Source of the DNA: Saprospiraceae bacterium
Lineage (GTDB): Bacteria > Bacteroidota > Bacteroidia > Chitinophagales > Saprospiraceae
Reading direction: 5' to 3'
Assembly (NCBI GenBank): GCA_020627705.1
Contig: JAHDGJ010000017.1
Coordinates: 16,473-80,472 of the forward strand
Length of the DNA: 64,000 bases
Part shown: positions 1 to 64,000 of the stretch, in pieces
How positions within the stretch are numbered: the first letter of the stretch is position 1
Layout: each line of letters starts with the position of its first letter
Translations under genes and position numbers: made by a program
The notes under the pieces: generated by a model
Database searches by the model: none
What the model saw: only the letters and a program-made list of their open reading frames with translations
What the model was told of the DNA's origin: nothing

Positions 1-1
1 T

Positions 2-124
2 GACTATCACAATGGTGGAGTGAGATACAAGATTATGTTAGGCGAATTTGATACTATCGAGGAAGCCGAAGGATTTAGAATAATCCTAGAGCGTGATTTT
101 GGAAGAAATAGTATTGTTCAGTAA
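2..124 (+). CDS. SPOR-domain protein, C-terminal fragment
   Basis: An open frame enters from the left edge and ends at TAA 122-124, giving the last 40 residues of a larger protein. The residues fit the end of a SPOR peptidoglycan-binding repeat: an aromatic-basic strand (VRYKIMLGEF), a helix starting T-IEEAEGF, and a final strand ending SIVQ. SPOR domains bind denuded glycan strands at division sites and are common in Bacteroidota envelope proteins. Everything upstream is outside the window, so the full architecture is unknown. Confidence 0.6.
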   Translation, partial: DYHNGGVRYKIMLGEFDTIEEAEGFRIILERDFGRNSIVQ

Positions 125-130
125 TAAAAA

Positions 131-165
131 TGGAAGAGACTTTAGAACCTGGTCTCCTCTTTTTT
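131..165 (+). terminator. Probable rho-independent terminator of the SPOR gene
   Basis: GAGAC (136-140) can pair with GTCTC (152-156), followed by a run of six T (160-165). It starts 7 bases after the SPOR stop codon. The stem is short, so this is a moderate call. Confidence 0.5.
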
Positions 166-212
166 AAATGATTTGATTGAACTTTCGTCCCTGCGACGGA
201 TTCGAGAATGAT

Positions 213-238
213 AAAGCCACTTCTAACGAAGTGGCTTT
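213..238. terminator. Perfect 11-bp hairpin, bidirectional terminator-like
   Basis: AAAGCCACTTC (213-223) and GAAGTGGCTTT (228-238) form a perfect stem with a 4-base loop and T/A-rich flanks on both sides. No gene ends directly before it on either strand. The region 166-471 otherwise holds no convincing gene; the hairpin may belong to a decayed repeat (see findings). Confidence 0.55.
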
Positions 239-471
239 TATATTTAGAGCAATTGATACATGGCATTTCCCTATTGCTCCTAATGTCGGTTATGGACATG
301 TCCAGCTAGACATCAAAACTCCATCTAAACCGGGAATTACGCCTACCACAATCAAATCAGCACACCAGCCCTCTCCTATTGTGAATCAGATTTGCAGATT
401 CAAAAGTAGCTATTTTGATTAAATCTAAATAAGTGTGTTCAAATTAAAATTGATTGTTGGATATTTGAGAA

Positions 472-741
472 GTGATTGCGATTGAAGCTACAATTTCAGG
501 AAGAGTTCAAGGGGTTGCCTTTAGATATTATTGTAAAACTAAGGCGGATGCGTTATCCATAAAAGGTATCGTGAAAAACGTAATTGATGGCACAGTAAAG
601 TTGCAAGCACAAGGCCCAAAAGACAAGATTCAATTGTTGTTGGACTGGTGCAAAATAGGGTCACCTGCTGGAGAAGTAAAGAAGGTGGTCGTAACTCCAA
701 TAGAATTATTTAACCCCAAGGAATTTTCTATTTTGAGGTGA
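472..741 (+). CDS. acyP: Acylphosphatase
   Basis: This 89-residue protein has the usual length of acylphosphatases, small cytosolic enzymes that hydrolyse acyl-phosphates such as acetyl phosphate. The signature GRVQGVAFRYY is at residues 10-20 with the phosphate-binding Arg18, and the water-positioning Asn36 lies in VKNVIDGTV. The start is GTG at 472; no ATG fits the family's N-terminus. The stop is followed after one base by the start of the next gene, suggesting co-transcription. Confidence 0.9.
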   Translation: MIAIEATISGRVQGVAFRYYCKTKADALSIKGIVKNVIDGTVKLQAQGPKDKIQLLLDWCKIGSPAGEVKKVVVTPIELFNPKEFSILR

Positions 742-742
742 T

Positions 743-1189
743 ATGGATCCCAAAGTTGCGTATATAAAATCAGAAAAAAAGATTTGCACTTTTATGTTAG
801 TGCTGGGTGTTGCTTTTGTAGTCCTGTTGTTTTGCAGGAATGCAATTGGACTTCAATATTATTTTTTCTTTACAACCCTAGGCACTTTTGGGATTGTCTT
901 TTGTGTGTACTACATCTGGAGATGGCTACAACTAAAGAAGGTGCAGACATTTGATGCTACACTACTCAAACAACATTTAGAAGTACAAAAACAAAGAGTA
1001 GAATCGCAGCGAAATATATTGCAATGGATTATGCTTTTAGCTGGAATAAGCTTAATCATTGGATTTGTAGGTATTTATAAATCTGTGTTGGGTGGAACCT
1101 CTTTGGCGGTACTTTTTGCCTGCGCTCTGTGGTTTTCAGCTGAATTGTTTTCCGAATGGCACACCAAAGAATGTATGCGCAAGCATTAA
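743..1189 (+). CDS. Four-helix membrane protein of unknown function
   Basis: I do not recognise this 148-residue protein. It shows four hydrophobic segments at about residues 14-31, 39-60, 92-110 and 115-134, with a polar, charged stretch (about 61-91) between the second and third. That looks like two membrane hairpins joined by a cytoplasmic helix. It starts one base after the acylphosphatase stop and probably shares its mRNA. Confidence 0.6.
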   Translation: MDPKVAYIKSEKKICTFMLVLGVAFVVLLFCRNAIGLQYYFFFTTLGTFGIVFCVYYIWRWLQLKKVQTFDATLLKQHLEVQKQRVESQRNILQWIMLLAGISLIIGFVGIYKSVLGGTSLAVLFACALWFSAELFSEWHTKECMRKH

Positions 1190-1256
1190 CTTTTTTCATG
1201 CTTCACTCAACTCCAAGACGACACTTAAAGTTTAGGAAACCACTTAACTTAATTGG

Positions 1257-2549
1257 ATGAGAATTTTATTGTGTCTTCTACTTATTGTCCCTTCGATTTT
1301 GGTTGCTCAAAATCAGACTAACATCAAAGCCAAAGTGTTAGATCTTAAGACGCAAGAGCCTGTTGTAGCCGCTAATGTGTTTGAAATCTCCAAACAAATT
1401 GGGACGATTACCGACCATAAAGGGACCTTTTATTTAGTGCTACCCAAAGCTTCGGATAGTATAACGGTATCACATATTGCTTACGAACCTTTGACCTTTG
1501 CGATTTCTGATTTAAAAAAAATAAACTACACTATTGAGTTAAGAAAAAATGCAGAATTTATAGATCTCGTGACGATTTCAGCTAAGCCAAAAATTGATCC
1601 TATTACGACCAATACCGAATCTATCGTAGATTTTGCCGTTGAAAAAGATTACATCATTTTATTAACTCGGGAAAAAACAAAATCACGTTCACTTAAACTT
1701 CTCAATCAAGATGGACAGGAGCTGCATCATTTAAAACTAACAGACATTAGACATATTGAGCAATTAACTACGAGTTGTATGGATTCTCATTTTTTGCTTT
1801 CTGAGAAATTTGCCTATCAACTATACATTAAGAATGATTCCATACATATTGCTCATCAAGACCCGATCAAAAAATACAATCAATTTATTGCGAGTTGTAT
1901 TGACGCCAACAGCGAATATTACTACTTCGATTATCGAAAAAAATATAATCAACTTGCAGAAATAAGAGGGGTTCATAAGTACAGTCACCAAGCCGTAAAC
2001 TTCGGTTCTGTGGGAGATCAAACCAACCTAAAAAATCTAAAAGAGGACCAAAAGTATTTAGATTTCATGGACAACAAATCACATGATGAGTGGATAAATC
2101 TCACTGATAGTCATTCATTAGAAAGTTTTTATGACTTTTGGGAAAAGGCGGCACTACTAAAGTATAACTTCTATTTACCAGCAAATTGTTTTGTCCATGC
2201 CGATGAAAAAAGTGTGTATATCCTGGACCATGAGAATCATATTTTCTACAAGTACTCCTTAAATGGAAAAAATATATTTCAGAAATCTCTGTTCTACTCC
2301 AAGAACAAAAATTGGATTGGCAAAATTTATAAAGATCGGTTTACCGAAAAGTTGTTTACGATTCTAAAATCTGATGTTGATTATATTCTAACCGAAATTG
2401 ACTTATCCTCTGGGCGTTTGCTACCAAAAGCAAACCTGGATTTATCTTATTTCGAAGATTTACAAATCTTCGACGACGTCTTGTACTTCACCAATTCGGG
2501 CTTGGTCGCAGGTCAAGAAGCAAGAATATTAAAAAAGGTGAAATTTTAA
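1257..2549 (+). CDS. Secreted protein with carboxypeptidase-regulatory-like domain
   Basis: A signal peptide (MRILLCLLLIVPSILVAQ) is followed by an Ig-like domain of about 80 residues of the CarboxypepD_reg-like type: KAKVLDLKTQEPVVAANV, a GT-TD-KG turn, and a strand with ITVSHIAY. This domain usually sits at the N-terminus of TonB-dependent receptors, but no receptor barrel follows. The remaining 330 residues are lysine- and tyrosine-rich beta structure that I cannot assign. It is probably periplasmic or outer-membrane associated. It converges on the saccharopine-dehydrogenase-like gene with a 3-base gap. Confidence 0.65.
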   Translation: MRILLCLLLIVPSILVAQNQTNIKAKVLDLKTQEPVVAANVFEISKQIGTITDHKGTFYLVLPKASDSITVSHIAYEPLTFAISDLKKINYTIELRKNAEFIDLVTISAKPKIDPITTNTESIVDFAVEKDYIILLTREKTKSRSLKLLNQDGQELHHLKLTDIRHIEQLTTSCMDSHFLLSEKFAYQLYIKNDSIHIAHQDPIKKYNQFIASCIDANSEYYYFDYRKKYNQLAEIRGVHKYSHQAVNFGSVGDQTNLKNLKEDQKYLDFMDNKSHDEWINLTDSHSLESFYDFWEKAALLKYNFYLPANCFVHADEKSVYILDHENHIFYKYSLNGKNIFQKSLFYSKNKNWIGKIYKDRFTEKLFTILKSDVDYILTEIDLSSGRLLPKANLDLSYFEDLQIFDDVLYFTNSGLVAGQEARILKKVKF

Positions 2550-2552
2550 TTT

Positions 2553-3692
2553 TTATTTCAACTCTAATCCTCCATAGAATTCTTTGACAAAAGGTCCGTT
2601 GATAAAACTGTCGGTAGGAATTTGACTTTGAAGAATTACCCCTTTGTGATTGCCTTGTAAAAGTATACGGGCTGCTTCGCACAAAGCACACGCTGTCGTG
2701 GTCTGAATCGCTCTGAGCATTTTGGTACCTACCTGTACCGGTTTAATATCATATGAAGCTTCTATTCCTCTGAGCAAGCCATTGGAATCCTTACCCTTCA
2801 CACAAGAGTATATAATGACCTTATCATCCTCTACCATTGGGATTTTTTCGAGCATCTCCTTTTGTAATAAGGCTATTTTATCCTTTTTGGCAAACATGGT
2901 ACTCAACTTGTCCTTAACCCAATTGTAATGCCCTCTATATCTGATGGTTTTGTAATCCAAATCACGCGCCTTTCCTTCAAAAAATTCGGGAAGATCTGCC
3001 GCTCCACCTGAAGTAAAGTTATCCTCATAATCCTCGCCGTCAACGATAATGTTTTCAAGCCCTGACAATGCTGGGATGGTCACCTTTTCAAAATCACGTA
3101 CGATATAAGCATCTTTTAGATATTCGGTTGCCACGCCAACAGGACTCCAAGTAAACGCATAGAAGTGAGGCCCTGCGGCATGCCTAGATAAGGCCCCTAC
3201 TTTCATTTCAATATGATCAACGACCTCTACGCCATACCTGGCTGTGAACTCTTCATATAAACGACATGCTAAGACATTGATGAAACCTGGCGCCAAGCCT
3301 GTTTGAAGCAAAAAGCCCGTTTTGGCCTTAGCTCCAATTTTCATTATTTGCTCTGTCTCGTTGACATATTCAGTTAAGTTGGCATAATGACATTTGAACT
3401 TTTTAGCTAGCTTAGCCATCCGTGGTGCTTCACTTCCCGGCAAACAGTCCAAAATAATATCACATTCCTTCGCCACTTTATCCAAAGCCGCCGAACTCCC
3501 TTGTTTGGGCATTAAAACAAATCGAGCATCCTTTTTCCCTGCTCCGCTATTCACAAATTCTACCGCTTGCTTACCGGCCTTTTTGTTTATGTCCCCTAGA
3601 ATTACTTTGCAATCCAAAATGTCATAATGAGAGAGAATCAATCCTGCCGCTTGGCCAATTCCTCCACTTCCAGCAATAAATATTTTGTACAT
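2553..3692 (-). CDS. Saccharopine dehydrogenase-like NAD(P) oxidoreductase
   Basis: The 379-residue protein begins with a Rossmann dinucleotide site, GSGGIGQAAG at residues 8-17, and continues with the pattern of saccharopine dehydrogenase family enzymes: CDIILDCLPG, YANLTEYV, then GLAPGFINVLA, with a C-terminal catalytic-type domain from about residue 120. Family members act on saccharopine, carboxynorspermidine or related amines in lysine and polyamine metabolism. The precise substrate cannot be read from the sequence. It is monocistronic here. Confidence 0.75.
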   Translation of the reverse strand: MYKIFIAGSGGIGQAAGLILSHYDILDCKVILGDINKKAGKQAVEFVNSGAGKKDARFVLMPKQGSSAALDKVAKECDIILDCLPGSEAPRMAKLAKKFKCHYANLTEYVNETEQIMKIGAKAKTGFLLQTGLAPGFINVLACRLYEEFTARYGVEVVDHIEMKVGALSRHAAGPHFYAFTWSPVGVATEYLKDAYIVRDFEKVTIPALSGLENIIVDGEDYEDNFTSGGAADLPEFFEGKARDLDYKTIRYRGHYNWVKDKLSTMFAKKDKIALLQKEMLEKIPMVEDDKVIIYSCVKGKDSNGLLRGIEASYDIKPVQVGTKMLRAIQTTTACALCEAARILLQGNHKGVILQSQIPTDSFINGPFVKEFYGGLELK

Positions 3693-3935
3693 CTAGATGT
3701 TTTAGTTTCTAACAATAATTTTAAAGCTGCAAGGTATGAGATTTCTACAACCTAGAAAACGTCAACTAAGGATTCTTATCCAAGGAAAGATAAATCGTTG
3801 ATTTTTAACATATTAAATATATTTGTAATATATTATAATGCTTATTATCAATATTTTACACTTGTGCATTTTTTTTAATATGAAAATTTCATCATATTTG
3901 TAGCACTTAATAAAATATCCAAAAATCGATCTCTA

Positions 3936-6500
3936 ATGGGTAAAAAGAAGAAGACGACCAAGTCTACCCGGGCTTCTAGTCGCAAAAAGATACATTTAAA
4001 GCTCAATGACGAGCGCTTTGTTAAGATCCTAGGCATTATATGCTTTCTACTTGCTCTTTATTTGGGCATAGCCTTTCTATCCTATCTGTTTACATGGAAG
4101 CTTGATCAAGATATCGTTCTCAACAACAGTTGGCAAATGCTATTTCAAGGGGATATACATGTCGAAAACCAGTTGGGAAGACTTGGTGCTATTGTATCTA
4201 ACTTCTTTTTCTACTGGGGTTTTGGATTACCCTCTTTGGTGTTGGTCTTCTTATTGATCCACCTTGGACTAAATCTTTTACAGAAAAAACCACTTCAAAA
4301 ATTTTGGACTGTTACTCAATACAGTTTACTGGGAATGGCGATTTTCTCTATCGTATTAGAGTTTGTTTTTAGAAGTTCGGATTTTAGTTGGGGCGGCGCT
4401 TTTGGACATTCATCCTACATATGGCTAAGTAATTTCCTTGGGAATGTAGGCCTTTTACTACTCCTCTTATTCTCCATGTTGGGCATTGCCGTATGGTTTT
4501 TCAATCCAAATCTAGAAAAACTGGAATTCTCTTTGGATACGGGTCGATTTGCCTTTTCTCTTCCACAATTTGAATTTTTTGGAGCCCAAGAGGATGAATT
4601 TGATTTAACTGAGAAAAAAAATAAAACAACTAAGAGCTCAAGCTCAAAAGAAACAAAGAAGTATGTGGCTTTACAGCCCAAAACGGAGGGGCCTATCCCA
4701 GAAACCCCAGAAGTTACGGAAGGTAATGCATTTGATTTAGAATTACCTTCTGTAGCTTCTACTCCTAAAAGAACAAAGGCCAAATTACCTGTGGCCGAAC
4801 TAGAAATCAGTGAAGAAAATGGCATTCCTGTCAGAGATACTGGAAAGCCTTTTGAAGAACTTAAGCCTGCAGCACCCGCTCCTCCAATTGGAGAAATGCC
4901 ACCGATGGATATTCATACCCAACCCATTCCGGAAGTGCACAATAAGCCTGTGTTGCCAATACAAGAAGAAAACAGGGATCACAGCGAACCTTACGATCCG
5001 ACCTTAGAACTTTCGAAGTACAAGCACCCTACCCTTGATTTGTTGGTTGACCACAGCTCTGGTAATGTCCAAATTGACAGATCGGAACTTGAAGCCAATA
5101 AGGATCAAATTATAAAGACGCTTTTAGATTATAAGATCGAGATTACAAAGATTAGAGCTACGATTGGACCTACGGTGACATTATATGAAATTGTACCTGC
5201 ACCAGGCGTAAAAATTTCTAAGATTAAAAATCTGGAAGACGATATTGCATTAAGTTTGGCGGCCTTAGGTATTCGAATCATTGCACCAATTCCAGGGAAG
5301 GGAACCATCGGTATTGAAGTACCAAACAAGAATCCTCAAATGGTAGGATTAAAGGAAGTCCTCGAATCTGATAAATTCCAAAATGCAAAAATGGACTTAC
5401 CTATTGCCCTCGGTAAGACCATCGCAAATGAAGTGTTTGTTGCCGATTTGGCCAAAATGCCTCACTTACTTATTGCGGGAGCCACGGGTCAAGGTAAATC
5501 AGTGGGTATCAATACAATTTTGATGTCTCTTCTTTACAAAAAGCATCCCTCACAGGTAAAGTTAGTCTTGGTTGACCCAAAGAAAGTGGAACTCTTCCCA
5601 TATTCAGGGCTAAAAAATCATTTTTTAAGCTTTTTACCAAATGAGCCGGAGCCGATTTTGACGGAGACTTCAAAGGTCATCTATACATTGAATTCGTTGT
5701 GTTTAGAAATGGATGCTCGGTACGATTTGTTGAAAACAGCAAAGGCGAGAAACATCAAAGAATACAATAAGAAATTTACAGACCGCAAATTGAATCCACT
5801 GAACGGGCACAAGTTTATGCCTTATATAGTCTTGGTAATTGACGAGTTTGCAGATTTAATTATGACCGCCGGTAAAGAGATTGAAATGCCGATTGCACGT
5901 ATTGCACAGCTTGCAAGAGCCGTTGGTATACATCTTATTATCGCTACTCAGAGGCCTTCGGTTAATATCATTACTGGTATCATCAAAGCCAACTTCCCTG
6001 CAAGGTTAGCCTTTAAAGTAACTTCCAAAATTGACTCTAGAACGATTCTGGATGCTGGAGGCGCCGACCAATTGATCGGTCGAGGAGATATGATTCTGGC
6101 TATGGGAAGCGATAACATAAGATTACAATGTGCATTTGTTGACACCCCCGAGGTTGAAGATGTACTCAATTATATAGAAGAGCAAAAAGGTTATCCAGAG
6201 CCCTTTTATTTGCCAGAGTATAAAACAGATGACGATATCAGTGTAGGAGGCAATCTGAAACTATCTGATCTGGATCCAAATTTTGAAGCTGCTGCAAGAC
6301 TAGTAATAAGTTCTCAATCCGGATCAACATCAAACATCCAGCGAAGACTATCGCTAGGTTACAATAGAGCAGGTAGAATTATGGATCAGTTAGAAGCACT
6401 AGGCATAGTAGGGCCTGCAAATGGAAGCAAACCCAGACAAGTAATGTTTATGAGTGAGATGGAATTTGATCATTTCTTCGAGAATCTCAAAAACAGCTAG
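3936..6500 (+). CDS. ftsK: DNA translocase FtsK
   Basis: This 854-residue protein has the FtsK/SpoIIIE layout. A lysine-rich N-terminus is followed by about four membrane helices (residues 30-190) that anchor it at the septum, then an acidic and proline-rich linker (about 200-360), and then the motor. Walker A is AGATGQGKS near residue 512-520 and Walker B is VLVIDEFADLI. The C-terminal winged-helix gamma domain (SGSTSNIQRRLSLGYNRAGRIMDQLE) reads KOPS-type polarity sequences. It pumps chromosomal DNA during division and supports XerCD dimer resolution. The linker is short relative to proteobacterial FtsK. Confidence 0.93.
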   Translation: MGKKKKTTKSTRASSRKKIHLKLNDERFVKILGIICFLLALYLGIAFLSYLFTWKLDQDIVLNNSWQMLFQGDIHVENQLGRLGAIVSNFFFYWGFGLPSLVLVFLLIHLGLNLLQKKPLQKFWTVTQYSLLGMAIFSIVLEFVFRSSDFSWGGAFGHSSYIWLSNFLGNVGLLLLLLFSMLGIAVWFFNPNLEKLEFSLDTGRFAFSLPQFEFFGAQEDEFDLTEKKNKTTKSSSSKETKKYVALQPKTEGPIPETPEVTEGNAFDLELPSVASTPKRTKAKLPVAELEISEENGIPVRDTGKPFEELKPAAPAPPIGEMPPMDIHTQPIPEVHNKPVLPIQEENRDHSEPYDPTLELSKYKHPTLDLLVDHSSGNVQIDRSELEANKDQIIKTLLDYKIEITKIRATIGPTVTLYEIVPAPGVKISKIKNLEDDIALSLAALGIRIIAPIPGKGTIGIEVPNKNPQMVGLKEVLESDKFQNAKMDLPIALGKTIANEVFVADLAKMPHLLIAGATGQGKSVGINTILMSLLYKKHPSQVKLVLVDPKKVELFPYSGLKNHFLSFLPNEPEPILTETSKVIYTLNSLCLEMDARYDLLKTAKARNIKEYNKKFTDRKLNPLNGHKFMPYIVLVIDEFADLIMTAGKEIEMPIARIAQLARAVGIHLIIATQRPSVNIITGIIKANFPARLAFKVTSKIDSRTILDAGGADQLIGRGDMILAMGSDNIRLQCAFVDTPEVEDVLNYIEEQKGYPEPFYLPEYKTDDDISVGGNLKLSDLDPNFEAAARLVISSQSGSTSNIQRRLSLGYNRAGRIMDQLEALGIVGPANGSKPRQVMFMSEMEFDHFFENLKNS

Positions 6501-6503
6501 ATT

Positions 6504-7379
6504 TTAAACTTTTACATAACCCATGAGATCTTTAGCGGAGCTGCTTACCCCAGTTCCGCTTTTTTTATGCATAAACTCGTGGATTAACCCTTGTACGTAC
6601 TCCCCTTTTAACTTATGATTTAAGCCCTCAGTTAGGATCAATTGGCTGCCTTCCAATTTCATTGATAATTCAACGGCATGTTTATACGAACTTATCCGAT
6701 CACTCGTATCATGAATAATTAAAGAAGTCAAACGTATTCCTTGGGCATATTTAAGGATGTCAAAATAAGCCATACCTACACCAAACTTTTTTTTGATTAC
6801 CAAATCCATTGCTTCAATCAACTCTTTTTTAAAGCCAGTCATTTTTTGGAATCCCTTCATGAATTCAGTCAGTCGTGAAGCTGTGGCTAGTAAGATAACT
6901 TTTTGGGGATAAGGCAAATCATACTCATAAAAGGTGTGTAAAACTGCCATCGCGCCCAAAGAATGTCCAATAACTGCATGTATTTTTCTATGAGGCAACA
7001 AAATGTGATTTAATACCTCGCCATATTTTGGGATATTCAATTGCGCACCAGAGGAAAAGCCTTGTGACGGCGCATCAACCGCAATAATTTTATAAACCGA
7101 AGGATCAAGACTCTCAATCAAGGGCTTCCACCGAGCAGTATGACTTTTCCAGCCATGGACCAATACAATGATTTTATTTCCATACCCCCATTCGTACCGC
7201 GCGATTCTATTTGGACCAAAATCAAAGTAAAATTTAAGTCCACGGGTTAAGAATTGTTTTTGACTGTCATTCATTTTTGCTCTTCCTGGATAACAAAAGA
7301 TTCTAAATGCCAAGGCCGCCGCCTTCCGCTCTGAAAAAAATGCTATCGCGTTGAGTATAATTCCTATTAATCTTACCAT
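6504..7379 (-). CDS. Alpha/beta hydrolase under TetR control
   Basis: The protein has an alpha/beta hydrolase fold with the oxyanion strand VLVHGWKSHTARW, nucleophile elbow GHSLGAMA (Ser), a late Asp (IIHDTSDRI) and a terminal His in LNHKLK. An upstream hydrophobic segment near the N-terminus may be a signal anchor. An in-frame TTG at 7394 gives a longer version, but ATG 7379 is preferred because a palindromic operator (7386-7403) would overlap the longer start. It lies downstream of the TetR gene with a matching operator between them. The substrate is unknown. Confidence 0.75.
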   Translation of the reverse strand: MVRLIGIILNAIAFFSERKAAALAFRIFCYPGRAKMNDSQKQFLTRGLKFYFDFGPNRIARYEWGYGNKIIVLVHGWKSHTARWKPLIESLDPSVYKIIAVDAPSQGFSSGAQLNIPKYGEVLNHILLPHRKIHAVIGHSLGAMAVLHTFYEYDLPYPQKVILLATASRLTEFMKGFQKMTGFKKELIEAMDLVIKKKFGVGMAYFDILKYAQGIRLTSLIIHDTSDRISSYKHAVELSMKLEGSQLILTEGLNHKLKGEYVQGLIHEFMHKKSGTGVSSSAKDLMGYVKV

Positions 7380-7385
7380 AACTAT

Positions 7386-7403
7386 AGATACCAATCGGTA
7401 TCT
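7386..7403. promoter_or_regulatory. TetR-type operator before the hydrolase gene
   Basis: AGATACC (7386-7392) and GGTATCT (7397-7403) are perfect inverted repeats with a 4-base spacer. The same arms occur before the TetR gene at 8016-8035. The site sits seven bases upstream of the hydrolase ATG, where repressor binding would block expression. Confidence 0.75.
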
Positions 7404-7418
7404 TGTTTTATAAAATTT

Positions 7419-8009
7419 TTAAATCCTATTTCTCTCTAACTCTTGTTTTAATAATTTAACTACATGAAATAAATGCATTTCTGATCTGCTCACACGTGTT
7501 AGCATTATTGCGCCTTCCAAGGAAGAAAATACCATAGAAGCATATTCTTCCGTATTTAAGTCTTTGGATAATTGCCCATGCTTGATTCCATTGTTCAACA
7601 CGCGAATTATGGAGGATTGAATTTGCTGGGCAATATGGTTGACTACCTCACAAAGGTCTGGGTTCGTATCATCTGCTTCAACCGCTGCATTTAGGAGAGG
7701 ACATCCCCCGATAATCGGGCTTTGAATCGTATAGGCCATAAAATATTCAAAAATAGCCTCCATCTTTTCAAAGACATCTTTCTTTCCCTGGATCCTTTCA
7801 CCTAAATTGACCCACATCTTGGCAGAAAGATGCCTTAATGCCGCTTTCTCTAATTCGGACTTATTTGTAAAATGCCGATAAATGGCTCCTTTTGTCATTC
7901 CCAATTCCTGAGTAATATCGCTTATAGAAGTTGAAGCGTAGCCCTGAAGATTAAACATCTTACCAGCTGCTTCTAAAATGGCATATCTCGTACTCTCTGG
8001 ATTTCGCAT
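7419..8009 (-). CDS. TetR/AcrR family transcriptional repressor
   Basis: The 196-residue protein starts with a TetR helix-turn-helix: RYAILEAAGKMFNLQGYA, TSISDITQELGMTKGAIYRHF and NKSELEKAAL, residues about 7-57. The C-terminal half is an all-helical ligand-binding and dimerisation domain resembling the TetR_C_11/YxaF-like group (GGCPLLNAAVEADD). It sits upstream of the alpha/beta hydrolase. Matching palindromes precede both genes, so autoregulation and hydrolase repression are likely. The inducer is unknown. Confidence 0.9.
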   Translation of the reverse strand: MRNPESTRYAILEAAGKMFNLQGYASTSISDITQELGMTKGAIYRHFTNKSELEKAALRHLSAKMWVNLGERIQGKKDVFEKMEAIFEYFMAYTIQSPIIGGCPLLNAAVEADDTNPDLCEVVNHIAQQIQSSIIRVLNNGIKHGQLSKDLNTEEYASMVFSSLEGAIMLTRVSRSEMHLFHVVKLLKQELERNRI

Positions 8010-8015
8010 AAAATA

Positions 8016-8035
8016 AAGATACCGTTTGGTATCTT
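8016..8035. promoter_or_regulatory. TetR-type operator before the tetR gene
   Basis: AAGATACC (8016-8023) and GGTATCTT (8028-8035) are perfect 8-bp arms around a GTTT spacer. The left arm begins seven bases upstream of the TetR ATG. The arm sequence matches the second site at 7386-7403, supporting one repressor acting at both. Confidence 0.8.
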
Positions 8036-8134
8036 AAAAGTCAAATAATTTTCATCTTATCAATTAAACTCTTCGAAGCATACACAAATTTCATTTAGCT
8101 TTATTCCGAGCTTTTGTCAACATTTCTACGACCT

Positions 8135-10348
8135 ATGAAAAAACTCCGTTACACCTTTTTCTTGTTTGCTTTTTTTGCATGTGATTCAACTGAGACGAAA
8201 CAAACTTCTCTATTGAAGCCTATCGAAACCCAGGAAATGGTTTCAATTTTGAAAGATATTTCCATTCAAAGCGACCCCGCTTTAAATTACAGTATGAATA
8301 CTCAGCGTGCCGCATTAAGGTTAAAGCAACTGCAAAGCGCCAATCAAAAGGATCAGGGGGGTATTTGGATTACATACTGTAACGAACTACTCAATGCGGG
8401 TGAGAATCAAAAAGTGATTTCTGAGATAGAAAATTTTATGCAACAGAGAAATTTTACCTATACCTCTCTCTTAAAAAAAGAAACGCTTAGCATCCTTGAA
8501 GTTCTAGGCATAGCCTATCTAAGGCTAGGTGAATATTCTAATTGTTTAACCAATCATAACGATGAATCCTGCATTCTTCCCTTGACTGCCAAAGGGATTC
8601 ATAAAGACATTAATGGCTCAACAAAAGCTATTGAAATATTCTCGTTGCTTCACCAACAGTTCCCAAAAGATCAATATCGGTGGATTTTAAACCTTGCTCA
8701 CATGACCTTAGGTCATCAGCCAAGTAAAATTCCAAATTCGTACTATCTTGATTTCCCCAATTCAAACAAAGAGCAATCCGATTTCCCACCGTTCAAAGAA
8801 ATTGCGATGAATTTGGGCGTGGCACAAAATGGACTATCTGGTGGAGTTTGTTTTGATGATTTTAATAATGATGGGCTTTTGGACATTTTTTGCACTTCTT
8901 ACGGGCTTTCTGACCAGTGCAAACTTTTTATAAATAATGGTTCCTCATTTGAAGATAGGACAGTGCAAGCCGGATTAACAGGGATTGTAAGCGGTTTAAA
9001 TGCCGTACAAGCTGACTACAACAACGACGGACATATTGATATTTTAATTTTAAGAGGAGGTTGGTTACAAAAAGGTGGACATCATCCAAATTCATTGCTT
9101 CGAAATAATGGGGACGGCAGTTTTACAGATGTCAGTAAGTCTTCTAGAATACTGAGTTATCATCCTACACAAACAGCTTGTTGGTTTGACTTCAATCGAG
9201 ATGGCTTTTTAGATTTGTTTATCGGAAACGAATCGCGCAACGAGGACAAACATGCATGTGAGCTTTTTGTAAATCAAAAAGATGGGACTTTTAAAGAACA
9301 AGCAGCGCAACATAATTTAGGTCAAATTTATGGCTACGTAAAAGGAGTAGTTGCAGAAGATCTCAACAACGACAAGTGGCCTGAGTTATACATTTCTGTT
9401 TTAGGTGATAAAAATCGATTGTATAAAAACAATACTGGGAAATTTGAGGATATCTCGCAGTCTTCGAATACCTCCATGCCCGTGTATAGTTTCCCCTCAT
9501 GGATTTGGGATGTCAACAATGATGGTTTGAACGACATTGCTGTTTTTAGTTACGACATTCGAAATACCCAAGAGATTGCTTCTTCATTTACTCAAGAACT
9601 TTTGGACAAGCCGATACCCTTCGATAAGGCTAAACTATACATCAACAAAGGCAATTTACAATTTGAGGAACAAAGCCAAGCATTTGGCATTGATAAATGC
9701 ACCTATGCTATGGGCTCAAATTATGGTGATCTGGATAACGATGGCTGGTTGGACTTTTATATTGGCAATGGTTCTCCCCAATTGAACTCAGTAATACCAA
9801 ATAGAATGTTCCGAAATGTCAATGGAAAATCGTTTGAAGAAGTGACTTCAGCTGGTAGATTTGGACACATTCAAAAAGGCCATGGTGCAGCATTTGCTGA
9901 TTTTGATCAAGATGGCGATCAGGATATTTACATGGTTATGGGTGGTGCATATGAAGGTGATTTTTTCACCAACGTTCTATTCGAAAACCCAATTCAAGAG
10001 AACAATTGGATCAATTTAGATTTAGAGGGAACCAGAACAAACAAAAAAGGACAAGGAGTCAAAATTAGGATTGAACTTGAAAACGGTCGAAATATTTATC
10101 ATACGGTGGGCACAGGTGGTAGTTTTGGAGGCAACAGCTTACGATCAGAGATAGGCTTAGGAAAAGCAGAAAAAATAAAAAACCTCGAAGTGCTCTGGAC
10201 CAAAAGCGTAGCGCAGAATTTCTCAGATCTTGAAGTCAACAGCAGTTATAAAATTATTGAAGGCGATTCAATAGCACTAAAAGTAAAGTTCAAGCCACTA
10301 ATTTTTAATAAGTCTACTTCCGAACATCACCACCACCATCACCATTAA
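8135..10348 (+). CDS. FG-GAP/VCBS repeat lipoprotein with ASPIC-UnbV domain and His7 tail
   Basis: The start is taken at ATG 8135 rather than TTG 8114 because it gives a clean lipoprotein signal (FFLFAFFAC, acylated Cys). A helical, TPR-like region (about residues 30-220) precedes at least seven calcium-binding-type FG-GAP motifs such as DDFNNDGLLDIF, ADYNNDGHIDIL, GDLDNDGWLDFY and ADFDQDGDQDIY, predicting a beta-propeller. An ASPIC/UnbV domain follows (GQGVKIRIELENGR ... GLGKAEKIKNLEVLW). The protein ends in seven consecutive histidines. It is probably displayed on the cell surface; its role is unknown. A larger relative is at 47724-51074. Confidence 0.85.
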   Translation: MKKLRYTFFLFAFFACDSTETKQTSLLKPIETQEMVSILKDISIQSDPALNYSMNTQRAALRLKQLQSANQKDQGGIWITYCNELLNAGENQKVISEIENFMQQRNFTYTSLLKKETLSILEVLGIAYLRLGEYSNCLTNHNDESCILPLTAKGIHKDINGSTKAIEIFSLLHQQFPKDQYRWILNLAHMTLGHQPSKIPNSYYLDFPNSNKEQSDFPPFKEIAMNLGVAQNGLSGGVCFDDFNNDGLLDIFCTSYGLSDQCKLFINNGSSFEDRTVQAGLTGIVSGLNAVQADYNNDGHIDILILRGGWLQKGGHHPNSLLRNNGDGSFTDVSKSSRILSYHPTQTACWFDFNRDGFLDLFIGNESRNEDKHACELFVNQKDGTFKEQAAQHNLGQIYGYVKGVVAEDLNNDKWPELYISVLGDKNRLYKNNTGKFEDISQSSNTSMPVYSFPSWIWDVNNDGLNDIAVFSYDIRNTQEIASSFTQELLDKPIPFDKAKLYINKGNLQFEEQSQAFGIDKCTYAMGSNYGDLDNDGWLDFYIGNGSPQLNSVIPNRMFRNVNGKSFEEVTSAGRFGHIQKGHGAAFADFDQDGDQDIYMVMGGAYEGDFFTNVLFENPIQENNWINLDLEGTRTNKKGQGVKIRIELENGRNIYHTVGTGGSFGGNSLRSEIGLGKAEKIKNLEVLWTKSVAQNFSDLEVNSSYKIIEGDSIALKVKFKPLIFNKSTSEHHHHHHH

Positions 10349-10428
10349 TTCGGTTACAATCTTAACACCCTCATAACGAATCTTTGGACTCTATGCTCGT
10401 CTTAAAAACAACTTAGCCTTTGAGGCGT

Positions 10429-10436
10429 TAATTTTG
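10429..10436 (+). promoter_or_regulatory. -7 promoter element of the lolA-like gene
   Basis: TAATTTTG matches the Bacteroidota sigma-ABfrA -7 consensus TAnnTTTG. It ends four bases before ATG 10441, so transcription would start at or next to the start codon. Confidence 0.6.
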
Positions 10437-10440
10437 TACT

Positions 10441-11091
10441 ATGAAGAACGTTGCACTATTATTCTTTGTCTTTTTTGGCCTGCTGGGAAAAGCCCAAGAC
10501 TTGGATCCACAAGCAAAACAAATTTTGGATGATCTCAAATCGACCTATGATGCCTATTCGGCAGTAGAAATGTCTTTTTCTCTTGAAATAGAAATTCCAG
10601 AACAAGCCATGGAAACGCAAAAAGGCAGCATTATTCAATCTGGAAAGAAATATAAGATTGACCTAGATGACCAATCTATCTATTGTAATGGAAGCGTGGT
10701 GTGGGTGCATTTAAAAACCAACAAGGAAGTTCAAATAAACGATTACGAAGAAGACATGGGCGGTGAATTGATGTCTCCAAATGATTTGCTTAATGTATAC
10801 GAATCTGGAGAATACGAATATGCCTTAGTCAATGAAGAACGTCAAGATGGAGTTAAAGTTCAACAAATCGAGTTTAAACCAACGGATCGAGATTCGGAAT
10901 ATTCCAAAATGAGATTGAGTGTAATCAAAGGCAAGAAGCGAATTCAACAAGTCAAAGTGTTTGCAAAAGACGGTTCTAGATTCACCATGAAAGTGCATGA
11001 AACATTGCCCAATAAAAAATATACTCCAGAAACATTCGAATTTGACGGCTCCAAATTTCCTGAAGTGTATATCGAAGATTTGAGGCTTTAA
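10441..11091 (+). CDS. lolA: LolA-like outer-membrane lipoprotein carrier
   Basis: A 216-residue periplasmic protein with signal peptide MKNVALLFFVFFGLLGKAQ. It follows the LolA pattern: an N-terminal helix (QAKQILDDLKSTYDAYSAVEMSFSL), strands ending GSIIQSGKKYKIDLDDQSIYCNG, then W-HLKTNKEVQINDYEED and a second half with DGVKVQQIEFKP. LolA ferries lipoproteins from the inner to the outer membrane. In Bacteroidota it is often near ftsK; here they are about 4 kb apart with hydrolase, tetR and FG-GAP genes between. Confidence 0.85.
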   Translation: MKNVALLFFVFFGLLGKAQDLDPQAKQILDDLKSTYDAYSAVEMSFSLEIEIPEQAMETQKGSIIQSGKKYKIDLDDQSIYCNGSVVWVHLKTNKEVQINDYEEDMGGELMSPNDLLNVYESGEYEYALVNEERQDGVKVQQIEFKPTDRDSEYSKMRLSVIKGKKRIQQVKVFAKDGSRFTMKVHETLPNKKYTPETFEFDGSKFPEVYIEDLRL

Positions 11092-11139
11092 TCTCGAAGA
11101 TTCGACTCATCAATTCGAGCTTTAGCTTATCTTAGTTTG

Positions 11140-12657
11140 ATGGGTTGGAAATCGAAAACCATACGACCATTTGCCAAAATTATTTCGGCTAAGATCAAAA
11201 GGGATGCAGCACAAGCTGTAAACGATCAACACAGAATTTTTAGGACCCTCCTGAGCAAAGCGAGACAAACATCCTTTGGCCATGATCATGGGTTTAAGCA
11301 AATACAAAGCCATGCAGACTTCGCCAAAAATGTCCCTATTGCAACATACGAAGAGCTCCAAGCTTATATTGGTAGAGTGCTGAATGGAGAACCCAATGTA
11401 CTTTGGCCTGGACGGCCGCTTTATTTGGCCAAAACCTCTGGTACCACCTCAGGCGTAAAATATATCCCAATAACCAAAGCGAGTCTGCCAAATCATATGA
11501 ATACCGCACGCAATGCTCTGTTGAGTTTTGCATTTCGCAAAAAACGATTGAGCATTTTTGACGGAAAGTTGATTTTTATGTCTGGTTCTCCGGAGCTATC
11601 AAACAAATCCGGAATGAAGGTTGGAAGACTGTCCGGAATCGTAAATCATGAAATACCCAAATGGGCCTTGAGTAATCAAATCCCTACATATGATACCAAC
11701 TGCATTGAAGATTGGGAAGCCAAATTGGATGCCATGGCAGAAGAATCTATTGGGTCTGACTTGCGCCTTATTTCTGGCATACCTCCATGGGTACAAATGT
11801 TTTATGAAGTTTTGTTGAAAAAAACTGGGAAAGATTCCATCAAAGAGCTCTTTCCAAATTTTGAAATTTTCGCTTATGGTGGCGTTAATTATAGTCCCTA
11901 TAAAGAAAGTCTAAAAAATTTAGCAGGTTTTGAAGTTCCCTCTTTCGAAACCTACCCTGCTTCTGAGGGGTTTATTGCATTTCAAGATGAATCAAACGAA
12001 GACGGATTGCTTCTCAATTCCAACTCGGGAATCTTTTTTGAATTTATCCCTGTTTCAGAAATACATGCGGACAATCCAATACGACTTACACTAGAAGATG
12101 TAGAACTCCACAAAGATTATGTCGTCATCTTAAACAACAATGCAGGCCTTTGGGGCTATAATATTGGGGATACCATCCAATTCGTCTCCAAAGCCCCTTA
12201 CCGATTGGTGGTCAGTGGCCGAGTGAAGCATTACACCTCTGCCTTTGGCGAACATGTTATTGCCAAGGAAGTAGAATCCGCTTTTGCTCAGGCAGCAGCT
12301 TCGCACAAGGTTCAGGTCAACGAATTCACTGTTGCACCACAAGTAAACCCAGTAACAAACAATTTGCCTTATCACGAATGGTTTATCGAATTCGAGCAAG
12401 AGCCGCAGGATTTGAAAAAGTTTGCCTTAGACATTGATCAACACCTCAGAAAACAAAATATTTACTACGATGACCTCATCAAAGGCAATATTTTGCAGCC
12501 CTTAATTATTCGGAAACTAAAAAAATCCTCCTTTCAAGAGTACATGAAATCTATTGGAAAATTAGGGGGTCAAAATAAAGTTCCACGTCTTTCTAATGAT
12601 AGAAAAATTGCAAAACAATTAAATCAATACATAGTGGTGGATGAAGTGGAAGTCTAA
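11140..12657 (+). CDS. GH3-family acyl-acid-amido synthetase-like protein, copy 1
   Basis: The 505-residue protein belongs to the GH3 branch of the adenylating (ANL) superfamily, named after plant auxin-conjugating enzymes. It carries the phosphate-binding loop KTSGTTSGVKYIPIT near residue 100 and a second core motif FETYPASEGFIAFQ. Adenylation of a carboxylic acid and amide formation is the family reaction; the bacterial substrates are unknown to me. ATG 11140 is used instead of the TTG one codon earlier. The 3' end overlaps the second GH3 gene by 17 bases in another frame. Confidence 0.85.
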   Translation: MGWKSKTIRPFAKIISAKIKRDAAQAVNDQHRIFRTLLSKARQTSFGHDHGFKQIQSHADFAKNVPIATYEELQAYIGRVLNGEPNVLWPGRPLYLAKTSGTTSGVKYIPITKASLPNHMNTARNALLSFAFRKKRLSIFDGKLIFMSGSPELSNKSGMKVGRLSGIVNHEIPKWALSNQIPTYDTNCIEDWEAKLDAMAEESIGSDLRLISGIPPWVQMFYEVLLKKTGKDSIKELFPNFEIFAYGGVNYSPYKESLKNLAGFEVPSFETYPASEGFIAFQDESNEDGLLLNSNSGIFFEFIPVSEIHADNPIRLTLEDVELHKDYVVILNNNAGLWGYNIGDTIQFVSKAPYRLVVSGRVKHYTSAFGEHVIAKEVESAFAQAAASHKVQVNEFTVAPQVNPVTNNLPYHEWFIEFEQEPQDLKKFALDIDQHLRKQNIYYDDLIKGNILQPLIIRKLKKSSFQEYMKSIGKLGGQNKVPRLSNDRKIAKQLNQYIVVDEVEV

Positions 12658-14137
12658 AATATTGTCACCCTATGCGAAGTGGATCTCGCATAAGATCTCT
12701 GCTGATGCCAAAAACGCGGTTAGAGATCAAGAAAGAATATTACTGAGGAATCTTGGCTTTGCTCAAAATACACTCTTTGGCAAGCAGCATGATTTTAAAT
12801 CCATCCATTCTTATGCGGCCTATAAAAAAAGGGTGCCTCTTCAAAATTTTGAGCATTTTAGGCCATTTGTCAATCAAGTCATTGAAGGTAAAAAAAACGT
12901 TTTATGGCCTGGCATTCCCAAATATATCGTGGGTACTGCAGGTACCACAAGCGGCATTAAGCACATTCCTTTATCTAAGCAGATTCTTCCGATTCATATC
13001 AAAACTGCCGTGAATGCAGGGATACATTATGCGTATAAAAATGGGATCATGGACATGTTTGATGGCCATCTCATTTTTTTAACAGGAAGTCCTCAACTCA
13101 AAAATTTGGGTAAAATTCCGAGTGGAAGGTTATCTGGCATTGTCAATCACGAAATCCCAAGATGGCTTAGATCTTCGCAAATTCCAAGCTTTAAAACCAA
13201 TTGCATTGAAGATTGGGAAACTAAAATTTCTAAAATAGCCGAAGAAGCCCTTGACACTGACCTACGCATGATCAGTGGCATTTCCCCTTGGCTTGTTATG
13301 TTTTTTCAACGACTCCTGGATATGAGTGGAAAAGAAAATATCATAGAAATTTTTCCCCACTTAAAAATGATTATTCACGGCGGCGTAAGTTATGAGCCGT
13401 ACAAAAAGATATTCCAAAAGTATATCGGAAAACAAATCCCTTTTGTCGAAACCTATCCGGCAACAGAAGCGTTTGTTGGATTCCAAGATGGACCAGAGGA
13501 GAATGGGCTTTTGTTAAACAGCAATGCAGGAGTGCATTTTGAGTTTATCCCATTAGATGAAATTTCATCAACAACACCAACAAGATTGTCCTTGAAGGAG
13601 GTTGAGCTTGATCAAAAATATGCCTTAGTCATCAACAACAATTCCGGATTGTGGGCCTATATGATTGGGGATGCGGTGCAATTTACAACCCTTGCCCCCT
13701 ACCGTTTGAAGCATGTCGGTAGAAGCCAGCAATATCTGTCAGCATTTGGTGAGCATCTGCTTGCGCACGACGTAGAATCTGCCATGACCAGAGCCGCAAA
13801 TAAATCAGATGCGATTGTTAAAGAATTTAGTGTGGCCCCTTTCGTATCGTCAAAGAATTCGCATCATCAATGGCTTGTAGAGTTCGAGCAAGTGCCCTCC
13901 AACCCTGTTCAATTTGCCCAAGAGTTGGACAGAGAAATGCAAAAGCAGAATTTCCATTACAAAGATTTAGTTCGAGGCAATGTGATCCAACCACTCCAAG
14001 TTTTGCCCTTGAACCCTGGAGTGTTTCAAAAATACTTCAAAGCGGAAGGTAAGCTTGGTGGCCAAAACAAGGTGCCTCGACTGAGCGACAACAGAAAGAT
14101 TGCGGATTCTCTCTTAGCATTACAAAAAGAGATGTAG
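12641..14137 (+). CDS. GH3-family acyl-acid-amido synthetase-like protein, copy 2
   Basis: This 498-residue protein is a clear paralogue of the upstream gene. The two share the N-terminal pattern (WKSKILSPYAKWISHKI), the loop GTAGTTSGIKHIPLS, the motif FVETYPATEAFVGFQ and the C-terminal GGQNKVPRLSDNRKIA. The 17-base overlap with the first copy implies translational coupling. Tandem copies that kept all core motifs suggest two related substrates or a heteromeric enzyme, an inference only. Confidence 0.85.
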   Translation: MKWKSKILSPYAKWISHKISADAKNAVRDQERILLRNLGFAQNTLFGKQHDFKSIHSYAAYKKRVPLQNFEHFRPFVNQVIEGKKNVLWPGIPKYIVGTAGTTSGIKHIPLSKQILPIHIKTAVNAGIHYAYKNGIMDMFDGHLIFLTGSPQLKNLGKIPSGRLSGIVNHEIPRWLRSSQIPSFKTNCIEDWETKISKIAEEALDTDLRMISGISPWLVMFFQRLLDMSGKENIIEIFPHLKMIIHGGVSYEPYKKIFQKYIGKQIPFVETYPATEAFVGFQDGPEENGLLLNSNAGVHFEFIPLDEISSTTPTRLSLKEVELDQKYALVINNNSGLWAYMIGDAVQFTTLAPYRLKHVGRSQQYLSAFGEHLLAHDVESAMTRAANKSDAIVKEFSVAPFVSSKNSHHQWLVEFEQVPSNPVQFAQELDREMQKQNFHYKDLVRGNVIQPLQVLPLNPGVFQKYFKAEGKLGGQNKVPRLSDNRKIADSLLALQKEM

Positions 14138-14163
14138 TTTTCGGTATCCCTTACACAACTTGT

Positions 14164-14565
14164 ATGAAATCAATCTCTTTTTTTAAATCATACTTTGTCA
14201 GTTTCTTACTACTATGTTCTCTTGCCTGCAGTAAAAAATGGACCAGCAAAGATTTATGGGGAGAATGGGTTACTGTTTCCTGGAATAAAAAGCTTTCCGG
14301 TGAAACAATACCCGATCAGATAAACTTAAATTTTTTCACGAACCAAACATTTGAAGTCGAAAGAAATTCTATTTCGAATCTAGGAAACTATATCAATGGA
14401 TCAGATCAATTCATTATCCCTGGACAGGGGCGAGAGGATATTCACGCCAATATTGTTTTGCTCAACAAAGACAGCTTAAAACTAGAGCTCATCAATGAGG
14501 GAATTGTAGAACATCTTTTGTTGGTCAGAAAAGGATGTGCTTGTCTAAATTTGTCATACCAATAA
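14164..14565 (+). CDS. Small lipocalin-like lipoprotein, copy 1
   Basis: A 133-residue lipoprotein with signal FVSFLLLCSLAC and acylated Cys. The mature part starts with KDLWGEWVTVSW, a strand pattern typical of lipocalin-like or META-like beta-barrel proteins of Bacteroidota, and ends LEL-NEGIVEHLLLVRK. A paralogue follows at 14634. Function is unknown; it is probably anchored in the outer membrane. Confidence 0.6.
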   Translation: MKSISFFKSYFVSFLLLCSLACSKKWTSKDLWGEWVTVSWNKKLSGETIPDQINLNFFTNQTFEVERNSISNLGNYINGSDQFIIPGQGREDIHANIVLLNKDSLKLELINEGIVEHLLLVRKGCACLNLSYQ

Positions 14566-14633
14566 TTGCCATTAATTCTTTAGAATATTTTCTTGATTCC
14601 AACTATTTTACAATGGACGCAATCCACAATTTT

Positions 14634-14996
14634 ATGAAATGTCACCCATCTTTGTTTGTTTTATTTTGCATGTTTTTGCTTAGTTCTTGCCAACCTAAGT
14701 ATACACCGGAGGACCTTTTTGGAGAGTGGGAAACCGTTTCCTGGACCATAGAAAGCAATGGCCAAGCGATAGATCAAAAAATGGACTTTAGTTTTTTTGA
14801 AGATAAAACCTACAAAGTAGATTACGGATCAATCATCGAAGAAGGTAAATTTTGGACTGAAACCGAGTACCTCGTCACTGTAGAAAATGGGCAGTACGAA
14901 AAGAAAGTAAAGATTCTTAACATTACGCAAGACAGTTTTGTATTTCAAATGAACCGAGGCGGCCGTTTAGAGCATGTGATATTGATCAGAGAATGA
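14634..14996 (+). CDS. Small lipocalin-like lipoprotein, copy 2
   Basis: The start is placed at ATG 14634 because it gives a proper lipoprotein signal (SLFVLFCMFLLSSC); the longer frame from 14535 overlaps the previous gene. The mature protein begins EDLFGEWETVSW and ends RGGRLEHVILIRE, matching the upstream copy (LWGEWVTVSW ... VEHLLLVRK). The pair is therefore a tandem duplication with moderate divergence. Function is unknown. Confidence 0.6.
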   Translation: MKCHPSLFVLFCMFLLSSCQPKYTPEDLFGEWETVSWTIESNGQAIDQKMDFSFFEDKTYKVDYGSIIEEGKFWTETEYLVTVENGQYEKKVKILNITQDSFVFQMNRGGRLEHVILIRE

Positions 14997-15092
14997 GTAT
15001 TTTAGGCAAAAAGAATCTTTTTAGCCCTCAAATATTAAAGTTTCTTTAATAAGGTTGCCTTTTTAAATCTCATTTCGTTAACTAAATAGTAT

Positions 15093-15100
15093 TAATTTTG
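15093..15100 (+). promoter_or_regulatory. -7 promoter element of the bamD operon
   Basis: TAATTTTG matches TAnnTTTG and ends seven bases before ATG 15108, leaving almost no 5' leader. It would drive the operon from bamD to purN. Confidence 0.6.
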
Positions 15101-15107
15101 CAGCCGC

Positions 15108-15905
15108 ATGTGGAGAACCGTAAGTTTAGTAGCACTTGTATTTTGTTTGCTGTCTTGTAAGACCGATTTCGAACGAATTCGCTCTAGTACAGATCCTGCA
15201 AAAATTTATCAAGCAGCTAATCAATATTTCAAGGATGGTAAATGGTATAATGCCCAGACATTATATGAGCAAATCATTCCTTTTTACAGAGGAAAAGCTG
15301 AGGCAGAGGACCTCTTTTACAACTATGCCTATACCCATTACAACATGGGGGATTTTATCTTATCCTCGCATTACTTTAGGAGCTTTGCTACCTCCTTTTA
15401 CAATAGTCCTAGAAAAGAGGAGTGCGAATTCATGTCTGCATACAGCAATTACAAAATGAGCCCTTCCCACAAACTAGATCAATCCTTCTCGCAAAAAGCC
15501 ATTGATGGGTTTCAAAATTTCGTTAATCTTTATCCAGAAAGCGAAAGAGCGCCAGAATGCAATGATTTAATCGATGAACTAAGGGCTAAAATGGAGCGAA
15601 AAGCATTTGATCAAGGCATGTTGTATTTTGACCTAAAACAATATGCTTCGTCTATACACAGCTTCAGAACCATGCTGAGCAATTTCCCAGCCTCCAAGAA
15701 AGCAGAAGAGGTCCGATATTTGATTATCAAGGCTGGATATCAATACGCAGACAACAGTATCTTTACTAAAAAATCAGAAAGATTTGATGAAGTTATTTCT
15801 GACATCAAAACCTTTCAGAAAAAATATCCATCTTCTAAATACAAAAAGGAGATGAAGCAACTAAAAGAGGACAGTAATTTAAAGTACATTAAATACAAAT
15901 CATGA
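15108..15905 (+). CDS. bamD: Outer-membrane assembly lipoprotein BamD
   Basis: A 265-residue lipoprotein with signal LVALVFCLLSC. TPR-type repeats fill the protein: YQAANQYFKDGKWYNAQTLY, DLFYNYAYTHYNMGDFILSS and AFDQGMLYFDLKQYASSIHS. This is the layout of BamD/YfiO, the essential partner of BamA in folding outer-membrane proteins. Its stop overlaps the next gene's ATG (ATGA). The order bamD, omega-like, coaBC, DUF4835 is typical of Bacteroidota and supports the call. Confidence 0.88.
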   Translation: MWRTVSLVALVFCLLSCKTDFERIRSSTDPAKIYQAANQYFKDGKWYNAQTLYEQIIPFYRGKAEAEDLFYNYAYTHYNMGDFILSSHYFRSFATSFYNSPRKEECEFMSAYSNYKMSPSHKLDQSFSQKAIDGFQNFVNLYPESERAPECNDLIDELRAKMERKAFDQGMLYFDLKQYASSIHSFRTMLSNFPASKKAEEVRYLIIKAGYQYADNSIFTKKSERFDEVISDIKTFQKKYPSSKYKKEMKQLKEDSNLKYIKYKS

Positions 15906-16270
15906 CAGATATCAAATCTAAAGTTCAAGGCATTGAAGCAAACTGCCAAGCTAGAAATATCGAATCTTTTACTGGCAATACTCAAAACATTTATGAGGCA
16001 ATATCAGTGATTGATAAAAGAGCTCGCCAGTTGGCTGTTGATATCAAAGAAGAGCTTCACGGCAAATTAGAAGAGTTTGCAGTTCAGACTGATACGATTG
16101 AAGAAATTCATGAAAACAAAGAGCAAATTGAGATTTCTAAATTCTACGAAAGAATGCCAAATCCTGCACTCATTGCTACTCATGAATTCTTAAACAAAAA
16201 GTTAGATCACCGCTATAAAGGAGAAGAGAAAGAACAAGAAGCGAGTGAAGAAGAACTTCCTGCTGAATAA
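15902..16270 (+). CDS. rpoZ: RNA polymerase omega-like subunit (Rpb6 family)
   Basis: The 122-residue acidic protein contains NIYEAISVIDKRARQLAVDIK, the conserved helix pattern of omega/Rpb6 proteins that binds the beta-prime subunit and stabilises RNA polymerase. The C-terminal extension is charged and longer than in proteobacterial omega. It overlaps bamD by four bases and precedes coaBC, the usual Bacteroidota position of this gene. I rely on both the motif and the neighbourhood. Confidence 0.8.
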   Translation: MTDIKSKVQGIEANCQARNIESFTGNTQNIYEAISVIDKRARQLAVDIKEELHGKLEEFAVQTDTIEEIHENKEQIEISKFYERMPNPALIATHEFLNKKLDHRYKGEEKEQEASEEELPAE

Positions 16271-16278
16271 GAATATAG

Positions 16279-17475
16279 GTGTCTTTAAACACTAAAAAAT
16301 TTATCGTCGGCGTATCGGGAAGTATAGCGGCTTACAAGGCGTTGTACTTAGTTCGATTACTGGTCAAACAAGGTGCTGAGGTCAAAGTAATTATGACGGA
16401 GTCAGCACAGAAGTTTGTCTCTCGATTATCCTTTTCTACCCTTTCCAAAAATCCTGTGTATTCGAGTGTTACAGATGGCGAAGCTTGGAATAATCATGTT
16501 GAGTTAGGCCTTTGGGCAGATGCTTTAATTATAGCCCCTGCAACAGCTGCAACCATTGGACGCGCAGCAAATGGCATTGCAGATAATATTATTTCGGCGG
16601 TATATCTCTCAGCCAAATGCCCCGTTTTTTTTGCTCCTGCTATGGATCGAGATATGTGGCTCCATCCTTCCACTCAAGCAAATATTGAAAAACTAAACTC
16701 TTATGGAGATCAAATCCTTCCCGTAGGTGATGGAGAACTTGCAAGTGGATTAGAGGGCAAAGGAAGGTTAGCAGAGCCAGAAGAAATTATCTCCTTTGTA
16801 AGCCAATCGCTTTCAAAAAAAAAAGACCTAGAGGGTAAAACTGTTTTACTTACAGCTGGGCCAACTATAGAAAAAATAGATCCCGCTCGATTCATCAGCA
16901 ATCCTTCGAGTGGGAAGATGGGAATTGCTCTTGCCGAAGAATGTGCTGCTAGAGGAGCCGATGTAAAACTTGTACTGGGACCAACTTCTCTTCGACCTAC
17001 GTCCTCCAAAAATATTGAAATCATCAATGTACAATCAGCAACAGATATGTACGAGGCGGCACATAAATTCTTTCCAAGCTGTAATGTGGCTATTTTGGCA
17101 GCTGCGGTTGCAGATTATACTCCGATCCAATATGCCGAAAACAAAATCAAAAAGAAAGAAGGCAACTTAGTAGTTGAGCTTAAAAGAACGACTGATATTG
17201 CCAAAACATTGGGGCAAATAAAATCGAAAAACCAGTACATTATTGGTTTTGCCTTAGAATCTCAAAACGAAATTGAAAATGCAAAAGCCAAATTGCAAAA
17301 GAAAAACTTTGATTTTATCGTTTTAAATTCATTAAGAGACAAAGGAGCAGGTTTTAAAACGGATACAAATAAAATTTCTATTATACATAAGGACAATAGA
17401 ATTAATAAGTATGAGTTAAAACCTAAGAAAGATGTCGCGGTTGATATTGTAGATGAAATTGTTGGCTTGAATTAG
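16279..17475 (+). CDS. coaBC: Bifunctional phosphopantothenoylcysteine decarboxylase / synthetase
   Basis: A 398-residue fusion used in coenzyme A synthesis. The N-terminal half is the flavin-dependent CoaC decarboxylase: GVSGSIAAYKAL, active-site NHVELGLWAD and the PAMDRDMW substrate clamp. The C-terminal CoaB half starts at about residue 190 with LTAGPTIEKIDPARFISNPSSGKMG and contains the NKIKKK segment expected for CTP-dependent ligation of cysteine. The start is GTG at 16279, eight bases after the omega stop. Confidence 0.95.
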   Translation: MSLNTKKFIVGVSGSIAAYKALYLVRLLVKQGAEVKVIMTESAQKFVSRLSFSTLSKNPVYSSVTDGEAWNNHVELGLWADALIIAPATAATIGRAANGIADNIISAVYLSAKCPVFFAPAMDRDMWLHPSTQANIEKLNSYGDQILPVGDGELASGLEGKGRLAEPEEIISFVSQSLSKKKDLEGKTVLLTAGPTIEKIDPARFISNPSSGKMGIALAEECAARGADVKLVLGPTSLRPTSSKNIEIINVQSATDMYEAAHKFFPSCNVAILAAAVADYTPIQYAENKIKKKEGNLVVELKRTTDIAKTLGQIKSKNQYIIGFALESQNEIENAKAKLQKKNFDFIVLNSLRDKGAGFKTDTNKISIIHKDNRINKYELKPKKDVAVDIVDEIVGLN

Positions 17476-17484
17476 AATTATACT

Positions 17485-18384
17485 ATGAAAAAAATATTAA
17501 GCTTAATCTGTATCGTTTTCTCTTTGTTGCATTCCAATGCACAGGAGCTAAAAGTAAATGTATCCGTTAAGGCTCAAGAAATAAAGACAGTGGATCCTAG
17601 AGTTTTTAAAACTTTAGAACAGGCTGTTGAAGATTTTTATAACAATACGCAATGGACACAAGACGAATTTGAAGAGGAAGAAAAAATTGAAGCGGACATA
17701 CAAATTACCATCACTCAAGAAATATCAACTACAGTCTTTGTAGCAGATTTTGTTTTCCAAACCATCCGTCCAGTCTATGGTTCTAATTATTTAACTCAGA
17801 CTTTTAATCATATCGAAAAAGGAATACAGTTTGAGTATCAAGAATTACAGCCTCTTCAAAACAATGTTCAAAATTATACGGATAACCTTTCCAGTATATT
17901 TAGTTTCTATGCCTTGGTATTGATCGGAATGGACTATGACAGTTTCTCTCCCCAAGGAGGAGATGACTTCTTTCAGCAAGCAAGATCGGTTGTTTCCAAT
18001 GTACCCACAAGTTCTGGTGACAACAGTTGGGATTACAAAGGAGGCGTAAGAAAGAGTCGAGCCAAACTTTTATCAGATATCCTCAACCCTTCGGTTGTCG
18101 ATTTTAGACAAGCATTTTATGAGTATCACAGATTAGGGCTCGATGTAATGGGCGAAGATCCTGAAAAAGGAAGAGCAGCTATAAATAGTGCTGTGCAGAA
18201 AATAAAATCTGTCGAACGAGCTATTCCAAACTCAATGATCGTAAAGATTTTTGCAGATAGTAAAATGTCAGAATTGGTAGAAATATTTAAACCTGCCACC
18301 CCTGAAGAGAAAAAGGACATTTACGATGCTTTAGTAAAGTTGGATCCGGCGCAAGCAGATGATGCTGCACCATTAAAAAGATAA
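17485..18384 (+). CDS. DUF4835 family exported protein
   Basis: The 299-residue protein has a signal peptide (MKKILSLICIVFSLLHSNAQ) and the features of DUF4835: ELKVNVSVKAQEIKTVDPRVFKTLE, FYNNTQWTQDEF, then PVYGSNYLTQTFNH. The family is nearly restricted to Bacteroidota and sits next to coaBC; its biochemical role is unknown. The last base of its stop codon is the first base of the purN ATG. Confidence 0.85.
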   Translation: MKKILSLICIVFSLLHSNAQELKVNVSVKAQEIKTVDPRVFKTLEQAVEDFYNNTQWTQDEFEEEEKIEADIQITITQEISTTVFVADFVFQTIRPVYGSNYLTQTFNHIEKGIQFEYQELQPLQNNVQNYTDNLSSIFSFYALVLIGMDYDSFSPQGGDDFFQQARSVVSNVPTSSGDNSWDYKGGVRKSRAKLLSDILNPSVVDFRQAFYEYHRLGLDVMGEDPEKGRAAINSAVQKIKSVERAIPNSMIVKIFADSKMSELVEIFKPATPEEKKDIYDALVKLDPAQADDAAPLKR

Positions 18385-18956
18385 TGTTGAGACGAATTGC
18401 AATTTTTGCTTCTGGTAGAGGATCCAACGCTGCCAAAATACTGGAGTATTTTGAAGGGGATTCAGAAGTTGACGTAGCGTTGATTGTTAGCAATAAAAAT
18501 AATGCGAAAGTTTTAGACTTGGCTTTCGAACACAAAATCCCTTCTCGAGTACTTTCAAAAAAAGTATTTTACAACAGTGATGCGCTTGCCAAGCATCTCA
18601 AAAGTCAAAAAATTGACCTCATTGTTTTAGCTGGTTTTTTGTGGCTTATACCACCAACACTGATTGAAGCTTTTCCTGATAAGATACTAAACATCCACCC
18701 TGCCCTTCTTCCCAAATATGGGGGCAAAAATATGTATGGAATTAATGTCCACAAAGCAGTCCGACGAGCTAAGGAAAAAAGAACAGGAATTACAATACAT
18801 CTCGTAGATGAAAAGTATGATACAGGCAAAATCCTTTTCAAAAAATCGCTTACTGTAAAACCCGAATGGACTGCCGAACAAATTGCTGAGGCCGTCTTAA
18901 AACTCGAACATAAGTTTTATCCTCAAGTGATTGACAAGCTTTTAAAAGAAGCTTAG
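18384..18956 (+). CDS. purN: Phosphoribosylglycinamide formyltransferase (GART)
   Basis: The 190-residue enzyme transfers a formyl group from 10-formyl-THF to GAR in purine synthesis. It shows the phosphate loop ASGRGSNAAKIL at residues 9-20, the catalytic Asn-His pair in LNIHPALLPKYGG and the catalytic Asp in YDTGKILF. It overlaps the DUF4835 stop by one base and so is the last gene of the bamD operon here. In many Bacteroidota recN occupies this position. Confidence 0.93.
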   Translation: MLRRIAIFASGRGSNAAKILEYFEGDSEVDVALIVSNKNNAKVLDLAFEHKIPSRVLSKKVFYNSDALAKHLKSQKIDLIVLAGFLWLIPPTLIEAFPDKILNIHPALLPKYGGKNMYGINVHKAVRRAKEKRTGITIHLVDEKYDTGKILFKKSLTVKPEWTAEQIAEAVLKLEHKFYPQVIDKLLKEA

Positions 18957-19152
18957 CAAGGAGGATTTTTAAATCGTTATTGCACCTTCCAATTCCAAAG
19001 TTTAACTGACATTTCCTTCATATAATTATTTTCTAGTAATTCATGTTCATGATCTCATTTTAGACGAATCCATCAATTTTGTAGGTTAATACACAATTGA
19101 GCTTTAGGCAAAAGCAACCATTTTCATTATTTTGTCCATCCAATCTTAAGAC
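18957..19152. other. Intergenic region before the Asp-box protein gene
   Basis: This 196-bp stretch shows no gene, strong hairpin or repeat. Near-consensus -7 elements (CAATTTTG around 19074, TTATTTTG around 19128) could start the downstream gene, each with one mismatch to TAnnTTTG. Confidence 0.3.
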
Positions 19153-22100
19153 ATGAAAAAAATCTTTCTACTCCTTTTAGCATTTACTTGCTTCTTTACT
19201 ATTGAGGCTTTAGCTCAAAAAAAGAAAAACAAGAAAAAAGAACAAACCGAAAAATCAGCACTTGAAAAATTCAGTGTATCCGCCTTGAAATTTAGATCTA
19301 TTGGACCAGCGAATACCTCTGGACGTATTTCTGATTTCGCAGTAAATCCGACGAAGCCACACGAATACTATATCGCTACATCCTCAGGTGGAGTTTGGAA
19401 AACTTCCAATGCCGGAACGACCTATCACCCCATTTTCGATGGACAAGGCTCCTACTCTATTGGGTGTGTCACGCTCGACCCCAACAATCCCAATACGGTT
19501 TGGGTAGGTACAGGGGAAAACAACAACCAGCGTTCGGTAGCTTACGGTGATGGCATTTATAAATCCAACGATGGAGGTAAATCTTGGAAACACATGGGTT
19601 TAAAAAACTCTGAACACATCTCCAATATTATTGTACATCCTGACAATTCTGAGGTCGTCTGGGTAGCAGCAGTGGGTCCTTTATGGAGCTCGGGAGGAGA
19701 TAGAGGCTTGTACAAAACGACCAACGGAGGAAAAGAATGGACTCAAGTCTTATCCATTGACAAACATACTGGTGTTACAGATCTTATTATCGATCCAACC
19801 AATCCGGATGTACTTTATGCTTCTGCTTTTCAAAGAGCAAGACACGTGTATACTTATTTGGGCGGTGGACCAGGATCTGCGATTTATAAATCTACAGACG
19901 GCGGTGATACCTGGCAAAAAGCTTCGAAGGGTTTACCTGGGGTTGATCTAGGGCGCATCGGATTAGGAATCTCAGCAGCAGATCCAGAAAAAATTTATGC
20001 CATCGTAGAGGCAGCAGAAGGAAAAAGTGGCTTTTACAGATCGACCAACAGAGGAGCAAGCTGGCACAAACGCGGCGGACATGTAACTAGTGGAAATTAC
20101 TACCAAGAAATCATCGTGGATCCTACTAATGCCGATATTATTTTTTCGATGGATACATGGATGAGCAAGAGTATTGACGGAGGAAAAACGTTCAAAAAAG
20201 TTGGAGAAGATACGAAGCATGTGGACAATCATTGCATTTGGATTGATCCTCTAAACAACGCGCACTGGCTTGTAGGATGCGATGGAGGAATCTACGAAAC
20301 CTGGGATGCGGCAAAGACGTGGCAATTCAAAGCAAATCTTCCAGTTACCCAATTTTACAAAGTAGCTGTAGACAACGATGCTCCTTTTTACAACATATAT
20401 GGAGGAACCCAAGACAACTTTAGTATGGGTGGACCAGCTCGTACAAATACAGCCCACGGTATCGTAAATTCAGATTGGTACATCACGCATGGCGGAGATG
20501 GATTCGAATCACAGGTGGATCCTAAAAATCCGGACATCGTCTATGCGCAATCACAATATGGCGTTTTAGTGCGATACGATAGAAAAAGTGGCGAAGAAGT
20601 AGGCATCCAGCCCAAAGAGCGCAAAGGCGAAAATGCATATCGCTGGAATTGGGATGCTCCCTTGCAAGTGAGTCATCACGTCGAGGGTCGATTATATTTC
20701 GCAGCCAATAAAATCTTTCGAAGCGATGATTACGGAAACAGTTGGGAGGTTATCAGCGATGATTTAACAAGACAACTTAATAGAAACGAACTGAAGATCA
20801 TGGATCGGGTTTGGAGCATCGATGCGGTCGCTAAAAACAGAAGTACCTCTCCTTATGGTACAATCGTGGCCTTTTCTGAATCACCGATAGACCAAAACTT
20901 ATTGGTGGCAGGTACAGATGATGGACTGATTCAAATCTCAAATGATGGTGGCAATAACTGGAACAATGTTCCGAGAATCGCAGGGGTCCCTGATCGTAGT
21001 TATGTAAATGCGGTGTACTGTTCTCAGCATGATGAAAATGTGATCTATGCTGCCTTTAATCACCATAAGTATGGGGACTTTAAACCATATCTATTGAAGA
21101 GTACCAATAAGGGCGTAAGCTGGACGATGATCTCAAACAATCTACCCGAAAGAGGTTCGGTGTATGCGATTGAAGAAGATCACATTTCTAAAGATTTATT
21201 ATTCTGTGGGACAGAATTTGGTGTATTCTTTTCTCCAAATGGAGGAAAGGAATGGAAAGCCCTCAAAGCGGGCGTACCAACGATCGCAGTAAGAGACATA
21301 GCCATTCAAAGAAGAGAAAATGATTTGGTGCTGGGGACCTTTGGACGAGGATTTTATGTTATGGATGATTATTCTTCTCTAAGAGATATTGACTTCAATC
21401 AAGAAATGAAAGAAGCCAAAATATTTGCAGTGCGAGATGCTTTGCAATATGAAGAAAGTAAGCCGCTTGGGCTGGATGGGAAATCCTTTCAAGGAGATGC
21501 GTTTTATTCAGGGGAAAATTTGGGACCTGTAGCCCTCATTAATTACTATTATCCCAATGAAGAAAAGTCATTAAAAGATCAGCGCAAGAAAAAACAAAAA
21601 GAACACACCAAAAACAAGAGCAACGATACATATCCGAGTTACGATGAATTGCTTGCTGAAGAAGCAGAAAGTGGTGCACAACTCATTTTTACAATCACGG
21701 ATGCTGATGGAAATGTAGTGAGAAAACTAAAAAAGAAAGCAAGCAAAGGATTTCACCGAATGACTTGGGATTTAAGATATCCTTCTAAGAGTCCGATCAG
21801 TTTGTCTAAGCCGTCTTTCTATAATCCTTTTGCGGGGAAAAACAATGGCGCTTTGGTTCCTCCGGGCAGCTACTCGATAAACATGCACAGGCTGTACAAT
21901 GGAACCATGGAATCCATGGGATCTCCTGCAAGCATCAAAGTCCTTCCTTTGGGTAACACCACGCTACCGGCCAGTGATAGAAATTCTAAATCAGCCTTCC
22001 AAAACGATGTTGCGGAGTTGTCCCGTAAAATTGAAGGTGCTGGACGGATGATGTCAGAATTAGGAAACAGAATGCGTCATATCAAAGTAGCTATAGAGCA

Positions 22101-22449
22101 ATTGACTGCACCTTCAGAAGATTTGTTTGCAGAATATTATGCCTTAAATTCTAAGTCTCGTGCATTGCGCAAAGCACTTTACGGTGATGGTCTAAAGACA
22201 AGATTGGATATAGATCAAGTCCCTACTCCAGCGACACGAATTGGATGGATTGAATATGAGCAAAAGAATACTACCTCAGATCCTACCGGTACGCATCGGA
22301 TGAGTTATCAAATCGCATTGGAAGAGTTTGAGCCGATCTTGGACGATTTGAAAAAATTGATCAAAGTAGATCTAGAAAATATTGAGAACAAATTGGAAGA
22401 AGCTGATGCGCCATATACGCCAGGCAGAGCGATAAAGATGATTGACTAG
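19153..22449 (+). CDS. VPS10/sortilin-like Asp-box (BNR) repeat exported protein
   Basis: A 1098-residue protein with signal peptide MKKIFLLLLAFTCFFTIEALAQ. It carries many Asp-box turns of the form S/T-x-D/N-x-G-x-T/S-W, including KSNDGGKSWKH, KTTNGGKEWTQ, KSTDGGDTWQK, RSDDYGNSWEV and KSTNKGVSWTM, predicting one or two large beta-propellers across residues 40-750. The C-terminal third holds a beta domain (DADGNVVRKLKKKASKGFHRMTWDLRY) and a helical end. Relatives are annotated as sortilin-like or glycosyl-hydrolase-like, but no catalytic residues can be named. There is no T9SS tail. Confidence 0.8.
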   Translation: MKKIFLLLLAFTCFFTIEALAQKKKNKKKEQTEKSALEKFSVSALKFRSIGPANTSGRISDFAVNPTKPHEYYIATSSGGVWKTSNAGTTYHPIFDGQGSYSIGCVTLDPNNPNTVWVGTGENNNQRSVAYGDGIYKSNDGGKSWKHMGLKNSEHISNIIVHPDNSEVVWVAAVGPLWSSGGDRGLYKTTNGGKEWTQVLSIDKHTGVTDLIIDPTNPDVLYASAFQRARHVYTYLGGGPGSAIYKSTDGGDTWQKASKGLPGVDLGRIGLGISAADPEKIYAIVEAAEGKSGFYRSTNRGASWHKRGGHVTSGNYYQEIIVDPTNADIIFSMDTWMSKSIDGGKTFKKVGEDTKHVDNHCIWIDPLNNAHWLVGCDGGIYETWDAAKTWQFKANLPVTQFYKVAVDNDAPFYNIYGGTQDNFSMGGPARTNTAHGIVNSDWYITHGGDGFESQVDPKNPDIVYAQSQYGVLVRYDRKSGEEVGIQPKERKGENAYRWNWDAPLQVSHHVEGRLYFAANKIFRSDDYGNSWEVISDDLTRQLNRNELKIMDRVWSIDAVAKNRSTSPYGTIVAFSESPIDQNLLVAGTDDGLIQISNDGGNNWNNVPRIAGVPDRSYVNAVYCSQHDENVIYAAFNHHKYGDFKPYLLKSTNKGVSWTMISNNLPERGSVYAIEEDHISKDLLFCGTEFGVFFSPNGGKEWKALKAGVPTIAVRDIAIQRRENDLVLGTFGRGFYVMDDYSSLRDIDFNQEMKEAKIFAVRDALQYEESKPLGLDGKSFQGDAFYSGENLGPVALINYYYPNEEKSLKDQRKKKQKEHTKNKSNDTYPSYDELLAEEAESGAQLIFTITDADGNVVRKLKKKASKGFHRMTWDLRYPSKSPISLSKPSFYNPFAGKNNGALVPPGSYSINMHRLYNGTMESMGSPASIKVLPLGNTTLPASDRNSKSAFQNDVAELSRKIEGAGRMMSELGNRMRHIKVAIEQLTAPSEDLFAEYYALNSKSRALRKALYGDGLKTRLDIDQVPTPATRIGWIEYEQKNTTSDPTGTHRMSYQIALEEFEPILDDLKKLIKVDLENIENKLEEADAPYTPGRAIKMID

Positions 22450-22470
22450 AGAAAATATTTCCAAAAACAA

Positions 22471-22513
22471 AGGGGGCAAACAACATGAGTTATTTGCCCC
22501 TTTCCTTTTTTTG
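22471..22513 (+). terminator. Rho-independent terminator after the Asp-box gene
   Basis: AGGGGCAAA (22472-22480) pairs with TTTGCCCCT (22493-22501), followed by a T-rich run up to 22513. It starts 22 bases after the stop codon. Confidence 0.8.
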
Positions 22514-22569
22514 ACATGCTCTTTACAAAGCCATAGTTACGCTAGCTTAAAGCTAGACGTTTGGTCTAT

Positions 22570-23412
22570 ATGACGAAGCAAATACTTTTTATTCTATTGC
22601 TTCCTTTGACGACATTGACACAAACTGATTCCAGGCATCTTACTGTAGGACTTTATAATATCGGCCTTGGTACCTTAACAGGGGGCATCGGGAGCATGAC
22701 CCATAAATCAGAAAATCAAAGCCATTGGCAAGCCTTTAAAAAGGGGGCGCTACACGGAGCTGCAGGTGCAACCGTAAGTTATGCGGGCAAACATATGGTG
22801 CGAAATAACTTTACAAATTATCGCCGTGATAGACTCTGGTCTGCCAAACTCATGCATGCAATAGGAAGTTCTATGACCCATAATGCAAGTATAAATCAGG
22901 GTTTGTTTGATTCTTATTTCTTAACCATTGGTATGAATCGGTTAGAATTTCAATTTAAGGACAGGGTGAAAATCAATTACAAAATAATGCCAGGAGCAAG
23001 CATGGGCTTTCTTGTACTTTGGCACCGCCATGGACCCCCTGATCTAAAATACAGCTTACAATTGCTTACCCCTGTGTTTACCTCAGACCGCAAATGGAAT
23101 AATAAACCAGCATACGAATTACACAATTCGATTTTTGTGGTCGAGCGAAACAACCATACCAATTATATACACCACGAACTCATCCATACTTTTCAGCATA
23201 TTGACTTCTTACCTTTAAACAACTACACCCACCCTATCAAGAAGATGCAGAAGAGTAAATTACAGCGCTGGGCAAACCAATGGATTTATTTGGATTTAAA
23301 TTCTATACTGCTCAATCAGGCATTTTATAAAGCAGAAAATATCGGCAAACAAAGACACTCCGATAATTTTTTGGAGTATGAAGCAATTTATTTTTCAAAC
23401 CGAATATTCTAA
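22570..23412 (+). CDS. Exported protein with HExxH motif, function unknown
   Basis: I do not recognise this protein. ATG 22570 is preferred over TTG 22561 because it gives a compact signal peptide (MTKQILFILLLPLTTLTQT). The first half has two glycine-rich stretches (YNIGLGTLTGGIGSM, GALHGAAGATVSYAGKHM). Later comes HHELIHTFQH, an HExxH zinc-metalloprotease-like motif with another His four residues on, and a Glu in FLEYEAIYF that could be a third metal ligand. That spacing resembles membrane-linked gluzincins, but metal binding and proteolysis are inferred from the motif alone. Confidence 0.5.
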   Translation: MTKQILFILLLPLTTLTQTDSRHLTVGLYNIGLGTLTGGIGSMTHKSENQSHWQAFKKGALHGAAGATVSYAGKHMVRNNFTNYRRDRLWSAKLMHAIGSSMTHNASINQGLFDSYFLTIGMNRLEFQFKDRVKINYKIMPGASMGFLVLWHRHGPPDLKYSLQLLTPVFTSDRKWNNKPAYELHNSIFVVERNNHTNYIHHELIHTFQHIDFLPLNNYTHPIKKMQKSKLQRWANQWIYLDLNSILLNQAFYKAENIGKQRHSDNFLEYEAIYFSNRIF

Positions 23413-23448
23413 CCCAAATATGTATATTCAGATATTCATTCTTGCATC

Positions 23449-24174
23449 ATGAGACTTTTTATTTCTGCCTTCTTCTTCTTTAGTGTGAGTGCGCTGTTTT
23501 CGCAAAATGAACAGCTACAAGAACATTTTCAAAAAACGGCCACGGTCAAAATTTCTATAGATTACCCGTACCTGCTTCATATTCCAAAATCAAAAAGCAC
23601 AGCAATTGATGGCCAATTACCCCTACTTATTTTTTTGCACGGCTCCGGTGAAAGAGGGCATGATTTTGAGCTCCTAAAAAAACATGGTCCACCCAAAATA
23701 ATCGAATCAGGTGCAGACTTCCCATTCATCACGCTCACTCCTCAATGCCCACTAAATCAACGGTGGGATGCCCTAGCTTTAAACGAATTAATTGACGAAA
23801 TCATAAAGAAGCACCCTGTCGATACTTCCCGTATTTATCTGACCGGATTGAGTATGGGAGGGTATGGCACGTGGGATTTAGCCATAAAATTTCCAACCAA
23901 ATTTGCTGCAATTGCACCAATATGTGGAGGAAGCGACACCAACGCTTGGGATGCTCCAAACCACATTTTGACACTCCCCATTTGGGCTTTTCATGGTGCC
24001 ATGGATCAAGTGGTTCCACTTGAACGGACAGTTAATATTATCAAAAACCTCAAAGCTGCGGGGGCAAATCCCAAACTCACCATTTATCCAATGGCCGGAC
24101 ATGATAGTTGGACGGAGACCTACGATAATCCTGAATTATACACTTGGCTACTTACACATCGCACCAAGAATTAG
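23449..24174 (+). CDS. Exported alpha/beta hydrolase, esterase/phospholipase type
   Basis: A 241-residue protein with a signal peptide ending about residue 19. It has the esterase pattern LLIFLHGSGERG (oxyanion), TGLSMGGYGTWDLA (nucleophile Ser), GAMDQVVP (acid Asp) and AGHDSW (His). This resembles the predicted-peptidase/PHB-depolymerase-like branch (COG4099) of the alpha/beta hydrolases. It probably acts in the periplasm or outside the cell. The substrate is unknown. Confidence 0.8.
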   Translation: MRLFISAFFFFSVSALFSQNEQLQEHFQKTATVKISIDYPYLLHIPKSKSTAIDGQLPLLIFLHGSGERGHDFELLKKHGPPKIIESGADFPFITLTPQCPLNQRWDALALNELIDEIIKKHPVDTSRIYLTGLSMGGYGTWDLAIKFPTKFAAIAPICGGSDTNAWDAPNHILTLPIWAFHGAMDQVVPLERTVNIIKNLKAAGANPKLTIYPMAGHDSWTETYDNPELYTWLLTHRTKN

Positions 24175-24181
24175 GAGCTAT

Positions 24182-25093
24182 TTATAATTTTCCAAATTTG
24201 GAGGACTGCAAATAATTAAACCCTTTCAGCCCAATTAATCCTCCAGAATGCACAGCCATAATCTTTGCCTCTTGATGGAAATATCCTTTGTCTAACAGAT
24301 CCATAATGCCATAAACCATCTTTCCTGTATAGATGGTTTCCAATGGAATCGAATGCTCCATTTTAAAGGCTCGAATAAAATCGACCAAACTATGATTGAT
24401 TTTTGCAAACCCTCCAAAATGATAATCTGAAATTATTTCGTAAGATTTTTCATTTGTCCATGTAGAGAGTTGTGCTTCCATAAAGTTTCCTTTCAAGGCT
24501 GAGAACACTAAAATTTTGGTCTTCTCATCTTTGTAGGCCTCTATAAGGCCTGCAGCACTTGTTGCCGTGCCTGCTGCAATGCAGAGAAAATCTACTGGAG
24601 TAGATTGTTCTATCATCAATTTGCCCCACTCCACGCATCCTTTAAATCCCAAGGCGTTGGATCCTCCTTCAGGAATTATTAGGGCACGTTGATACTGTTT
24701 GAGATATTCATTCACCTCCTTCGCTTCTTCTTTGAGCCTATAATTGGTGCGGTCTAAAAACTTCAAATCACAGCCCCAGGCCTTTGCTTGACGAAGCATA
24801 GGATTGTTTTGATCATATCCATCTCCTCTTATAAAACAGCTCAAAGGTATATTTAAGGCATGGCATGCCGCAGACAAGGCATACACGTGATTTGAAAAAG
24901 CTCCACCAAAACTGATGATACGCTCATAGTTGCCAAGAGCGAATTCTTCTAAATTGTATTTTAATTTCCACCATTTGTTGCCTTGGATATGCGGGTGATT
25001 TTGATCTTCCCTCCATATCTTCAAGCTAATCTTCGGGTAGGTAGTTGAAACCTGTTGTGTACTAACTTTTGATCTTTCCAACTTTGGAGACAT
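24182..25093 (-). CDS. PLP enzyme of the ACC deaminase / D-cysteine desulfhydrase family
   Basis: The 303-residue protein carries the family's PLP lysine in GNKWWKL (Lys40), a substrate loop ISFGGAFSNHVYAL and a phosphate-binding stretch GTATSAAGL. In true ACC deaminases the segment before the final helix contains an active-site Tyr (LYAHLGG); here it reads MAVHSGG. ACC deaminase activity is therefore doubtful, and D-cysteine desulfhydrase or another beta-elimination is more likely. The gene starts inside the 3' end of the kinase gene (32-base overlap), so it is probably translated from the same mRNA. Confidence 0.8.
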   Translation of the reverse strand: MSPKLERSKVSTQQVSTTYPKISLKIWREDQNHPHIQGNKWWKLKYNLEEFALGNYERIISFGGAFSNHVYALSAACHALNIPLSCFIRGDGYDQNNPMLRQAKAWGCDLKFLDRTNYRLKEEAKEVNEYLKQYQRALIIPEGGSNALGFKGCVEWGKLMIEQSTPVDFLCIAAGTATSAAGLIEAYKDEKTKILVFSALKGNFMEAQLSTWTNEKSYEIISDYHFGGFAKINHSLVDFIRAFKMEHSIPLETIYTGKMVYGIMDLLDKGYFHQEAKIMAVHSGGLIGLKGFNYLQSSKFGKL

Positions 25094-26858
25094 CGTATGG
25101 AATATGAATTAAAAAGGAAGAGCCCTCTCCTGGAATAGAATCAATGGTTATAGAACCATGCAAATAATTGGCTCGGCCCTTTAGATTTTCCATCCCCATG
25201 CCTTCCTTGCGTGAAGCCTTTGGATCGAATCCAATCCCATCATCTTCAAAATGCACGACCAATTCTCCTTCGTCTTGTTTTAGCTGGATCATTATCTCCG
25301 ATGCTTGCGCATGTTTTATAGAATTGTGAAGCAATTCTTGCACCATCCGATAAATGTATAAGGAAGTCATTTGATCTAATTGTGTAGGGAAATCATAATG
25401 TTGCAAATCAATTTCTGGATACCCGGATCCATCAAATCGATTAATTAAATCCTTGATCGCAGGAATCAAGCCTAAGTTTTTCAAAGAACTGGGTTGGAGA
25501 TTTTGAGAGATGGTGCGTACTTCATCTACCGCTGCATCTATCATGGCATGAGCACGTTGGTACTCGTTAATATTTTTAACCTCACTTACCTTATTTTGGA
25601 GCGCATCAAAATGAAGTTTTATCGTAGAAAGCACCCCGCCCAAACTGTCATGTAAATCCTTTGCTATACGCTCTCGTTCTGTTTCTTGCCCTTCCAACAT
25701 AGACTGCATGCTGTTTATCTTTATATCGTCCTCAAGCTTACTGATGCGTTGCTTACTTATCTCATCTCGCTGCTGATTGATTAATCGATTGGCTTTGATC
25801 CTTTGATTGTAAATACGAATGGTGTAATAAAGAAAAAGAGCCAATCCTGCTAGGCCAATGCCAAGGACCCAAAGTGCACGCTGTTGCTGTGTGTTTCTTT
25901 CTTTACTGTATTCCAGCTCCAACTCACTGAGTCTAAGCTCTTTGTTTTTTTCTCTTACACTAAACTTATACGTCAGGTTGTTGATCGAATTGTTTCGTTC
26001 TCGATTTAGAATACTGTCATTTAGAGCCGAATACTTATTAGCATTGTCATAAGCTTCTTCAAACATTTCAAACTCTTCATAACACTCACTCAGCGCAGCG
26101 TACAAGCTTAATCGATTTTCATCAAAAGATTTGTTGCCGCAAAAAGACTTGGCCTCAAGCAGGGCTTCCAGTTGATCACTAGGGCGTTTAAGTTTTTGAT
26201 AAACCTTTCCCTTTTCTAAATATGCTTTGCAACATATTTCGTTGTCATTGCTGTCAATAGCCAATTGCAACACTCGGTTCGCCATAATGAGTGATGAATC
26301 CCATTCGTTGATTTGAACATAGCTTTTCATTCGTTTTAAATACAATTCGCGCTGCATTTTGGGATGCAAGCGCAACTCTTTCATATTTAAAGCCAGTTGC
26401 TGAAACTTTAATTCCGTTTCGGTATCTCCAATTCCGCTGTGGGCTAAAGCCAAATCGATATACAAACGCAACATTCGGTTTTTATCCTCTATGGCTTGCG
26501 CATCTTTCAACAAGTTGTCTAAAGACGTGATGGCTTCTGCATTTAAGCCAGACTCATAGGACCTCAGAGCAATGATTCGTTCAATTTCGAACAATTGATT
26601 TTGATCGTCCACCAACTTGTAATAATCTCTGCTTCGGGTGAAATATTCAAAAGCGAGTTTTTGATTGTTAAACTTATCCTTCTCGTATTGTCCCAGTTTG
26701 AAATAGACATCTGCGAGCAATCTATGATCCTTTTGAGCCCTTGCTTTGCCTAACAATTCTTCAAGTTGGTCGTAGCTAAAATCCATATTAAGGTCCAATT
26801 GAGCAGTGGACCCAAATCCGAGAAAGGCAAAAAATATTGTTGTTATGAAGGATTTCAC
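25062..26858 (-). CDS. TPR-containing sensor histidine kinase (HisKA_3 type)
   Basis: The start is placed at GTG 26858, giving a signal peptide (SFITTIFFAFLGFGSTAQ) with a promoter element five bases upstream; a longer frame to 26939 would cross that promoter and a hairpin. Helical TPR-like repeats fill about residues 25-310 in the periplasm. One membrane helix (ALWVLGIGLAGLALFLYY) and a coiled coil lead to the dimerisation domain ERIAKDLHDSLGGVLS with the phosphorylated His, then a HATPase domain (ELLHNSIKHA, GIGFDP, GMGMENLKGR). It lacks a cytoplasmic PAS domain. The divergent LuxR-type regulator is the likely partner. Confidence 0.85.
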   Translation of the reverse strand: MKSFITTIFFAFLGFGSTAQLDLNMDFSYDQLEELLGKARAQKDHRLLADVYFKLGQYEKDKFNNQKLAFEYFTRSRDYYKLVDDQNQLFEIERIIALRSYESGLNAEAITSLDNLLKDAQAIEDKNRMLRLYIDLALAHSGIGDTETELKFQQLALNMKELRLHPKMQRELYLKRMKSYVQINEWDSSLIMANRVLQLAIDSNDNEICCKAYLEKGKVYQKLKRPSDQLEALLEAKSFCGNKSFDENRLSLYAALSECYEEFEMFEEAYDNANKYSALNDSILNRERNNSINNLTYKFSVREKNKELRLSELELEYSKERNTQQQRALWVLGIGLAGLALFLYYTIRIYNQRIKANRLINQQRDEISKQRISKLEDDIKINSMQSMLEGQETERERIAKDLHDSLGGVLSTIKLHFDALQNKVSEVKNINEYQRAHAMIDAAVDEVRTISQNLQPSSLKNLGLIPAIKDLINRFDGSGYPEIDLQHYDFPTQLDQMTSLYIYRMVQELLHNSIKHAQASEIMIQLKQDEGELVVHFEDDGIGFDPKASRKEGMGMENLKGRANYLHGSITIDSIPGEGSSFLIHIPYDVSKVGKIKS

Positions 26859-26863
26859 GAGAT

Positions 26864-26871
26864 CAAAATTA
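26864..26871 (-). promoter_or_regulatory. -7 promoter element of the histidine kinase gene
   Basis: On the minus strand the sequence reads TAATTTTG, matching TAnnTTTG, and ends five bases before the GTG start at 26858. This supports the shorter kinase start and a leaderless or nearly leaderless mRNA. Confidence 0.6.
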
Positions 26872-26883
26872 GAGATAAAATAA

Positions 26884-26919
26884 AAAAGAGTATTTCCATC
26901 TTTATGGAGATACTCTTTT
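26884..26919 (-). terminator. 16-bp terminator-like hairpin between kinase and regulator
   Basis: The arms 26884-26899 and 26904-26919 pair over 16 positions with one G-T wobble and a CTTT loop. On the minus strand the stem is followed by a T-rich run. No annotated gene ends before it on that strand, so it could terminate a small RNA starting near 27200. Confidence 0.6.
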
Positions 26920-27203
26920 AATGCAATAGTCAATCCCAATGAGTATTAAACTTTTAAAATGTAGTCGTAAAAAATTGAATGATGGACAAACTTTGTTCTC
27001 CATCACTCAATTAAACTTTCCCTATACATGAGGTGATAAGGAAAAGAAAACAACTATTGAATATTTTTTGGTTTTTTGGTGTCCAATATCCAAGTTGCAT
27101 AATAACCCGAACTTACATTTTCAATTTCTTTCTAGCTATTCTTCAATAACTGATACTTCAAATATCAATGCAAAAAGCAGTTATTTTATCATGTTAAACA
27201 CCC
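26884..27203 (-). ncRNA. Candidate small RNA in the kinase/regulator intergenic region
   Basis: A minus-strand -7 element (TACATTTG, 27210-27203) is followed by a second hairpin (26974-26986 with 26999-27011, 13 positions with one mismatch) and then the 16-bp terminator-like hairpin. No open frame of note lies between. Together these suggest a transcript of about 300 nt ending just upstream of the kinase promoter. This is inference from signals only. Confidence 0.35.
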
Positions 27204-27210
27204 AAATGTA
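27203..27210 (-). promoter_or_regulatory. -7-like element, minus strand
   Basis: TACATTTG on the minus strand matches TAnnTTTG. It points toward the two hairpins at 26884-27011. Next to it at 27217-27228 is a GGGG-TTTT-CCCC palindrome. Confidence 0.4.
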
Positions 27211-27251
27211 TAATTGGGGGTTTTCCCCTATGGACTAAGGGTTATAGACTA

Positions 27252-27259
27252 TACCTTTG
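27252..27259 (+). promoter_or_regulatory. -7 promoter element of the response regulator gene
   Basis: TACCTTTG matches TAnnTTTG and ends 19 bases before ATG 27279, giving a short leader. Confidence 0.6.
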
Positions 27260-27278
27260 TCACATAGAAACACCACCT

Positions 27279-27926
27279 ATGATAAAGATCTTAATAGCTG
27301 ATGATCATACCATGTTTGTGGATGGCATAGAGTCCATTCTCAAAACCGAATCTGATATTAATGTAATAGGTCAGTGTTATGACGGACTCTCTATTATCCC
27401 ATTTATAGAAAAAGAAACACCAGATATCTTATTACTGGATGTAAATCTTCCAGGCAAAAATGGCATCGAGGTGTGCAAAGAATTGCATGCCAAATATCCC
27501 ATGGTTAAAGTACTGGCGATCTCTATGTTTAATGAAGAAAGCTATGTTACCGAAATCCTAAACAATGGAGCCAAGGGATATATTTTAAAAAATACAGGAA
27601 GAGAAGAATTGCTTTTAGCCATTCATACAGTCCAAGAAGGCAAAACGTTTTTCAGCAAAGAAGTGACGAACACCATCATGAAAGGCTTAATGAATAGCCG
27701 GAAAAACGGAGGTAAAAAAACAGCATTTTTCCCGAAAATTTCGAGAAGAGAAAAAGAAGTACTCAAACTCATTGTAGAAGAACATACCACGCAAGAGATC
27801 GCGGACAAGTTATTTATCAGTTTGAAAACAGTAGAATCTCATCGCTCAAGCCTGCTTTCTAAACTTAATGCTCGAAATACTGCGGGACTGGTACGAATTA
27901 CGCTCGAAAACAAGCTTCTAGACTAG
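27279..27926 (+). CDS. NarL/FixJ-type response regulator
   Basis: The 215-residue protein has a receiver domain with acidic pair Asp8-Asp9, phosphoacceptor Asp54 in LLLDVNLPG and the conserved Lys in GYILKNTG. A LuxR-type helix-turn-helix follows (SRREKEVLKLIVEEHTTQEI, ADKLFISLKTVESHRSSLL). It is divergent from the TPR histidine kinase, whose HisKA_3 domain is the usual partner for this regulator class. Its stop overlaps the stop of the opposing glycosyltransferase gene. Confidence 0.92.
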   Translation: MIKILIADDHTMFVDGIESILKTESDINVIGQCYDGLSIIPFIEKETPDILLLDVNLPGKNGIEVCKELHAKYPMVKVLAISMFNEESYVTEILNNGAKGYILKNTGREELLLAIHTVQEGKTFFSKEVTNTIMKGLMNSRKNGGKKTAFFPKISRREKEVLKLIVEEHTTQEIADKLFISLKTVESHRSSLLSKLNARNTAGLVRITLENKLLD

Positions 27927-29089
27927 GAGTTAAGCATGCCGCGAAAGCATGTGAGGTATCCTTTGGCCATTTTATCCCAAGAATAATTTTGTTTGGTGTA
28001 CCCGGCAAATTGCTGGCCATACTCCTCTAAGTTTGATTTGGCCAACCAAAGGTCAATGGTATTTTTCCAAGCCTCTGCATTGGAAGTTTGGACCATTACT
28101 CCATTGCCTTGATCTATTATGGCATCACGGATTCCCTCTGTATTGGAAGCTAAAACTACCGTCCCACTCAAACAGGCCTCCAAAGCAACTAAGCCAAATC
28201 CTTCCAAATCTCCATCGATGTTTATGTTGGGCATAATAAATAAATCAGAAGCAGCCAAGCAAGATACCAATTCTCCAAAGGGGAGCTTACCTAAAGAAAC
28301 TATTTTTGAGCTATACATTGGATCCTGCAACAATTGACGGATCGTTTCTTGGTCCGTAGGTATACCAAAAAGCAAGGTTATTTCTTTCGCAAGTTTGGAA
28401 GGAAGTAGCTTGAGTAATTTATCCTTCAAAGTGGCTTTTGTTTTGAAGGGACCAATCATGGCATACAGGACATCGTCGCCCAATTTGGGCAATACATTTT
28501 CGATAAACCAACTGAATCCTTTTCTTTTTACTGCTCGGCCCATGCTGATTAAAATGCGCTTCCCTTTGGGATCAACGCCTTTATCCAAGATTCGTTGATG
28601 CAAGACATTTAAATCTATTGGCATGTCGGAAATATCATGATCCACACCATTTGGAATCACATCTACCCTATCAGCATCAAATCCTCTTTTAATACATTCT
28701 TCTTTTGTTGCACTACTCACTGTGATAACCTTATCATAGGCCTGCAACCGTTTAATCAAGCGTTTTTGAAAATAGCGATTGGGGAAAACCACATCCAAAC
28801 CATGCAGAGTAACCACCGATTTGATGCCTTGCAAAGCAGTAATCCAACTGCATATCACACCAACTGTACCATCGTTACAATGAATAAGTTCGATCCCAGG
28901 GTTTTCGCTCAGGATTCGTTTAACCTTTCTTTTTAGACTCAAATAAAAAGAGAACACAGAACCCTTTCCATCAAATACAATTTTATGCACTTTCGCCTCG
29001 GCGGAAACACCCTTGATCAAATGAAAACTTTGATTCTCCATCCCTCCAATGGAAGGTGGGTATTTATGTGTTATGAATAGGATCTCCAT
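27923..29089 (-). CDS. Glycosyltransferase family 4 protein
   Basis: The start at ATG 29089 gives the normal GT-B N-terminus MEILFITHKYPPSIGGMENQ; the longer frame to 29128 only adds residues over the upstream gene. The donor-binding half shows ILISMGRAVKRKG and the E-x7-E pair region in EGFGLVALEACLSGTVVLAS. It likely transfers a sugar from an activated donor to a lipid or glycan. It overlaps the flippase-like gene by 26 bases and belongs to a three-gene operon. Acceptor and sugar are unknown. Confidence 0.85.
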   Translation of the reverse strand: MEILFITHKYPPSIGGMENQSFHLIKGVSAEAKVHKIVFDGKGSVFSFYLSLKRKVKRILSENPGIELIHCNDGTVGVICSWITALQGIKSVVTLHGLDVVFPNRYFQKRLIKRLQAYDKVITVSSATKEECIKRGFDADRVDVIPNGVDHDISDMPIDLNVLHQRILDKGVDPKGKRILISMGRAVKRKGFSWFIENVLPKLGDDVLYAMIGPFKTKATLKDKLLKLLPSKLAKEITLLFGIPTDQETIRQLLQDPMYSSKIVSLGKLPFGELVSCLAASDLFIMPNINIDGDLEGFGLVALEACLSGTVVLASNTEGIRDAIIDQGNGVMVQTSNAEAWKNTIDLWLAKSNLEEYGQQFAGYTKQNYSWDKMAKGYLTCFRGMLNS

Positions 29090-30044
29090 TGCCAGTATCT
29101 GCTGCTTTCTTATATTTTCTTTCGACAAAGAAATAAAGAATAAATCCGATCAACAACCAAAAGAGCTGTTTTGCCCTACGCATCACACATATAAACAACC
29201 AGGTGGCATTATCAGCTACGTCTATAGCAAGTAAGAATATTTTGTTTACATATTCTTCAAACCCAATTTGGCCTGGGATAAAAGCTCCAAAACTTTTAAA
29301 GGTAACAATGCCCATATCTAGAAATAAAACTGGAAAAAAGTCAATGGCTTTTTCGATAAAGTAAAAAAGAAGATAAAACTCTAAAGCTCCAACAATCCAA
29401 TGCGCACAGCTAAAAAAGAAGATAATGCCCAGGTTTTTATTTTGTTGGAAAGATCTAAAGGTCTCCACCAAAAATTCCACAAATTTTTTCCAAAAGGCAT
29501 ATTTGTATTCTGTTTTTGATTCTCCTTTTACGACAATGCTTTTGGCCAAATTGTAAAACAAATAAAGAATCCCTATTAAGGCAAGATTGATGAGAACCAC
29601 CATGGGTAAAGAGATTCTCTTGGCAGTGTACAAAAAGATACTGGAGATAACCACAAACAAAATGATCAAGCTAAATACCAACATGCCTCTAGACAACACC
29701 ACAGATTGCAATCCATCTTTAGAACTTACTCCTCTTTTATTGAGCAAGTAAATTTTAGCCGCCTCTCCTCCGATTATACTTGTCGGATTAAAAATCGTTA
29801 CATTTTCGCCTATCAATCGCAGATAAAACAACTCGATCATCGAGAGCTTATTTTCGGGAAAGCTATATTTCCAAGCGATGGAAGCCATAAGGTACGATGT
29901 CCCCGTAGCAAGAATGATATAAATGAAATCCCAACCAACCTTTTTTATCGAAGCCCAAATGGTGCTCATGTCTGCATTGGCTATAAAAAACCCAAGGCTG
30001 ACCAATAAAATAGCAGCAATAATATATTTCCAGTAGTTTTTCAA
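29064..30044 (-). CDS. Flippase-like membrane protein (LPG synthase TM / UPF0104 family)
   Basis: The 326-residue protein has about eight hydrophobic segments and the family's marker regions: GENVTIFNPTSIIGGEAAKIYLL after the second or third helix and SFGAFIPGQIGFEEY near the C-terminus. Such proteins resemble the membrane part of MprF and are thought to flip or bind lipid intermediates. It lies between two glycosyltransferases, which suggests handling of a glycolipid product. That role is inferred from context. Confidence 0.8.
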   Translation of the reverse strand: MKNYWKYIIAAILLVSLGFFIANADMSTIWASIKKVGWDFIYIILATGTSYLMASIAWKYSFPENKLSMIELFYLRLIGENVTIFNPTSIIGGEAAKIYLLNKRGVSSKDGLQSVVLSRGMLVFSLIILFVVISSIFLYTAKRISLPMVVLINLALIGILYLFYNLAKSIVVKGESKTEYKYAFWKKFVEFLVETFRSFQQNKNLGIIFFFSCAHWIVGALEFYLLFYFIEKAIDFFPVLFLDMGIVTFKSFGAFIPGQIGFEEYVNKIFLLAIDVADNATWLFICVMRRAKQLFWLLIGFILYFFVERKYKKAADTGNGDPIHNT

Positions 30045-30059
30045 CGCTGTGAAGATAAT

Positions 30060-31223
30060 TTAAGAATCTTGAGATTCTTGATATAATCGACGAAGATCTG
30101 CGAAATACCTATCAGTCAAATAATCCCAACTCAAGTTTTGGGTGTATTTGATGCCTTCCTCTTTCATTTTAGCATATAATATGTTGTCTGATAAGAGCAA
30201 TTTGATTTTGTCTACATAAGCCTGAGAATTGTGACTCTCCACCAAAAACCCAGAGATTCCGTCTTTTATAATACCTGTAGGTCCTCCTTTGTTCGCGGCG
30301 ACAGAAGGTATTCCTGAGGCCATGGCTTCGGTTACGACATTGCCGTAGGTTTCGGTATCTGAAGGGAAAAGAAAAACATCGCTTGATGCATATACCTTGG
30401 ATAATGCCTCATGTGTCAGCGCACCCAAATAAATGGCCTCAGGCATTCGTTCCTTTAATCCTTGTCCAGCGGCTCCATCCCCTGCCACAATCAAATTAAA
30501 ATCTGCCCCTTGTTGGCGAGATAAATTATAAATCTGAATGAGGGTTTCTAAATTTTTCTCCCAAACCAATCGGCTGGCAAACAGCACATTGGCGTTTTTG
30601 TTGCCTGTTTTGGATTGTATAAAAGCGAGGTCTCTTTTTTCTGGATTGAAAATTTTGGAGTCAATCCCACGTGGCCATAAGGAGCAATTGGAAGTATCAA
30701 TATCTAAGGTTTGAAAATCCTCAAGAATCCCTTCCACAGGCACATATACAATGTCGCACTTTTCGTACAATGATTTGGTCATCGCAGTAATCCTGGCCTC
30801 TACAAACGGGATCAATGGTTTAAAAAATCGGAAGTAATATTTAACATAGCTCACAAAATGGGTATGATAAATAGTAGTAAGGGGCAGCTTGTTTTTCTTG
30901 GCATATTTCGCCCCATAATTTCCCAACATGGACGGATTGGAAATATGAATCAGATCTGGCTTAAATGCAGCTAATTCCTTTTTTAGTACCCTACGGCTCA
31001 TAATTGGGACCGTTGCGCGATACGGGTCATTCATGGGCATTCGGATTGAAGAAAGCTTCACATAGGTATTGCCCTTCTCGTCTTGAGGCGCCAATCCTGT
31101 TAGAAACAAGAAATCAAAATGCTCCTTTGGAATTCTCCGAACGATTTGCTGTATAGTTCGTATGCATCCGTCAAAGTCCTCTAATAATATATCTGCAAAA
31201 AAAGCTACTCTAATTTTACGCAT
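30060..31223 (-). CDS. Glycosyltransferase family 4 protein
   Basis: A 387-residue GT-B enzyme beginning RKIRVAFFADILLEDFDG. The C-terminal half contains LFASRLVWEKNLETLI, a GDG-AGQGL nucleotide region and SDTETYGNVVTEAMASGIPSVA, the donor-binding E-x7-E type motif. The N-terminal part (DLIHISNPSMLG, TTIYHTHFVSYVKYY) resembles mannosyl- and diglucosyl-glycerol transferases acting on lipids. It is the first gene of the glycosyltransferase/flippase operon, 15 bases ahead of the flippase gene. Confidence 0.85.
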   Translation of the reverse strand: MRKIRVAFFADILLEDFDGCIRTIQQIVRRIPKEHFDFLFLTGLAPQDEKGNTYVKLSSIRMPMNDPYRATVPIMSRRVLKKELAAFKPDLIHISNPSMLGNYGAKYAKKNKLPLTTIYHTHFVSYVKYYFRFFKPLIPFVEARITAMTKSLYEKCDIVYVPVEGILEDFQTLDIDTSNCSLWPRGIDSKIFNPEKRDLAFIQSKTGNKNANVLFASRLVWEKNLETLIQIYNLSRQQGADFNLIVAGDGAAGQGLKERMPEAIYLGALTHEALSKVYASSDVFLFPSDTETYGNVVTEAMASGIPSVAANKGGPTGIIKDGISGFLVESHNSQAYVDKIKLLLSDNILYAKMKEEGIKYTQNLSWDYLTDRYFADLRRLYQESQDS

Positions 31224-31331
31224 TTCTCCTGATGCTTGGCAATAACTCCAAAATAAAATTGTGGTTCAATAGCCCGAAATTATGCAATAAAATTAATGAT
31301 TGCCTTTATATTGTAATACGAAAACAAGATC

Positions 31332-32162
31332 ATGCAAACCAATAGTTTAAGTATACCTAATTCGGATCATCAATTGTTTACATACCAATGGCAAGCAGAC
31401 AAGCCAATGGCTAATATCTTGATCGTACATGGCGGGTTTGAACATGCAGGCAGATATCAAGAAGTGGCTAATTTTTATTCGAAAAACAACTTCAATGTTT
31501 TTGCTTACGACCAACGTTTCCATGGCCAATCTTCTGGTGAAAGAGGTTACTTTTCGTCTTTTCAACATTTGGTCGATGATTTAAATATTGCTAAAGCATG
31601 GGCTTTTAAAAATTCTGAACTTCCAAATTTTGTGTTGAGTCATAGCTTGGGAGGTCTTACGACTTTTTTAAATACCATTGAAAAAAATCCTGGTCCAAAA
31701 ATCAAAGGATATGTTTTTAGTGCTCCTGGTTTGATCATTGACCCAAACCTTTCTCCCATATTGCAAAAGCTTTCAGGAGTTTTGGGCAGAATAATGCCAA
31801 AGCTTTCGACCATTTCCTTAGATTCTAATTTTGTCAGTCGGGATCAAAACGTCAGGGACAAATACAATTCGGACCCCTTAAATTACAGAGGGAAAATCAA
31901 AGCCAAAACAGGCTTCGAGGTCCTAAAATTTACCAAAAAAGCACAAGAGTCACTTTCCAAATTTGAAGATCCTTTTATTGTGCTTCAAGGGACGGATGAC
32001 AAACTTATCGATCCGAGTGCATGCGAAGCACTCTACTCAAAAGCCCGCAGCAAGGATAAAAGCCTCAAACAATATCCTGGATTATATCATGAGATTCTAA
32101 ACGAACCCGAAAGAGAAACAGTCTATCGAGACATATTAGATTGGTTGCAAGAAAGAATTTGA
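31332..32162 (+). CDS. Monoacylglycerol lipase-like alpha/beta hydrolase
   Basis: The 276-residue protein follows the monoglyceride lipase / lysophospholipase pattern: LIVHGGFEHAGRYQEVA (oxyanion), AYDQRFHGQSSGERG, nucleophile elbow SHSLGGL, acid Asp in GTDDKLIDP and His in YPGLYHEILNEPE. No signal peptide is seen, so it is probably cytosolic or membrane-peripheral. It probably releases fatty acids from monoacylglycerol or lysophospholipids. Confidence 0.82.
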   Translation: MQTNSLSIPNSDHQLFTYQWQADKPMANILIVHGGFEHAGRYQEVANFYSKNNFNVFAYDQRFHGQSSGERGYFSSFQHLVDDLNIAKAWAFKNSELPNFVLSHSLGGLTTFLNTIEKNPGPKIKGYVFSAPGLIIDPNLSPILQKLSGVLGRIMPKLSTISLDSNFVSRDQNVRDKYNSDPLNYRGKIKAKTGFEVLKFTKKAQESLSKFEDPFIVLQGTDDKLIDPSACEALYSKARSKDKSLKQYPGLYHEILNEPERETVYRDILDWLQERI

Positions 32163-32272
32163 ATTCTTAAATTCTGACACTTCTGTGAAATGACTTGGAT
32201 GCCGATGTCGTTTTAGAGACTTGACAACCTCCCTACTCCTTTCTTTATTGGACTACTTTTAAGTGGTATCAT

Positions 32273-33100
32273 ATGAAAGGATTGTACACGATATTGCTCC
32301 CTATTTTTAGTCTTGTATTTGTGCATTGTACACCAAAGCATCAAACATGTCCAGTGGCTCAAAAGGATCGCTTTTTGCATATCGCGCATTGCTACTCTTC
32401 TCAACCTGATCGTGTTTTGCAACAAGTAGAAAAATTAGATTTTGACTGTCAAGATCTTCTTTTACTCGGTGGGGATTTATTACTCAACAGCTCAAAAGAA
32501 AAAAAACACTTAGATTATTTGGATCACAAGTTTGACCTATCCAATCCAAACACACTATGGAGTGTCGGAAATCATGATGCCCAAAACGAAACTCAAATCA
32601 GCCATTTTACAAAGCGGCAAACATACTATCACTACAGATGGAAAGACATTTCATTTGTTGTACTCAACACCGAATTAAACGGGGGTGATATATTGGGAGA
32701 GCAGTTGCAGTTGCTCCAAAATGTAACGGATACCCTTGCTCATGCCAAGTATTTAATGATCCTCCATCACAAATTGATTTGGCTGCATGGAGAATACAGC
32801 TTGGAAGTTTTAAGCAAGTACTTTTCTAATGGCCCAATTGGCGAGTGTGCCTTTTGTATTAAAAAAAACAATTTTTACGAAAAAATATATCCCAAATTGG
32901 TGCAGGTCGAACGCAAAGGAATCAATGTCATTTGCCTTGGCGGGGATATTGGAAAATTTACCAACGAATTTGAATACAAAACAAAGGAAGGTATAGATTT
33001 TATCGCATCAGGAATGGCAGACAGGAATGATAATAAGGTACTTCAGTTTGAATATGATCCTCTTACTTCAGTTTTAAATTGGAAATATCTCGATATATAA
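32273..33100 (+). CDS. Metallophosphoesterase-like lipoprotein
   Basis: A lipoprotein signal (LLPIFSLVFVHC) precedes a calcineurin-like phosphoesterase domain. Motif 2 is LLLLGGDLL, motif 3 is SVGNHDA and a later motif is MILHHKLIW with CLGGDIGKF near the end. The first motif, normally D-x-H near the N-terminus, reads IAHCYSS and lacks the Asp, so the metal site may be altered. It could be a surface phosphoesterase with unusual metal ligation or an inactive relative. Confidence 0.65.
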   Translation: MKGLYTILLPIFSLVFVHCTPKHQTCPVAQKDRFLHIAHCYSSQPDRVLQQVEKLDFDCQDLLLLGGDLLLNSSKEKKHLDYLDHKFDLSNPNTLWSVGNHDAQNETQISHFTKRQTYYHYRWKDISFVVLNTELNGGDILGEQLQLLQNVTDTLAHAKYLMILHHKLIWLHGEYSLEVLSKYFSNGPIGECAFCIKKNNFYEKIYPKLVQVERKGINVICLGGDIGKFTNEFEYKTKEGIDFIASGMADRNDNKVLQFEYDPLTSVLNWKYLDI

Positions 33101-33132
33101 AAAAGGCCCACAAAATTTGCAGGCCTTTTTTT
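33101..33132. terminator. Bidirectional terminator between convergent genes
   Basis: AAAAGGCC (33101-33108) pairs with GGCCTTTT (33122-33129), with T-runs on both strands. It directly follows the phosphoesterase stop and lies before the icd stop on the other strand. Confidence 0.75.
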
Positions 33133-33148
33133 ATTAATCAATGACATC

Positions 33149-34375
33149 TTACATGTGCTTGATAATCTCATCTCCAAATTCCGAACATTTTAATAAGGTT
33201 GCTCCCTTCATTAAACGTTCAAAATCATAGGTTACTCTTTTTGATTTTATGGCACCTTTCATTCCCTTTTCAATAATCTTTCCTGCTTTTTTCCATCCCA
33301 TATAATCCAACATCATCACTCCTGATAAAATAACTGAGCTCGGATTAACTTTATCTTGACCCGCATATTTTGGAGCCGTACCATGCGTTGCTTCAAACAC
33401 ACCTATACCTGTTTCGTAATTTATATTTGCGCCTGGAGCGATCCCGATTCCTCCTACGGCAGCTGCAAGAGCATCAGAGATATAATCTCCATTGAGGTTT
33501 AAGGTCGCAATATGATCATATTCTGCAGGTCTCAATAGGATTTGCTGCAAGAAGGCATCTGCGATCACATCTTTAATGATCAATTCGCCATACTTGGTCT
33601 TGATAACTTGCCATGGTCCACCATCCAAGTCTTCTGCACCAAATTCTTTTTTAGCTAGTTCGTATCCCCATGCCTTAAATTGACCTTCAGTAAACTTCAT
33701 AATGTTACCCTTATGTACGAGAGTAACTGATTTCTTCTTTCTCGCAATGGCATCATTTATCGCTGCACGTACAATACGCTCGGTTCCTTCAACAGAAACA
33801 GGCTTGATACCGATAGAAGCTGTTTTAGGGAAACGAATGGAAGTAGCGCCCATTTCGTTGATAATGAAATCCTTTACTTTTTCATTCTCCTCCGTGCCAT
33901 GCATGTATTCAATACCAGCATAGATGTCTTCTGTATTTTCTCTAAAGATGGTCATGTCGACCAATTTTGGTTGCTTCACTGGTGAAGGCACACCTCTGTA
34001 CCACTTGACTGGTCTTACACATGCGTATAAATCAAGCTTTTGTCTGATCGCCACATTAAGTGATCTAAAACCTCCTCCAACTGGAGTAGTCAAAGGACCT
34101 TTGATCGCAACCAGATGCTCTCTAATGGTATCGATAGTTTCGTTTGGCAACCAATCTCCTGCACTTCTAGCATTCGCTTTTTCGCCCGCATAAACTTCTT
34201 TCCAATGTATTTTTCTTTTTCCTCCAAACGCTTTTTCCACGGCAGCATCTAAAACCTTTTGGGCAGCTGCCCAGATATCTGGACCAATACCATCTCCCTC
34301 GATAAATGGGATGATCGGATTGTCAGGAACTTGTATTTTCTTTCTTCTTGACAAGGTGATTTTTTGACCACTCAT
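33149..34375 (-). CDS. icd: Isocitrate dehydrogenase, NADP-dependent type
   Basis: The start is set at ATG 34375 (MSGQKITLS); the longer frame to 34411 overlaps the promoter element. The 408-residue protein shows the bacterial ICDH pattern: [28 protein letters not shown] (substrate phosphate Ser), [27 protein letters not shown] and [11 protein letters not shown]. The enzyme oxidises isocitrate to 2-oxoglutarate in the TCA cycle. Coenzyme preference is assumed from family, not read from residues. Confidence 0.93.
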
Positions 34376-34408
34376 ATGTTTGATTTTGAATTTTCTAAAA
34401 ATAAGCCA

Positions 34409-34416
34409 CAAAAGTA
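34409..34416 (-). promoter_or_regulatory. -7 promoter element of icd
   Basis: The minus strand reads TACTTTTG, matching TAnnTTTG, 33 bases upstream of the icd ATG. Confidence 0.55.
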
Positions 34417-34513
34417 AGCAAAAAGGTACAAGATACCCTGCGGTATTCGAGGTTTGGGTACAATATCACATTATCTAATTAACTTTACACATTACATAAA
34501 CTCCTAATACATT

Positions 34514-35536
34514 TTGAATCCAAATTTAGATCCTAGCGAATCCAATCTTTCTTCGGAAGAACGCCAGTTCGAAAAAGCATTGCGGCCATCTGGGTTGAAT
34601 GAATTTTCTGGACAACAAAAAATTGTAGACAATCTGGAGGTTTTTATTCAAGCGGCCAAGCTGCGTGACGAAGCATTAGATCACGTACTGTTGCACGGCC
34701 CACCAGGATTGGGTAAAACAACTTTATCTCATATCATTTCTAACGAATTGGGTGCACAACTTAAAATGACTTCTGGTCCTGTGTTAGAAAAACCTGGAGA
34801 TTTAGCTGGTTTGTTGACCAATCTTGACGCAAAAGATGTATTGTTCATTGACGAAATTCATAGACTCAATAACGTTGTGGAAGAGTATTTATACTCAGCC
34901 ATGGAAGATTATCGCATAGATATCATGATTGACAGTGGCCCGAATGCTCGATCTATTCAACTAAGTATTGAGCCTTTTACCCTAATTGGTGCGACTACTC
35001 GAATGGGGCTTTTGACTTCGCCTATGCGGGCACGTTTTGGCATCACTTGTCACCTTGACTATTATGATATTGCGACACTGGAAAAAATCCTAATTCGTTC
35101 GGCGACCATTTTGGGCATCGAAATGGATGCGAAAGGGTGCCATGAAATTGCTAGAAGAAGTCGGGGGACTCCTCGGATAGCAAATGCATTGTTGCGAAGG
35201 ATAAGGGATTTTGCCATGATCAAAGGCAATGGAACCATTGATCAAGAAATTGCCAATTATGGCCTAGATGCTTTGAATGTAGATCAATCCGGTTTGGACG
35301 AAATGGACAATAAAATCCTATCAACCATTATTGAAAAATTTAATGGTGGTCCTGTTGGCTTATCAACCATAGCTACCGCAGTGGCGGAAGAAGCTGGAAC
35401 GATTGAAGAGGTTCATGAACCCTTTTTGATTATGGAAGGATTTATTCAGCGAACCAAAAGAGGACGAGAAGCAACCAAAAAAGCCTTTAATCATTTGGGC
35501 ATCAAACCCCCAACCAAAAATGGTCAGCTGTTTTAA
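34514..35536 (+). CDS. ruvB: Holliday junction branch migration helicase RuvB
   Basis: A 340-residue AAA+ ATPase with Walker [12 protein letters not shown], Walker [11 protein letters not shown], sensor [18 protein letters not shown] and a C-terminal winged helix ([21 protein letters not shown]). It drives branch migration with RuvA. The TTG start at 34514 is supported because the following residues NPNLDPS match the usual RuvB N-terminus. It is divergent from icd. Confidence 0.96.
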
Positions 35537-35539
35537 GAT

Positions 35540-35588
35540 ACCTTGTACCCTGTACCTTGTAACCTGCACCTTACACCTTGTACTTACA
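35540..35588. repeat. Degenerate short tandem repeat
   Basis: The stretch between ruvB and the DUF3467 gene is a run of imperfect copies of a unit close to ACCTTGT (TACCTTGTACC, TACCTTGTAACC, CACCTTACACCTTGTAC). It is a low-complexity intergenic repeat with no coding potential. Confidence 0.6.
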
Positions 35589-35597
35589 ATCTTTCAT

Positions 35598-35918
35598 TTA
35601 TGCTTGTCCCGCAGCACTAAAATTCATAGGGGGCATAAATTGCTCTGGCTCTTCAACCTGTCCGTGTTGGCTTTCGTATTTTTTGATATTCTCATTTAAA
35701 GCACGCATCAATCGTTTGGCATGCATAGGAGTCAGTATAACTCTAGACTTTACTTTGGCCTTGGGTACGTTGGGAACCAAACGGATAAAATCTACCACAA
35801 ATTCTGATTGCGAATGTGAAATAATTGCCAAATTTGAATAAATACCTTCGGCTACTTCCTCTGGTAATTCAATATTGATTTGACCTTTCTTGGGGGCATT
35901 TTTTTGTTCCTTTGCCAT
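35598..35918 (-). CDS. DUF3467 family protein
   Basis: The 106-residue protein matches DUF3467: INIELPEEVAEGIYSNLAIISHS, EFVVDFIRLVPNVPKAKVKSRVILTP and HAKRLMRALNENIKKYE. The fold is predicted to be small alpha/beta and cytosolic, and the family is widespread with no established role. It converges on ruvB across a short tandem repeat. Confidence 0.85.
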   Translation of the reverse strand: MAKEQKNAPKKGQINIELPEEVAEGIYSNLAIISHSQSEFVVDFIRLVPNVPKAKVKSRVILTPMHAKRLMRALNENIKKYESQHGQVEEPEQFMPPMNFSAAGQA

Positions 35919-35979
35919 CTATTTAGCTTTGAGTTATAACAATAAAACTACAATTTAGTTAAGCAAATATTTAAGGACT

Positions 35980-36771
35980 ATGTCAGATTATCTAGAAATT
36001 AACCGTGCGCTCTGGAACGATAAATTAGAGGCACATCTAGCCTCCAAGATGTACGATATGGAAGCATTCCGAAATGGTAAGAACTCGGTGGATGAAATAG
36101 TGCTGAACGAAATAGGCGATGTTTCCGGTAAATCCCTTTTGCATCTGCAATGCCATTTTGGCCAAGATACCCTGTCTTTTTCGCGTATGGGTGCCAGAGC
36201 CACTGGACTAGATCTTTCCGACAAATGCATAGCAAAGGCCAAAGAATTAGCCAAAGAGCTCCATTTGGATACACAATTTATATGTGGCAATGTGTTGGAT
36301 ACCAGAAAATTAGTTCACGACCAATTTGATATTGTCTTTACTAGTTATGGGACTATAGTTTGGCTTCCTGATCTTACGCAATGGGCAAAAGTGATCAGTC
36401 AAAGTTTAGTACAAGGTGGAATATTCTATATGGCCGAATTTCATCCTTTGATTCAAATGTTTGATTATCCTAAAGAAGATATTACGTATCCATATTTCAA
36501 CAGTGGCAAATTTGTCGAAGAATCTGAAGGCACTTATGCAGATACTACAGCTAATCTAAAGGGCACTGAGGTGTTTTGGTTTCACAGTTTGGGAGAAATA
36601 TTTAAAGTCCTTAGAGGGCAAGGATTGGAGTTGCTTCATTTCGACGAACACGACTATTCGCCTTACGATTGCTTTGGAAACAGCGTGGAGTTTAGTCCAG
36701 GTAAGTATCGATTCGGGAGCTTCAAATACCCAATTCCCCATGTTTACAGCATGAAATGGCGTAAAAATTAA
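35980..36771 (+). CDS. SAM-dependent methyltransferase (class I)
   Basis: The 263-residue protein shows the class I SAM-binding signature SLLHLQCHFGQDTLSFSRMGA (motif I), ATGLDLSDKCIAKAKELA (post I) and DIVFTSYGTIVWL (motif II/III). The N-terminal NRALWNDKLEAHLAS and C-terminal GSFKYPIPHVYSMKW ends are typical of a Methyltransf_11/25 group of small-molecule methyltransferases. The substrate is unknown. It is transcribed alone. Confidence 0.85.
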   Translation: MSDYLEINRALWNDKLEAHLASKMYDMEAFRNGKNSVDEIVLNEIGDVSGKSLLHLQCHFGQDTLSFSRMGARATGLDLSDKCIAKAKELAKELHLDTQFICGNVLDTRKLVHDQFDIVFTSYGTIVWLPDLTQWAKVISQSLVQGGIFYMAEFHPLIQMFDYPKEDITYPYFNSGKFVEESEGTYADTTANLKGTEVFWFHSLGEIFKVLRGQGLELLHFDEHDYSPYDCFGNSVEFSPGKYRFGSFKYPIPHVYSMKWRKN

Positions 36772-37022
36772 CATATTTAATTTTTACCTATACGACATAA
36801 ATTGATACATAATGCAAAGACAACCAGAACTTTAAAACAAGTATTATCTATCTGATTATCTGATATTTACATATCCGTCATTTTCATCATAAATAATTCT
36901 TTTTCTCTTTTATTTTGAATTACTTTTATAGCATCAGAGCAGTCTGATACCCAAACCCGATTTAAAAACTGAAGCCTTGTATTCCCAAAATACGATGGTC
37001 TTCCCAAACCGATTACGCTTCT

Positions 37023-37484
37023 ATGAAGCACAACCAAAAACAGTTTTTCCTTCCCCAAGAAGGAAAGTCCCTAAGTGAGTATTGCATACTCTTCTCTTTT
37101 GCTTTTCTTGGTATTATAGGTTCAACGTATATGTTGAAAAACTGTCAACAATCCAGTACGCATCGTATAATAAGTTCTCAATCACATACTTTATTAGCCG
37201 ATCAATCTTTGGTTGATAAATCAAAAAATAAAGTACTCGAGATCTCCGGTGATTTTACTCAAAACTCACCTATCGGATTTGCTGTGAGCGATGAAAAGGT
37301 GAACCAACAATTTCTTATTGATTTTGGAAATGGCGAAAAGAAACTAATGTCAGATCCCAAAATATTCTATTCTTACAATACCCCTGGGAATTATAAAATT
37401 CAGTTGGTTGCCCTTCAAAAAGATCAAATGAAGCTTGTTGAAAGCAGAAATGTCTTGATTTCTCAGAAAAACATGTACAATTAA
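37023..37484 (+). CDS. Membrane-anchored protein with PKD-like domain
   Basis: The 153-residue protein has one membrane segment (YCILFSFAFLGIIGSTYML, about residues 20-38) and an exported part. Its second half resembles a PKD/Ig-like domain: FLIDFGNGEKK ... IFYSYNTPGNYKIQLVAL matches the usual W/F-x-F-G-D-G ... H-x-Y-x-x-P-G-x-Y pattern with substitutions. It is probably a small envelope adhesion or structural protein. It lies 53 bases ahead of the PspC gene. Confidence 0.5.
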   Translation: MKHNQKQFFLPQEGKSLSEYCILFSFAFLGIIGSTYMLKNCQQSSTHRIISSQSHTLLADQSLVDKSKNKVLEISGDFTQNSPIGFAVSDEKVNQQFLIDFGNGEKKLMSDPKIFYSYNTPGNYKIQLVALQKDQMKLVESRNVLISQKNMYN

Positions 37485-37537
37485 ACCATTTTCCTTCTCG
37501 TTCGTTTGTTTGAAAGTGATTAACTTCCTTTTAAGCA

Positions 37538-37744
37538 ATGAAAGATATCTTAGAAAAAATTGGATTTGGTGTTTGCCGCTATTGGGCAGGCTTCTTAAAT
37601 ATCAGTTCGTCACGAGTTAGATTATATTTTATCTATCTGTCTTTTATTACCATGGGATCCCCCTTATTTGTCTACCTTATTACAGCCTTTTGGATCAACA
37701 TAAAGAAGTATATAAGAGGCAGCTGGAACGTTCTGCGGGCCTAA
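37538..37744 (+). CDS. PspC-domain membrane protein
   Basis: A 68-residue protein matching the PspC domain: GVCRYWAGFLNISSSRVRLYFIYLSFITMGSPLFVYLITAFWINIKKY. PspC proteins are small inner-membrane proteins linked to envelope stress sensing. The standalone short form is common in Bacteroidota. No PspA or PspB gene is nearby. It converges on the DUF4159 gene with a 4-base gap. Confidence 0.8.
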   Translation: MKDILEKIGFGVCRYWAGFLNISSSRVRLYFIYLSFITMGSPLFVYLITAFWINIKKYIRGSWNVLRA

Positions 37745-37748
37745 TTTC

Positions 37749-38399
37749 TTATTCTACACTAAAGGCATATTCAATAAGATTGGCCCCCATTTTCAAGGCT
37801 TTCAATCTTACTTCTTGTGGGTCTTTATGCACCTCCTGATCTTCCCAACCATCACCCAAATCGGATTCATAACTATAAAAGCAAACCACTCTGCCTTCAT
37901 GTATGATGCCATACCCTTGTGCAGGTTTATCGTCATGTTTATGAATCTTCGGAAGACCGGTTTTAAAAGAAAATTTTTGATGATAGATTGGATGATCAAA
38001 GGGTAATTCGACAAATTCTTTATCAGGGAATACTTCTTTTATTGCCACTTGTACAAAAGGATCCATCCCATAGTTGTCATCAATATGCAAAAACCCTCCA
38101 GAAAATAAATAGTTGCGTAAATTCTCTGCTTCGGCACTTGTAAACTTTACATTTCCATGCCCAGTCATATGTACAAAAGGAAAATTAAACAACTCCTGAC
38201 TCCCCACTTCAACCGTTGCATGTTGAGCCGTAAAATTGGTTCCAATATATTCATTGCAGAAATAAGCTAGGTTCTTCAACGCCGTAGGGTTTGCATACCA
38301 ATCTCCCCCACCCTTGTATTTTAAAAGCGCCAATTGAAGCTCCCCTTTAGAACCAAAAGATGAGCAGACGAAAAAAGCCAAGAACAAAAAAATACGCAT
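37749..38399 (-). CDS. DUF4159 exported protein
   Basis: The start at ATG 38399 gives signal peptide MRIFLFLAFFVCSSFGSKG. The mature protein is a DUF4159 domain: LALLKYKGGGDWYANPTALKNLAYF, FVHMTGHGNVKFTSAEAENLRNYL, GGFLHIDDNYGMD and HPIYHQKFSF. This domain has a glutamine-amidotransferase-like fold and often occurs with VWA/MoxR gluconeogenic operons, but it is single here. Its role is unknown; it is probably periplasmic. Confidence 0.8.
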   Translation of the reverse strand: MRIFLFLAFFVCSSFGSKGELQLALLKYKGGGDWYANPTALKNLAYFCNEYIGTNFTAQHATVEVGSQELFNFPFVHMTGHGNVKFTSAEAENLRNYLFSGGFLHIDDNYGMDPFVQVAIKEVFPDKEFVELPFDHPIYHQKFSFKTGLPKIHKHDDKPAQGYGIIHEGRVVCFYSYESDLGDGWEDQEVHKDPQEVRLKALKMGANLIEYAFSVE

Positions 38400-38422
38400 G
38401 AATTGAGAGTTATATTGAATCA

Positions 38423-38430
38423 CAAAAATA
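38423..38430 (-). promoter_or_regulatory. -7 promoter element of the DUF4159 gene
   Basis: The minus strand reads TATTTTTG, matching TAnnTTTG, 23 bases upstream of the ATG at 38399. Confidence 0.5.
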
Positions 38431-38432
38431 TT

Positions 38433-39590
38433 CTAATTCTTAGTTTCCGCTTTGAAGATCTTAACGATTTTAAAGCCATACCCTTTAAGAATATATTGTT
38501 TAAGTACACCGTTAATCCCAAAATGAAGGATACTTTCCAAATTGTCGGTGTCCAAATTTTTCGCTTTGAGGGTAAAGTGATTTTCACCAGGCTTACCATA
38601 AGTCGAAATCTTCAGCGGCATCTTATGTGTCCACTCGACTTCGCCTTTTAAGTTTTCAATTTTTTCTAGCACTCCTGCATCCCCAATATAACTAAAACCA
38701 ATTTTCTTCTCTGTGCCCCAACTCGAACTACTATTTTTGAAGTTTGGGTCTTCTATTTCTTTTCTATGTAGAAAAACTACTTTGTCTTCATTCATGGCCA
38801 AACTATCAGATAATATTTTTCTTAAAGATTTATCTGGACCAAAGGACAATGCAATTTTATCTGTAACCGGATTTTCGATCAACCACTCTTCAGGTCTTTT
38901 CAAAACCAAGTCATACGAATTGACCTCATGCACATCAAAGTCTATTTTATTCTTTGAAACATTGGAGATTTTGCCTACATACTTTAAGTTATTATTCGGA
39001 TGAGAAAATTCAAAATAACTGCTCCTCGAAAGTTGATTAAGATTATCCAATCGAATAACTAAATCCATGGTATCCCTATGCGCCTTTTCGGCTCTTTGCA
39101 AAGCAGTTGTACACACGGGATGAATACTTTCAATGCGCCTTTTTTCGCTTTTTTGATTGACTAGAGCCACGTTTGTTGGACAATTTTTGTCTCCATCAGA
39201 AAGAAACACAACATACAGTTGTGCCCCAAGCGGGCTTCCTGAGTACTTTTGATCTTCCGGTACTTTGATGGAATCAATTTGAAGTTTGTTAAGGTCAAAT
39301 TTTTTGCGTACATGAAACTGAGAAAAAGAGCCGGCTACATCTTTTTCGTATTGCTGCCAAAATTTGGAAGTCAATGGATTCGCCATTCCTCGTTCCTCAT
39401 ATATTTTTGAGAATTCACTTTGCTCCTCCGAGTTGAGCATGGCAAGAGATAAAAATTGCTCGTAATCTTTGGCTTTGATTAATTCAAACAGCTCAAAGAT
39501 GTATTCATCCGTTGTTTGGCTCGCAGGACTTTGACATCCTGAAATCAAAAAGGCTGATAAAATCAAAAACTTAAATGTATTCAAGTACAT
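38433..39590 (-). CDS. Lipoprotein of unknown function
   Basis: A 385-residue protein with lipoprotein signal FLILSAFLISGC. The N-terminal 100 residues look like a small helical DUF3887/SnoaL-like unit (EYIFELFELIKAKDYEQFLSLA). The rest is beta-rich with no recognised motif. One segment (KIGFSYIGDAGVLEKIENLKGEVEW) may form a repeated beta hairpin. It lies in the same orientation as the VOC, SDR and RsmE genes upstream. I cannot assign a function. Confidence 0.55.
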   Translation of the reverse strand: MYLNTFKFLILSAFLISGCQSPASQTTDEYIFELFELIKAKDYEQFLSLAMLNSEEQSEFSKIYEERGMANPLTSKFWQQYEKDVAGSFSQFHVRKKFDLNKLQIDSIKVPEDQKYSGSPLGAQLYVVFLSDGDKNCPTNVALVNQKSEKRRIESIHPVCTTALQRAEKAHRDTMDLVIRLDNLNQLSRSSYFEFSHPNNNLKYVGKISNVSKNKIDFDVHEVNSYDLVLKRPEEWLIENPVTDKIALSFGPDKSLRKILSDSLAMNEDKVVFLHRKEIEDPNFKNSSSSWGTEKKIGFSYIGDAGVLEKIENLKGEVEWTHKMPLKISTYGKPGENHFTLKAKNLDTDNLESILHFGINGVLKQYILKGYGFKIVKIFKAETKN

Positions 39591-39598
39591 AAATTCCT

Positions 39599-39970
39599 TT
39601 ACACATGTTGATCAATTAAAATCACATTTCCATCTGGATCCATAAGCATACAACTTCCAGGACCAGTACTATTTTCGTCTGCCTCATTCATCAAAGCAAT
39701 ATGTTTCTCCTTCAGGGATTTTTGGATCTGCCTTACATCATCAAAAGCTTCGAGCTTTTGGGCACTTTGATCCCAACCAGGATTAAAGGTCATGATGTTT
39801 CCCTCAAACATGCCTTGAAACAATCCGATCAATGAATCACCGCTTTTCATGATCAAATAGTTTTTTTCTTTGTCCCCAGCAAACTGCGAAAAGCCCAAAT
39901 TCTCATAAAATGCTTTAGATTTTTCGAGATCCTTTACACTTAAGCTGATAGAAAATGCACCAAGTTTCAT
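39599..39970 (-). CDS. VOC family (glyoxalase-like) protein
   Basis: The 123-residue protein shows the paired beta-alpha-beta-beta-beta modules of the vicinal oxygen chelate superfamily: FSISLSVKDLEKSKAFYENLGF and, in the second half, CMLMDPDGNVILIDQHV. A metal-binding acidic residue in the final strand appears replaced (VILIDQ). The family covers glyoxalases, dioxygenases and resistance proteins; the substrate is unknown. Confidence 0.8.
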   Translation of the reverse strand: MKLGAFSISLSVKDLEKSKAFYENLGFSQFAGDKEKNYLIMKSGDSLIGLFQGMFEGNIMTFNPGWDQSAQKLEAFDDVRQIQKSLKEKHIALMNEADENSTGPGSCMLMDPDGNVILIDQHV

Positions 39971-40045
39971 ACTTATTTTTTTTGTGATCAGTTTAAAATT
40001 AGTTCCTAAGCCCCGATAAATTGCATGGGTTCAAACTTAATTTGA

Positions 40046-40816
40046 TTACATGTTATATACGCCACCATTAATATCTAACGTAGCACCGGTAATAAAGCCG
40101 TCATATTCGGATGCCAAATAAATTACTGCACGAGCAACATCGTTGGAATTTCCAGCCCTTTGAATAGGAATGCCTTGGATGGTTTTGGCCGCTGATTCTT
40201 TAGTTGTATGGGTATTGTGAAATGCGGTACCCAAAATTAATCCAGGGGCCACTGCATTTACTCTTGTACCCTGCGCTCCAAATTCTGTTGCCAGTGCACG
40301 GGTAAAAGTGAGTATTGCCCCTTTACTTGTGGCATAGGCCAACGAACCAGGATGTCCGCCCTTCCTTCCTGCAAGTGAAGCTAAATTCACAATGCTGCTG
40401 TGTTCATTTTTTGCCAAGTATGGCCCAGCAGCTTTAGTAACAAACATCATGGATGTTAAATTGATGTCCATGACTTTGTACCAAAAATCTGACTCGATTT
40501 CATTGAGAAGATTTCGTGCCACGAGAGCTCCTGCATTATTTATCAATATATCCATGCCACCTAAGGCAGAATTGGATTCCTTCACAACGCGCACAGCATC
40601 CCTTTCCTTGGTTAAATCTCCTTGGACCGCTGCTGCATTTAAACCCTTCGATTTTGCCAATTCTACCAATTGCGCCGCACGATCAGAACTGGAATAATAA
40701 TGAATAGTTACATGAGCACCATATTCAATAAAATGCTCGGTAATCGCCTCTCCAATTCCTTGAGCTCCAGCGGTTATGAGCACCCTTTTACCTTTTAATT
40801 TATTGTCTTGAATCAT
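40046..40816 (-). CDS. Short-chain dehydrogenase/reductase
   Basis: A 256-residue classical SDR. The cofactor loop is ITAGAQGIGEAI (residues 12-23), NNAG is present in ILINNAGALVARN, and the catalytic Ser, Tyr and Lys are in NLASLAGRKG and LAYATSKGAIL. The C-terminal YDGFITGATLDINGGVYNM is typical of 3-oxoacyl-ACP-reductase-like or sugar dehydrogenases. It ends close to the VOC gene and begins 10 bases after rsmE. The substrate is unknown. Confidence 0.85.
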   Translation of the reverse strand: MIQDNKLKGKRVLITAGAQGIGEAITEHFIEYGAHVTIHYYSSSDRAAQLVELAKSKGLNAAAVQGDLTKERDAVRVVKESNSALGGMDILINNAGALVARNLLNEIESDFWYKVMDINLTSMMFVTKAAGPYLAKNEHSSIVNLASLAGRKGGHPGSLAYATSKGAILTFTRALATEFGAQGTRVNAVAPGLILGTAFHNTHTTKESAAKTIQGIPIQRAGNSNDVARAVIYLASEYDGFITGATLDINGGVYNM

Positions 40817-40826
40817 TTCTATTGAT

Positions 40827-41525
40827 TTACATCTTGTTAATGGTATGAATGATTTGTAAGGCAGTCAAGCCAGCTGTTTCTGTCCTCAATCGAAAATCAC
40901 CCAAAGAGACCGTTGTAAAGTCATCTTGTTGAAGTTGCAAAATTTCCTCTTTTGTAAATCCCCCTTCAGGACCTATCAATAACATTACATCTTCATTTTT
41001 TTTGTAGGTGCTCCCTAAATACTCCGTATTGTTTTGGACATACCCGACAAACCTAGATCGAATCCCTTGATCCCATTCTATTTGGGCAAGTGGCTGAAGC
41101 TCAACGATTTCGGGCAACCAACTTCTTAAAGATTGTTTCATTGCAGAAACCATAATTTTTTTGCAGCGATCAATTTTGAGATGTTGTCTTTCAGAGTTTT
41201 GCGAAACAAAAGGTACGATACCATAAATACCCAACTCTACTGCCTTTTCTAAAAACCATTCGAAACGGCTCATGTTTTTGGTTGGGCCGATACCGATAAT
41301 TACTTTGGGGCCTGTCCTTTTCGTTTCTTCAATTTGACTGATTTCAAAAACGGATTCGTTTCTCTTAATTTCAGTCAAGATTGCTCTGGCCCTCTTTCCT
41401 TGTCCATCTGTGACATAAATAACATCACCTATATTTTTGCGCAAAGACTTTACGCAATGTCGATGTTGCTCGTCACGAAGGACCAAAAAATCTGTATCAA
41501 GCTTCTGAGTATAAAATAAATCCAT
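40827..41525 (-). CDS. rsmE: 16S rRNA m3U1498 methyltransferase RsmE
   Basis: The 232-residue protein follows RsmE: an N-terminal PUA-like part (DEQHRHCVKSLRKNIGDVIYVTDGQG), GIGPTKNMSRFEWFLEKAVELGI, and the SPOUT knot with LLIGPEGGFTKEEI and LGDFRLRTETAGLTALQII. It methylates N3 of uridine 1498 in 16S rRNA. It is probably the first gene of a minus-strand run with the SDR gene downstream. Confidence 0.92.
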   Translation of the reverse strand: MDLFYTQKLDTDFLVLRDEQHRHCVKSLRKNIGDVIYVTDGQGKRARAILTEIKRNESVFEISQIEETKRTGPKVIIGIGPTKNMSRFEWFLEKAVELGIYGIVPFVSQNSERQHLKIDRCKKIMVSAMKQSLRSWLPEIVELQPLAQIEWDQGIRSRFVGYVQNNTEYLGSTYKKNEDVMLLIGPEGGFTKEEILQLQQDDFTTVSLGDFRLRTETAGLTALQIIHTINKM

Positions 41526-41568
41526 CAGAGTAAAAGTATAAACAATTCTGCATGTCCCTAGGGTATAT

Positions 41569-41576
41569 TACCTTTG
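41569..41576 (+). promoter_or_regulatory. -7 promoter element of the rseP gene
   Basis: TACCTTTG matches TAnnTTTG and lies 61 bases before ATG 41638. Confidence 0.6.
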
Positions 41577-41637
41577 CAGCTTTTGAAACAAAAGATCTAG
41601 GTCTAGCGTTAGATAAATCCTAGAGTTAAACATATAA

Positions 41638-42963
41638 ATGGCAACCTTATCCCTAATCCTTCAGGTAATTTTGTGTCTTAGTATTTTGGTTACACTTCAC
41701 GAGTGTGGACATTTCTTTCCTGCGCGTTGGTTTAAAACCAAAGTGGACAAATTCTATTTATTTTTTGATCCGTGGTTTTCTCTGTGGAGTACTAAAAAAG
41801 GAGACACCGAATACGGAATTGGATGGCTTCCTTTAGGTGGTTATGTAAAAATAGCTGGAATGATCGATGAGAGCATGGATAAGGAGCAAATGGAAGGACC
41901 AGTGCAGCCTTGGGAGTTTCGAGCCAAACCTGCGTGGCAACGATTGATCATCATGCTTGGTGGTGTAACGGTAAATTTTATCCTCGGCTTTTTTATCCTA
42001 GCCATGATATTTTGGTATTACGGGACTCAGTATATTCCTGCGGAAAAAATAACCGCCGGTATATACGTTGACAGTTTGGGGCAAGAATTGGGGCTTCAAG
42101 ACGGAGATAGAATTCTTAAAATAGGTGATGCTGACTTTAACAAATTCAGCTCTGGAGCACTTATCAAAGAAATAGTAATTAATGAGGCCAATTCGATCGA
42201 GTTAATTAGAGACAACAAAAAGATCAATATCCCTATTGACGAAAAATACACCGGGATTTTAGCAGGACAAAAAGCGAAAGATTTTAAAATATTTGACGCT
42301 CGCGTTCCGGCCACTGTTAAAAAACTTGAAGAGAATTCGTCGGCTCAAAAATTTGGACTTCAACAAGGCGATCAAATCATCGGTTTAAATGATGCACCAA
42401 TCCAATACCTACACGAATTTGAACCTGCCTTTAAGGAATACCGAGGCAAACAAACGTCTTTAACCGTGTTGAGAAATGGTAGAGATACCACAAGGATATC
42501 AAACAAGCTTGACGCAAATGATGAGTACGTTACAGGTGTCTATTGGGACATTCCTTTCGAAACAGAAGAATATGGCTTTTTTGAATCGTTTCCCATGGGA
42601 TATAACTCTGGGATTTCTTTCTTAAAAGATCAGGTCAAAGCCTTCAAACTGATGGGACAAGGCAAGATAAAGGCAAAAGAATCTTTGGGCTCTGTCATCT
42701 CTATAGGTCGAATGTTTGATCCATCATGGAATTGGAGAACATTTTGGCGTATGACGGCAATCCTTTCTTTGATTCTTGCCGTGATGAATTTATTGCCCAT
42801 TCCAGCGTTAGATGGAGGACACGCCCTATTCCTATTGTTTGAATGGATAACAGGAATTAAGCCAAGTGATAAATTTATGGAATACGCCACCACCGTCGGG
42901 TTTTTCATCCTTATTGCTTTGATGATCTATGTATTAGGTCTCGACATTATGCGATTGTTTTAA
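41638..42963 (+). CDS. rseP: Site-2 intramembrane zinc protease, RseP family
   Basis: The 441-residue protein carries HECGH at residues 21-25 in the first membrane helix (usually HELGH) and the third metal ligand in NLLPIPALDGGHALF near the C-terminus. Two PDZ domains lie between (about 140-200 and 225-290). RseP cleaves anti-sigma factors and remnant signal peptides in the inner membrane. The Leu-to-Cys change leaves the metal ligands intact. Its stop overlaps the next ATG by one base. Confidence 0.92.
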   Translation: MATLSLILQVILCLSILVTLHECGHFFPARWFKTKVDKFYLFFDPWFSLWSTKKGDTEYGIGWLPLGGYVKIAGMIDESMDKEQMEGPVQPWEFRAKPAWQRLIIMLGGVTVNFILGFFILAMIFWYYGTQYIPAEKITAGIYVDSLGQELGLQDGDRILKIGDADFNKFSSGALIKEIVINEANSIELIRDNKKINIPIDEKYTGILAGQKAKDFKIFDARVPATVKKLEENSSAQKFGLQQGDQIIGLNDAPIQYLHEFEPAFKEYRGKQTSLTVLRNGRDTTRISNKLDANDEYVTGVYWDIPFETEEYGFFESFPMGYNSGISFLKDQVKAFKLMGQGKIKAKESLGSVISIGRMFDPSWNWRTFWRMTAILSLILAVMNLLPIPALDGGHALFLLFEWITGIKPSDKFMEYATTVGFFILIALMIYVLGLDIMRLF

Positions 42964-43472
42964 TGAATTATTTTAAGTTTTTTGAGATTCCCGAAGGACT
43001 CAAAATGGATCCTTCGGAGCTTCGAAGCAAATTTTTAGCGAATGCCAAGAAGTTTCATCCTGATCATCAAGACCAATCCGATGCCCAAGCCTTGGAAGCT
43101 GCACTAAAAAATTCAGCGACTAACAATGAAGCTTTCAGCATTTTATCTAACCAAGAATTACGTACCAAGCATCTTCTTGAAATACATGGGTATTTAACCA
43201 AAGAAAATGAAGGTGCGCTTCCACAAGAATTTCTTTTTGAAATGATGGAACTCAATGAGGAAATAATGGAAGCAAAAATGGACGCAAGCTTGACCGAAGG
43301 GCTAGATAAAAAAATCCAATCCTTTGAACATTCCTTAGATCAACAGTACCAAAAATTTGAGCAATTACATGTTGTGGACATAAATTTGGATGATCTTGTA
43401 ACTTTTTACCTCAAATCAAAGTATTTAAAGAGGTTGAAGGAAAACTTAAATTCTGAATCTCCCGAGATTTAA
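42963..43472 (+). CDS. hscB: HscB-like J-domain co-chaperone
   Basis: The 169-residue protein begins with a J-domain whose HPD motif is in KKFHPDHQDQ, followed by NNEAFSILSNQELRTKHLLEIHG and a C-terminal helical bundle (PQEFLFEMMELNEEIMEAK). This is the HscB/Jac1 layout that delivers the Fe-S scaffold IscU to HscA. It overlaps the rseP stop by one base. No other isc/suf gene is in the window. Confidence 0.85.
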   Translation: MNYFKFFEIPEGLKMDPSELRSKFLANAKKFHPDHQDQSDAQALEAALKNSATNNEAFSILSNQELRTKHLLEIHGYLTKENEGALPQEFLFEMMELNEEIMEAKMDASLTEGLDKKIQSFEHSLDQQYQKFEQLHVVDINLDDLVTFYLKSKYLKRLKENLNSESPEI

Positions 43473-43579
43473 GTGTGCTGATCTTCACAACAAATGTTAC
43501 ACTTTCTATAATTTTCACGCTGGAAATTCGAGTTTTCGCTTCTTTTCGTTACTTTTCAAATCAGAACAAACAATTACCT

Positions 43580-44788
43580 ATGAGAAAGATTTTATTAGCT
43601 ACTCTATTGGTTTCTTTCGTATGCTGTGCTTTCGGGCAAAAAACAAAAATCAGAAAGAAAAGATACGCCATAGAATATGCTTCTTTACCAAAACACAAAG
43701 TTGAGCCAGGAACGTACAAATTAAGCGTTTCAGGTATGGGCAGCTATGCCATATCAGAAGATGATATTAATCTAAGAGGATGGACACAAACTGAAGATGA
43801 AGATGCTGATGTCAAAGTAAAAGTGAAAGTCAATGGATTTAGAGCCGGAAAGGGTCAGAAAAAATCTAAAACCACCGAAACTAAAAAAGACGGCAAGACC
43901 ACAAAGACAACCAACTATTGGTACATCGCAGAAAGCAAAGGAAACGCATCCATGAGAATTTGGGGCCCGACCAATGAATATAAGCCGCCTGCAAAAAAGA
44001 AGAAAAACAAGAAGAAAAAGGCCAAAAAGAAGCCAGCCAAAGAAGAGACAAATGCTTTCTTATCTGATGTAGAAATCAGCGAAGAAGAGAACACTGATGC
44101 AGACAGCGACGAGCCAGCTGGAAGATACAATCTTGGTCGTACATATACCTACAAAACATCCACTTACAGCAGCAGCGGAAAAGCATATGAGCAATACAAA
44201 AATGAAGCTCCGGCCTTTGCTGATGACAGCCGTGAAAGTTTTTACAACAACATGGGACATAACATCAATACCCAGTTGAATGATTTTTACGGATACAACA
44301 GAAAGAGAGATTGGGTGGTGTTCAAAAGATTAAAGTCTAAAAAACACCCCGAGTACAAAAAATTCAACGATGCCACGGATGCCATAAAGGTGATCATGGG
44401 TAAGAAAAAGTTTAACAAATCCAACGATGAAATAATCGCTGCGGTGGGCCCAATTTTAGACTATTTCAATAGCGTAGCAGATAAGTACAGCAAAGACGAC
44501 AAACATCAAAAAAGATTTAAATCTGCTGCAATGTTTAACTCTGCGCAAATTTACTATTACTTAGATATGACTGAGGAAGTGAAAGACATCGCCAACAAAT
44601 ATATTCGTTGGGGTCATGACAAAGGAATCGGAGAAGATTTTAAAGAGAAAGCAGAAAGATTAGAACATCTGCTTGCTTTCCATGGAGCACAGGGACGTTT
44701 TTATGTTACAGACGAAAATGCTGATGACGTATGGACAGAAGATATAGGAGATGAACCTTCTGATGAAGAAGACGAAGGAAACGAATAG
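43580..44788 (+). CDS. Lysine-rich exported protein of unknown function
   Basis: The start is placed at ATG 43580, which gives a signal peptide (MRKILLATLLVSFVCCAFGQ); the open frame to 43475 is unlikely. The mature protein starts with a beta region (VEPGTYKLSVSGMGSYAI), has a very lysine-rich stretch (AKKKKNKKKKAKKKPAK near residues 136-154), an acidic linker and a helical C-terminal half. I do not recognise a family. It is followed by a strong terminator. Confidence 0.55.
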   Translation: MRKILLATLLVSFVCCAFGQKTKIRKKRYAIEYASLPKHKVEPGTYKLSVSGMGSYAISEDDINLRGWTQTEDEDADVKVKVKVNGFRAGKGQKKSKTTETKKDGKTTKTTNYWYIAESKGNASMRIWGPTNEYKPPAKKKKNKKKKAKKKPAKEETNAFLSDVEISEEENTDADSDEPAGRYNLGRTYTYKTSTYSSSGKAYEQYKNEAPAFADDSRESFYNNMGHNINTQLNDFYGYNRKRDWVVFKRLKSKKHPEYKKFNDATDAIKVIMGKKKFNKSNDEIIAAVGPILDYFNSVADKYSKDDKHQKRFKSAAMFNSAQIYYYLDMTEEVKDIANKYIRWGHDKGIGEDFKEKAERLEHLLAFHGAQGRFYVTDENADDVWTEDIGDEPSDEEDEGNE

Positions 44789-44812
44789 AATAACGTACTA
44801 ATTTGAAAATAC

Positions 44813-44847
44813 AAGCCGCATTGATGATCTCAATGCGGCTTTTTTAT
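44813..44847 (+). terminator. Strong rho-independent terminator
   Basis: AAGCCGCATTGA (44813-44824) pairs perfectly with TCAATGCGGCTT (44830-44841) around a 5-base loop, followed by a T run. It closes the gene at 43580-44788. Confidence 0.88.
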
Positions 44848-44858
44848 GCCTCTGTTTT

Positions 44859-45236
44859 ATGTTTATCCATCAAAAAGACAAGAAAGAATTTTTTATCTCC
44901 GAAAACTGCTTTATCACTGAGTTACTCAACGACCCCAACCTTTCTGAAGAAATCTCTATTGCCAAAGCTAGGGTTAAACCAAACAATCAAACAGAACCTC
45001 ACACCCTTCAAAGCCTTGAAATTTATTACATCTTGGGTGGTACCGGACGTGCGACTGTTGGAAACATGAGTAAAAATGTGGCAATAGGAGATTTGGTATA
45101 TATACCCAAAAACACGCTACAAAGTATTGAAAACACGGGCTCCGCGGACCTCATCTTTCTTTGTATTTGTCTGCCTCGATTTGTAAAAGAGAATTATCGT
45201 GGAAAGACAGAATTGAACTATTCCTCTATTAGTTAG
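44859..45236 (+). CDS. Cupin-domain protein
   Basis: A 125-residue single-domain cupin. Motif 1 region: KARVKPNNQTEPHTLQSLEIYYILGGTGRATVG; motif 2 region: GDLVYIPKNTLQSIENTGS. Of the usual metal-binding His/Glu set, PHTLQSLEIYYIL retains one His and one Glu. Related proteins include sugar isomerases and dioxygenases; the role is unknown. It starts 10 bases after the terminator hairpin, with no clear promoter seen. Confidence 0.75.
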   Translation: MFIHQKDKKEFFISENCFITELLNDPNLSEEISIAKARVKPNNQTEPHTLQSLEIYYILGGTGRATVGNMSKNVAIGDLVYIPKNTLQSIENTGSADLIFLCICLPRFVKENYRGKTELNYSSIS

Positions 45237-45302
45237 TTTTGTTCGTCGTTGATATTTAGTCAATGAAAACAAAAGCCCTATTTTTAAAGTTGATTAAGCT
45301 AT

Positions 45303-47063
45303 ATGAAACAGTTCTTCAAATTTTTCACGGCATCTTGTTTAGGAACCCTTGCTGCGCTTGGTGTAATTGCCCTTTTTATTACGGGCATGGTCATGAGCTC
45401 AGCCTCTGGAGCTAAGAATATTAGTAACGGAACCATTTTGGAACTTGACTTTAATAAGGTCATACCCGAAAAGTCCAATAATGTAGTTCAAAGTGATTTT
45501 GATCTGGATCCAGAAGACTATCCTGGCCTAAGAAAAGTAAAGCGCGCACTAAAAAATGCTGCCACAGACGATCGGATTGCAGGAATTGTTTTATCTACCA
45601 AATCTTCTGCCCTAGGGCCTTCAACGGTATACGAAATTCATGATGCCCTAAAGGACTTCAAAGAGTCAGGAAAATTTGTTTATTCCTATGCAGATTATTA
45701 CAGTCAAAACGCTTACCTCCTTGCCACAACAGCAGATTCTATCTTTCTCAATCCTAATGGATTGGTTGAGCTGAAGGGATATGGCGCTTTGCTTCCTTTT
45801 TTCAAACCATTCATGGACAAATGGGGTCTTAAATTTGACATTTACTATGCAGGTAAATTTAAAAGTGCGACGGAGCCTTTTCGACGTACCAACATGAGCG
45901 AACCCAATAAAAAACAAACCAAAGAATACCTTCAAGATTTAATCGATATTTTCTCGGATCAAATTTGTGAAAATCGAAATCTTGATAGAGCTTCTTTTGA
46001 TGAAATACTAGAATTTTTTGGAGGTAGAAATGCGACTTTGTCAAAAGAGAAAGGATTGGTTGATGTGGTGAGCTATCACAACGACTTCCATGCCTTTCTC
46101 AAAGAAAAGACAGGTGTCAAGGCGAAAAGAAAATTGAAAACACAAGATCTAGAAGAATATATATCAAAAATTTCGCTTACTTCAGGAACCGCTAAAAACA
46201 AGATCGCAGTAGTATATGCCGAAGGGAATATTGTTTATGACAATGGTGCGCCTGGTCAAGTGGACGATACCCGTTACCTCAAGGCCTTGGATAAAATAAA
46301 ACGAGACAAGGATATCAAAGCAGTAGTCTTGCGGATAAATTCACCCGGTGGTAGCGCATTAACTTCTGATATTATTTGGAATGAAATTGAAGAATTAAAA
46401 GCGGACAGTATCCCTGTTATTGCTTCGATGGGAGATTATGCTGCATCAGGCGGCTATTACATTGCATGTAATGCAGATCAAATATTTGCCTCTGAAAGCA
46501 CCCTTACTGGATCTATTGGTGTGTTCTCGATGATGCCAAATATGAAAAAATTTCTAAACGAAAAGGTTGGAATTGTATTCGACACGGTAAAGACACATGA
46601 CCTTTCGCTCATGAATAATTTTGTATACGATCCCAATGCTGCAGAAAATCTTTACATGCAACAGGCCACGGATGATTTATATCTTCAATTTTTAAACCGC
46701 GTTGCGGACGGAAGAAAAATGTCCGTTCAAGAGGTTGACCAAATCGCACAAGGCAGAGTTTGGACGGGAAGAAAGGCCAAAGAAATTGGACTTGTTGATC
46801 AGATTGGAAACTTGGATGATGCGATAAAATATGCCAGTGAGTTGGCGGATATAGAAAAGTATAAAATAAAAGAATACCCTTACGTCAAGGAAAATCCTTT
46901 TAAAGACATTATGAAAGCATTAAACGCGACGGAAGCAAAAGCACAATCCAACAGCAGCTTGAATAAAGTAAAAAAATACACCAAACTCATGCAAGATTTA
47001 GACCTCATGCTTCAGATGGAAGGGCCGATTACAAGAATGCCTTTTTCAATACAGTCCAATTAA
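45303..47063 (+). CDS. sppA: Signal peptide peptidase SppA
   Basis: A 586-residue SppA 67K-type protease with one N-terminal membrane helix (TLAALGVIALFITGMVM). The N-terminal repeat carries the general-base Lys in GKFKSATEPF (Lys187) and the C-terminal repeat the nucleophile Ser in GDYAASGGYYIA (Ser382). Both halves have the crotonase-like fold (VLRINSPGGSALTSDIIW). It degrades cleaved signal peptides in the inner membrane. It is followed by the Lon-N-domain gene after 30 bases. Confidence 0.92.
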   Translation: MKQFFKFFTASCLGTLAALGVIALFITGMVMSSASGAKNISNGTILELDFNKVIPEKSNNVVQSDFDLDPEDYPGLRKVKRALKNAATDDRIAGIVLSTKSSALGPSTVYEIHDALKDFKESGKFVYSYADYYSQNAYLLATTADSIFLNPNGLVELKGYGALLPFFKPFMDKWGLKFDIYYAGKFKSATEPFRRTNMSEPNKKQTKEYLQDLIDIFSDQICENRNLDRASFDEILEFFGGRNATLSKEKGLVDVVSYHNDFHAFLKEKTGVKAKRKLKTQDLEEYISKISLTSGTAKNKIAVVYAEGNIVYDNGAPGQVDDTRYLKALDKIKRDKDIKAVVLRINSPGGSALTSDIIWNEIEELKADSIPVIASMGDYAASGGYYIACNADQIFASESTLTGSIGVFSMMPNMKKFLNEKVGIVFDTVKTHDLSLMNNFVYDPNAAENLYMQQATDDLYLQFLNRVADGRKMSVQEVDQIAQGRVWTGRKAKEIGLVDQIGNLDDAIKYASELADIEKYKIKEYPYVKENPFKDIMKALNATEAKAQSNSSLNKVKKYTKLMQDLDLMLQMEGPITRMPFSIQSN

Positions 47064-47093
47064 TACAGCTCATTAAAGGCATTTGGTAGTTAT

Positions 47094-47711
47094 ATGTTGC
47101 TTGCTCAATTTCCTTTAAAATTGGTTGTCTTTCCGGAAGAGATTATTAATCTCCATATTTTCGAACCAAGGTATCGAGAACTTATCAAAGATTGCAAAGA
47201 GCAAAACATTCCTTTTGGAATACCTACCATTTCAAAACAAGAGACACTCAGCTGGGGTACTAAAGTCGAGCTTATCGAAATCAGCAATTCTTACAGTGAT
47301 GGCAAATTGGATATAAAATGTAAGGGACTTGAGCCTTATACTATTGTGGAATATTACAGTCCGTTAGATAAAAAAATGTACGATGGAGCTGAGGTTACCA
47401 TCCAACCCTTTGACAGCAATTTTGATCTGATGCTTAACAAAAAAATAATTGATTTGATCAATGAGCTGTACCATTTTATGAATATATCCAAAAACATCAA
47501 TGAGGACGTGACTACTTTTGATCCCCTACTTGTAGCTCATAAAATTGGCTTGACTCTTAGTCAAGAAATTAATCTGCTGCGCTTACCACAAGCTTCAGAT
47601 CGTCAAGATTTTATACTTACACATCTGGAAGAACTGCTGCCCAGCGTCAAAAAGATGGAGCTTCTAAGAAAGAAGATTCAAATGAATGGGCACTTCAAAA
47701 ACATCTCCTAA
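47094..47711 (+). CDS. Lon N-terminal substrate-binding domain protein
   Basis: The 205-residue protein has the LON domain signature: QFPLKLVVFPEEIINLHIFEPRYRELIKDC and FGIPTISK, with a helical C-terminal half ending in ILTHLEELLPSVKKMELLRKK. It lacks the Lon ATPase and protease parts, so it is a standalone form probably acting in protein recognition. It likely shares the sppA mRNA and converges on the large FG-GAP gene. Confidence 0.85.
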   Translation: MLLAQFPLKLVVFPEEIINLHIFEPRYRELIKDCKEQNIPFGIPTISKQETLSWGTKVELIEISNSYSDGKLDIKCKGLEPYTIVEYYSPLDKKMYDGAEVTIQPFDSNFDLMLNKKIIDLINELYHFMNISKNINEDVTTFDPLLVAHKIGLTLSQEINLLRLPQASDRQDFILTHLEELLPSVKKMELLRKKIQMNGHFKNIS

Positions 47712-47723
47712 TTTCTTTACCCC

Positions 47724-50700
47724 TTATCGTCGATAAAGCACCAACTCGAGGTTGGAATTATTATTGGCTACCAAAAAACCTGGACGTTTATTTTGACCTA
47801 CATGTATAAGCTGGATGTTTCGAACATCTTGATGAAGAAATATACCACTGTACTTAACTTGAGCCATTGGCTCAAATTCCCCTTTGCCCAGTCCTTTTAA
47901 AAACAATCCTTTGCCGGCGTCATATAAAGGCGTTTCCACCTCCGTTTGTTTGAGGTTTCCAGCAATACAGATGTCTGTGATCCCATCACTGTCAAAGTCC
48001 TTAGCTACAATCCCAGTAACCGGGGAAAGCTGCGCCTCCTTGGGTAAGTTTTTAATTTCAAAATTCCCCTTGCCTTGGTTAATAATAAAAACGTTGGCAA
48101 AATTATTGGCCTCGAAGTGGACCGCATCCGAAAGTTGCTCTACCTCATAGATCTCATCAAGGCTAGCGAGAGCAAAATCTTCATATGTCGAAAACTTCTC
48201 CGAAATGAAAGGCATTTGTTGTGTAGAACACTCCTTTCCACGAACAGGTACTTTTTTGCCTTTGTAAATTTTACTCAGTACAATGTCCAACCTTCCATTG
48301 TCGTCAAAATCATTGGCGTAAATGTGCAAAGGCTTCTCTACTGAAGGATGAAACTTGTTATTTAAGCCAATATTACCCGCAACAAAATCTACATCGCCAT
48401 CTTGATCAATATCGGCCTTGTGCAGACTAAGCCACCACCCTTTTGTATTGGATTGGTCAAACACATCACTGTCCTTTTCGAAGCCTTTCCCTGAATTTCG
48501 AAACAGCGTGATGGGCATCCATTCTCCTACTAAAATCAGATCCATGTTGCCATCCTCGTTGGCATCAAACCATTCCGCCCCGGTGACCATTCCTATATTG
48601 GTAAGCTCTGGAGCTAACTCTTTGGTTTGGTCCAAGAAGCGCCCATTATCATTTACTAAAAGATATGAATTAGGTGAAATAGGATATTTCCCAGGAGTGG
48701 TACGGCCTCCAACAAAGAGATCCATATCACCATCTTTGTCCCAATCCATGGGGGCTATACTCATGGTACTTGAAGCGATTTTGGGCAAACTGTTTTGGGC
48801 TAATTCAAAATTTCCTCTGCCATCATTTATATACAACCGATCTTGAAGCAATTGTTCTTGCCCCTCAAAGTCACCACCTCCACCACTGGCCACATATAGA
48901 TCAAGATCTGAGTCCCCATCGACATCAACAAACGCAGCACCGGTATCTTCATATTTTTTTGATTGCTCAAAGGCTAGAATTGACTTAGGTGTAAAATTGC
49001 CACTTCCATCCTGCGTATACATCATCCCGGCTTGCCCTTTAGCCCCACCTACAAAAAAATCTTCTTTCCCATCTCGATCTATATCAGCCACTGCAATCGC
49101 TGGCCCCATTCTAGATTGCGCATGAGGCAACAAAATTTCTTTTCTGAAATCATCAAAGGCATTTTCCTGATGTTTGAAAGGCGGTTTTATGTAACGCTTA
49201 GATATATCCGCAAATACAGGGATGATTTTTTCACTTGATGGAGAATAGAAGGATGCTTGTTGCTTTTCTATATGATGTAGTGTGTTGATCTGAGGATTTC
49301 TGATAACACTGCTTCTCCCGTCATTCCATTGAACAATAACACTATCAACCACATTGACTTGGCCCAAACCAAAATGCCCCAATGGATCTACGGAAGACAA
49401 AAAGCCACGAGTTACTTTATAATCTACAGATTGCATCTCTCCACGATGGTAAAGATTGATTTGAGAATGCAAAACTTTGGAAAAGCTTCCTCCATCTGTC
49501 AGCCGGAATTGGATATAATTACTTTTACTCCTTTCTCTACTGTTGTTTTTATATACAAATGCTTCTTGGTCCAAATTACTTATGACCAAATCCAAGTCGC
49601 CATCATTATCAAGATCTGCATACGCTGCTCCATTAGAAAACGAAGGTTTTGAAAATCCCCACGACTGCGTTTTATCGTCAAAATTTAAACCATTGCGGTT
49701 TTTAAAAATGGCGTTGGGCACAGGATTTACATCAGCAGTCTGTAAGTGATCAAAGTAGTCTTTAGAATTATACAGCGCTCCTCTCTCTTCCCTGATTTTC
49801 AATAGCCCATTTAACCAATCGTTGTTTTTCACATCTTTTCTGTAACCATTGGTTATCATTAAATCCTTAAATCCATCATTGTCAAAATCTGCTAGAAGCG
49901 GTGCCCAACTCCAATCCGTCTGCGCCACTCCAGCAAACATTCCTATCTCACTCATTACCCCAAAGCCATTGTTGACAAAAAGGCTGTTCATCATATATTG
50001 CGGAGTATACCTTTTTAGGAAGGTCAAATAGTTAAAGGTATTAACGTCCATGGAAGCCATCAGCAATTTATTTCGCACATGGTCCGAAGGAGTCATGTCC
50101 AATACGGTCAAATCCGTCAATCCGTCATTATTAAAATCAGCTGCATCGCAGCCCATTGCAAAATAAGAGGTGTGGCTGCATTTGGTCTCTATCTGATCTG
50201 TAAAGGTACCATCGCCATTATTTATGTACATAAAATCAGGTATGAAGTAATCATTGGCGATATATACATCAGGATATCCGTCTTGATCAAAATCATGAAT
50301 GGCTACCCCCAATCCAAATCCAATTTTTTGAATACCTGCTTGCTCAGAAATATCTGTAAACTTTCCATTTCCATCATTTCGATACAGGGTATTGCTTTCG
50401 CGAAAACCATTTTGTTGGTTATAAGCATTGGACTTCTCTAACCATTCTTCTGCTGCATTGGCCCTTCTTCTTAAGCCATGATTCATCACCCAGAGGTCCA
50501 GATCACCATCCAAATCCATGTCAAAAAAACTCGCCTGATTGGAACGAGACTGATCTGCAATCCCATAGACTTCGGCTTGCTCCGTAAACGTTAGGTCTCC
50601 GTTATTAATGAACAGCTGATTTTTCATTTCTTCAGCACCTATCCTCGGACCCGATAGGCACACATAGATATCCAACCATCCATCTTGATTAATGTCGATC

Positions 50701-51074
50701 ATGGTCACTCCAGTAGCCCACGAATCATTTAAAATGCCCGCTTTGTCTGAGATGTTTTCAAACTCTAAATCGCCCTTGTTTAAATAAAGTTGATTTTTAG
50801 CATCACTCCCTGCAAAAAACACATCAGTCAGCCCATCATTATTAATATCACCCAAAGCAACGCCCGAACCATTGTAGAAATATTCAAAGTGATTAATGTT
50901 TCTGTTAACCGTTTCTTCTACATAGTTTTTAAAATTTATTCCTGTTTTGTTGGAAGGTAGTAGGCTAAACAACTCAAAATCAACCTCCTCTTTATCTCCG
51001 CCCATTTCGGTTTCATTTTGACAAGCTTGAAAAAGCAAAACAGATACAATTAGAACAAAGACTTTAGCCTTCAT
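47724..51074 (-). CDS. Large FG-GAP/VCBS lipoprotein with ASPIC-UnbV domain
   Basis: The start at ATG 51074 gives a lipoprotein signal (FVLIVSVLLFQAC); the frame to 51104 adds ten residues without support. The protein has many FG-GAP calcium-binding motifs (GDINNDGLTDVFFAG, IDINQDGWLDIYVC, HDFDQDGYPDVYIA, ADLDNDGDLDLVIS, MDWDKDGDMDLFVGG, ADIDQDGDVDFVAG), predicting two beta-propellers. An ASPIC/UnbV region (QSVDYKVTRGFLSSVDPLGHFGLG) lies between them. Such proteins are probably displayed on the Bacteroidota outer surface, with unknown ligands. Confidence 0.85.
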   Translation of the reverse strand: MKAKVFVLIVSVLLFQACQNETEMGGDKEEVDFELFSLLPSNKTGINFKNYVEETVNRNINHFEYFYNGSGVALGDINNDGLTDVFFAGSDAKNQLYLNKGDLEFENISDKAGILNDSWATGVTMIDINQDGWLDIYVCLSGPRIGAEEMKNQLFINNGDLTFTEQAEVYGIADQSRSNQASFFDMDLDGDLDLWVMNHGLRRRANAAEEWLEKSNAYNQQNGFRESNTLYRNDGNGKFTDISEQAGIQKIGFGLGVAIHDFDQDGYPDVYIANDYFIPDFMYINNGDGTFTDQIETKCSHTSYFAMGCDAADFNNDGLTDLTVLDMTPSDHVRNKLLMASMDVNTFNYLTFLKRYTPQYMMNSLFVNNGFGVMSEIGMFAGVAQTDWSWAPLLADFDNDGFKDLMITNGYRKDVKNNDWLNGLLKIREERGALYNSKDYFDHLQTADVNPVPNAIFKNRNGLNFDDKTQSWGFSKPSFSNGAAYADLDNDGDLDLVISNLDQEAFVYKNNSRERSKSNYIQFRLTDGGSFSKVLHSQINLYHRGEMQSVDYKVTRGFLSSVDPLGHFGLGQVNVVDSVIVQWNDGRSSVIRNPQINTLHHIEKQQASFYSPSSEKIIPVFADISKRYIKPPFKHQENAFDDFRKEILLPHAQSRMGPAIAVADIDRDGKEDFFVGGAKGQAGMMYTQDGSGNFTPKSILAFEQSKKYEDTGAAFVDVDGDSDLDLYVASGGGGDFEGQEQLLQDRLYINDGRGNFELAQNSLPKIASSTMSIAPMDWDKDGDMDLFVGGRTTPGKYPISPNSYLLVNDNGRFLDQTKELAPELTNIGMVTGAEWFDANEDGNMDLILVGEWMPITLFRNSGKGFEKDSDVFDQSNTKGWWLSLHKADIDQDGDVDFVAGNIGLNNKFHPSVEKPLHIYANDFDDNGRLDIVLSKIYKGKKVPVRGKECSTQQMPFISEKFSTYEDFALASLDEIYEVEQLSDAVHFEANNFANVFIINQGKGNFEIKNLPKEAQLSPVTGIVAKDFDSDGITDICIAGNLKQTEVETPLYDAGKGLFLKGLGKGEFEPMAQVKYSGIFLHQDVRNIQLIHVGQNKRPGFLVANNNSNLELVLYRR

Positions 51075-51118
51075 TTTTTTTAACACGTACGGTATATTTC
51101 TCATAGTTTATAGAAACT

Positions 51119-51126
51119 CAAATTTA
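51119..51126 (-). promoter_or_regulatory. -7 promoter element of the large FG-GAP gene
   Basis: The minus strand reads TAAATTTG, matching TAnnTTTG, 44 bases upstream of the ATG at 51074. Confidence 0.5.
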
Positions 51127-51535
51127 ATCGAAAGCTGAATATTGATCATATTTTATCTCCAAGCTGCGCAATTTGAAGTCAGATTAAATGAAACTGAATT
51201 CAATTTTCACCCAATTTACTCCTATAATCAAAACAATAGTGTGATGTATTTCACTCTTGAGTGTTTTTTCACCTTTCAAGGCATTATTAGAACTTCAAGA
51301 CACCTGTTCTTTTCAATTAATTTCTATAAGTTAATGAATATCAGTGCATTAAAAACTGGGGTTTTGTGTTAAAGAGATATCAATGATGTATTGATATCTC
51401 ACCAAGATGTAGCTGTGATGTATTGTATTGGCCTATTTTGCAGCATTGATTTAATAATTTGAGGAAAGAACAGGACTTCCAACTCCTTAGAACCGAACAA
51501 CCATTATCTAATTTTATTTTAATACCAACCTAGTT
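51127..51535. other. Intergenic region with an 11-bp inverted repeat
   Basis: No convincing gene is seen. GAGATATCAAT (51374-51384) and ATTGATATCTC (51390-51400) form a perfect inverted repeat with a 5-base loop, not followed by a T run, so an operator or RNA hairpin is more likely than a terminator. The repeat lies about 135 bases before the T9SS cargo gene. Confidence 0.45.
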
Positions 51536-52633
51536 ATGAGAAAATCGAAGTTTTTATTCTTACTTATTCTGCTCTTAGGTACTCATATGGCTTTTTGCCA
51601 AGGCCCTGATTTACCTGTGGATTTTGACGATACAGGGATAGATTACGGCATTTATTCTTTCGGTGCAGGTTTTGGAGCTTCCATAGGAGTAGATCCAGAC
51701 GATGCCACAAATAGTGTACTTTGTACAACCAAAGAAGCTGCCTCAGATTGTTGGTCAGGTTCTTCAGGCAATTGTATTGACACCCCAATTCCATTTACAG
51801 CTTCCAATCAAACGATGACTGTTGATGTGTATTCTCCAGCAGCAGGCACTCCAATTCTACTAAAAGTTGAAGTTTGTTCGGATGGTGCCATTTTTGCGCA
51901 AGTGTTGCAGGCCACAACCGGAGTTGGATGGGAGACCTTAACTTTTGACTTTACGACAAGTTGTCCAAGTGCAGTGGATCTCTCTCAGTCCTATACTCGA
52001 ATTGCTTATTTCCCACATTATACCTGTGATCCTTATGATGGATGTACAAATCCCTATGCTGCCACAGCACCTGCACTTCCTGTAACTACATATTTTGATA
52101 ATATAGCGTTTGGAACCTTACCCGTTGAATGGAAGTATTTTAGAGCTTCTAAAAACCAAAACAATGTTGCATTGACTTGGGCCACAACAAGCGAAGTAAA
52201 TAGTGATTTCTTTGCGATAGAAAGAAGTTTAGATGGCATCAACTTTACAGAAATTTCTAAAGTTTCTGCAAAAGGCAACAGCGCTGAAACAGTCGAATAC
52301 GAACACCTAGATCAACAACCATTGCCTGGCACATCATTTTATAGATTAAAACAATTTGATTTTGATGGATCATTCGAATATTCGAATGTACAGATCGTGA
52401 AGAATGAAGTTAGATCAAATCAGGTCAAAGTCTTCCCCAATCCTTTAAATAAAAATGATAACCTACAAATCATTGGTTCGACTAAGGAAGATTTAAAGGT
52501 GAAGATTTATGACATCAACGGAAGACTTGTTCTAGAGCAAATCGTTTTGGACGGTTCTGGAGAAATTCCACTCGAATCATTACAGAACAATACTTACTTC
52601 TACAAAATATCTGGTAAAAACACTTGGCACTGA
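51536..52633 (+). pseudogene. T9SS cargo protein truncated by transposon insertion
   Basis: The intact part encodes a signal peptide (FLFLLILLLGTHMAFC), a cysteine-containing beta domain (about residues 25-195), a fibronectin-like domain (NVALTWATTSEVNSDFFAIE) and a type A T9SS sorting domain (VKVFPNPLNKNDNLQII, VKIYDINGRLV). The frame ends KISGKNTWH-stop, where the last two codons come from the transposon end that starts at 52626. Joining 52625 to 55148 gives SGKNTLSTGKLIVL-stop, the normal end of this domain. The C-terminal signal is therefore lost, and export by T9SS is probably impaired. Confidence 0.85.
52617..52625. repeat. Target-site duplication, left copy
   Basis: AAAACACTT directly precedes the left transposon end and is repeated at 55139-55147 after the right end. 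The duplication is 9 bp, or 8 bp if one edge base belongs to the element. Confidence 0.88.
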
Positions 52634-52650
52634 TATACTTGTGTAACCCA
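52626..52650 (+). repeat. Left terminal inverted repeat
   Basis: Begins GGCACTGATATA and ends TGTGTAACCCA. It pairs with 55114-55138 over 25 positions with two adjacent mismatches. Confidence 0.9.
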
Positions 52651-52670
52651 TTGTTAAAACTAAAATGTAT

Positions 52671-52700
52671 AAAGCTCATCTGAAAAGGTGGGCTTTTTTT
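52671..52700 (+). terminator. Terminator inside the left end of the transposon
   Basis: AAAGCTCATCT (52671-52681) pairs with AGGTGGGCTTT (52685-52695), allowing G-T pairs, and is followed by T's to about 52700. It would stop transcription entering from the interrupted gene. Confidence 0.65.
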
Positions 52701-52746
52701 AGTTTTCATAGGTTTAAAATGTTGATAACCTTACAAATATACAATA

Positions 52747-52880
52747 CACTAATTTTAATTTAAAAACTTATCCACATTCTTAGGTATTGCAAATAATGGT
52801 TATTCGTTATTTACCAACATGGTGTACACTAATTTAGTGTAAATTACTTCTCAGCCTTTCATATAAGCACTAATTTTAAT
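52747..52880 (+). promoter_or_regulatory. Repeated CACTAATTT sites and palindrome before the first passenger gene
   Basis: CACTAATTTTAAT occurs at 52747-52759 and again at 52868-52880, where it runs into the ATG at 52879. Between them TACACTAA and TTAGTGTA form a 17-base palindrome (52825-52841). Three related sites in 134 bp suggest cooperative binding of a regulator, perhaps one encoded by the transposon. Confidence 0.5.
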
Positions 52881-53289
52881 GTGTCAAGAGAAGATAAATT
52901 TACTAACCAAAAGAATAGAAGAACTGGAAAGACGGCTTGAACTAATAGAATCGAAAGGCGAAAAAAACAAAAGACCTCACAAGTGGCAATCCAAAATCAT
53001 GGATTGCATTAATATTATTAATAGACCAGCTACTAAGGAAGAGGTACTAGTAAAAATTGTTAGCACTTACCCTATGAATGGACTTGATATAAATGTTATA
53101 AGGAGACGTGTTTCTAGTTCTTATTCAAAGTTAGTTAGAGACAGTAAATTGATTATTCTTAAACCGAACAGCAAAGATTTTGAAATAAGAGTAGCAATGC
53201 GAGCATGGTTTCTTTCTAATGATAGAAACTATGCTAAAACACAGAAATGGTTTATTGAGAATACAGAGTATGATTATTTGAGAATTTAG
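52879..53289 (+). CDS. Passenger protein with coiled coil, function unknown
   Basis: The 136-residue protein starts with a coiled coil (LLTKRIEELERRLELIES, residues 8-25), followed by a basic linker and a region resembling a winged helix (KIMDCINIINRPATKEEVLVKI ... VIRRRVSSSYSKLVRDSKLI). The C-terminal third is basic and aromatic. A DNA- or RNA-binding role is possible but unproven. It lies inside the transposon ends and is followed after 8 bases by the tRNA-like sequence. Confidence 0.6.
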   Translation: MCQEKINLLTKRIEELERRLELIESKGEKNKRPHKWQSKIMDCINIINRPATKEEVLVKIVSTYPMNGLDINVIRRRVSSSYSKLVRDSKLIILKPNSKDFEIRVAMRAWFLSNDRNYAKTQKWFIENTEYDYLRI

Positions 53290-53297
53290 AAGATTTT

Positions 53298-53370
53298 GCT
53301 GCCGTGTCCGATTTGGTAAGGTACTCCCCTTGCAACGCGAGTTATGCCAGTTCGAATCTGGTCGGCAGCT
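53298..53370 (+). tRNA. tRNA-like sequence inside the transposon, degenerate anticodon arm
   Basis: The 73-base sequence has a perfect 7-bp acceptor stem (GCTGCCG with CGGCAGC), a T arm GCCAG-TTCGAAT-CTGGT and D-loop identities T8, A14, G18-G19 and A21. Position 73 is T and no CCA is encoded. The D stem has only two good pairs. The anticodon arm is irregular: with a 7-base loop the anticodon reads TGC (Ala) but the stem fails; with an 8-base loop (CTTGCAAC) four of five pairs form and the register could also read GCA (Cys). It may be a decayed tRNA, an unusual tRNA or a tRNA mimic. Confidence 0.5.
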
Positions 53371-53388
53371 CATTCTTCAATTTCCGAA

Positions 53389-53450
53389 GACTGGGGCGAA
53401 GTTAGCCTCATTTGCTAACCTAGTTGGGATTTAACAAATCCTAACCAGTC
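53389..53450 (+). ncRNA. Candidate three-way-junction RNA inside the transposon
   Basis: GACTG (53389-53393) can pair with CAGTC (53446-53450), enclosing hairpins GTTAGC/GCTAAC (53401-53406 with 53414-53419) and GTTGGGATTT/AAATCCTAAC (53423-53432 with 53436-53445, one G-T pair). All stems are contiguous and nested. It lies 18 bases after the tRNA-like sequence and about 145 bases before the transposase start. It matches no RNA family I know. Confidence 0.5.
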
Positions 53451-53520
53451 TTTATACTTCAAATATATGCTTCAATTTTCAAAGTAGCAAATCTATTGAT
53501 TCTAATATTTAAAATATTTT

Positions 53521-53568
53521 GTAAGATTTATCTTACTTTTTCTTGCATTAGTGTAAGATATATCTTAC
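53521..53568. promoter_or_regulatory. Two palindromic operators before the transposase
   Basis: GTAAGAT-TT-ATCTTAC (53521-53536) and GTAAGAT-AT-ATCTTAC (53553-53568) are identical except for the central two bases. Their centres are 32 bp apart, about three helical turns, which suits cooperative binding of a dimeric repressor. Confidence 0.75.
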
Positions 53569-53574
53569 ATTTAT

Positions 53575-53595
53575 AGTATCAAACGAATTGATACT
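53575..53595 (+). promoter_or_regulatory. Hairpin abutting the transposase start codon
   Basis: AGTATCAA (53575-53582) and TTGATACT (53588-53595) pair perfectly with a 5-base loop; the ATG follows immediately at 53596. It could restrict ribosome access, or be a further operator. Confidence 0.6.
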
Positions 53596-54537
53596 ATGTG
53601 TAAAACAAAACAAATACGTGACTTCGATAGCCTTTTTGATCTTGTTTCATACTTTGACACAGAAGAAAAATGTGTTAACCACCTTATCCAATGGAGATGG
53701 AACGGTGAGCCGACTTGTCCTTACTGTGCATCAAGCAGAGTAAACGAGTTAAAAGGAAAAACAAAAAGATACAAGTGTTACGGATGTAGAAAGCAATTCG
53801 GTGTTAGAGTAGGAACAATATTCCATGATTCTAAATTGAGTTTAAGAAAGTGGTTTATTGCGATATTCATTTTTACTGCACATAAAAGAGGCATTTCTTC
53901 ACACCAATTATCAAGGGATTTATCAATTACTCAAAAGACCGCTTGGTTCGTTCTTCATAGAATTAGAGAAGTTTTCAAAACTGACAGACCGATTCTTTTT
54001 GGAGAAGTTGAGATTGACGAAACTTATGTTGGTGGACTTGAAAAGAACAAACACAAGAACAAAAAGACACAAGGAACGCAAGGGAGATCAACTAAAACCA
54101 AAACGCCAGTAATCGGAATTATCGAGCGTCAAGGAAAAGTATATGCTTTGCCAGTAAAGAAAGTAAACAAAGAAGTAATTGAATCTTTAGTTAATTCAAC
54201 AGTTGCAAGTGATTCTAAAATCTATACTGATGAATTTAGACCATACAGAGCATTAGACAAATCTTACGAAAGAGAAGTTGTTAATCATGGTGCAGGTGAA
54301 TACGTAAGAGGAAACGCCCACACAAACAGTATTGAAAACTACTGGTCACACTTTAAAAGAACAGTAGTTGGTACATATTTTCAAATTTCAGATCAACATC
54401 TAGAATCTTATGTAAATGAATTTTCATACAGATTTAATAACCGAGACTTATCGGATGGTTCAAGATTTGACATAACTTTAGCGAATGCCGAAAAAAGACT
54501 TACCTACAAACAACTCATTAGAAGAAAATCTGCGTAA
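53596..54537 (+). CDS. IS1595-family (ISXO2-like) DDE transposase
   Basis: The 313-residue protein has an N-terminal zinc ribbon (CPYCASS ... YKCYGCRKQF), a helix-turn-helix-like region (KRGISSHQLSRDLSITQKTAWFVLHRIREVF) and a DDE-type core: VEIDETYVGG, IYTDEFRPYR and NSIENYWSHFKR. These are the hallmarks of the IS1595 family. The zinc ribbon and catalytic acidic residues are intact and the frame is unbroken, so the enzyme is probably active. It overlaps the next gene by 53 bases. Confidence 0.92.
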   Translation: MCKTKQIRDFDSLFDLVSYFDTEEKCVNHLIQWRWNGEPTCPYCASSRVNELKGKTKRYKCYGCRKQFGVRVGTIFHDSKLSLRKWFIAIFIFTAHKRGISSHQLSRDLSITQKTAWFVLHRIREVFKTDRPILFGEVEIDETYVGGLEKNKHKNKKTQGTQGRSTKTKTPVIGIIERQGKVYALPVKKVNKEVIESLVNSTVASDSKIYTDEFRPYRALDKSYEREVVNHGAGEYVRGNAHTNSIENYWSHFKRTVVGTYFQISDQHLESYVNEFSYRFNNRDLSDGSRFDITLANAEKRLTYKQLIRRKSA

Positions 54538-54775
54538 GAACTATCCAAATGATTTAAAACTGAATGGTGGTTTTAATGCTCAATTAGACAAAGCTATTAC
54601 AGATAAGCCTAAAAGCATCAAGGAAATCAAAAAGGAACTTGGTATTACCAATACCGACATTGCTCGAATGTTTGGCTATAAGAATGAAGCATCTTACCGA
54701 AATGCAAAAGAGGGTAAGAATCGTCTTGAACGTGGTATAGAAGAGTTATATTCATTAATAAAATCAAAACAATGA
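54485..54775 (+). CDS. HTH-like passenger protein
   Basis: The 96-residue protein begins inside the transposase 3' end. Its central part, KSIKEIKKELGITNTDIARMFGYKNEASYRNAKEGKNRLERGIEELY, resembles a helix-turn-helix of the XRE/phage-repressor kind. It is a candidate for binding the palindromes before the transposase. It overlaps the next gene's start by four bases. Function is inferred. Confidence 0.6.
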   Translation: MPKKDLPTNNSLEENLRKNYPNDLKLNGGFNAQLDKAITDKPKSIKEIKKELGITNTDIARMFGYKNEASYRNAKEGKNRLERGIEELYSLIKSKQ

Positions 54776-54966
54776 ATAATACCGAATTTACAAAATTCAA
54801 GGAAGGTGACCTTGTGTATCACAAAACCGTACCAAATCTAGATATGGTTGTTTTCAAAATAATCGAGGACAAGCAAGAACTTTGTTGTCGTTGGTATAAT
54901 AACACGACCAAAGATTTTCCAAAAAAGACATTCCACTTTAGCGAGCTAGGAAAGAGAAATCAATAA
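54772..54966 (+). CDS. DUF2158-like small protein
   Basis: The 64-residue protein has the pattern FKEGDLVYHKTVPNLDMVVFKI ... LCCRWYNN, close to the DUF2158/YodC family (GDVVxLKSGGPxMTV ... CxWF). These are small beta-barrel proteins of unknown role. It is the last gene of the transposon operon, starting within the HTH-like stop (ATGA overlap). Confidence 0.6.
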   Translation: MNNTEFTKFKEGDLVYHKTVPNLDMVVFKIIEDKQELCCRWYNNTTKDFPKKTFHFSELGKRNQ

Positions 54967-55113
54967 TAGTATTTAGAAAAAAGCAATATTCCAAATACAA
55001 AAAATTTTAAAGTCTTCTTTGGGTCGTCATGTTTGATCTTTAATTCTGAGCTAACAATTTTAATCATATTTCTAAATTACCTCAACCTAGTTGAGTTTTT
55101 TATTTGTTAATCG

Positions 55114-55138
55114 TGGGTTACACAGATATATCAGTGCC
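55114..55138 (-). repeat. Right terminal inverted repeat
   Basis: The reverse complement begins GGCACTGATATA and ends TGTGTAACCCA, matching 52626-52650 with two mismatches. Confidence 0.9.
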
Positions 55139-55147
55139 AAACACTTT
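55139..55147. repeat. Target-site duplication, right copy
   Basis: AAAACACTT immediately after the right transposon end, identical to 52617-52625. Confidence 0.88.
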
Positions 55148-55176
55148 ATCTACAGGAAAATTAATTGTTCTGTAAA
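55148..55176 (+). pseudogene. Displaced 3' end of the T9SS cargo gene
   Basis: Read on from base 52625, these bases encode the residues LSTGKLIVL followed by TAA (55174-55176). This is the lost end of the T9SS sorting domain, separated from the rest of its gene by the 2.5-kb transposon. Confidence 0.85.
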
Positions 55177-55198
55177 AGAAAGTTAACTTAGCTATGCA

Positions 55199-55232
55199 GC
55201 CTGATCATTTCTTATGGTCAGGCTTTTTTTAT
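55199..55232 (+). terminator. Original terminator of the T9SS cargo gene
   Basis: AGCCTGATCAT (55199-55209) pairs with ATGGTCAGGCT (55215-55225), one G-T pair, followed by seven T's. It lies 22 bases after the restored T9SS stop codon and is now separated from its gene. Confidence 0.85.
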
Positions 55233-55294
55233 GCCCACCCAAAAATGAATTTCTGTTGTAGAAATCGTACTTTTCTTGTTCCAAAAATACACGA

Positions 55295-56233
55295 ATGCTC
55301 AAAGTTGGATTAGCTCAAATTGCTCCTGTTTGGCTGAATAAAAAAGCAACCCTTCAAAAAATAATTACCTATTGCAAAAAAGCCAAGGCAGAAAACTGCA
55401 ATCTCGTGGTCTTTGGAGAAGCCTTATTGCCTGGCTATCCATTTTGGCTGTCGTATTGTGATGGAGCAAAATTCAATTCTAAAGTTCAGAAAGAAATCTT
55501 TGCGCACTATTTCAATAATTCTGTCGAGGCACAAGTAGATCTAAAACCGCTGCAAATCTTATCCAAAGAAAAGGAGTTGGCCATCTATCTCGGTGTAATC
55601 GAAAAAGCCAAAGACCGCGGGGGCCATAGTCTATATTGCTCCTTAGTATACATTAATGAACTGGGTAAAATATGTTCGGTACATCGCAAACTCCAACCGA
55701 CATATGAAGAACGCTTGGTTTGGTCGCCAGGAGACGGGCATGGTTTGGTTACACATGCATTGGGAAAATTTACACTTGGTGGTTTAAATTGTTGGGAAAA
55801 CTGGATGCCACTTTCTAGGACGGCATTATACGCTCAAGGCGAAAATGTACACATCGCTGTTTGGCCAGGTTGCCTCCGGAATACTTCCTTGATTACTCCA
55901 TTTATCGCTCAAGAAGGGAGAACTTACTCCATTTCAGTATCTAGCTTAATGTCCAAAGACCTAATTACTGACGATATTCCACACGCAGAATTTATGCAAA
56001 ATCATTTTGACCCATGGCCTGCAGATGGCGGGACCTGTATTGCTAATCTTGACGGAAGCTGGCTTGTGGAACCCGTTGTTAAAACAGAAACACTTATAAC
56101 TGCCCATTTGGACTTCAAAAAAATTGTAGAAGAAAGACAAAATTTTGATCCTTCCGGCCATTATTCACGTCCTGATATTACCAAACTTATCGTAAACAGA
56201 GAAAGACAATCCATCATTGGCTTTCAAGAATAA
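55295..56233 (+). CDS. Nitrilase-superfamily enzyme, aliphatic nitrilase type
   Basis: The 312-residue protein shows the nitrilase triad: Glu42 in FGEALLPGYPF, Lys132 in HRKLQPTYEER and Cys166 in GGLNCWENWMPL. The Cys-Trp-Glu motif and the YEERLVW segment match true nitrilases (nitrile to carboxylic acid plus ammonia) better than amidases. It is cytosolic and homo-oligomeric by family. It follows the old T9SS terminator with its own start and is 9 bases ahead of the SnoaL-like gene. Confidence 0.88.
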   Translation: MLKVGLAQIAPVWLNKKATLQKIITYCKKAKAENCNLVVFGEALLPGYPFWLSYCDGAKFNSKVQKEIFAHYFNNSVEAQVDLKPLQILSKEKELAIYLGVIEKAKDRGGHSLYCSLVYINELGKICSVHRKLQPTYEERLVWSPGDGHGLVTHALGKFTLGGLNCWENWMPLSRTALYAQGENVHIAVWPGCLRNTSLITPFIAQEGRTYSISVSSLMSKDLITDDIPHAEFMQNHFDPWPADGGTCIANLDGSWLVEPVVKTETLITAHLDFKKIVEERQNFDPSGHYSRPDITKLIVNRERQSIIGFQE

Positions 56234-56242
56234 ATTACCTAA

Positions 56243-56854
56243 ATGAAAAGATACATTACCCTTTGTTTTACGCTTTGGGTTTGCCTTTCGGCGAATGCCC
56301 AATATTTATCTAAGGACAACCAGCAAAGTCCACAACAATCAAATCAAGCACTAAGCTCCATCGAAGGGGTAACTGGGGAAATGTTAAAGCTAATCTCGGG
56401 ACCCAAAGGTCAAGAAAGAGATTGGGAAAAATTTAGAAATCTATTTCTTCCTTCGGCCCAATTTTATGCACTCCCCTCGCCTAATCAAAATGGCAGCACA
56501 ATCACCTCTTGGAACCTCGAAGAATTTATCAGAACCCTAGGACCAATTTATAAAGCAGAAGGATTTTACGAAACGCCCATCGCTTATGACATCAATACAT
56601 TTAACGGCATGGCCAATGTGTTTCAGTCCTATACAGCTAAAAATGCAGCGGGTACATATAATGCCAAAGGCATTAACAATTTTATACTGATGTGGGATAA
56701 AAATCGATGGTGGATCGCAAGCGTCACTTGGAGTAATGCCGATACCAACAACCCGATTCCTAGTGACCTAAGTAAAGCAACTCCACAGAGTACTCCCAAT
56801 AAGCCTAAAGGAAAACTTGACAATATTAAGAAAGGAAAAATCAAACTGAATTAA
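56243..56854 (+). CDS. Exported SnoaL/NTF2-like protein
   Basis: A 203-residue protein with signal peptide (YITLCFTLWVCLSANAQ). The middle (EMLKLISGPKGQERDWEKFRNLFLPSAQFYAL ... KGINNFILMWDKNRWWIASVTWSN) fits the cone-shaped alpha+beta fold of SnoaL/NTF2-like proteins. The C-terminal tail is basic and low in complexity. It probably shares an mRNA with the nitrilase gene. No catalytic residues can be named. Confidence 0.7.
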   Translation: MKRYITLCFTLWVCLSANAQYLSKDNQQSPQQSNQALSSIEGVTGEMLKLISGPKGQERDWEKFRNLFLPSAQFYALPSPNQNGSTITSWNLEEFIRTLGPIYKAEGFYETPIAYDINTFNGMANVFQSYTAKNAAGTYNAKGINNFILMWDKNRWWIASVTWSNADTNNPIPSDLSKATPQSTPNKPKGKLDNIKKGKIKLN

Positions 56855-56877
56855 TTCAATTATTTGGTCAAAACGTA

Positions 56878-56889
56878 TTAACCGTTTAA
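56878..56889 (+). repeat. Direct repeat flanking the integrase, left copy
   Basis: TTAACCGTTTAA occurs here and at 58074-58085 on the other side of the integrase gene. Both contain an AACCG-TTT core resembling the CCG-TT crossover seen at all attC ends. Confidence 0.6.
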
Positions 56890-56910
56890 AGTAACTTCTT
56901 TGTTTTCTTG

Positions 56911-56946
56911 GAAACTAATATTGCGTTAGAATTCAATATTAGTTTC
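56911..56946 (+). promoter_or_regulatory. 13-bp perfect inverted repeat before the integrase
   Basis: GAAACTAATATTG (56911-56923) and CAATATTAGTTTC (56934-56946) pair perfectly across a 10-base loop, and the ATG at 56950 follows three bases later. It could be an operator or an RNA hairpin controlling integrase translation. Confidence 0.7.
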
Positions 56947-56949
56947 AAA

Positions 56950-58077
56950 ATGAAAGGGCCTAAAGTAACCGTTAGAAAGATCGTCCATCGTGGACATACT
57001 CGACTTGGACTATTTTTTAAGTATTCTAATGACGCACCAGCTCAACGCGTAAAGAATATTATCAAATCAATTCCGAACAGACGCTACAGCTACACCTTAA
57101 AGTGCTGGCATATCCCAAATACTCCACAGTCTATTATGGAGTTGAATCGTCTAAAAAATATTCTTTCATTTTACACAGAATACCAAAAGAAAAACAAAGA
57201 GGTCGTCCTAACAGAATTTGACGATGAGACGCTCATTCAATTACAAAGCTTTGAAAACTATCTAAAACAAAAACGCTATGCCGAAAGAACTATTCAATCC
57301 TACCTACAAGTGCTGAAGGTATTTACCAATTGGTTGAATAACAAAAAAGAAGATGGAATTTCTGAAAGCGCCATCCAGGCTTTTAATTTGGAATATTTCA
57401 TTCGTGGAAAATACTCTCGCAGCTATCAAAACATATTCGTTAATGCGATAAAACTGTATTTACAAAAAATAGAAAAAAGTCCGACCCCTTCTATCCAAGT
57501 AGAACGCCCTAGAAGAAGCAATAACTTGCCCAATGTTTTATCAGAAGACGAAATCAAAAAACTCATTCGTTCCTATTCAAATCTCAAACACCGATCAATA
57601 ATCCTATGTTATTATGCATGTGGCCTCAGAAAGTCAGAGCTCATAAACCTAAAACTTAGTGATTTAGACTGGGATCGAAAAATATTAAGAGTACGCAATA
57701 GTAAAGGAGCAAAAGATCGCGACATTTCATTGCCCATGCCCTTAGAAAATCTTTTAAAAAAATACATCTTACGATTCTCGCCCAAACAATATTTATTTAA
57801 TGGCAAAGGAAATATTCAGTATTCCGCACGAAGCATTGACAACTTACTTTCACAAGGATTACGAAGGGCTCAAATCAATAAAAAAATTACCGTTCATGGC
57901 TTACGACATAGCTACGCTACACACCTAGTAGAAAAAAACATCAACTTGCGCTTCATTCAAGAAGCACTTGGACACAAATCAAGTAAAACCACTGAAATTT
58001 ACACTAAACTAAGCAAGGAAAATATAGCAAAACTTGTCAGTCCCATTGACTTCTGGGAAGACGACACCCCTTCTTAA
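56950..58077 (+). CDS. Integron tyrosine recombinase, XerC/D-like
   Basis: The start at ATG 56950 is preferred to TTG 56908 because the latter lies within the inverted repeat region; numbering below is from TTG. An N-terminal domain (HRGHTRLGLFFKYSND ... YTLKCWHIPNT) and a SAM-like core-binding domain precede the catalytic domain with Arg241 (CGLRKSELI), Lys266 or 269, His330-x-x-Arg333 (HGLRHSYATHL), His356 (LGHKSSKTT) and Tyr365. Arg-to-Tyr spacing is 124 residues, like XerD (about 131) and shorter than IntI1 (about 166), so the IntI-specific insertion seems absent. It precedes an attC cassette array in the same orientation. Confidence 0.85.
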   Translation: MKGPKVTVRKIVHRGHTRLGLFFKYSNDAPAQRVKNIIKSIPNRRYSYTLKCWHIPNTPQSIMELNRLKNILSFYTEYQKKNKEVVLTEFDDETLIQLQSFENYLKQKRYAERTIQSYLQVLKVFTNWLNNKKEDGISESAIQAFNLEYFIRGKYSRSYQNIFVNAIKLYLQKIEKSPTPSIQVERPRRSNNLPNVLSEDEIKKLIRSYSNLKHRSIILCYYACGLRKSELINLKLSDLDWDRKILRVRNSKGAKDRDISLPMPLENLLKKYILRFSPKQYLFNGKGNIQYSARSIDNLLSQGLRRAQINKKITVHGLRHSYATHLVEKNINLRFIQEALGHKSSKTTEIYTKLSKENIAKLVSPIDFWEDDTPS

Positions 58078-58085
58078 CCGTTTAA
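58074..58085 (+). repeat. Direct repeat flanking the integrase, right copy
   Basis: Second copy of TTAACCGTTTAA, overlapping the integrase stop codon; see 56878-56889. Confidence 0.6.
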
Positions 58086-58192
58086 CAACACTTTTATTAC
58101 GCCATAACCCCCTCATTATTTCTTTCTCTTTAATATCTTACACTACCCTTTATACGCCATAACACACCAAATCTTTGGCTGATATAAGGGAG
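58078..58192 (+). other. attI-like region between integrase and first cassette
   Basis: The 115-bp region ends at G58192, the junction with the first cassette (G-TTACCGAC). It holds a direct repeat TACGCCATAAC at 58098-58108 and 58153-58163, possible recombinase-binding sites like the direct repeats of class 1 attI. A weak -7-like element (AATCTTTG around 58170) could be the cassette promoter. There is no attC-type palindrome here. Confidence 0.65.
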
Positions 58193-58207
58193 TTACCGAC
58201 AATTAAG

Positions 58208-59434
58208 ATGAAAGAATATATATTTCAAGGAGATTGGGAATCAGAATTAGAGTTAACCAACTTTAAGGAGTTTAGAAATGCTACAGGTTCATACACATCT
58301 TTAAACCAGAATACGAACGATGGAATCCTTAAATTATATATAGAGGATATCTTAGACGACAATCCTGATCCAACTAAACCACAAATTAATACCGTCAACT
58401 ATATCCTAAACAACCAACAAACAATAATTCAATCAATACTGGAAAAAGTAAATAGTGATTATTCAAGATTGCAAAACATCTATGGATACGAAGGTTCTGA
58501 AAAAGAGGAATTCATGCCTGATTTAAACACTGCTTTAGATATAAAAGGACTCATAGGATTCGGAAATATTCATGTATCACGATTTAGCAAAGATGGATAC
58601 GCTTATTATGGTTTAGAGGGTGGATGCACTTGGGACGATGAACATGGCATTGGCCTTATTCTGAATAGAGATGAAGTAATTGAGTTTGGCTCTGCAGATG
58701 AAGCATTCAGTTTTTATCCGAAAGTATTAAAGCATAATGGAGAATATGAGACATTCAAAAAAGAACAAGAGTCTCGCGACATTAGAAAGGTGATGCCTAG
58801 GAAATATAATCCTTCTCAAAAATATGGCAAATTAAAACCTAAACAATATTCAGCAAATCAATCTTATGAGTACGATTTAATAACAAGGAATTTCAATGAT
58901 GAATTGATTAAACAAATCGAAAAGGGAACAATCGACAAAGATCATAAATCCGAAAGTTGGAATGATAATCTGATCGAATGGGCAGCATGGAGAAAAAATA
59001 ATGAAGTACTAAAATATCTCGTAAAAGAAAATGCTAAGACAAGATATGCAATTCACCGCTGCACTGAAAATAATACTAACTTCGAAGGACTTAAAATCTT
59101 GATCGAATCTGGTATTGACATTGATCAAGTTAATGCAATAGGTGAAAATATTTTCTCTCATCAACTCCTAAAGTATGCAACACTTCTTGACATAAAGAAT
59201 AAATGGGAAAAGTCAGGAGATTTTTCTAACAGTGAAGACATGAACTTGAAAATGAATAGAATAGATCAAGTTTTACAATATTGCATTAAAAATGGAACGA
59301 ATAAATATTTAAAAAACACATATGGTTTTGATCCAATTAAAAAATTGAGACACTTAAATGAAGAAACAATTGATGAAGTAAAAAAAAGATACTATGAAAT
59401 CAAGAGTAACAAATGGAAATTTTGGAAAAAATAA
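58208..59434 (+). CDS. Cassette 1 protein, immunity-like with ankyrin-like region
   Basis: ATG 58208 is used; an open frame to 58175 reaches into attI and is not part of the cassette. The N-terminal 200 residues contain DIKGLIGFGNIHVSRFSKDG and YAYYGLEGGCTWDDEHGIGL, a pattern I recall from DUF6985-type immunity-like domains (low confidence). The second half has repeats resembling degenerate ankyrin units (SWNDNLIEWAAWRKNNEVLKYL). No signal peptide is seen. A role in toxin immunity or inter-bacterial conflict is possible, not shown. Confidence 0.6.
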   Translation: MKEYIFQGDWESELELTNFKEFRNATGSYTSLNQNTNDGILKLYIEDILDDNPDPTKPQINTVNYILNNQQTIIQSILEKVNSDYSRLQNIYGYEGSEKEEFMPDLNTALDIKGLIGFGNIHVSRFSKDGYAYYGLEGGCTWDDEHGIGLILNRDEVIEFGSADEAFSFYPKVLKHNGEYETFKKEQESRDIRKVMPRKYNPSQKYGKLKPKQYSANQSYEYDLITRNFNDELIKQIEKGTIDKDHKSESWNDNLIEWAAWRKNNEVLKYLVKENAKTRYAIHRCTENNTNFEGLKILIESGIDIDQVNAIGENIFSHQLLKYATLLDIKNKWEKSGDFSNSEDMNLKMNRIDQVLQYCIKNGTNKYLKNTYGFDPIKKLRHLNEETIDEVKKRYYEIKSNKWKFWKK

Positions 59435-59436
59435 CT

Positions 59437-59567
59437 GTCGGTAACAATAGACATCAGGTCATAATCGGCGAATGAAATTCTCTGAATTTCATTCTATCTT
59501 TATTTCCGATGACTACTTAGTCGAATCGTTCCCCACGGTGAACGATTACGACCGATGTCATCCACCG
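59437..59567 (+). repeat. attC site of cassette 1
   Basis: The outer arm GTCGGTAAC (59437-59445) pairs with the cassette's own start GTTACCGAC. The inner arms 59450-59468 and 59543-59559 (GACATC-A-GGTC with GACCGATGTC) pair with one extra base in the first arm, an extrahelical base as in classical attC. Between them is an 11-bp hairpin (59470-59480 with 59484-59494). It ends CACCG before the crossover to TTATACACC. Confidence 0.85.
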
Positions 59568-59590
59568 TTATACACCATCAAAATAAAAAA

Positions 59591-60985
59591 ATGAACAAAG
59601 AAATAGAAACTATAATTAAAGACTGTAAAGATCACAAACGTGAATCTTTGAAATTGAGAAATTTTGAACTCACCGAAATACCTGATGGAATTTTCGAGCT
59701 TACTCATTTAACATCACTTGATTTAATGAATAACAAAATTCAAAAAGTATCACCCAAAATATCTCAACTAACCGAACTAAAAGAACTTTGGTTAACCACT
59801 AATGAATTAGAATCTATTCCAATTGAAATTTCAGAATTACCAAAACTAAAAAGACTTCATCTTACAGAAAACAACTTTAAAAATATACCAATTGAATTAT
59901 TGTCAAATAAAAAAATAAGTCATTTATGTATGAGAGAAAATTCGATTGAATCTCTTCCAGCTGAAATTGAAAAAACATTGATTAGGGATATACAATTAGC
60001 TAATAATAAAATCTCAAAAATCCCTATGACTTTTGATAATGCAGATTTTTATTTATCACTAGGATTAAGAGGAAATCCATTGGAAGAACCACCAAGTGAA
60101 ATATTTCACGGAGACACAGCAACATTGTTTAGGTATCTTATTAAAAAGGACAGAGGAAGGACCTTTGACTTTGAATTCCCAAATGAAATAAGAACAACAT
60201 TTAAACAATACTTAATTTATTTTTCTGATTTCGTAAAAAACACAAAAGGCAAATATTTGGAATTTGAAATAAGAAACGTAGATAACGGGTTGAGTGTAGA
60301 AATTAAAACTGAAAACAATTCAGAAGAAGAAATAGCTGAGATTCAAAAATACATGCAAGAATATGTGAGTTTTATAAAATACAAAGTGGATGAAGTCAAT
60401 CCAAACTTTGAAATCGACATAGATGATACAACTAAACAATTTACTATGGTCGAACTCAGAAGTCAAATAAGAAACTTTTTTACACAACTAGAAATAAAGC
60501 AAGCTAGGATCGTTTCCTTAGAGGGCGATAGAGATCGTTATATGGAAATCCTACAAAATTTCACAAGTAAACCAACCGTAGTTAACATTACGAATCAAAA
60601 TAGTTCACAAAGCCTTTTAGTTCAAAGAAATGAATTTACAAATGAAATCAAAAACAACCTCCCGAATCTAATAGATCAAATAAATGAACTAAGAAGTCAG
60701 TTGCCAGATGAGCATAAATTCATAATCTCTGAATTAAAAGATATCGATCAAGAGCTTTTAGAACTTGAAGAATGTGAAATCAATGATGCAAGTATCAAGA
60801 AATCTACTTTCAAAAAACTCAAGAGAGTGTTAGAACAAATCAATGATGAGGACTCTGAATTGAACAAAACATTAAGTGCATCTAAAAAAACAATTGATGC
60901 TGCTCAAAAAATAGGTTCCACTTATAACAATTTTGCGGAATGGTTAGGGCTTCCACAAATTCCTAGAATATTCTTAGGAAAATGA
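59591..60985 (+). CDS. Cassette 2 leucine-rich-repeat coiled-coil protein
   Basis: ATG 59591 is used; the open frame to 59555 lies in the preceding attC. The N-terminal 150 residues are about five to six leucine-rich repeats of bacterial type (LTSLDLMNNKIQKVSPKISQ, LKELWLTTNELESIPIEISE, LKRLHLTENNFKNIPIELL). A mixed region follows, then a long helical/coiled-coil part (about residues 280-430) and a C-terminal tail ending NNFAEWLGLPQIPRIF. I recall similar tails on Bacteroidota effector-type proteins, which hints at a conflict or defence role. No toxic domain is identified. Confidence 0.65.
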   Translation: MNKEIETIIKDCKDHKRESLKLRNFELTEIPDGIFELTHLTSLDLMNNKIQKVSPKISQLTELKELWLTTNELESIPIEISELPKLKRLHLTENNFKNIPIELLSNKKISHLCMRENSIESLPAEIEKTLIRDIQLANNKISKIPMTFDNADFYLSLGLRGNPLEEPPSEIFHGDTATLFRYLIKKDRGRTFDFEFPNEIRTTFKQYLIYFSDFVKNTKGKYLEFEIRNVDNGLSVEIKTENNSEEEIAEIQKYMQEYVSFIKYKVDEVNPNFEIDIDDTTKQFTMVELRSQIRNFFTQLEIKQARIVSLEGDRDRYMEILQNFTSKPTVVNITNQNSSQSLLVQRNEFTNEIKNNLPNLIDQINELRSQLPDEHKFIISELKDIDQELLELEECEINDASIKKSTFKKLKRVLEQINDEDSELNKTLSASKKTIDAAQKIGSTYNNFAEWLGLPQIPRIFLGK

Positions 60986-60986
60986 C

Positions 60987-61047
60987 GGTGTATAACACAT
61001 GATGATGACGGCATACCCTTCGGGATACGCCGCATATCATAATTCCG
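60987..61047 (+). repeat. attC site of cassette 2
   Basis: A short attC of 61 bases. GGTGTATAAC (60987-60996) pairs with the cassette's own start. ATGATGATGACGGC and GCCGCATATCAT form the inner stem with two extra bases in the first arm, closing on a CCC-TTCG-GG loop. It ends TTCCG before TTATACCTC. Confidence 0.85.
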
Positions 61048-61170
61048 TTATACCTCACTTGACTGAAACTGAAATAAATATCTAAAATCTCACTATTTGA
61101 AATAAGCAACATCAAGCTTTTCGCAGAAAATAAATAATTAGTTGTTCATTAAAGGAGCTAATTTTAATAT

Positions 61171-62181
61171 ATGGATTCAATAACGCAAGGATTACTTGGA
61201 GCGGTTACGTTTACTTTAGTGAAAAACAAGGAAATTGGAAAGAAATCCATGCTAATTGGTGCAATTTCCGGATCAATTCCTGATTTTGACGTTTTACTCG
61301 CACCTTTTTTTAATTCAATAGAATTCTTAACTATACACAGAAGCTTTTCTCATTCAATTCTATTTTCCTTAATACTAAGCCCAATACTTGGAGAACTATT
61401 TTATCGCAAATACAAAGGAAAAGGGTCGAGATTTTCGTGGAATTTAGCTTTCTTTTTAGCAATTTTCACACATTCGATATTGGATTGGTGTACTACATAT
61501 GGAACCAAACTAATCAGCCCATTCAATGATCATTTATTTTCACTGAATTCAATTCATGTTATTGACCCCATTTATACAGGCATTTTATTATTTGGAAGTA
61601 TATATCTCATTCGAAATTGGAATAATGATTCAAAAAGAAAAATTACTTCTTGGCTAACCATTGGAATTTCGATCACCTATCTCGTCATTGGCTTGATTTC
61701 TAAAAATCATGCTTTCTATCATTTTAAAGCTCAATTAGAAAAAGATAACATTGTCTATGAAGATATTCTAGTTTCTCCAACTCCTCTAAATATTCTTCTA
61801 TGGCACGGAATTGTAAAAGAAAAAAATGGTTATCACTTTGCGACCTATTCCATATTCGACAAAAACAAACCTATTAAATTTCAGTTCGAAAAAAGTGAAA
61901 ACGAAATTATTGATCAAATCGAAGAAAATAGATTAATAAAATTCTACTTGGAATACACTCAGGAATTCCCATTGATACGTAAAGATGTCAATGAAAATGT
62001 TGAAATTTATGCAATCAAATATGGCCCAATGAATTATTATGGAAAACCAGAATTCGTCTATCCTCTGAAATTCAACCTTAACAATATTAATGATGAATCT
62101 ATCTTCATTGATTATGAAGGAAAAAAAAGAGGGCCTGTTAAAAATTATAAAAGTCTATTCAAGAGAATTTTAGGAATGTAA
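61171..62181 (+). CDS. Cassette 3 YdjM-like membrane metal-hydrolase family protein
   Basis: A 336-residue membrane protein starting MDSITQGLLGAVTFTLVKNK, with GAISGSIPDFDVLLAPFF, HRSFSHSILFSLIL and FTHSILDWCTTYGTKLISPF. These His/Asp patterns match the YdjM family (LexA-regulated, predicted membrane-bound metal-dependent hydrolases). About five membrane helices occupy residues 1-185; the C-terminal 150 residues form a soluble beta-rich domain. The substrate is unknown. Confidence 0.75.
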   Translation: MDSITQGLLGAVTFTLVKNKEIGKKSMLIGAISGSIPDFDVLLAPFFNSIEFLTIHRSFSHSILFSLILSPILGELFYRKYKGKGSRFSWNLAFFLAIFTHSILDWCTTYGTKLISPFNDHLFSLNSIHVIDPIYTGILLFGSIYLIRNWNNDSKRKITSWLTIGISITYLVIGLISKNHAFYHFKAQLEKDNIVYEDILVSPTPLNILLWHGIVKEKNGYHFATYSIFDKNKPIKFQFEKSENEIIDQIEENRLIKFYLEYTQEFPLIRKDVNENVEIYAIKYGPMNYYGKPEFVYPLKFNLNNINDESIFIDYEGKKRGPVKNYKSLFKRILGM

Positions 62182-62186
62182 TTCGC

Positions 62187-62322
62187 GAGGTATAACAGCA
62201 GGTGATCATGCCATCGGCTAATCCACATTTGAATTCCCTACGTGAAGTCATTTGCAAGAATTATATTTGATTGCGCTTGTAACCGCTGTAGGTGATCGCC
62301 GACAGCAGATACCAGCAAACCG
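62187..62322 (+). repeat. attC site of cassette 3
   Basis: GAGGTATAAC (62187-62196) pairs with the cassette's own start. Inner arms AGCAGGTGATC ... ATCGGC and GCCGACAGCAGATACCAGC pair with one extra G in the first arm and some mismatches. The central part resembles that of attC 4 (TGAATTC ... CGTGAA ... GCAAG ... TATATTTGA). It ends AACCG before TTACACATC. Confidence 0.82.
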
Positions 62323-62356
62323 TTACACATCATATATTGAAAAATAAATTATACAT

Positions 62357-62806
62357 ATGAATCAAGATCCATCGCAAAAAAAATTATTAGAATATATCTT
62401 GGCAAAAAAATCAATAATTCAAACCGAAATAGATTTTAATAGGAAATTTGAGTCAATATTCAAATCAGTTCTGTCAATTAAAATTGAAGAATATTCTAAT
62501 CTTCTTTCAAATGAAATTGGCACCTTTTTAAAATTTGATAAAAATATAAACAATGATGGGAGTCCCTCAGCAGTGATAATTAGAGTTTTCAAAAAGGATC
62601 AAAACGAAGTGCTTGAAAAAGAAAAAGTGCCACAATTATGGATAACTACGAATATGACTCAGAAAAAACTAAGATTTATGGAACAAATAGAAGATATGGG
62701 ATTGAGTGATATTATACAGTTAGATCCCAATGAAGTTAGCAGCGATGTATTTAGCAATATCCTCGGAACTTTTTTAGAAAAAGCACTTAGACAACAATAT
62801 GACTAA
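62357..62806 (+). CDS. Cassette 4 first gene, unknown partner of the patatin protein
   Basis: I do not recognise this 149-residue protein. It is helical at the N-terminus (KKLLEYILAKKSIIQTEIDFNRKF) and then mixed, with an alternating stretch SAVIIRVFKKDQNEVLEKEKVPQLWITTNMT and a final helix. It has no signal peptide. The 8-base overlap with the phospholipase gene implies coupled translation, so it may regulate, sense for or inhibit that enzyme. Confidence 0.6.
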   Translation: MNQDPSQKKLLEYILAKKSIIQTEIDFNRKFESIFKSVLSIKIEEYSNLLSNEIGTFLKFDKNINNDGSPSAVIIRVFKKDQNEVLEKEKVPQLWITTNMTQKKLRFMEQIEDMGLSDIIQLDPNEVSSDVFSNILGTFLEKALRQQYD

Positions 62807-63827
62807 GAATATTTTTAAAATAATCTCGATTGATGGAGGGGGAATACGTGGATATGCACCAGTATCATTAATTCAATATATTCAATCTAGAACTAAAACC
62901 GCAATTCATAATTCTTTCGATTTATTTGCGGGAACTTCAACTGGTGCCATAATATGTACTGCTCTTACATTAAGTGATAAAAAATCAATAATTTCAAATC
63001 GAAGAAAATATACTGCTAGCAAATTAAAAAAACTGTATTCCAATAATGCCACTCAAATTTTTCCAGCATTTAAAACTAAAGGAGCCAAAAATCTAAATTG
63101 GCTTTTTTCATTCAACAAACCAGAATACGATAATTCTGGACTACGAGCTTTACTCGAAGAGTATTATGAAAATGAAAAAATTTCTTCTTGCTTAAAACCA
63201 ATATACGTTCCAACCTTTGATCTAATAAACAATAAACCATTAATTTTTACATCAAGAGCTGCATACGAATTTGGTCCCAAAAATTTAAAGTTAACTGAAA
63301 TCTTAATGGCCGCAACGGCCGCCCCAACTTATTTCCAATCCAGAGAGCTTATATACGATAGCCTACCTAAAAACTGTATAGATGGAGGAATAGTCTTAAA
63401 CAACCCGGCATTAGGTGCATTAATTGAGGTTCTTGAATATCAGAAGCATCCAGTTTATAATCTCGAAAAATTTGATGAAATAAAAATACTTTCAATTGGA
63501 ACAGGAATCTTTAAAAAGAATATCACAAGGGCTGAATCCAAAAACTGGGGATGGTATAGCTGGACAAGACCAGTAATTGATATATCAATGTTTGGAACTT
63601 CTGAAATGATTGATGACCAAATAAAAACAATTGCTAAAAATTGTAAAATCCCAATCAGTCATGAAAGATTTAATATTAGCTTGACGAATAAAAATTTTAG
63701 CGGAATGGATAATTCACATCCGCTTGCAATACAGTATTTAAAGGATGAAATAAATTCACAATGGCTTCAAAATCCTGAAGAATTAAAAAGATTAGATAAA
63801 TTTTTAGCAGAAATGAAATTGATCTAA
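62799..63827 (+). CDS. Cassette 4 patatin-like phospholipase
   Basis: The 342-residue protein has all patatin features: oxyanion loop DGGGIRGYAPVSL (residues about 10-22), nucleophile Ser in GTSTGAIICTAL and catalytic Asp in CIDGGIVLNNPALG. Patatin phospholipases cleave membrane phospholipids and serve as effectors in CBASS and other anti-phage systems (CapV). No cyclase gene is next to it, only the 149-residue partner. It may act as a membrane-damaging effector in a two-gene defence unit, an inference. Confidence 0.85.
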   Translation: MTKNIFKIISIDGGGIRGYAPVSLIQYIQSRTKTAIHNSFDLFAGTSTGAIICTALTLSDKKSIISNRRKYTASKLKKLYSNNATQIFPAFKTKGAKNLNWLFSFNKPEYDNSGLRALLEEYYENEKISSCLKPIYVPTFDLINNKPLIFTSRAAYEFGPKNLKLTEILMAATAAPTYFQSRELIYDSLPKNCIDGGIVLNNPALGALIEVLEYQKHPVYNLEKFDEIKILSIGTGIFKKNITRAESKNWGWYSWTRPVIDISMFGTSEMIDDQIKTIAKNCKIPISHERFNISLTNKNFSGMDNSHPLAIQYLKDEINSQWLQNPEELKRLDKFLAEMKLI

Positions 63828-63830
63828 TAC

Positions 63831-63964
63831 GATGTGTAACACTAGGTAGTACGCTATTGGCTCTCCCCCATCTGAATTCACTCCGTGAATTCATCAGCAA
63901 GGACTATATTTGACTGGGAATGCGAACGCTGAATGTATGCGCCATCAGCGACTACCATCCACCG
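63831..63964 (+). repeat. attC site of cassette 4
   Basis: GATGTGTAAC (63831-63840) pairs with the cassette's own start. Inner arms GGTAGTACGCTATTGGC and GCCATCAGCGACTACC pair with an extra base in the first arm. A near-palindrome TGAATTCACTCCGTGAATTCA lies in the centre. It ends CACCG before TTAGATAAC. Confidence 0.82.
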
Positions 63965-64000
63965 TTAGATAACATGATGATTTCGGGGCTGACTAATGGA
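63965..64000 (+). mobile_element. Start of integron cassette 5, cut by the window edge
   Basis: The next cassette begins TTAGATAAC after G63964. Only 36 bases are visible and no gene can be called. By the rule seen in the other cassettes, its attC should start with GTTATCTAAC or a close match. Confidence 0.7.

What the first reader, a model, noticed from the sequence alone, without database searches (positions are those of the whole stretch)
56950..64000. Integron cassette array driven by a XerC/D-like recombinase without the IntI insertion
Four consecutive cassettes each start with TTxxxx after a CCG or GAG triplet junction, and each ends in an imperfect palindrome whose first 9-10 bases are the exact reverse complement of that cassette's own first bases: GTTACCGAC/GTCGGTAAC, GTTATACACC/GGTGTATAAC, GTTATACCTC/GAGGTATAAC, GTTACACATC/GATGTGTAAC. 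This own-cassette complementarity arises only when each cassette was once a closed circle, so these are true integron cassettes. The recombinase next to them has an Arg-to-Tyr spacing of 124 residues, like XerD and not IntI, and is read in the same direction as the cassettes. That suggests an integron class in Bacteroidota whose integrase standard IntI searches could miss.
Basis: partly seen in the sequence, partly recalled or inferred. Interest (0 to 1): 0.93.

Follow-up and report, generated by a model that had tools for sequence, protein, structure and literature searches.

The report
Integrons without the integron integrase domain
A bacterial DNA array holds gene cassettes of the integron kind, but the enzyme gene beside it lacks the extra domain thought essential for moving such cassettes; the same pairing recurs in many relatives, so the enzyme likely moves cassettes in a different way, which would change the accepted view of how integrons arose and work.

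Summary
Four cassettes at 58193-63964 each end in a hairpin site whose first 9 bases are the exact reverse complement of that cassette's own start. The recombinase (56950-58077) aligns with IntI except where IntI has its additional domain; its Arg-Tyr spacing is 124, against 166 in 15 of 15 canonical IntIs. It is not a chance neighbour: in 33 phylum-wide loci not used to find the pattern, 29 show the own-cassette match downstream, against a mean of 2.6 when cassettes are swapped. In 9 same-genus pairs the attI side is conserved while the first cassette differs; one cassette is nearly identical at two different attI sites. Canonical IntI is over its cut-off in 0 of 26 such genomes. All 51 attC sites analysed have a pair that is G.T in the bottom strand and A.C in the top strand, and only 19 have the extrahelical bases that IntI's I2 helix reads (stem length 18). 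Best reading: an integron class whose integrase lacks I2. Movement by this enzyme is inferred, not shown; whether it is ancestral to IntI is unresolved.

The parts
56950..58077 (+). tyrosine recombinase, 375 aa from ATG 56950 (389 aa from TTG 56908): integron-type integrase without the IntI additional domain
   Evidence: PF00589 E 7.6e-37; TIGR02249 below cut-off, two stretches; profile 2-179 matched here and, in relatives, a second piece starting at about 231-252; AF2 model pLDDT 84.8
58181..58200 (+). attI-like site around GATATAAGGGAG^TTACCGAC; crossover after G58192 (inferred)
   Evidence: a TATAA..GTTR-like motif lies shortly after the recombinase stop in many, not all, relatives
58193..59567 (+). 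cassette 1, ORF 58208-59434 (DUF6985 plus weak ankyrin match)
   Evidence: start GTTACCGAC, own R'' at 59437; Pfam
59437..59575 (-). attC 1 (139 nt), bottom-strand hairpin
   Evidence: z -5.4; L'' bulge and G.T wobble
59568..61047 (+). cassette 2, ORF 59591-60985 (leucine-rich repeats)
   Evidence: own R'' at 60988; Pfam
60988..61055 (-). attC 2 (68 nt); same short type as attC sites of other genera
   Evidence: z -3.8; model R1, E 7.8e-10 (this site was in the training set)
61048..62322 (+). cassette 3, ORF 61171-62181 (YdjM-type membrane protein)
   Evidence: own R'' at 62188; Pfam
62188..62330 (-). attC 3 (143 nt)
   Evidence: folds as R stem, spacer, L stem with bulges, but z only -1.0
62323..63964 (+). 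cassette 4, two overlapping ORFs 62357-62806 (unknown) and 62799-63827 (patatin phospholipase like a CBASS effector)
   Evidence: own R'' at 63832; PDLC00758 E 4.4e-65; NF041079 173.9 bits, below its cut-off of 200
63832..63972 (-). attC 4 (141 nt)
   Evidence: z -2.6; L'' bulge and G.T wobble
63965..64000 (+). start of cassette 5, cut by the contig end
   Evidence: contig G000:C33 ends here

Best explanation
This is an integron-type cassette array whose adjacent tyrosine recombinase lacks the IntI additional (I2) domain and likely inserts and excises the cassettes itself. [quoted passage not shown] Inferred: the recombinase binds the folded bottom strand of attC and exchanges it with attI, as IntI does. 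Because it has no I2 helix to dock extrahelical bases, strand choice would rest on another feature; the candidate is a conserved pair in the L stem that is G.T (paired) in the bottom strand but A.C (mismatched) in the top strand.
For: Own-cassette match in 23 of 43 loci (the window among them), against mean 1.05 and maximum 4 in 200 swaps; out of sample 29 of 33, against mean 2.6 and maximum 7 in 500 swaps. TIGR02249 over cut-off in 0 of 26 genomes with such loci, so no canonical IntI was found to act in trans. 26 cassettes chained in 9 of 10 chosen complete or large contigs, 1-6 each, 23 joined by exact 9-mers. attI side 0.86-0.95 identical but first cassette unrelated in 9 of 66 same-genus pairs; the converse in one pair, L214/L249: attI side 0.62, cassette 97.6% over 1062 nt starting at the junction. 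Covariation of 20 short hairpins 0.527, against 0.175 shuffled and at most 0.136 when slid. Tree groups insert-less proteins with IntI. G.T wobble in 51 of 51 sites against 0 of 6 canonical sites.
Against: No recombination was observed. 20 of 43 loci and 4 of 33 show no own-cassette match. Of the 23 positives, 17 head a hairpin scoring 12 or more; L017, L038 and L050 lie near the contig end, L062 and L097 score lower and L054 has none. Of the 29, 25 head one scoring 11 or more; L222, L229 and L237 score lower and L232 has none, and no cassette chained there. 25 of 90 attC-positive family genomes have no recombinase hit, and 25 of 90 recombinase-positive genomes no short-type attC. One of 8 untrained same-contig attC sites lies upstream in the opposite sense (G061). 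Literature holds I2 necessary for cassette capture (PMC7790495, passages).
Confidence: 0.82

Rival explanations
1. The cassettes belong to an array without its own integrase (a CALIN) and are moved by another enzyme in trans, such as host XerC/XerD or an unseen IntI; the recombinase is a bystander.
For: Host XerD (L001, 338.1 bits, over cut-off) and a XerC-like protein (below its cut-off) are present. 25 attC-positive family genomes lack a recombinase hit at E 1e-30.
Against: Canonical IntI over cut-off in 0 of 26 genomes with such loci and 0 of 25 attC-only genomes; own-complementary cassettes recur right after this recombinase (29 of 33); contigs end exactly at the attI GTTA in L012, L015, L021 and L215.
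Confidence: 0.07
2. The recombinase acts on double-stranded sites like an Xer enzyme, and the hairpins serve something else or are relics.
Against: R'' complements its own cassette start, which a double-stranded reaction does not need; the hairpin covaries; bottom- versus top-strand asymmetry is 74 to 8 wobbles (W=18).
Confidence: 0.1
3. The insert-less integrases are IntI descendants that lost the I2 domain, rather than an older form. This concerns origin, not function.
For: The two trees disagree: IntI lies among insert-less rows; insert-less rows are one side of a branch at only 64/78. Window sites still carry extrahelical bases.
Against: All 15 IntI rows form one group at 100/100 outside which all 51 insert-less rows fall, so no insert-less row sits inside the sampled IntIs.
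Confidence: 0.35

Closest known systems
Canonical integron (IntI, attI, attC cassettes)
   Same: attI-like junction, directional cassettes, attC hairpin with R and L boxes, a G after AAC, own-cassette complementarity
   Different: integrase lacks the additional domain (Arg-Tyr 124-125 against 166); attC carries a conserved bottom-strand G.T wobble, and extrahelical bases are often absent
Treponema chromosomal integrons (PMC3607928, passages)
   Different: reported there as intI integrons; the integrase here lacks the insertion
'Integron-like' tyrosine recombinase subgroup of PMC8138268 (passages)
   Same: that paper groups integrases with relatives in which the insertion is 'not fully conserved', which fits these proteins
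   Different: the passages seen report no attC arrays for such members and call the insertion essential for integron function; its membership list was not seen
XerA / NCBIfam NF040815 (named 'site-specific tyrosine recombinase/integron integrase')
   Same: best NCBIfam match by bits and nearest solved fold
   Different: 200.3 bits, below the cut-off of 220; the archaeal NF040815 rows lie on the Xer side of the tree

Membership tests
Canonical (IntI) integron | integrase with the IntI-specific additional domain | tested here: not met
   TIGR02249 173.8 bits against 265; profile matched in two pieces with the middle missing; spacing 124 against 166; alignment gap; a loop, no helix, between model residues 290 and 307
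Canonical (IntI) integron | attI next to the integrase gene, G^TT junction | tested here: met
   motif and junction in window and many relatives; the crossover chemistry itself not tested
Canonical (IntI) integron | tandem cassettes, each with attC at its 3' end, same orientation | tested here: met
   4 of 4 in the window; 26 cassettes chained in 9 of 10 chosen relatives
Canonical (IntI) integron | attC folds with R box, spacer, L box and extrahelical bases on the L'' arm | tested here: inconclusive
   hairpin and covariation met; extrahelical bases in 4 of 4 window sites but 19 of 51 overall and 0 of 26 out of sample at W=18 (1 of 26 at W=22)
Canonical (IntI) integron | integrase inside the IntI clade | tested here: inconclusive
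   sister to IntI or IntI nested among them, unresolved
Canonical (IntI) integron | integrase-catalysed attI x attC recombination | not testable with these tools
   needs a bench assay
XerC / XerD | passes the equivalog cut-off | tested here: not met
   TIGR02225 163.5 against 329.6; TIGR02224 156.4 against 335.15; the genome has its own XerD
XerA (NF040815) | passes the equivalog cut-off | tested here: not met
   200.3 against 220 bits

The most novel reading that the evidence does not exclude
Integrons do not need the I2 helix. A large insert-less class in Bacteroidota recombines folded single-stranded attC sites and marks the correct strand with a G.T wobble instead of extrahelical bases; it is the older form from which IntI, with I2 and bulge docking, arose.
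Probability: 0.33. Interest if true: 0.96.

Novelty: new variant of a known kind. Interest (0 to 1): 0.9.

Why it matters
The I2 helix is described as necessary for cassette capture and as the step that created integrons, with a lack of intermediates (PMC7790495, passages). A past survey chose integrases by that domain or patch (PMC2426708, passages), and IntegronFinder 2.0 added one complete integron in Bacteroidetes proper, where its earlier version had only integrases without cassettes (PMC9024848, passages). If insert-less integrases move these cassettes, that requirement falls, a large cassette pool has been overlooked, and natural proteins are at hand to test how single-strand recombination evolved.

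Tried and rejected
Model R2 was given a structure shifted by one column at the R box and was not used; R3 replaced it. My first site finder gave many chance sites and was used only as a lead. One search printed nothing because its motif was too narrow; one search widened it. Not run: a fold search for the N-terminal domain alone, and IntegronFinder (not on hand). Rfam gave 0 matches for 56000-64000 and ARAGORN 0 tRNAs. A chance association was rejected by the swap controls. The same-contig count of 27 of 28 attC sites downstream (from 112 listed rows of a capped list) is mostly circular: 20 of the 28 were training sites of the model; 8 are independent, 7 downstream and 1 upstream. Wobble counts depend on the stem length examined: 17, 23, 42, 51 and 51 of 51 at W = 12, 14, 16, 18 and 22; bulges 14, 12, 15, 19 and 21 of 51. 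The 51 sites are 25 of the 33 rows (score 12 or more; 8 dropped) and 26 out-of-sample sites (score 11 or more), one of them (L242) from a locus too short for the count of 33. Of 10 canonical-locus rows I kept 6 whose cassette start lies 169-222 nt from an end of the IntI gene and dropped 4 (one L139 row, L142, two L145 rows). In a draft I had called all six same-direction; one search shows 3 same-direction, 3 divergent. In one search I left out L044-L046 (duplicates) and L055 (uncounted); L013 and L058, and loci with no motif or under 1 kb downstream. In one search L239 (no attI) and L216 (no stop) fell out. Literature search listings showing no description of insert-less integron integrases with attC arrays: (open-licence PMC only); one search listed no paper with the word wobble.
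Full report
What is there. The recombinase gene runs from 56950 to 58077 and is followed after 114 bases by GTTACCGAC, the start of the first cassette. Four cassettes follow, each ending in a hairpin whose first 9 bases are the exact reverse complement of its own start. The contig ends at the window end, 36 bases into a fifth cassette. Cassette proteins: DUF6985 with weak ankyrin matches, leucine-rich repeats, a YdjM membrane protein, and a two-gene cassette with a patatin phospholipase resembling CBASS effectors.

Is the link real? I asked whether the 9 bases at a GTTR within 300 bases after the recombinase stop recur as their exact reverse complement 200-4500 bases downstream. In the first set (window, family and order loci with at least 1 kb downstream) 23 of 43 do; with downstream DNA swapped between loci the mean is 1.05 and the maximum 4 in 200. 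At 17 of the 23 the match heads a hairpin scoring 12 or more. For an independent test I took the next 40 best hits of a phylum-wide search (own genome left out). One had no recognisable C-terminal motif and 6 had under 1 kb, leaving 33; 29 of 33 are positive, against mean 2.6 and maximum 7 in 500 swaps. At 25 of the 29 the match heads a hairpin scoring 11 or more; L232 has none and is likely chance. Ten chosen complete or large contigs gave 26 chained cassettes, 0 to 6 per locus, with a median attC length of 136.

Signs of movement. Of 66 same-genus pairs compared, 9 have 0.86-0.95 identity over the 100 bases before GTT but 0.58-0.64 over the 300 bases after, the level of unrelated pairs: one Chryseobacterium plasmid pair, six pairs in genus g258, and L226/L231 and L235/L236 in g218. 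The reverse case is L214/L249: attI sides 0.62, yet the cassette is 97.6% identical over 1062 bases starting exactly at the junction. Contigs of L012, L015, L021 and L215 end exactly at the attI GTTA.

No canonical IntI explains it. TIGR02249 is over its cut-off in 0 of 26 genomes with these loci (G089 is among them by its attI alone) and in 0 of 25 genomes with attC hits but no recombinase hit. In a phylum sample of 395 genomes 105 have canonical IntI, one of them in the window's class, and 104 have a recombinase hit at E 1e-45, 48 of them in that class; 28 have both. So canonical integrons are common elsewhere in the phylum. The recombinase threshold is not specific to array-linked proteins. 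In the family sample attC (model R3) and recombinase are each found in 90 of 150 genomes, both in 65 (odds ratio 3.64, p 3e-4); R3 was trained on sites from some of these genomes.

The sites. Twenty short attC sites show covariation far above shuffled and slid controls. Analysing L stems of 51 sites (26 out of sample, 25 from the first set), every site has at least one pair that is G.T in the bottom strand and A.C in the top strand (stem length 18; 74 bottom against 8 top; fewer sites at shorter lengths because the pair lies well inside the stem). In the alignment of 20 short sites one pair is G.U in 20 of 20. Unpaired bases on the L'' arm, which IntI reads with its I2 helix (PMC7790495 and PMC2727003, passages), occur in 19 of 51 and in 0 of 26 out of sample (1 of 26 at length 22). 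Six canonical IntI sites of the same phylum have such bases in 6 of 6 and the wobble in 0 of 6; six is few, and I did not compare their stem lengths. The window's own sites have both features. That the wobble sets the strand is my inference.

Family tree. With 86 rows, IntI (15 rows) is one group at 100/100, and one branch at 88/80 parts the 66 insert-less and IntI rows from the 20 Xer-type rows. Insert-less rows are one side of a branch at only 64/78, and in a first tree of 75 rows IntI lay among them. So kinship with IntI is supported, and the order of events is open.

Prior work. IntegronFinder 2.0 reports one complete integron in Bacteroidetes proper, Salinibacter ruber M1 (PMC9024848, passages). 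PMC2426708 selected integrases by the additional domain or patch (passages). PMC9668308 calls that domain necessary (passages). PMC8138268 notes an integron-like subgroup in which the insertion is not fully conserved (passages). The listings of nine full-text searches showed no description of insert-less integrases with attC arrays; most subscription papers and all bioRxiv preprints are not held.

Limits. No activity was measured.

Noticed in passing
L155 (plasmid pHH1107) 4714-6165: tet(X3) directly follows an insert-less recombinase relative (TnpF) and an attI-like GTTATGTGCC, and is followed by what looks by eye like the first part of a long-type attC, cut off shortly after. The cassette start and the following R''-like bases do not match each other.
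   Followed up: partly
G000:C34:8858-8987 (L256, L257): A solo attC-like stretch, 74% identical to the attC 3 region of the window, for which no own-complementary cassette was found; looks decayed.
   Followed up: partly
L013 2400-2700: A 51% identical relative whose recombinase is cut short at its 3' end, followed by attC and a cassette: apparently an inactivated integrase beside its array.
   Followed up: partly
L209 (G028:C40): A genome of the same family carries a canonical IntI with the insertion (421.9 bits), and no short-type attC was found there.
   Followed up: no
L125, L137, L139, L146, L148, L152: Of six canonical IntI loci of the phylum, three have the first cassette about 170 nt after the integrase gene in the same direction (L125, L137, L139), three have the divergent layout with the array about 220 nt upstream (L146, L148, L152).
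   Followed up: partly
window 56968-57150 (residues 21-81 of the 389-aa frame): Extra N-terminal domain of the recombinase; shorter array-linked relatives (L025, 303 aa; L027, 313 aa) appear by length to lack it, so it may not be needed for the link.
   Followed up: no
L157 (Flagellimonas plasmid): A xerA-named relative next to erm(F), with no TATAA..GTTR-like motif seen and only one low-scoring, probably chance 9-base match downstream.
   Followed up: no
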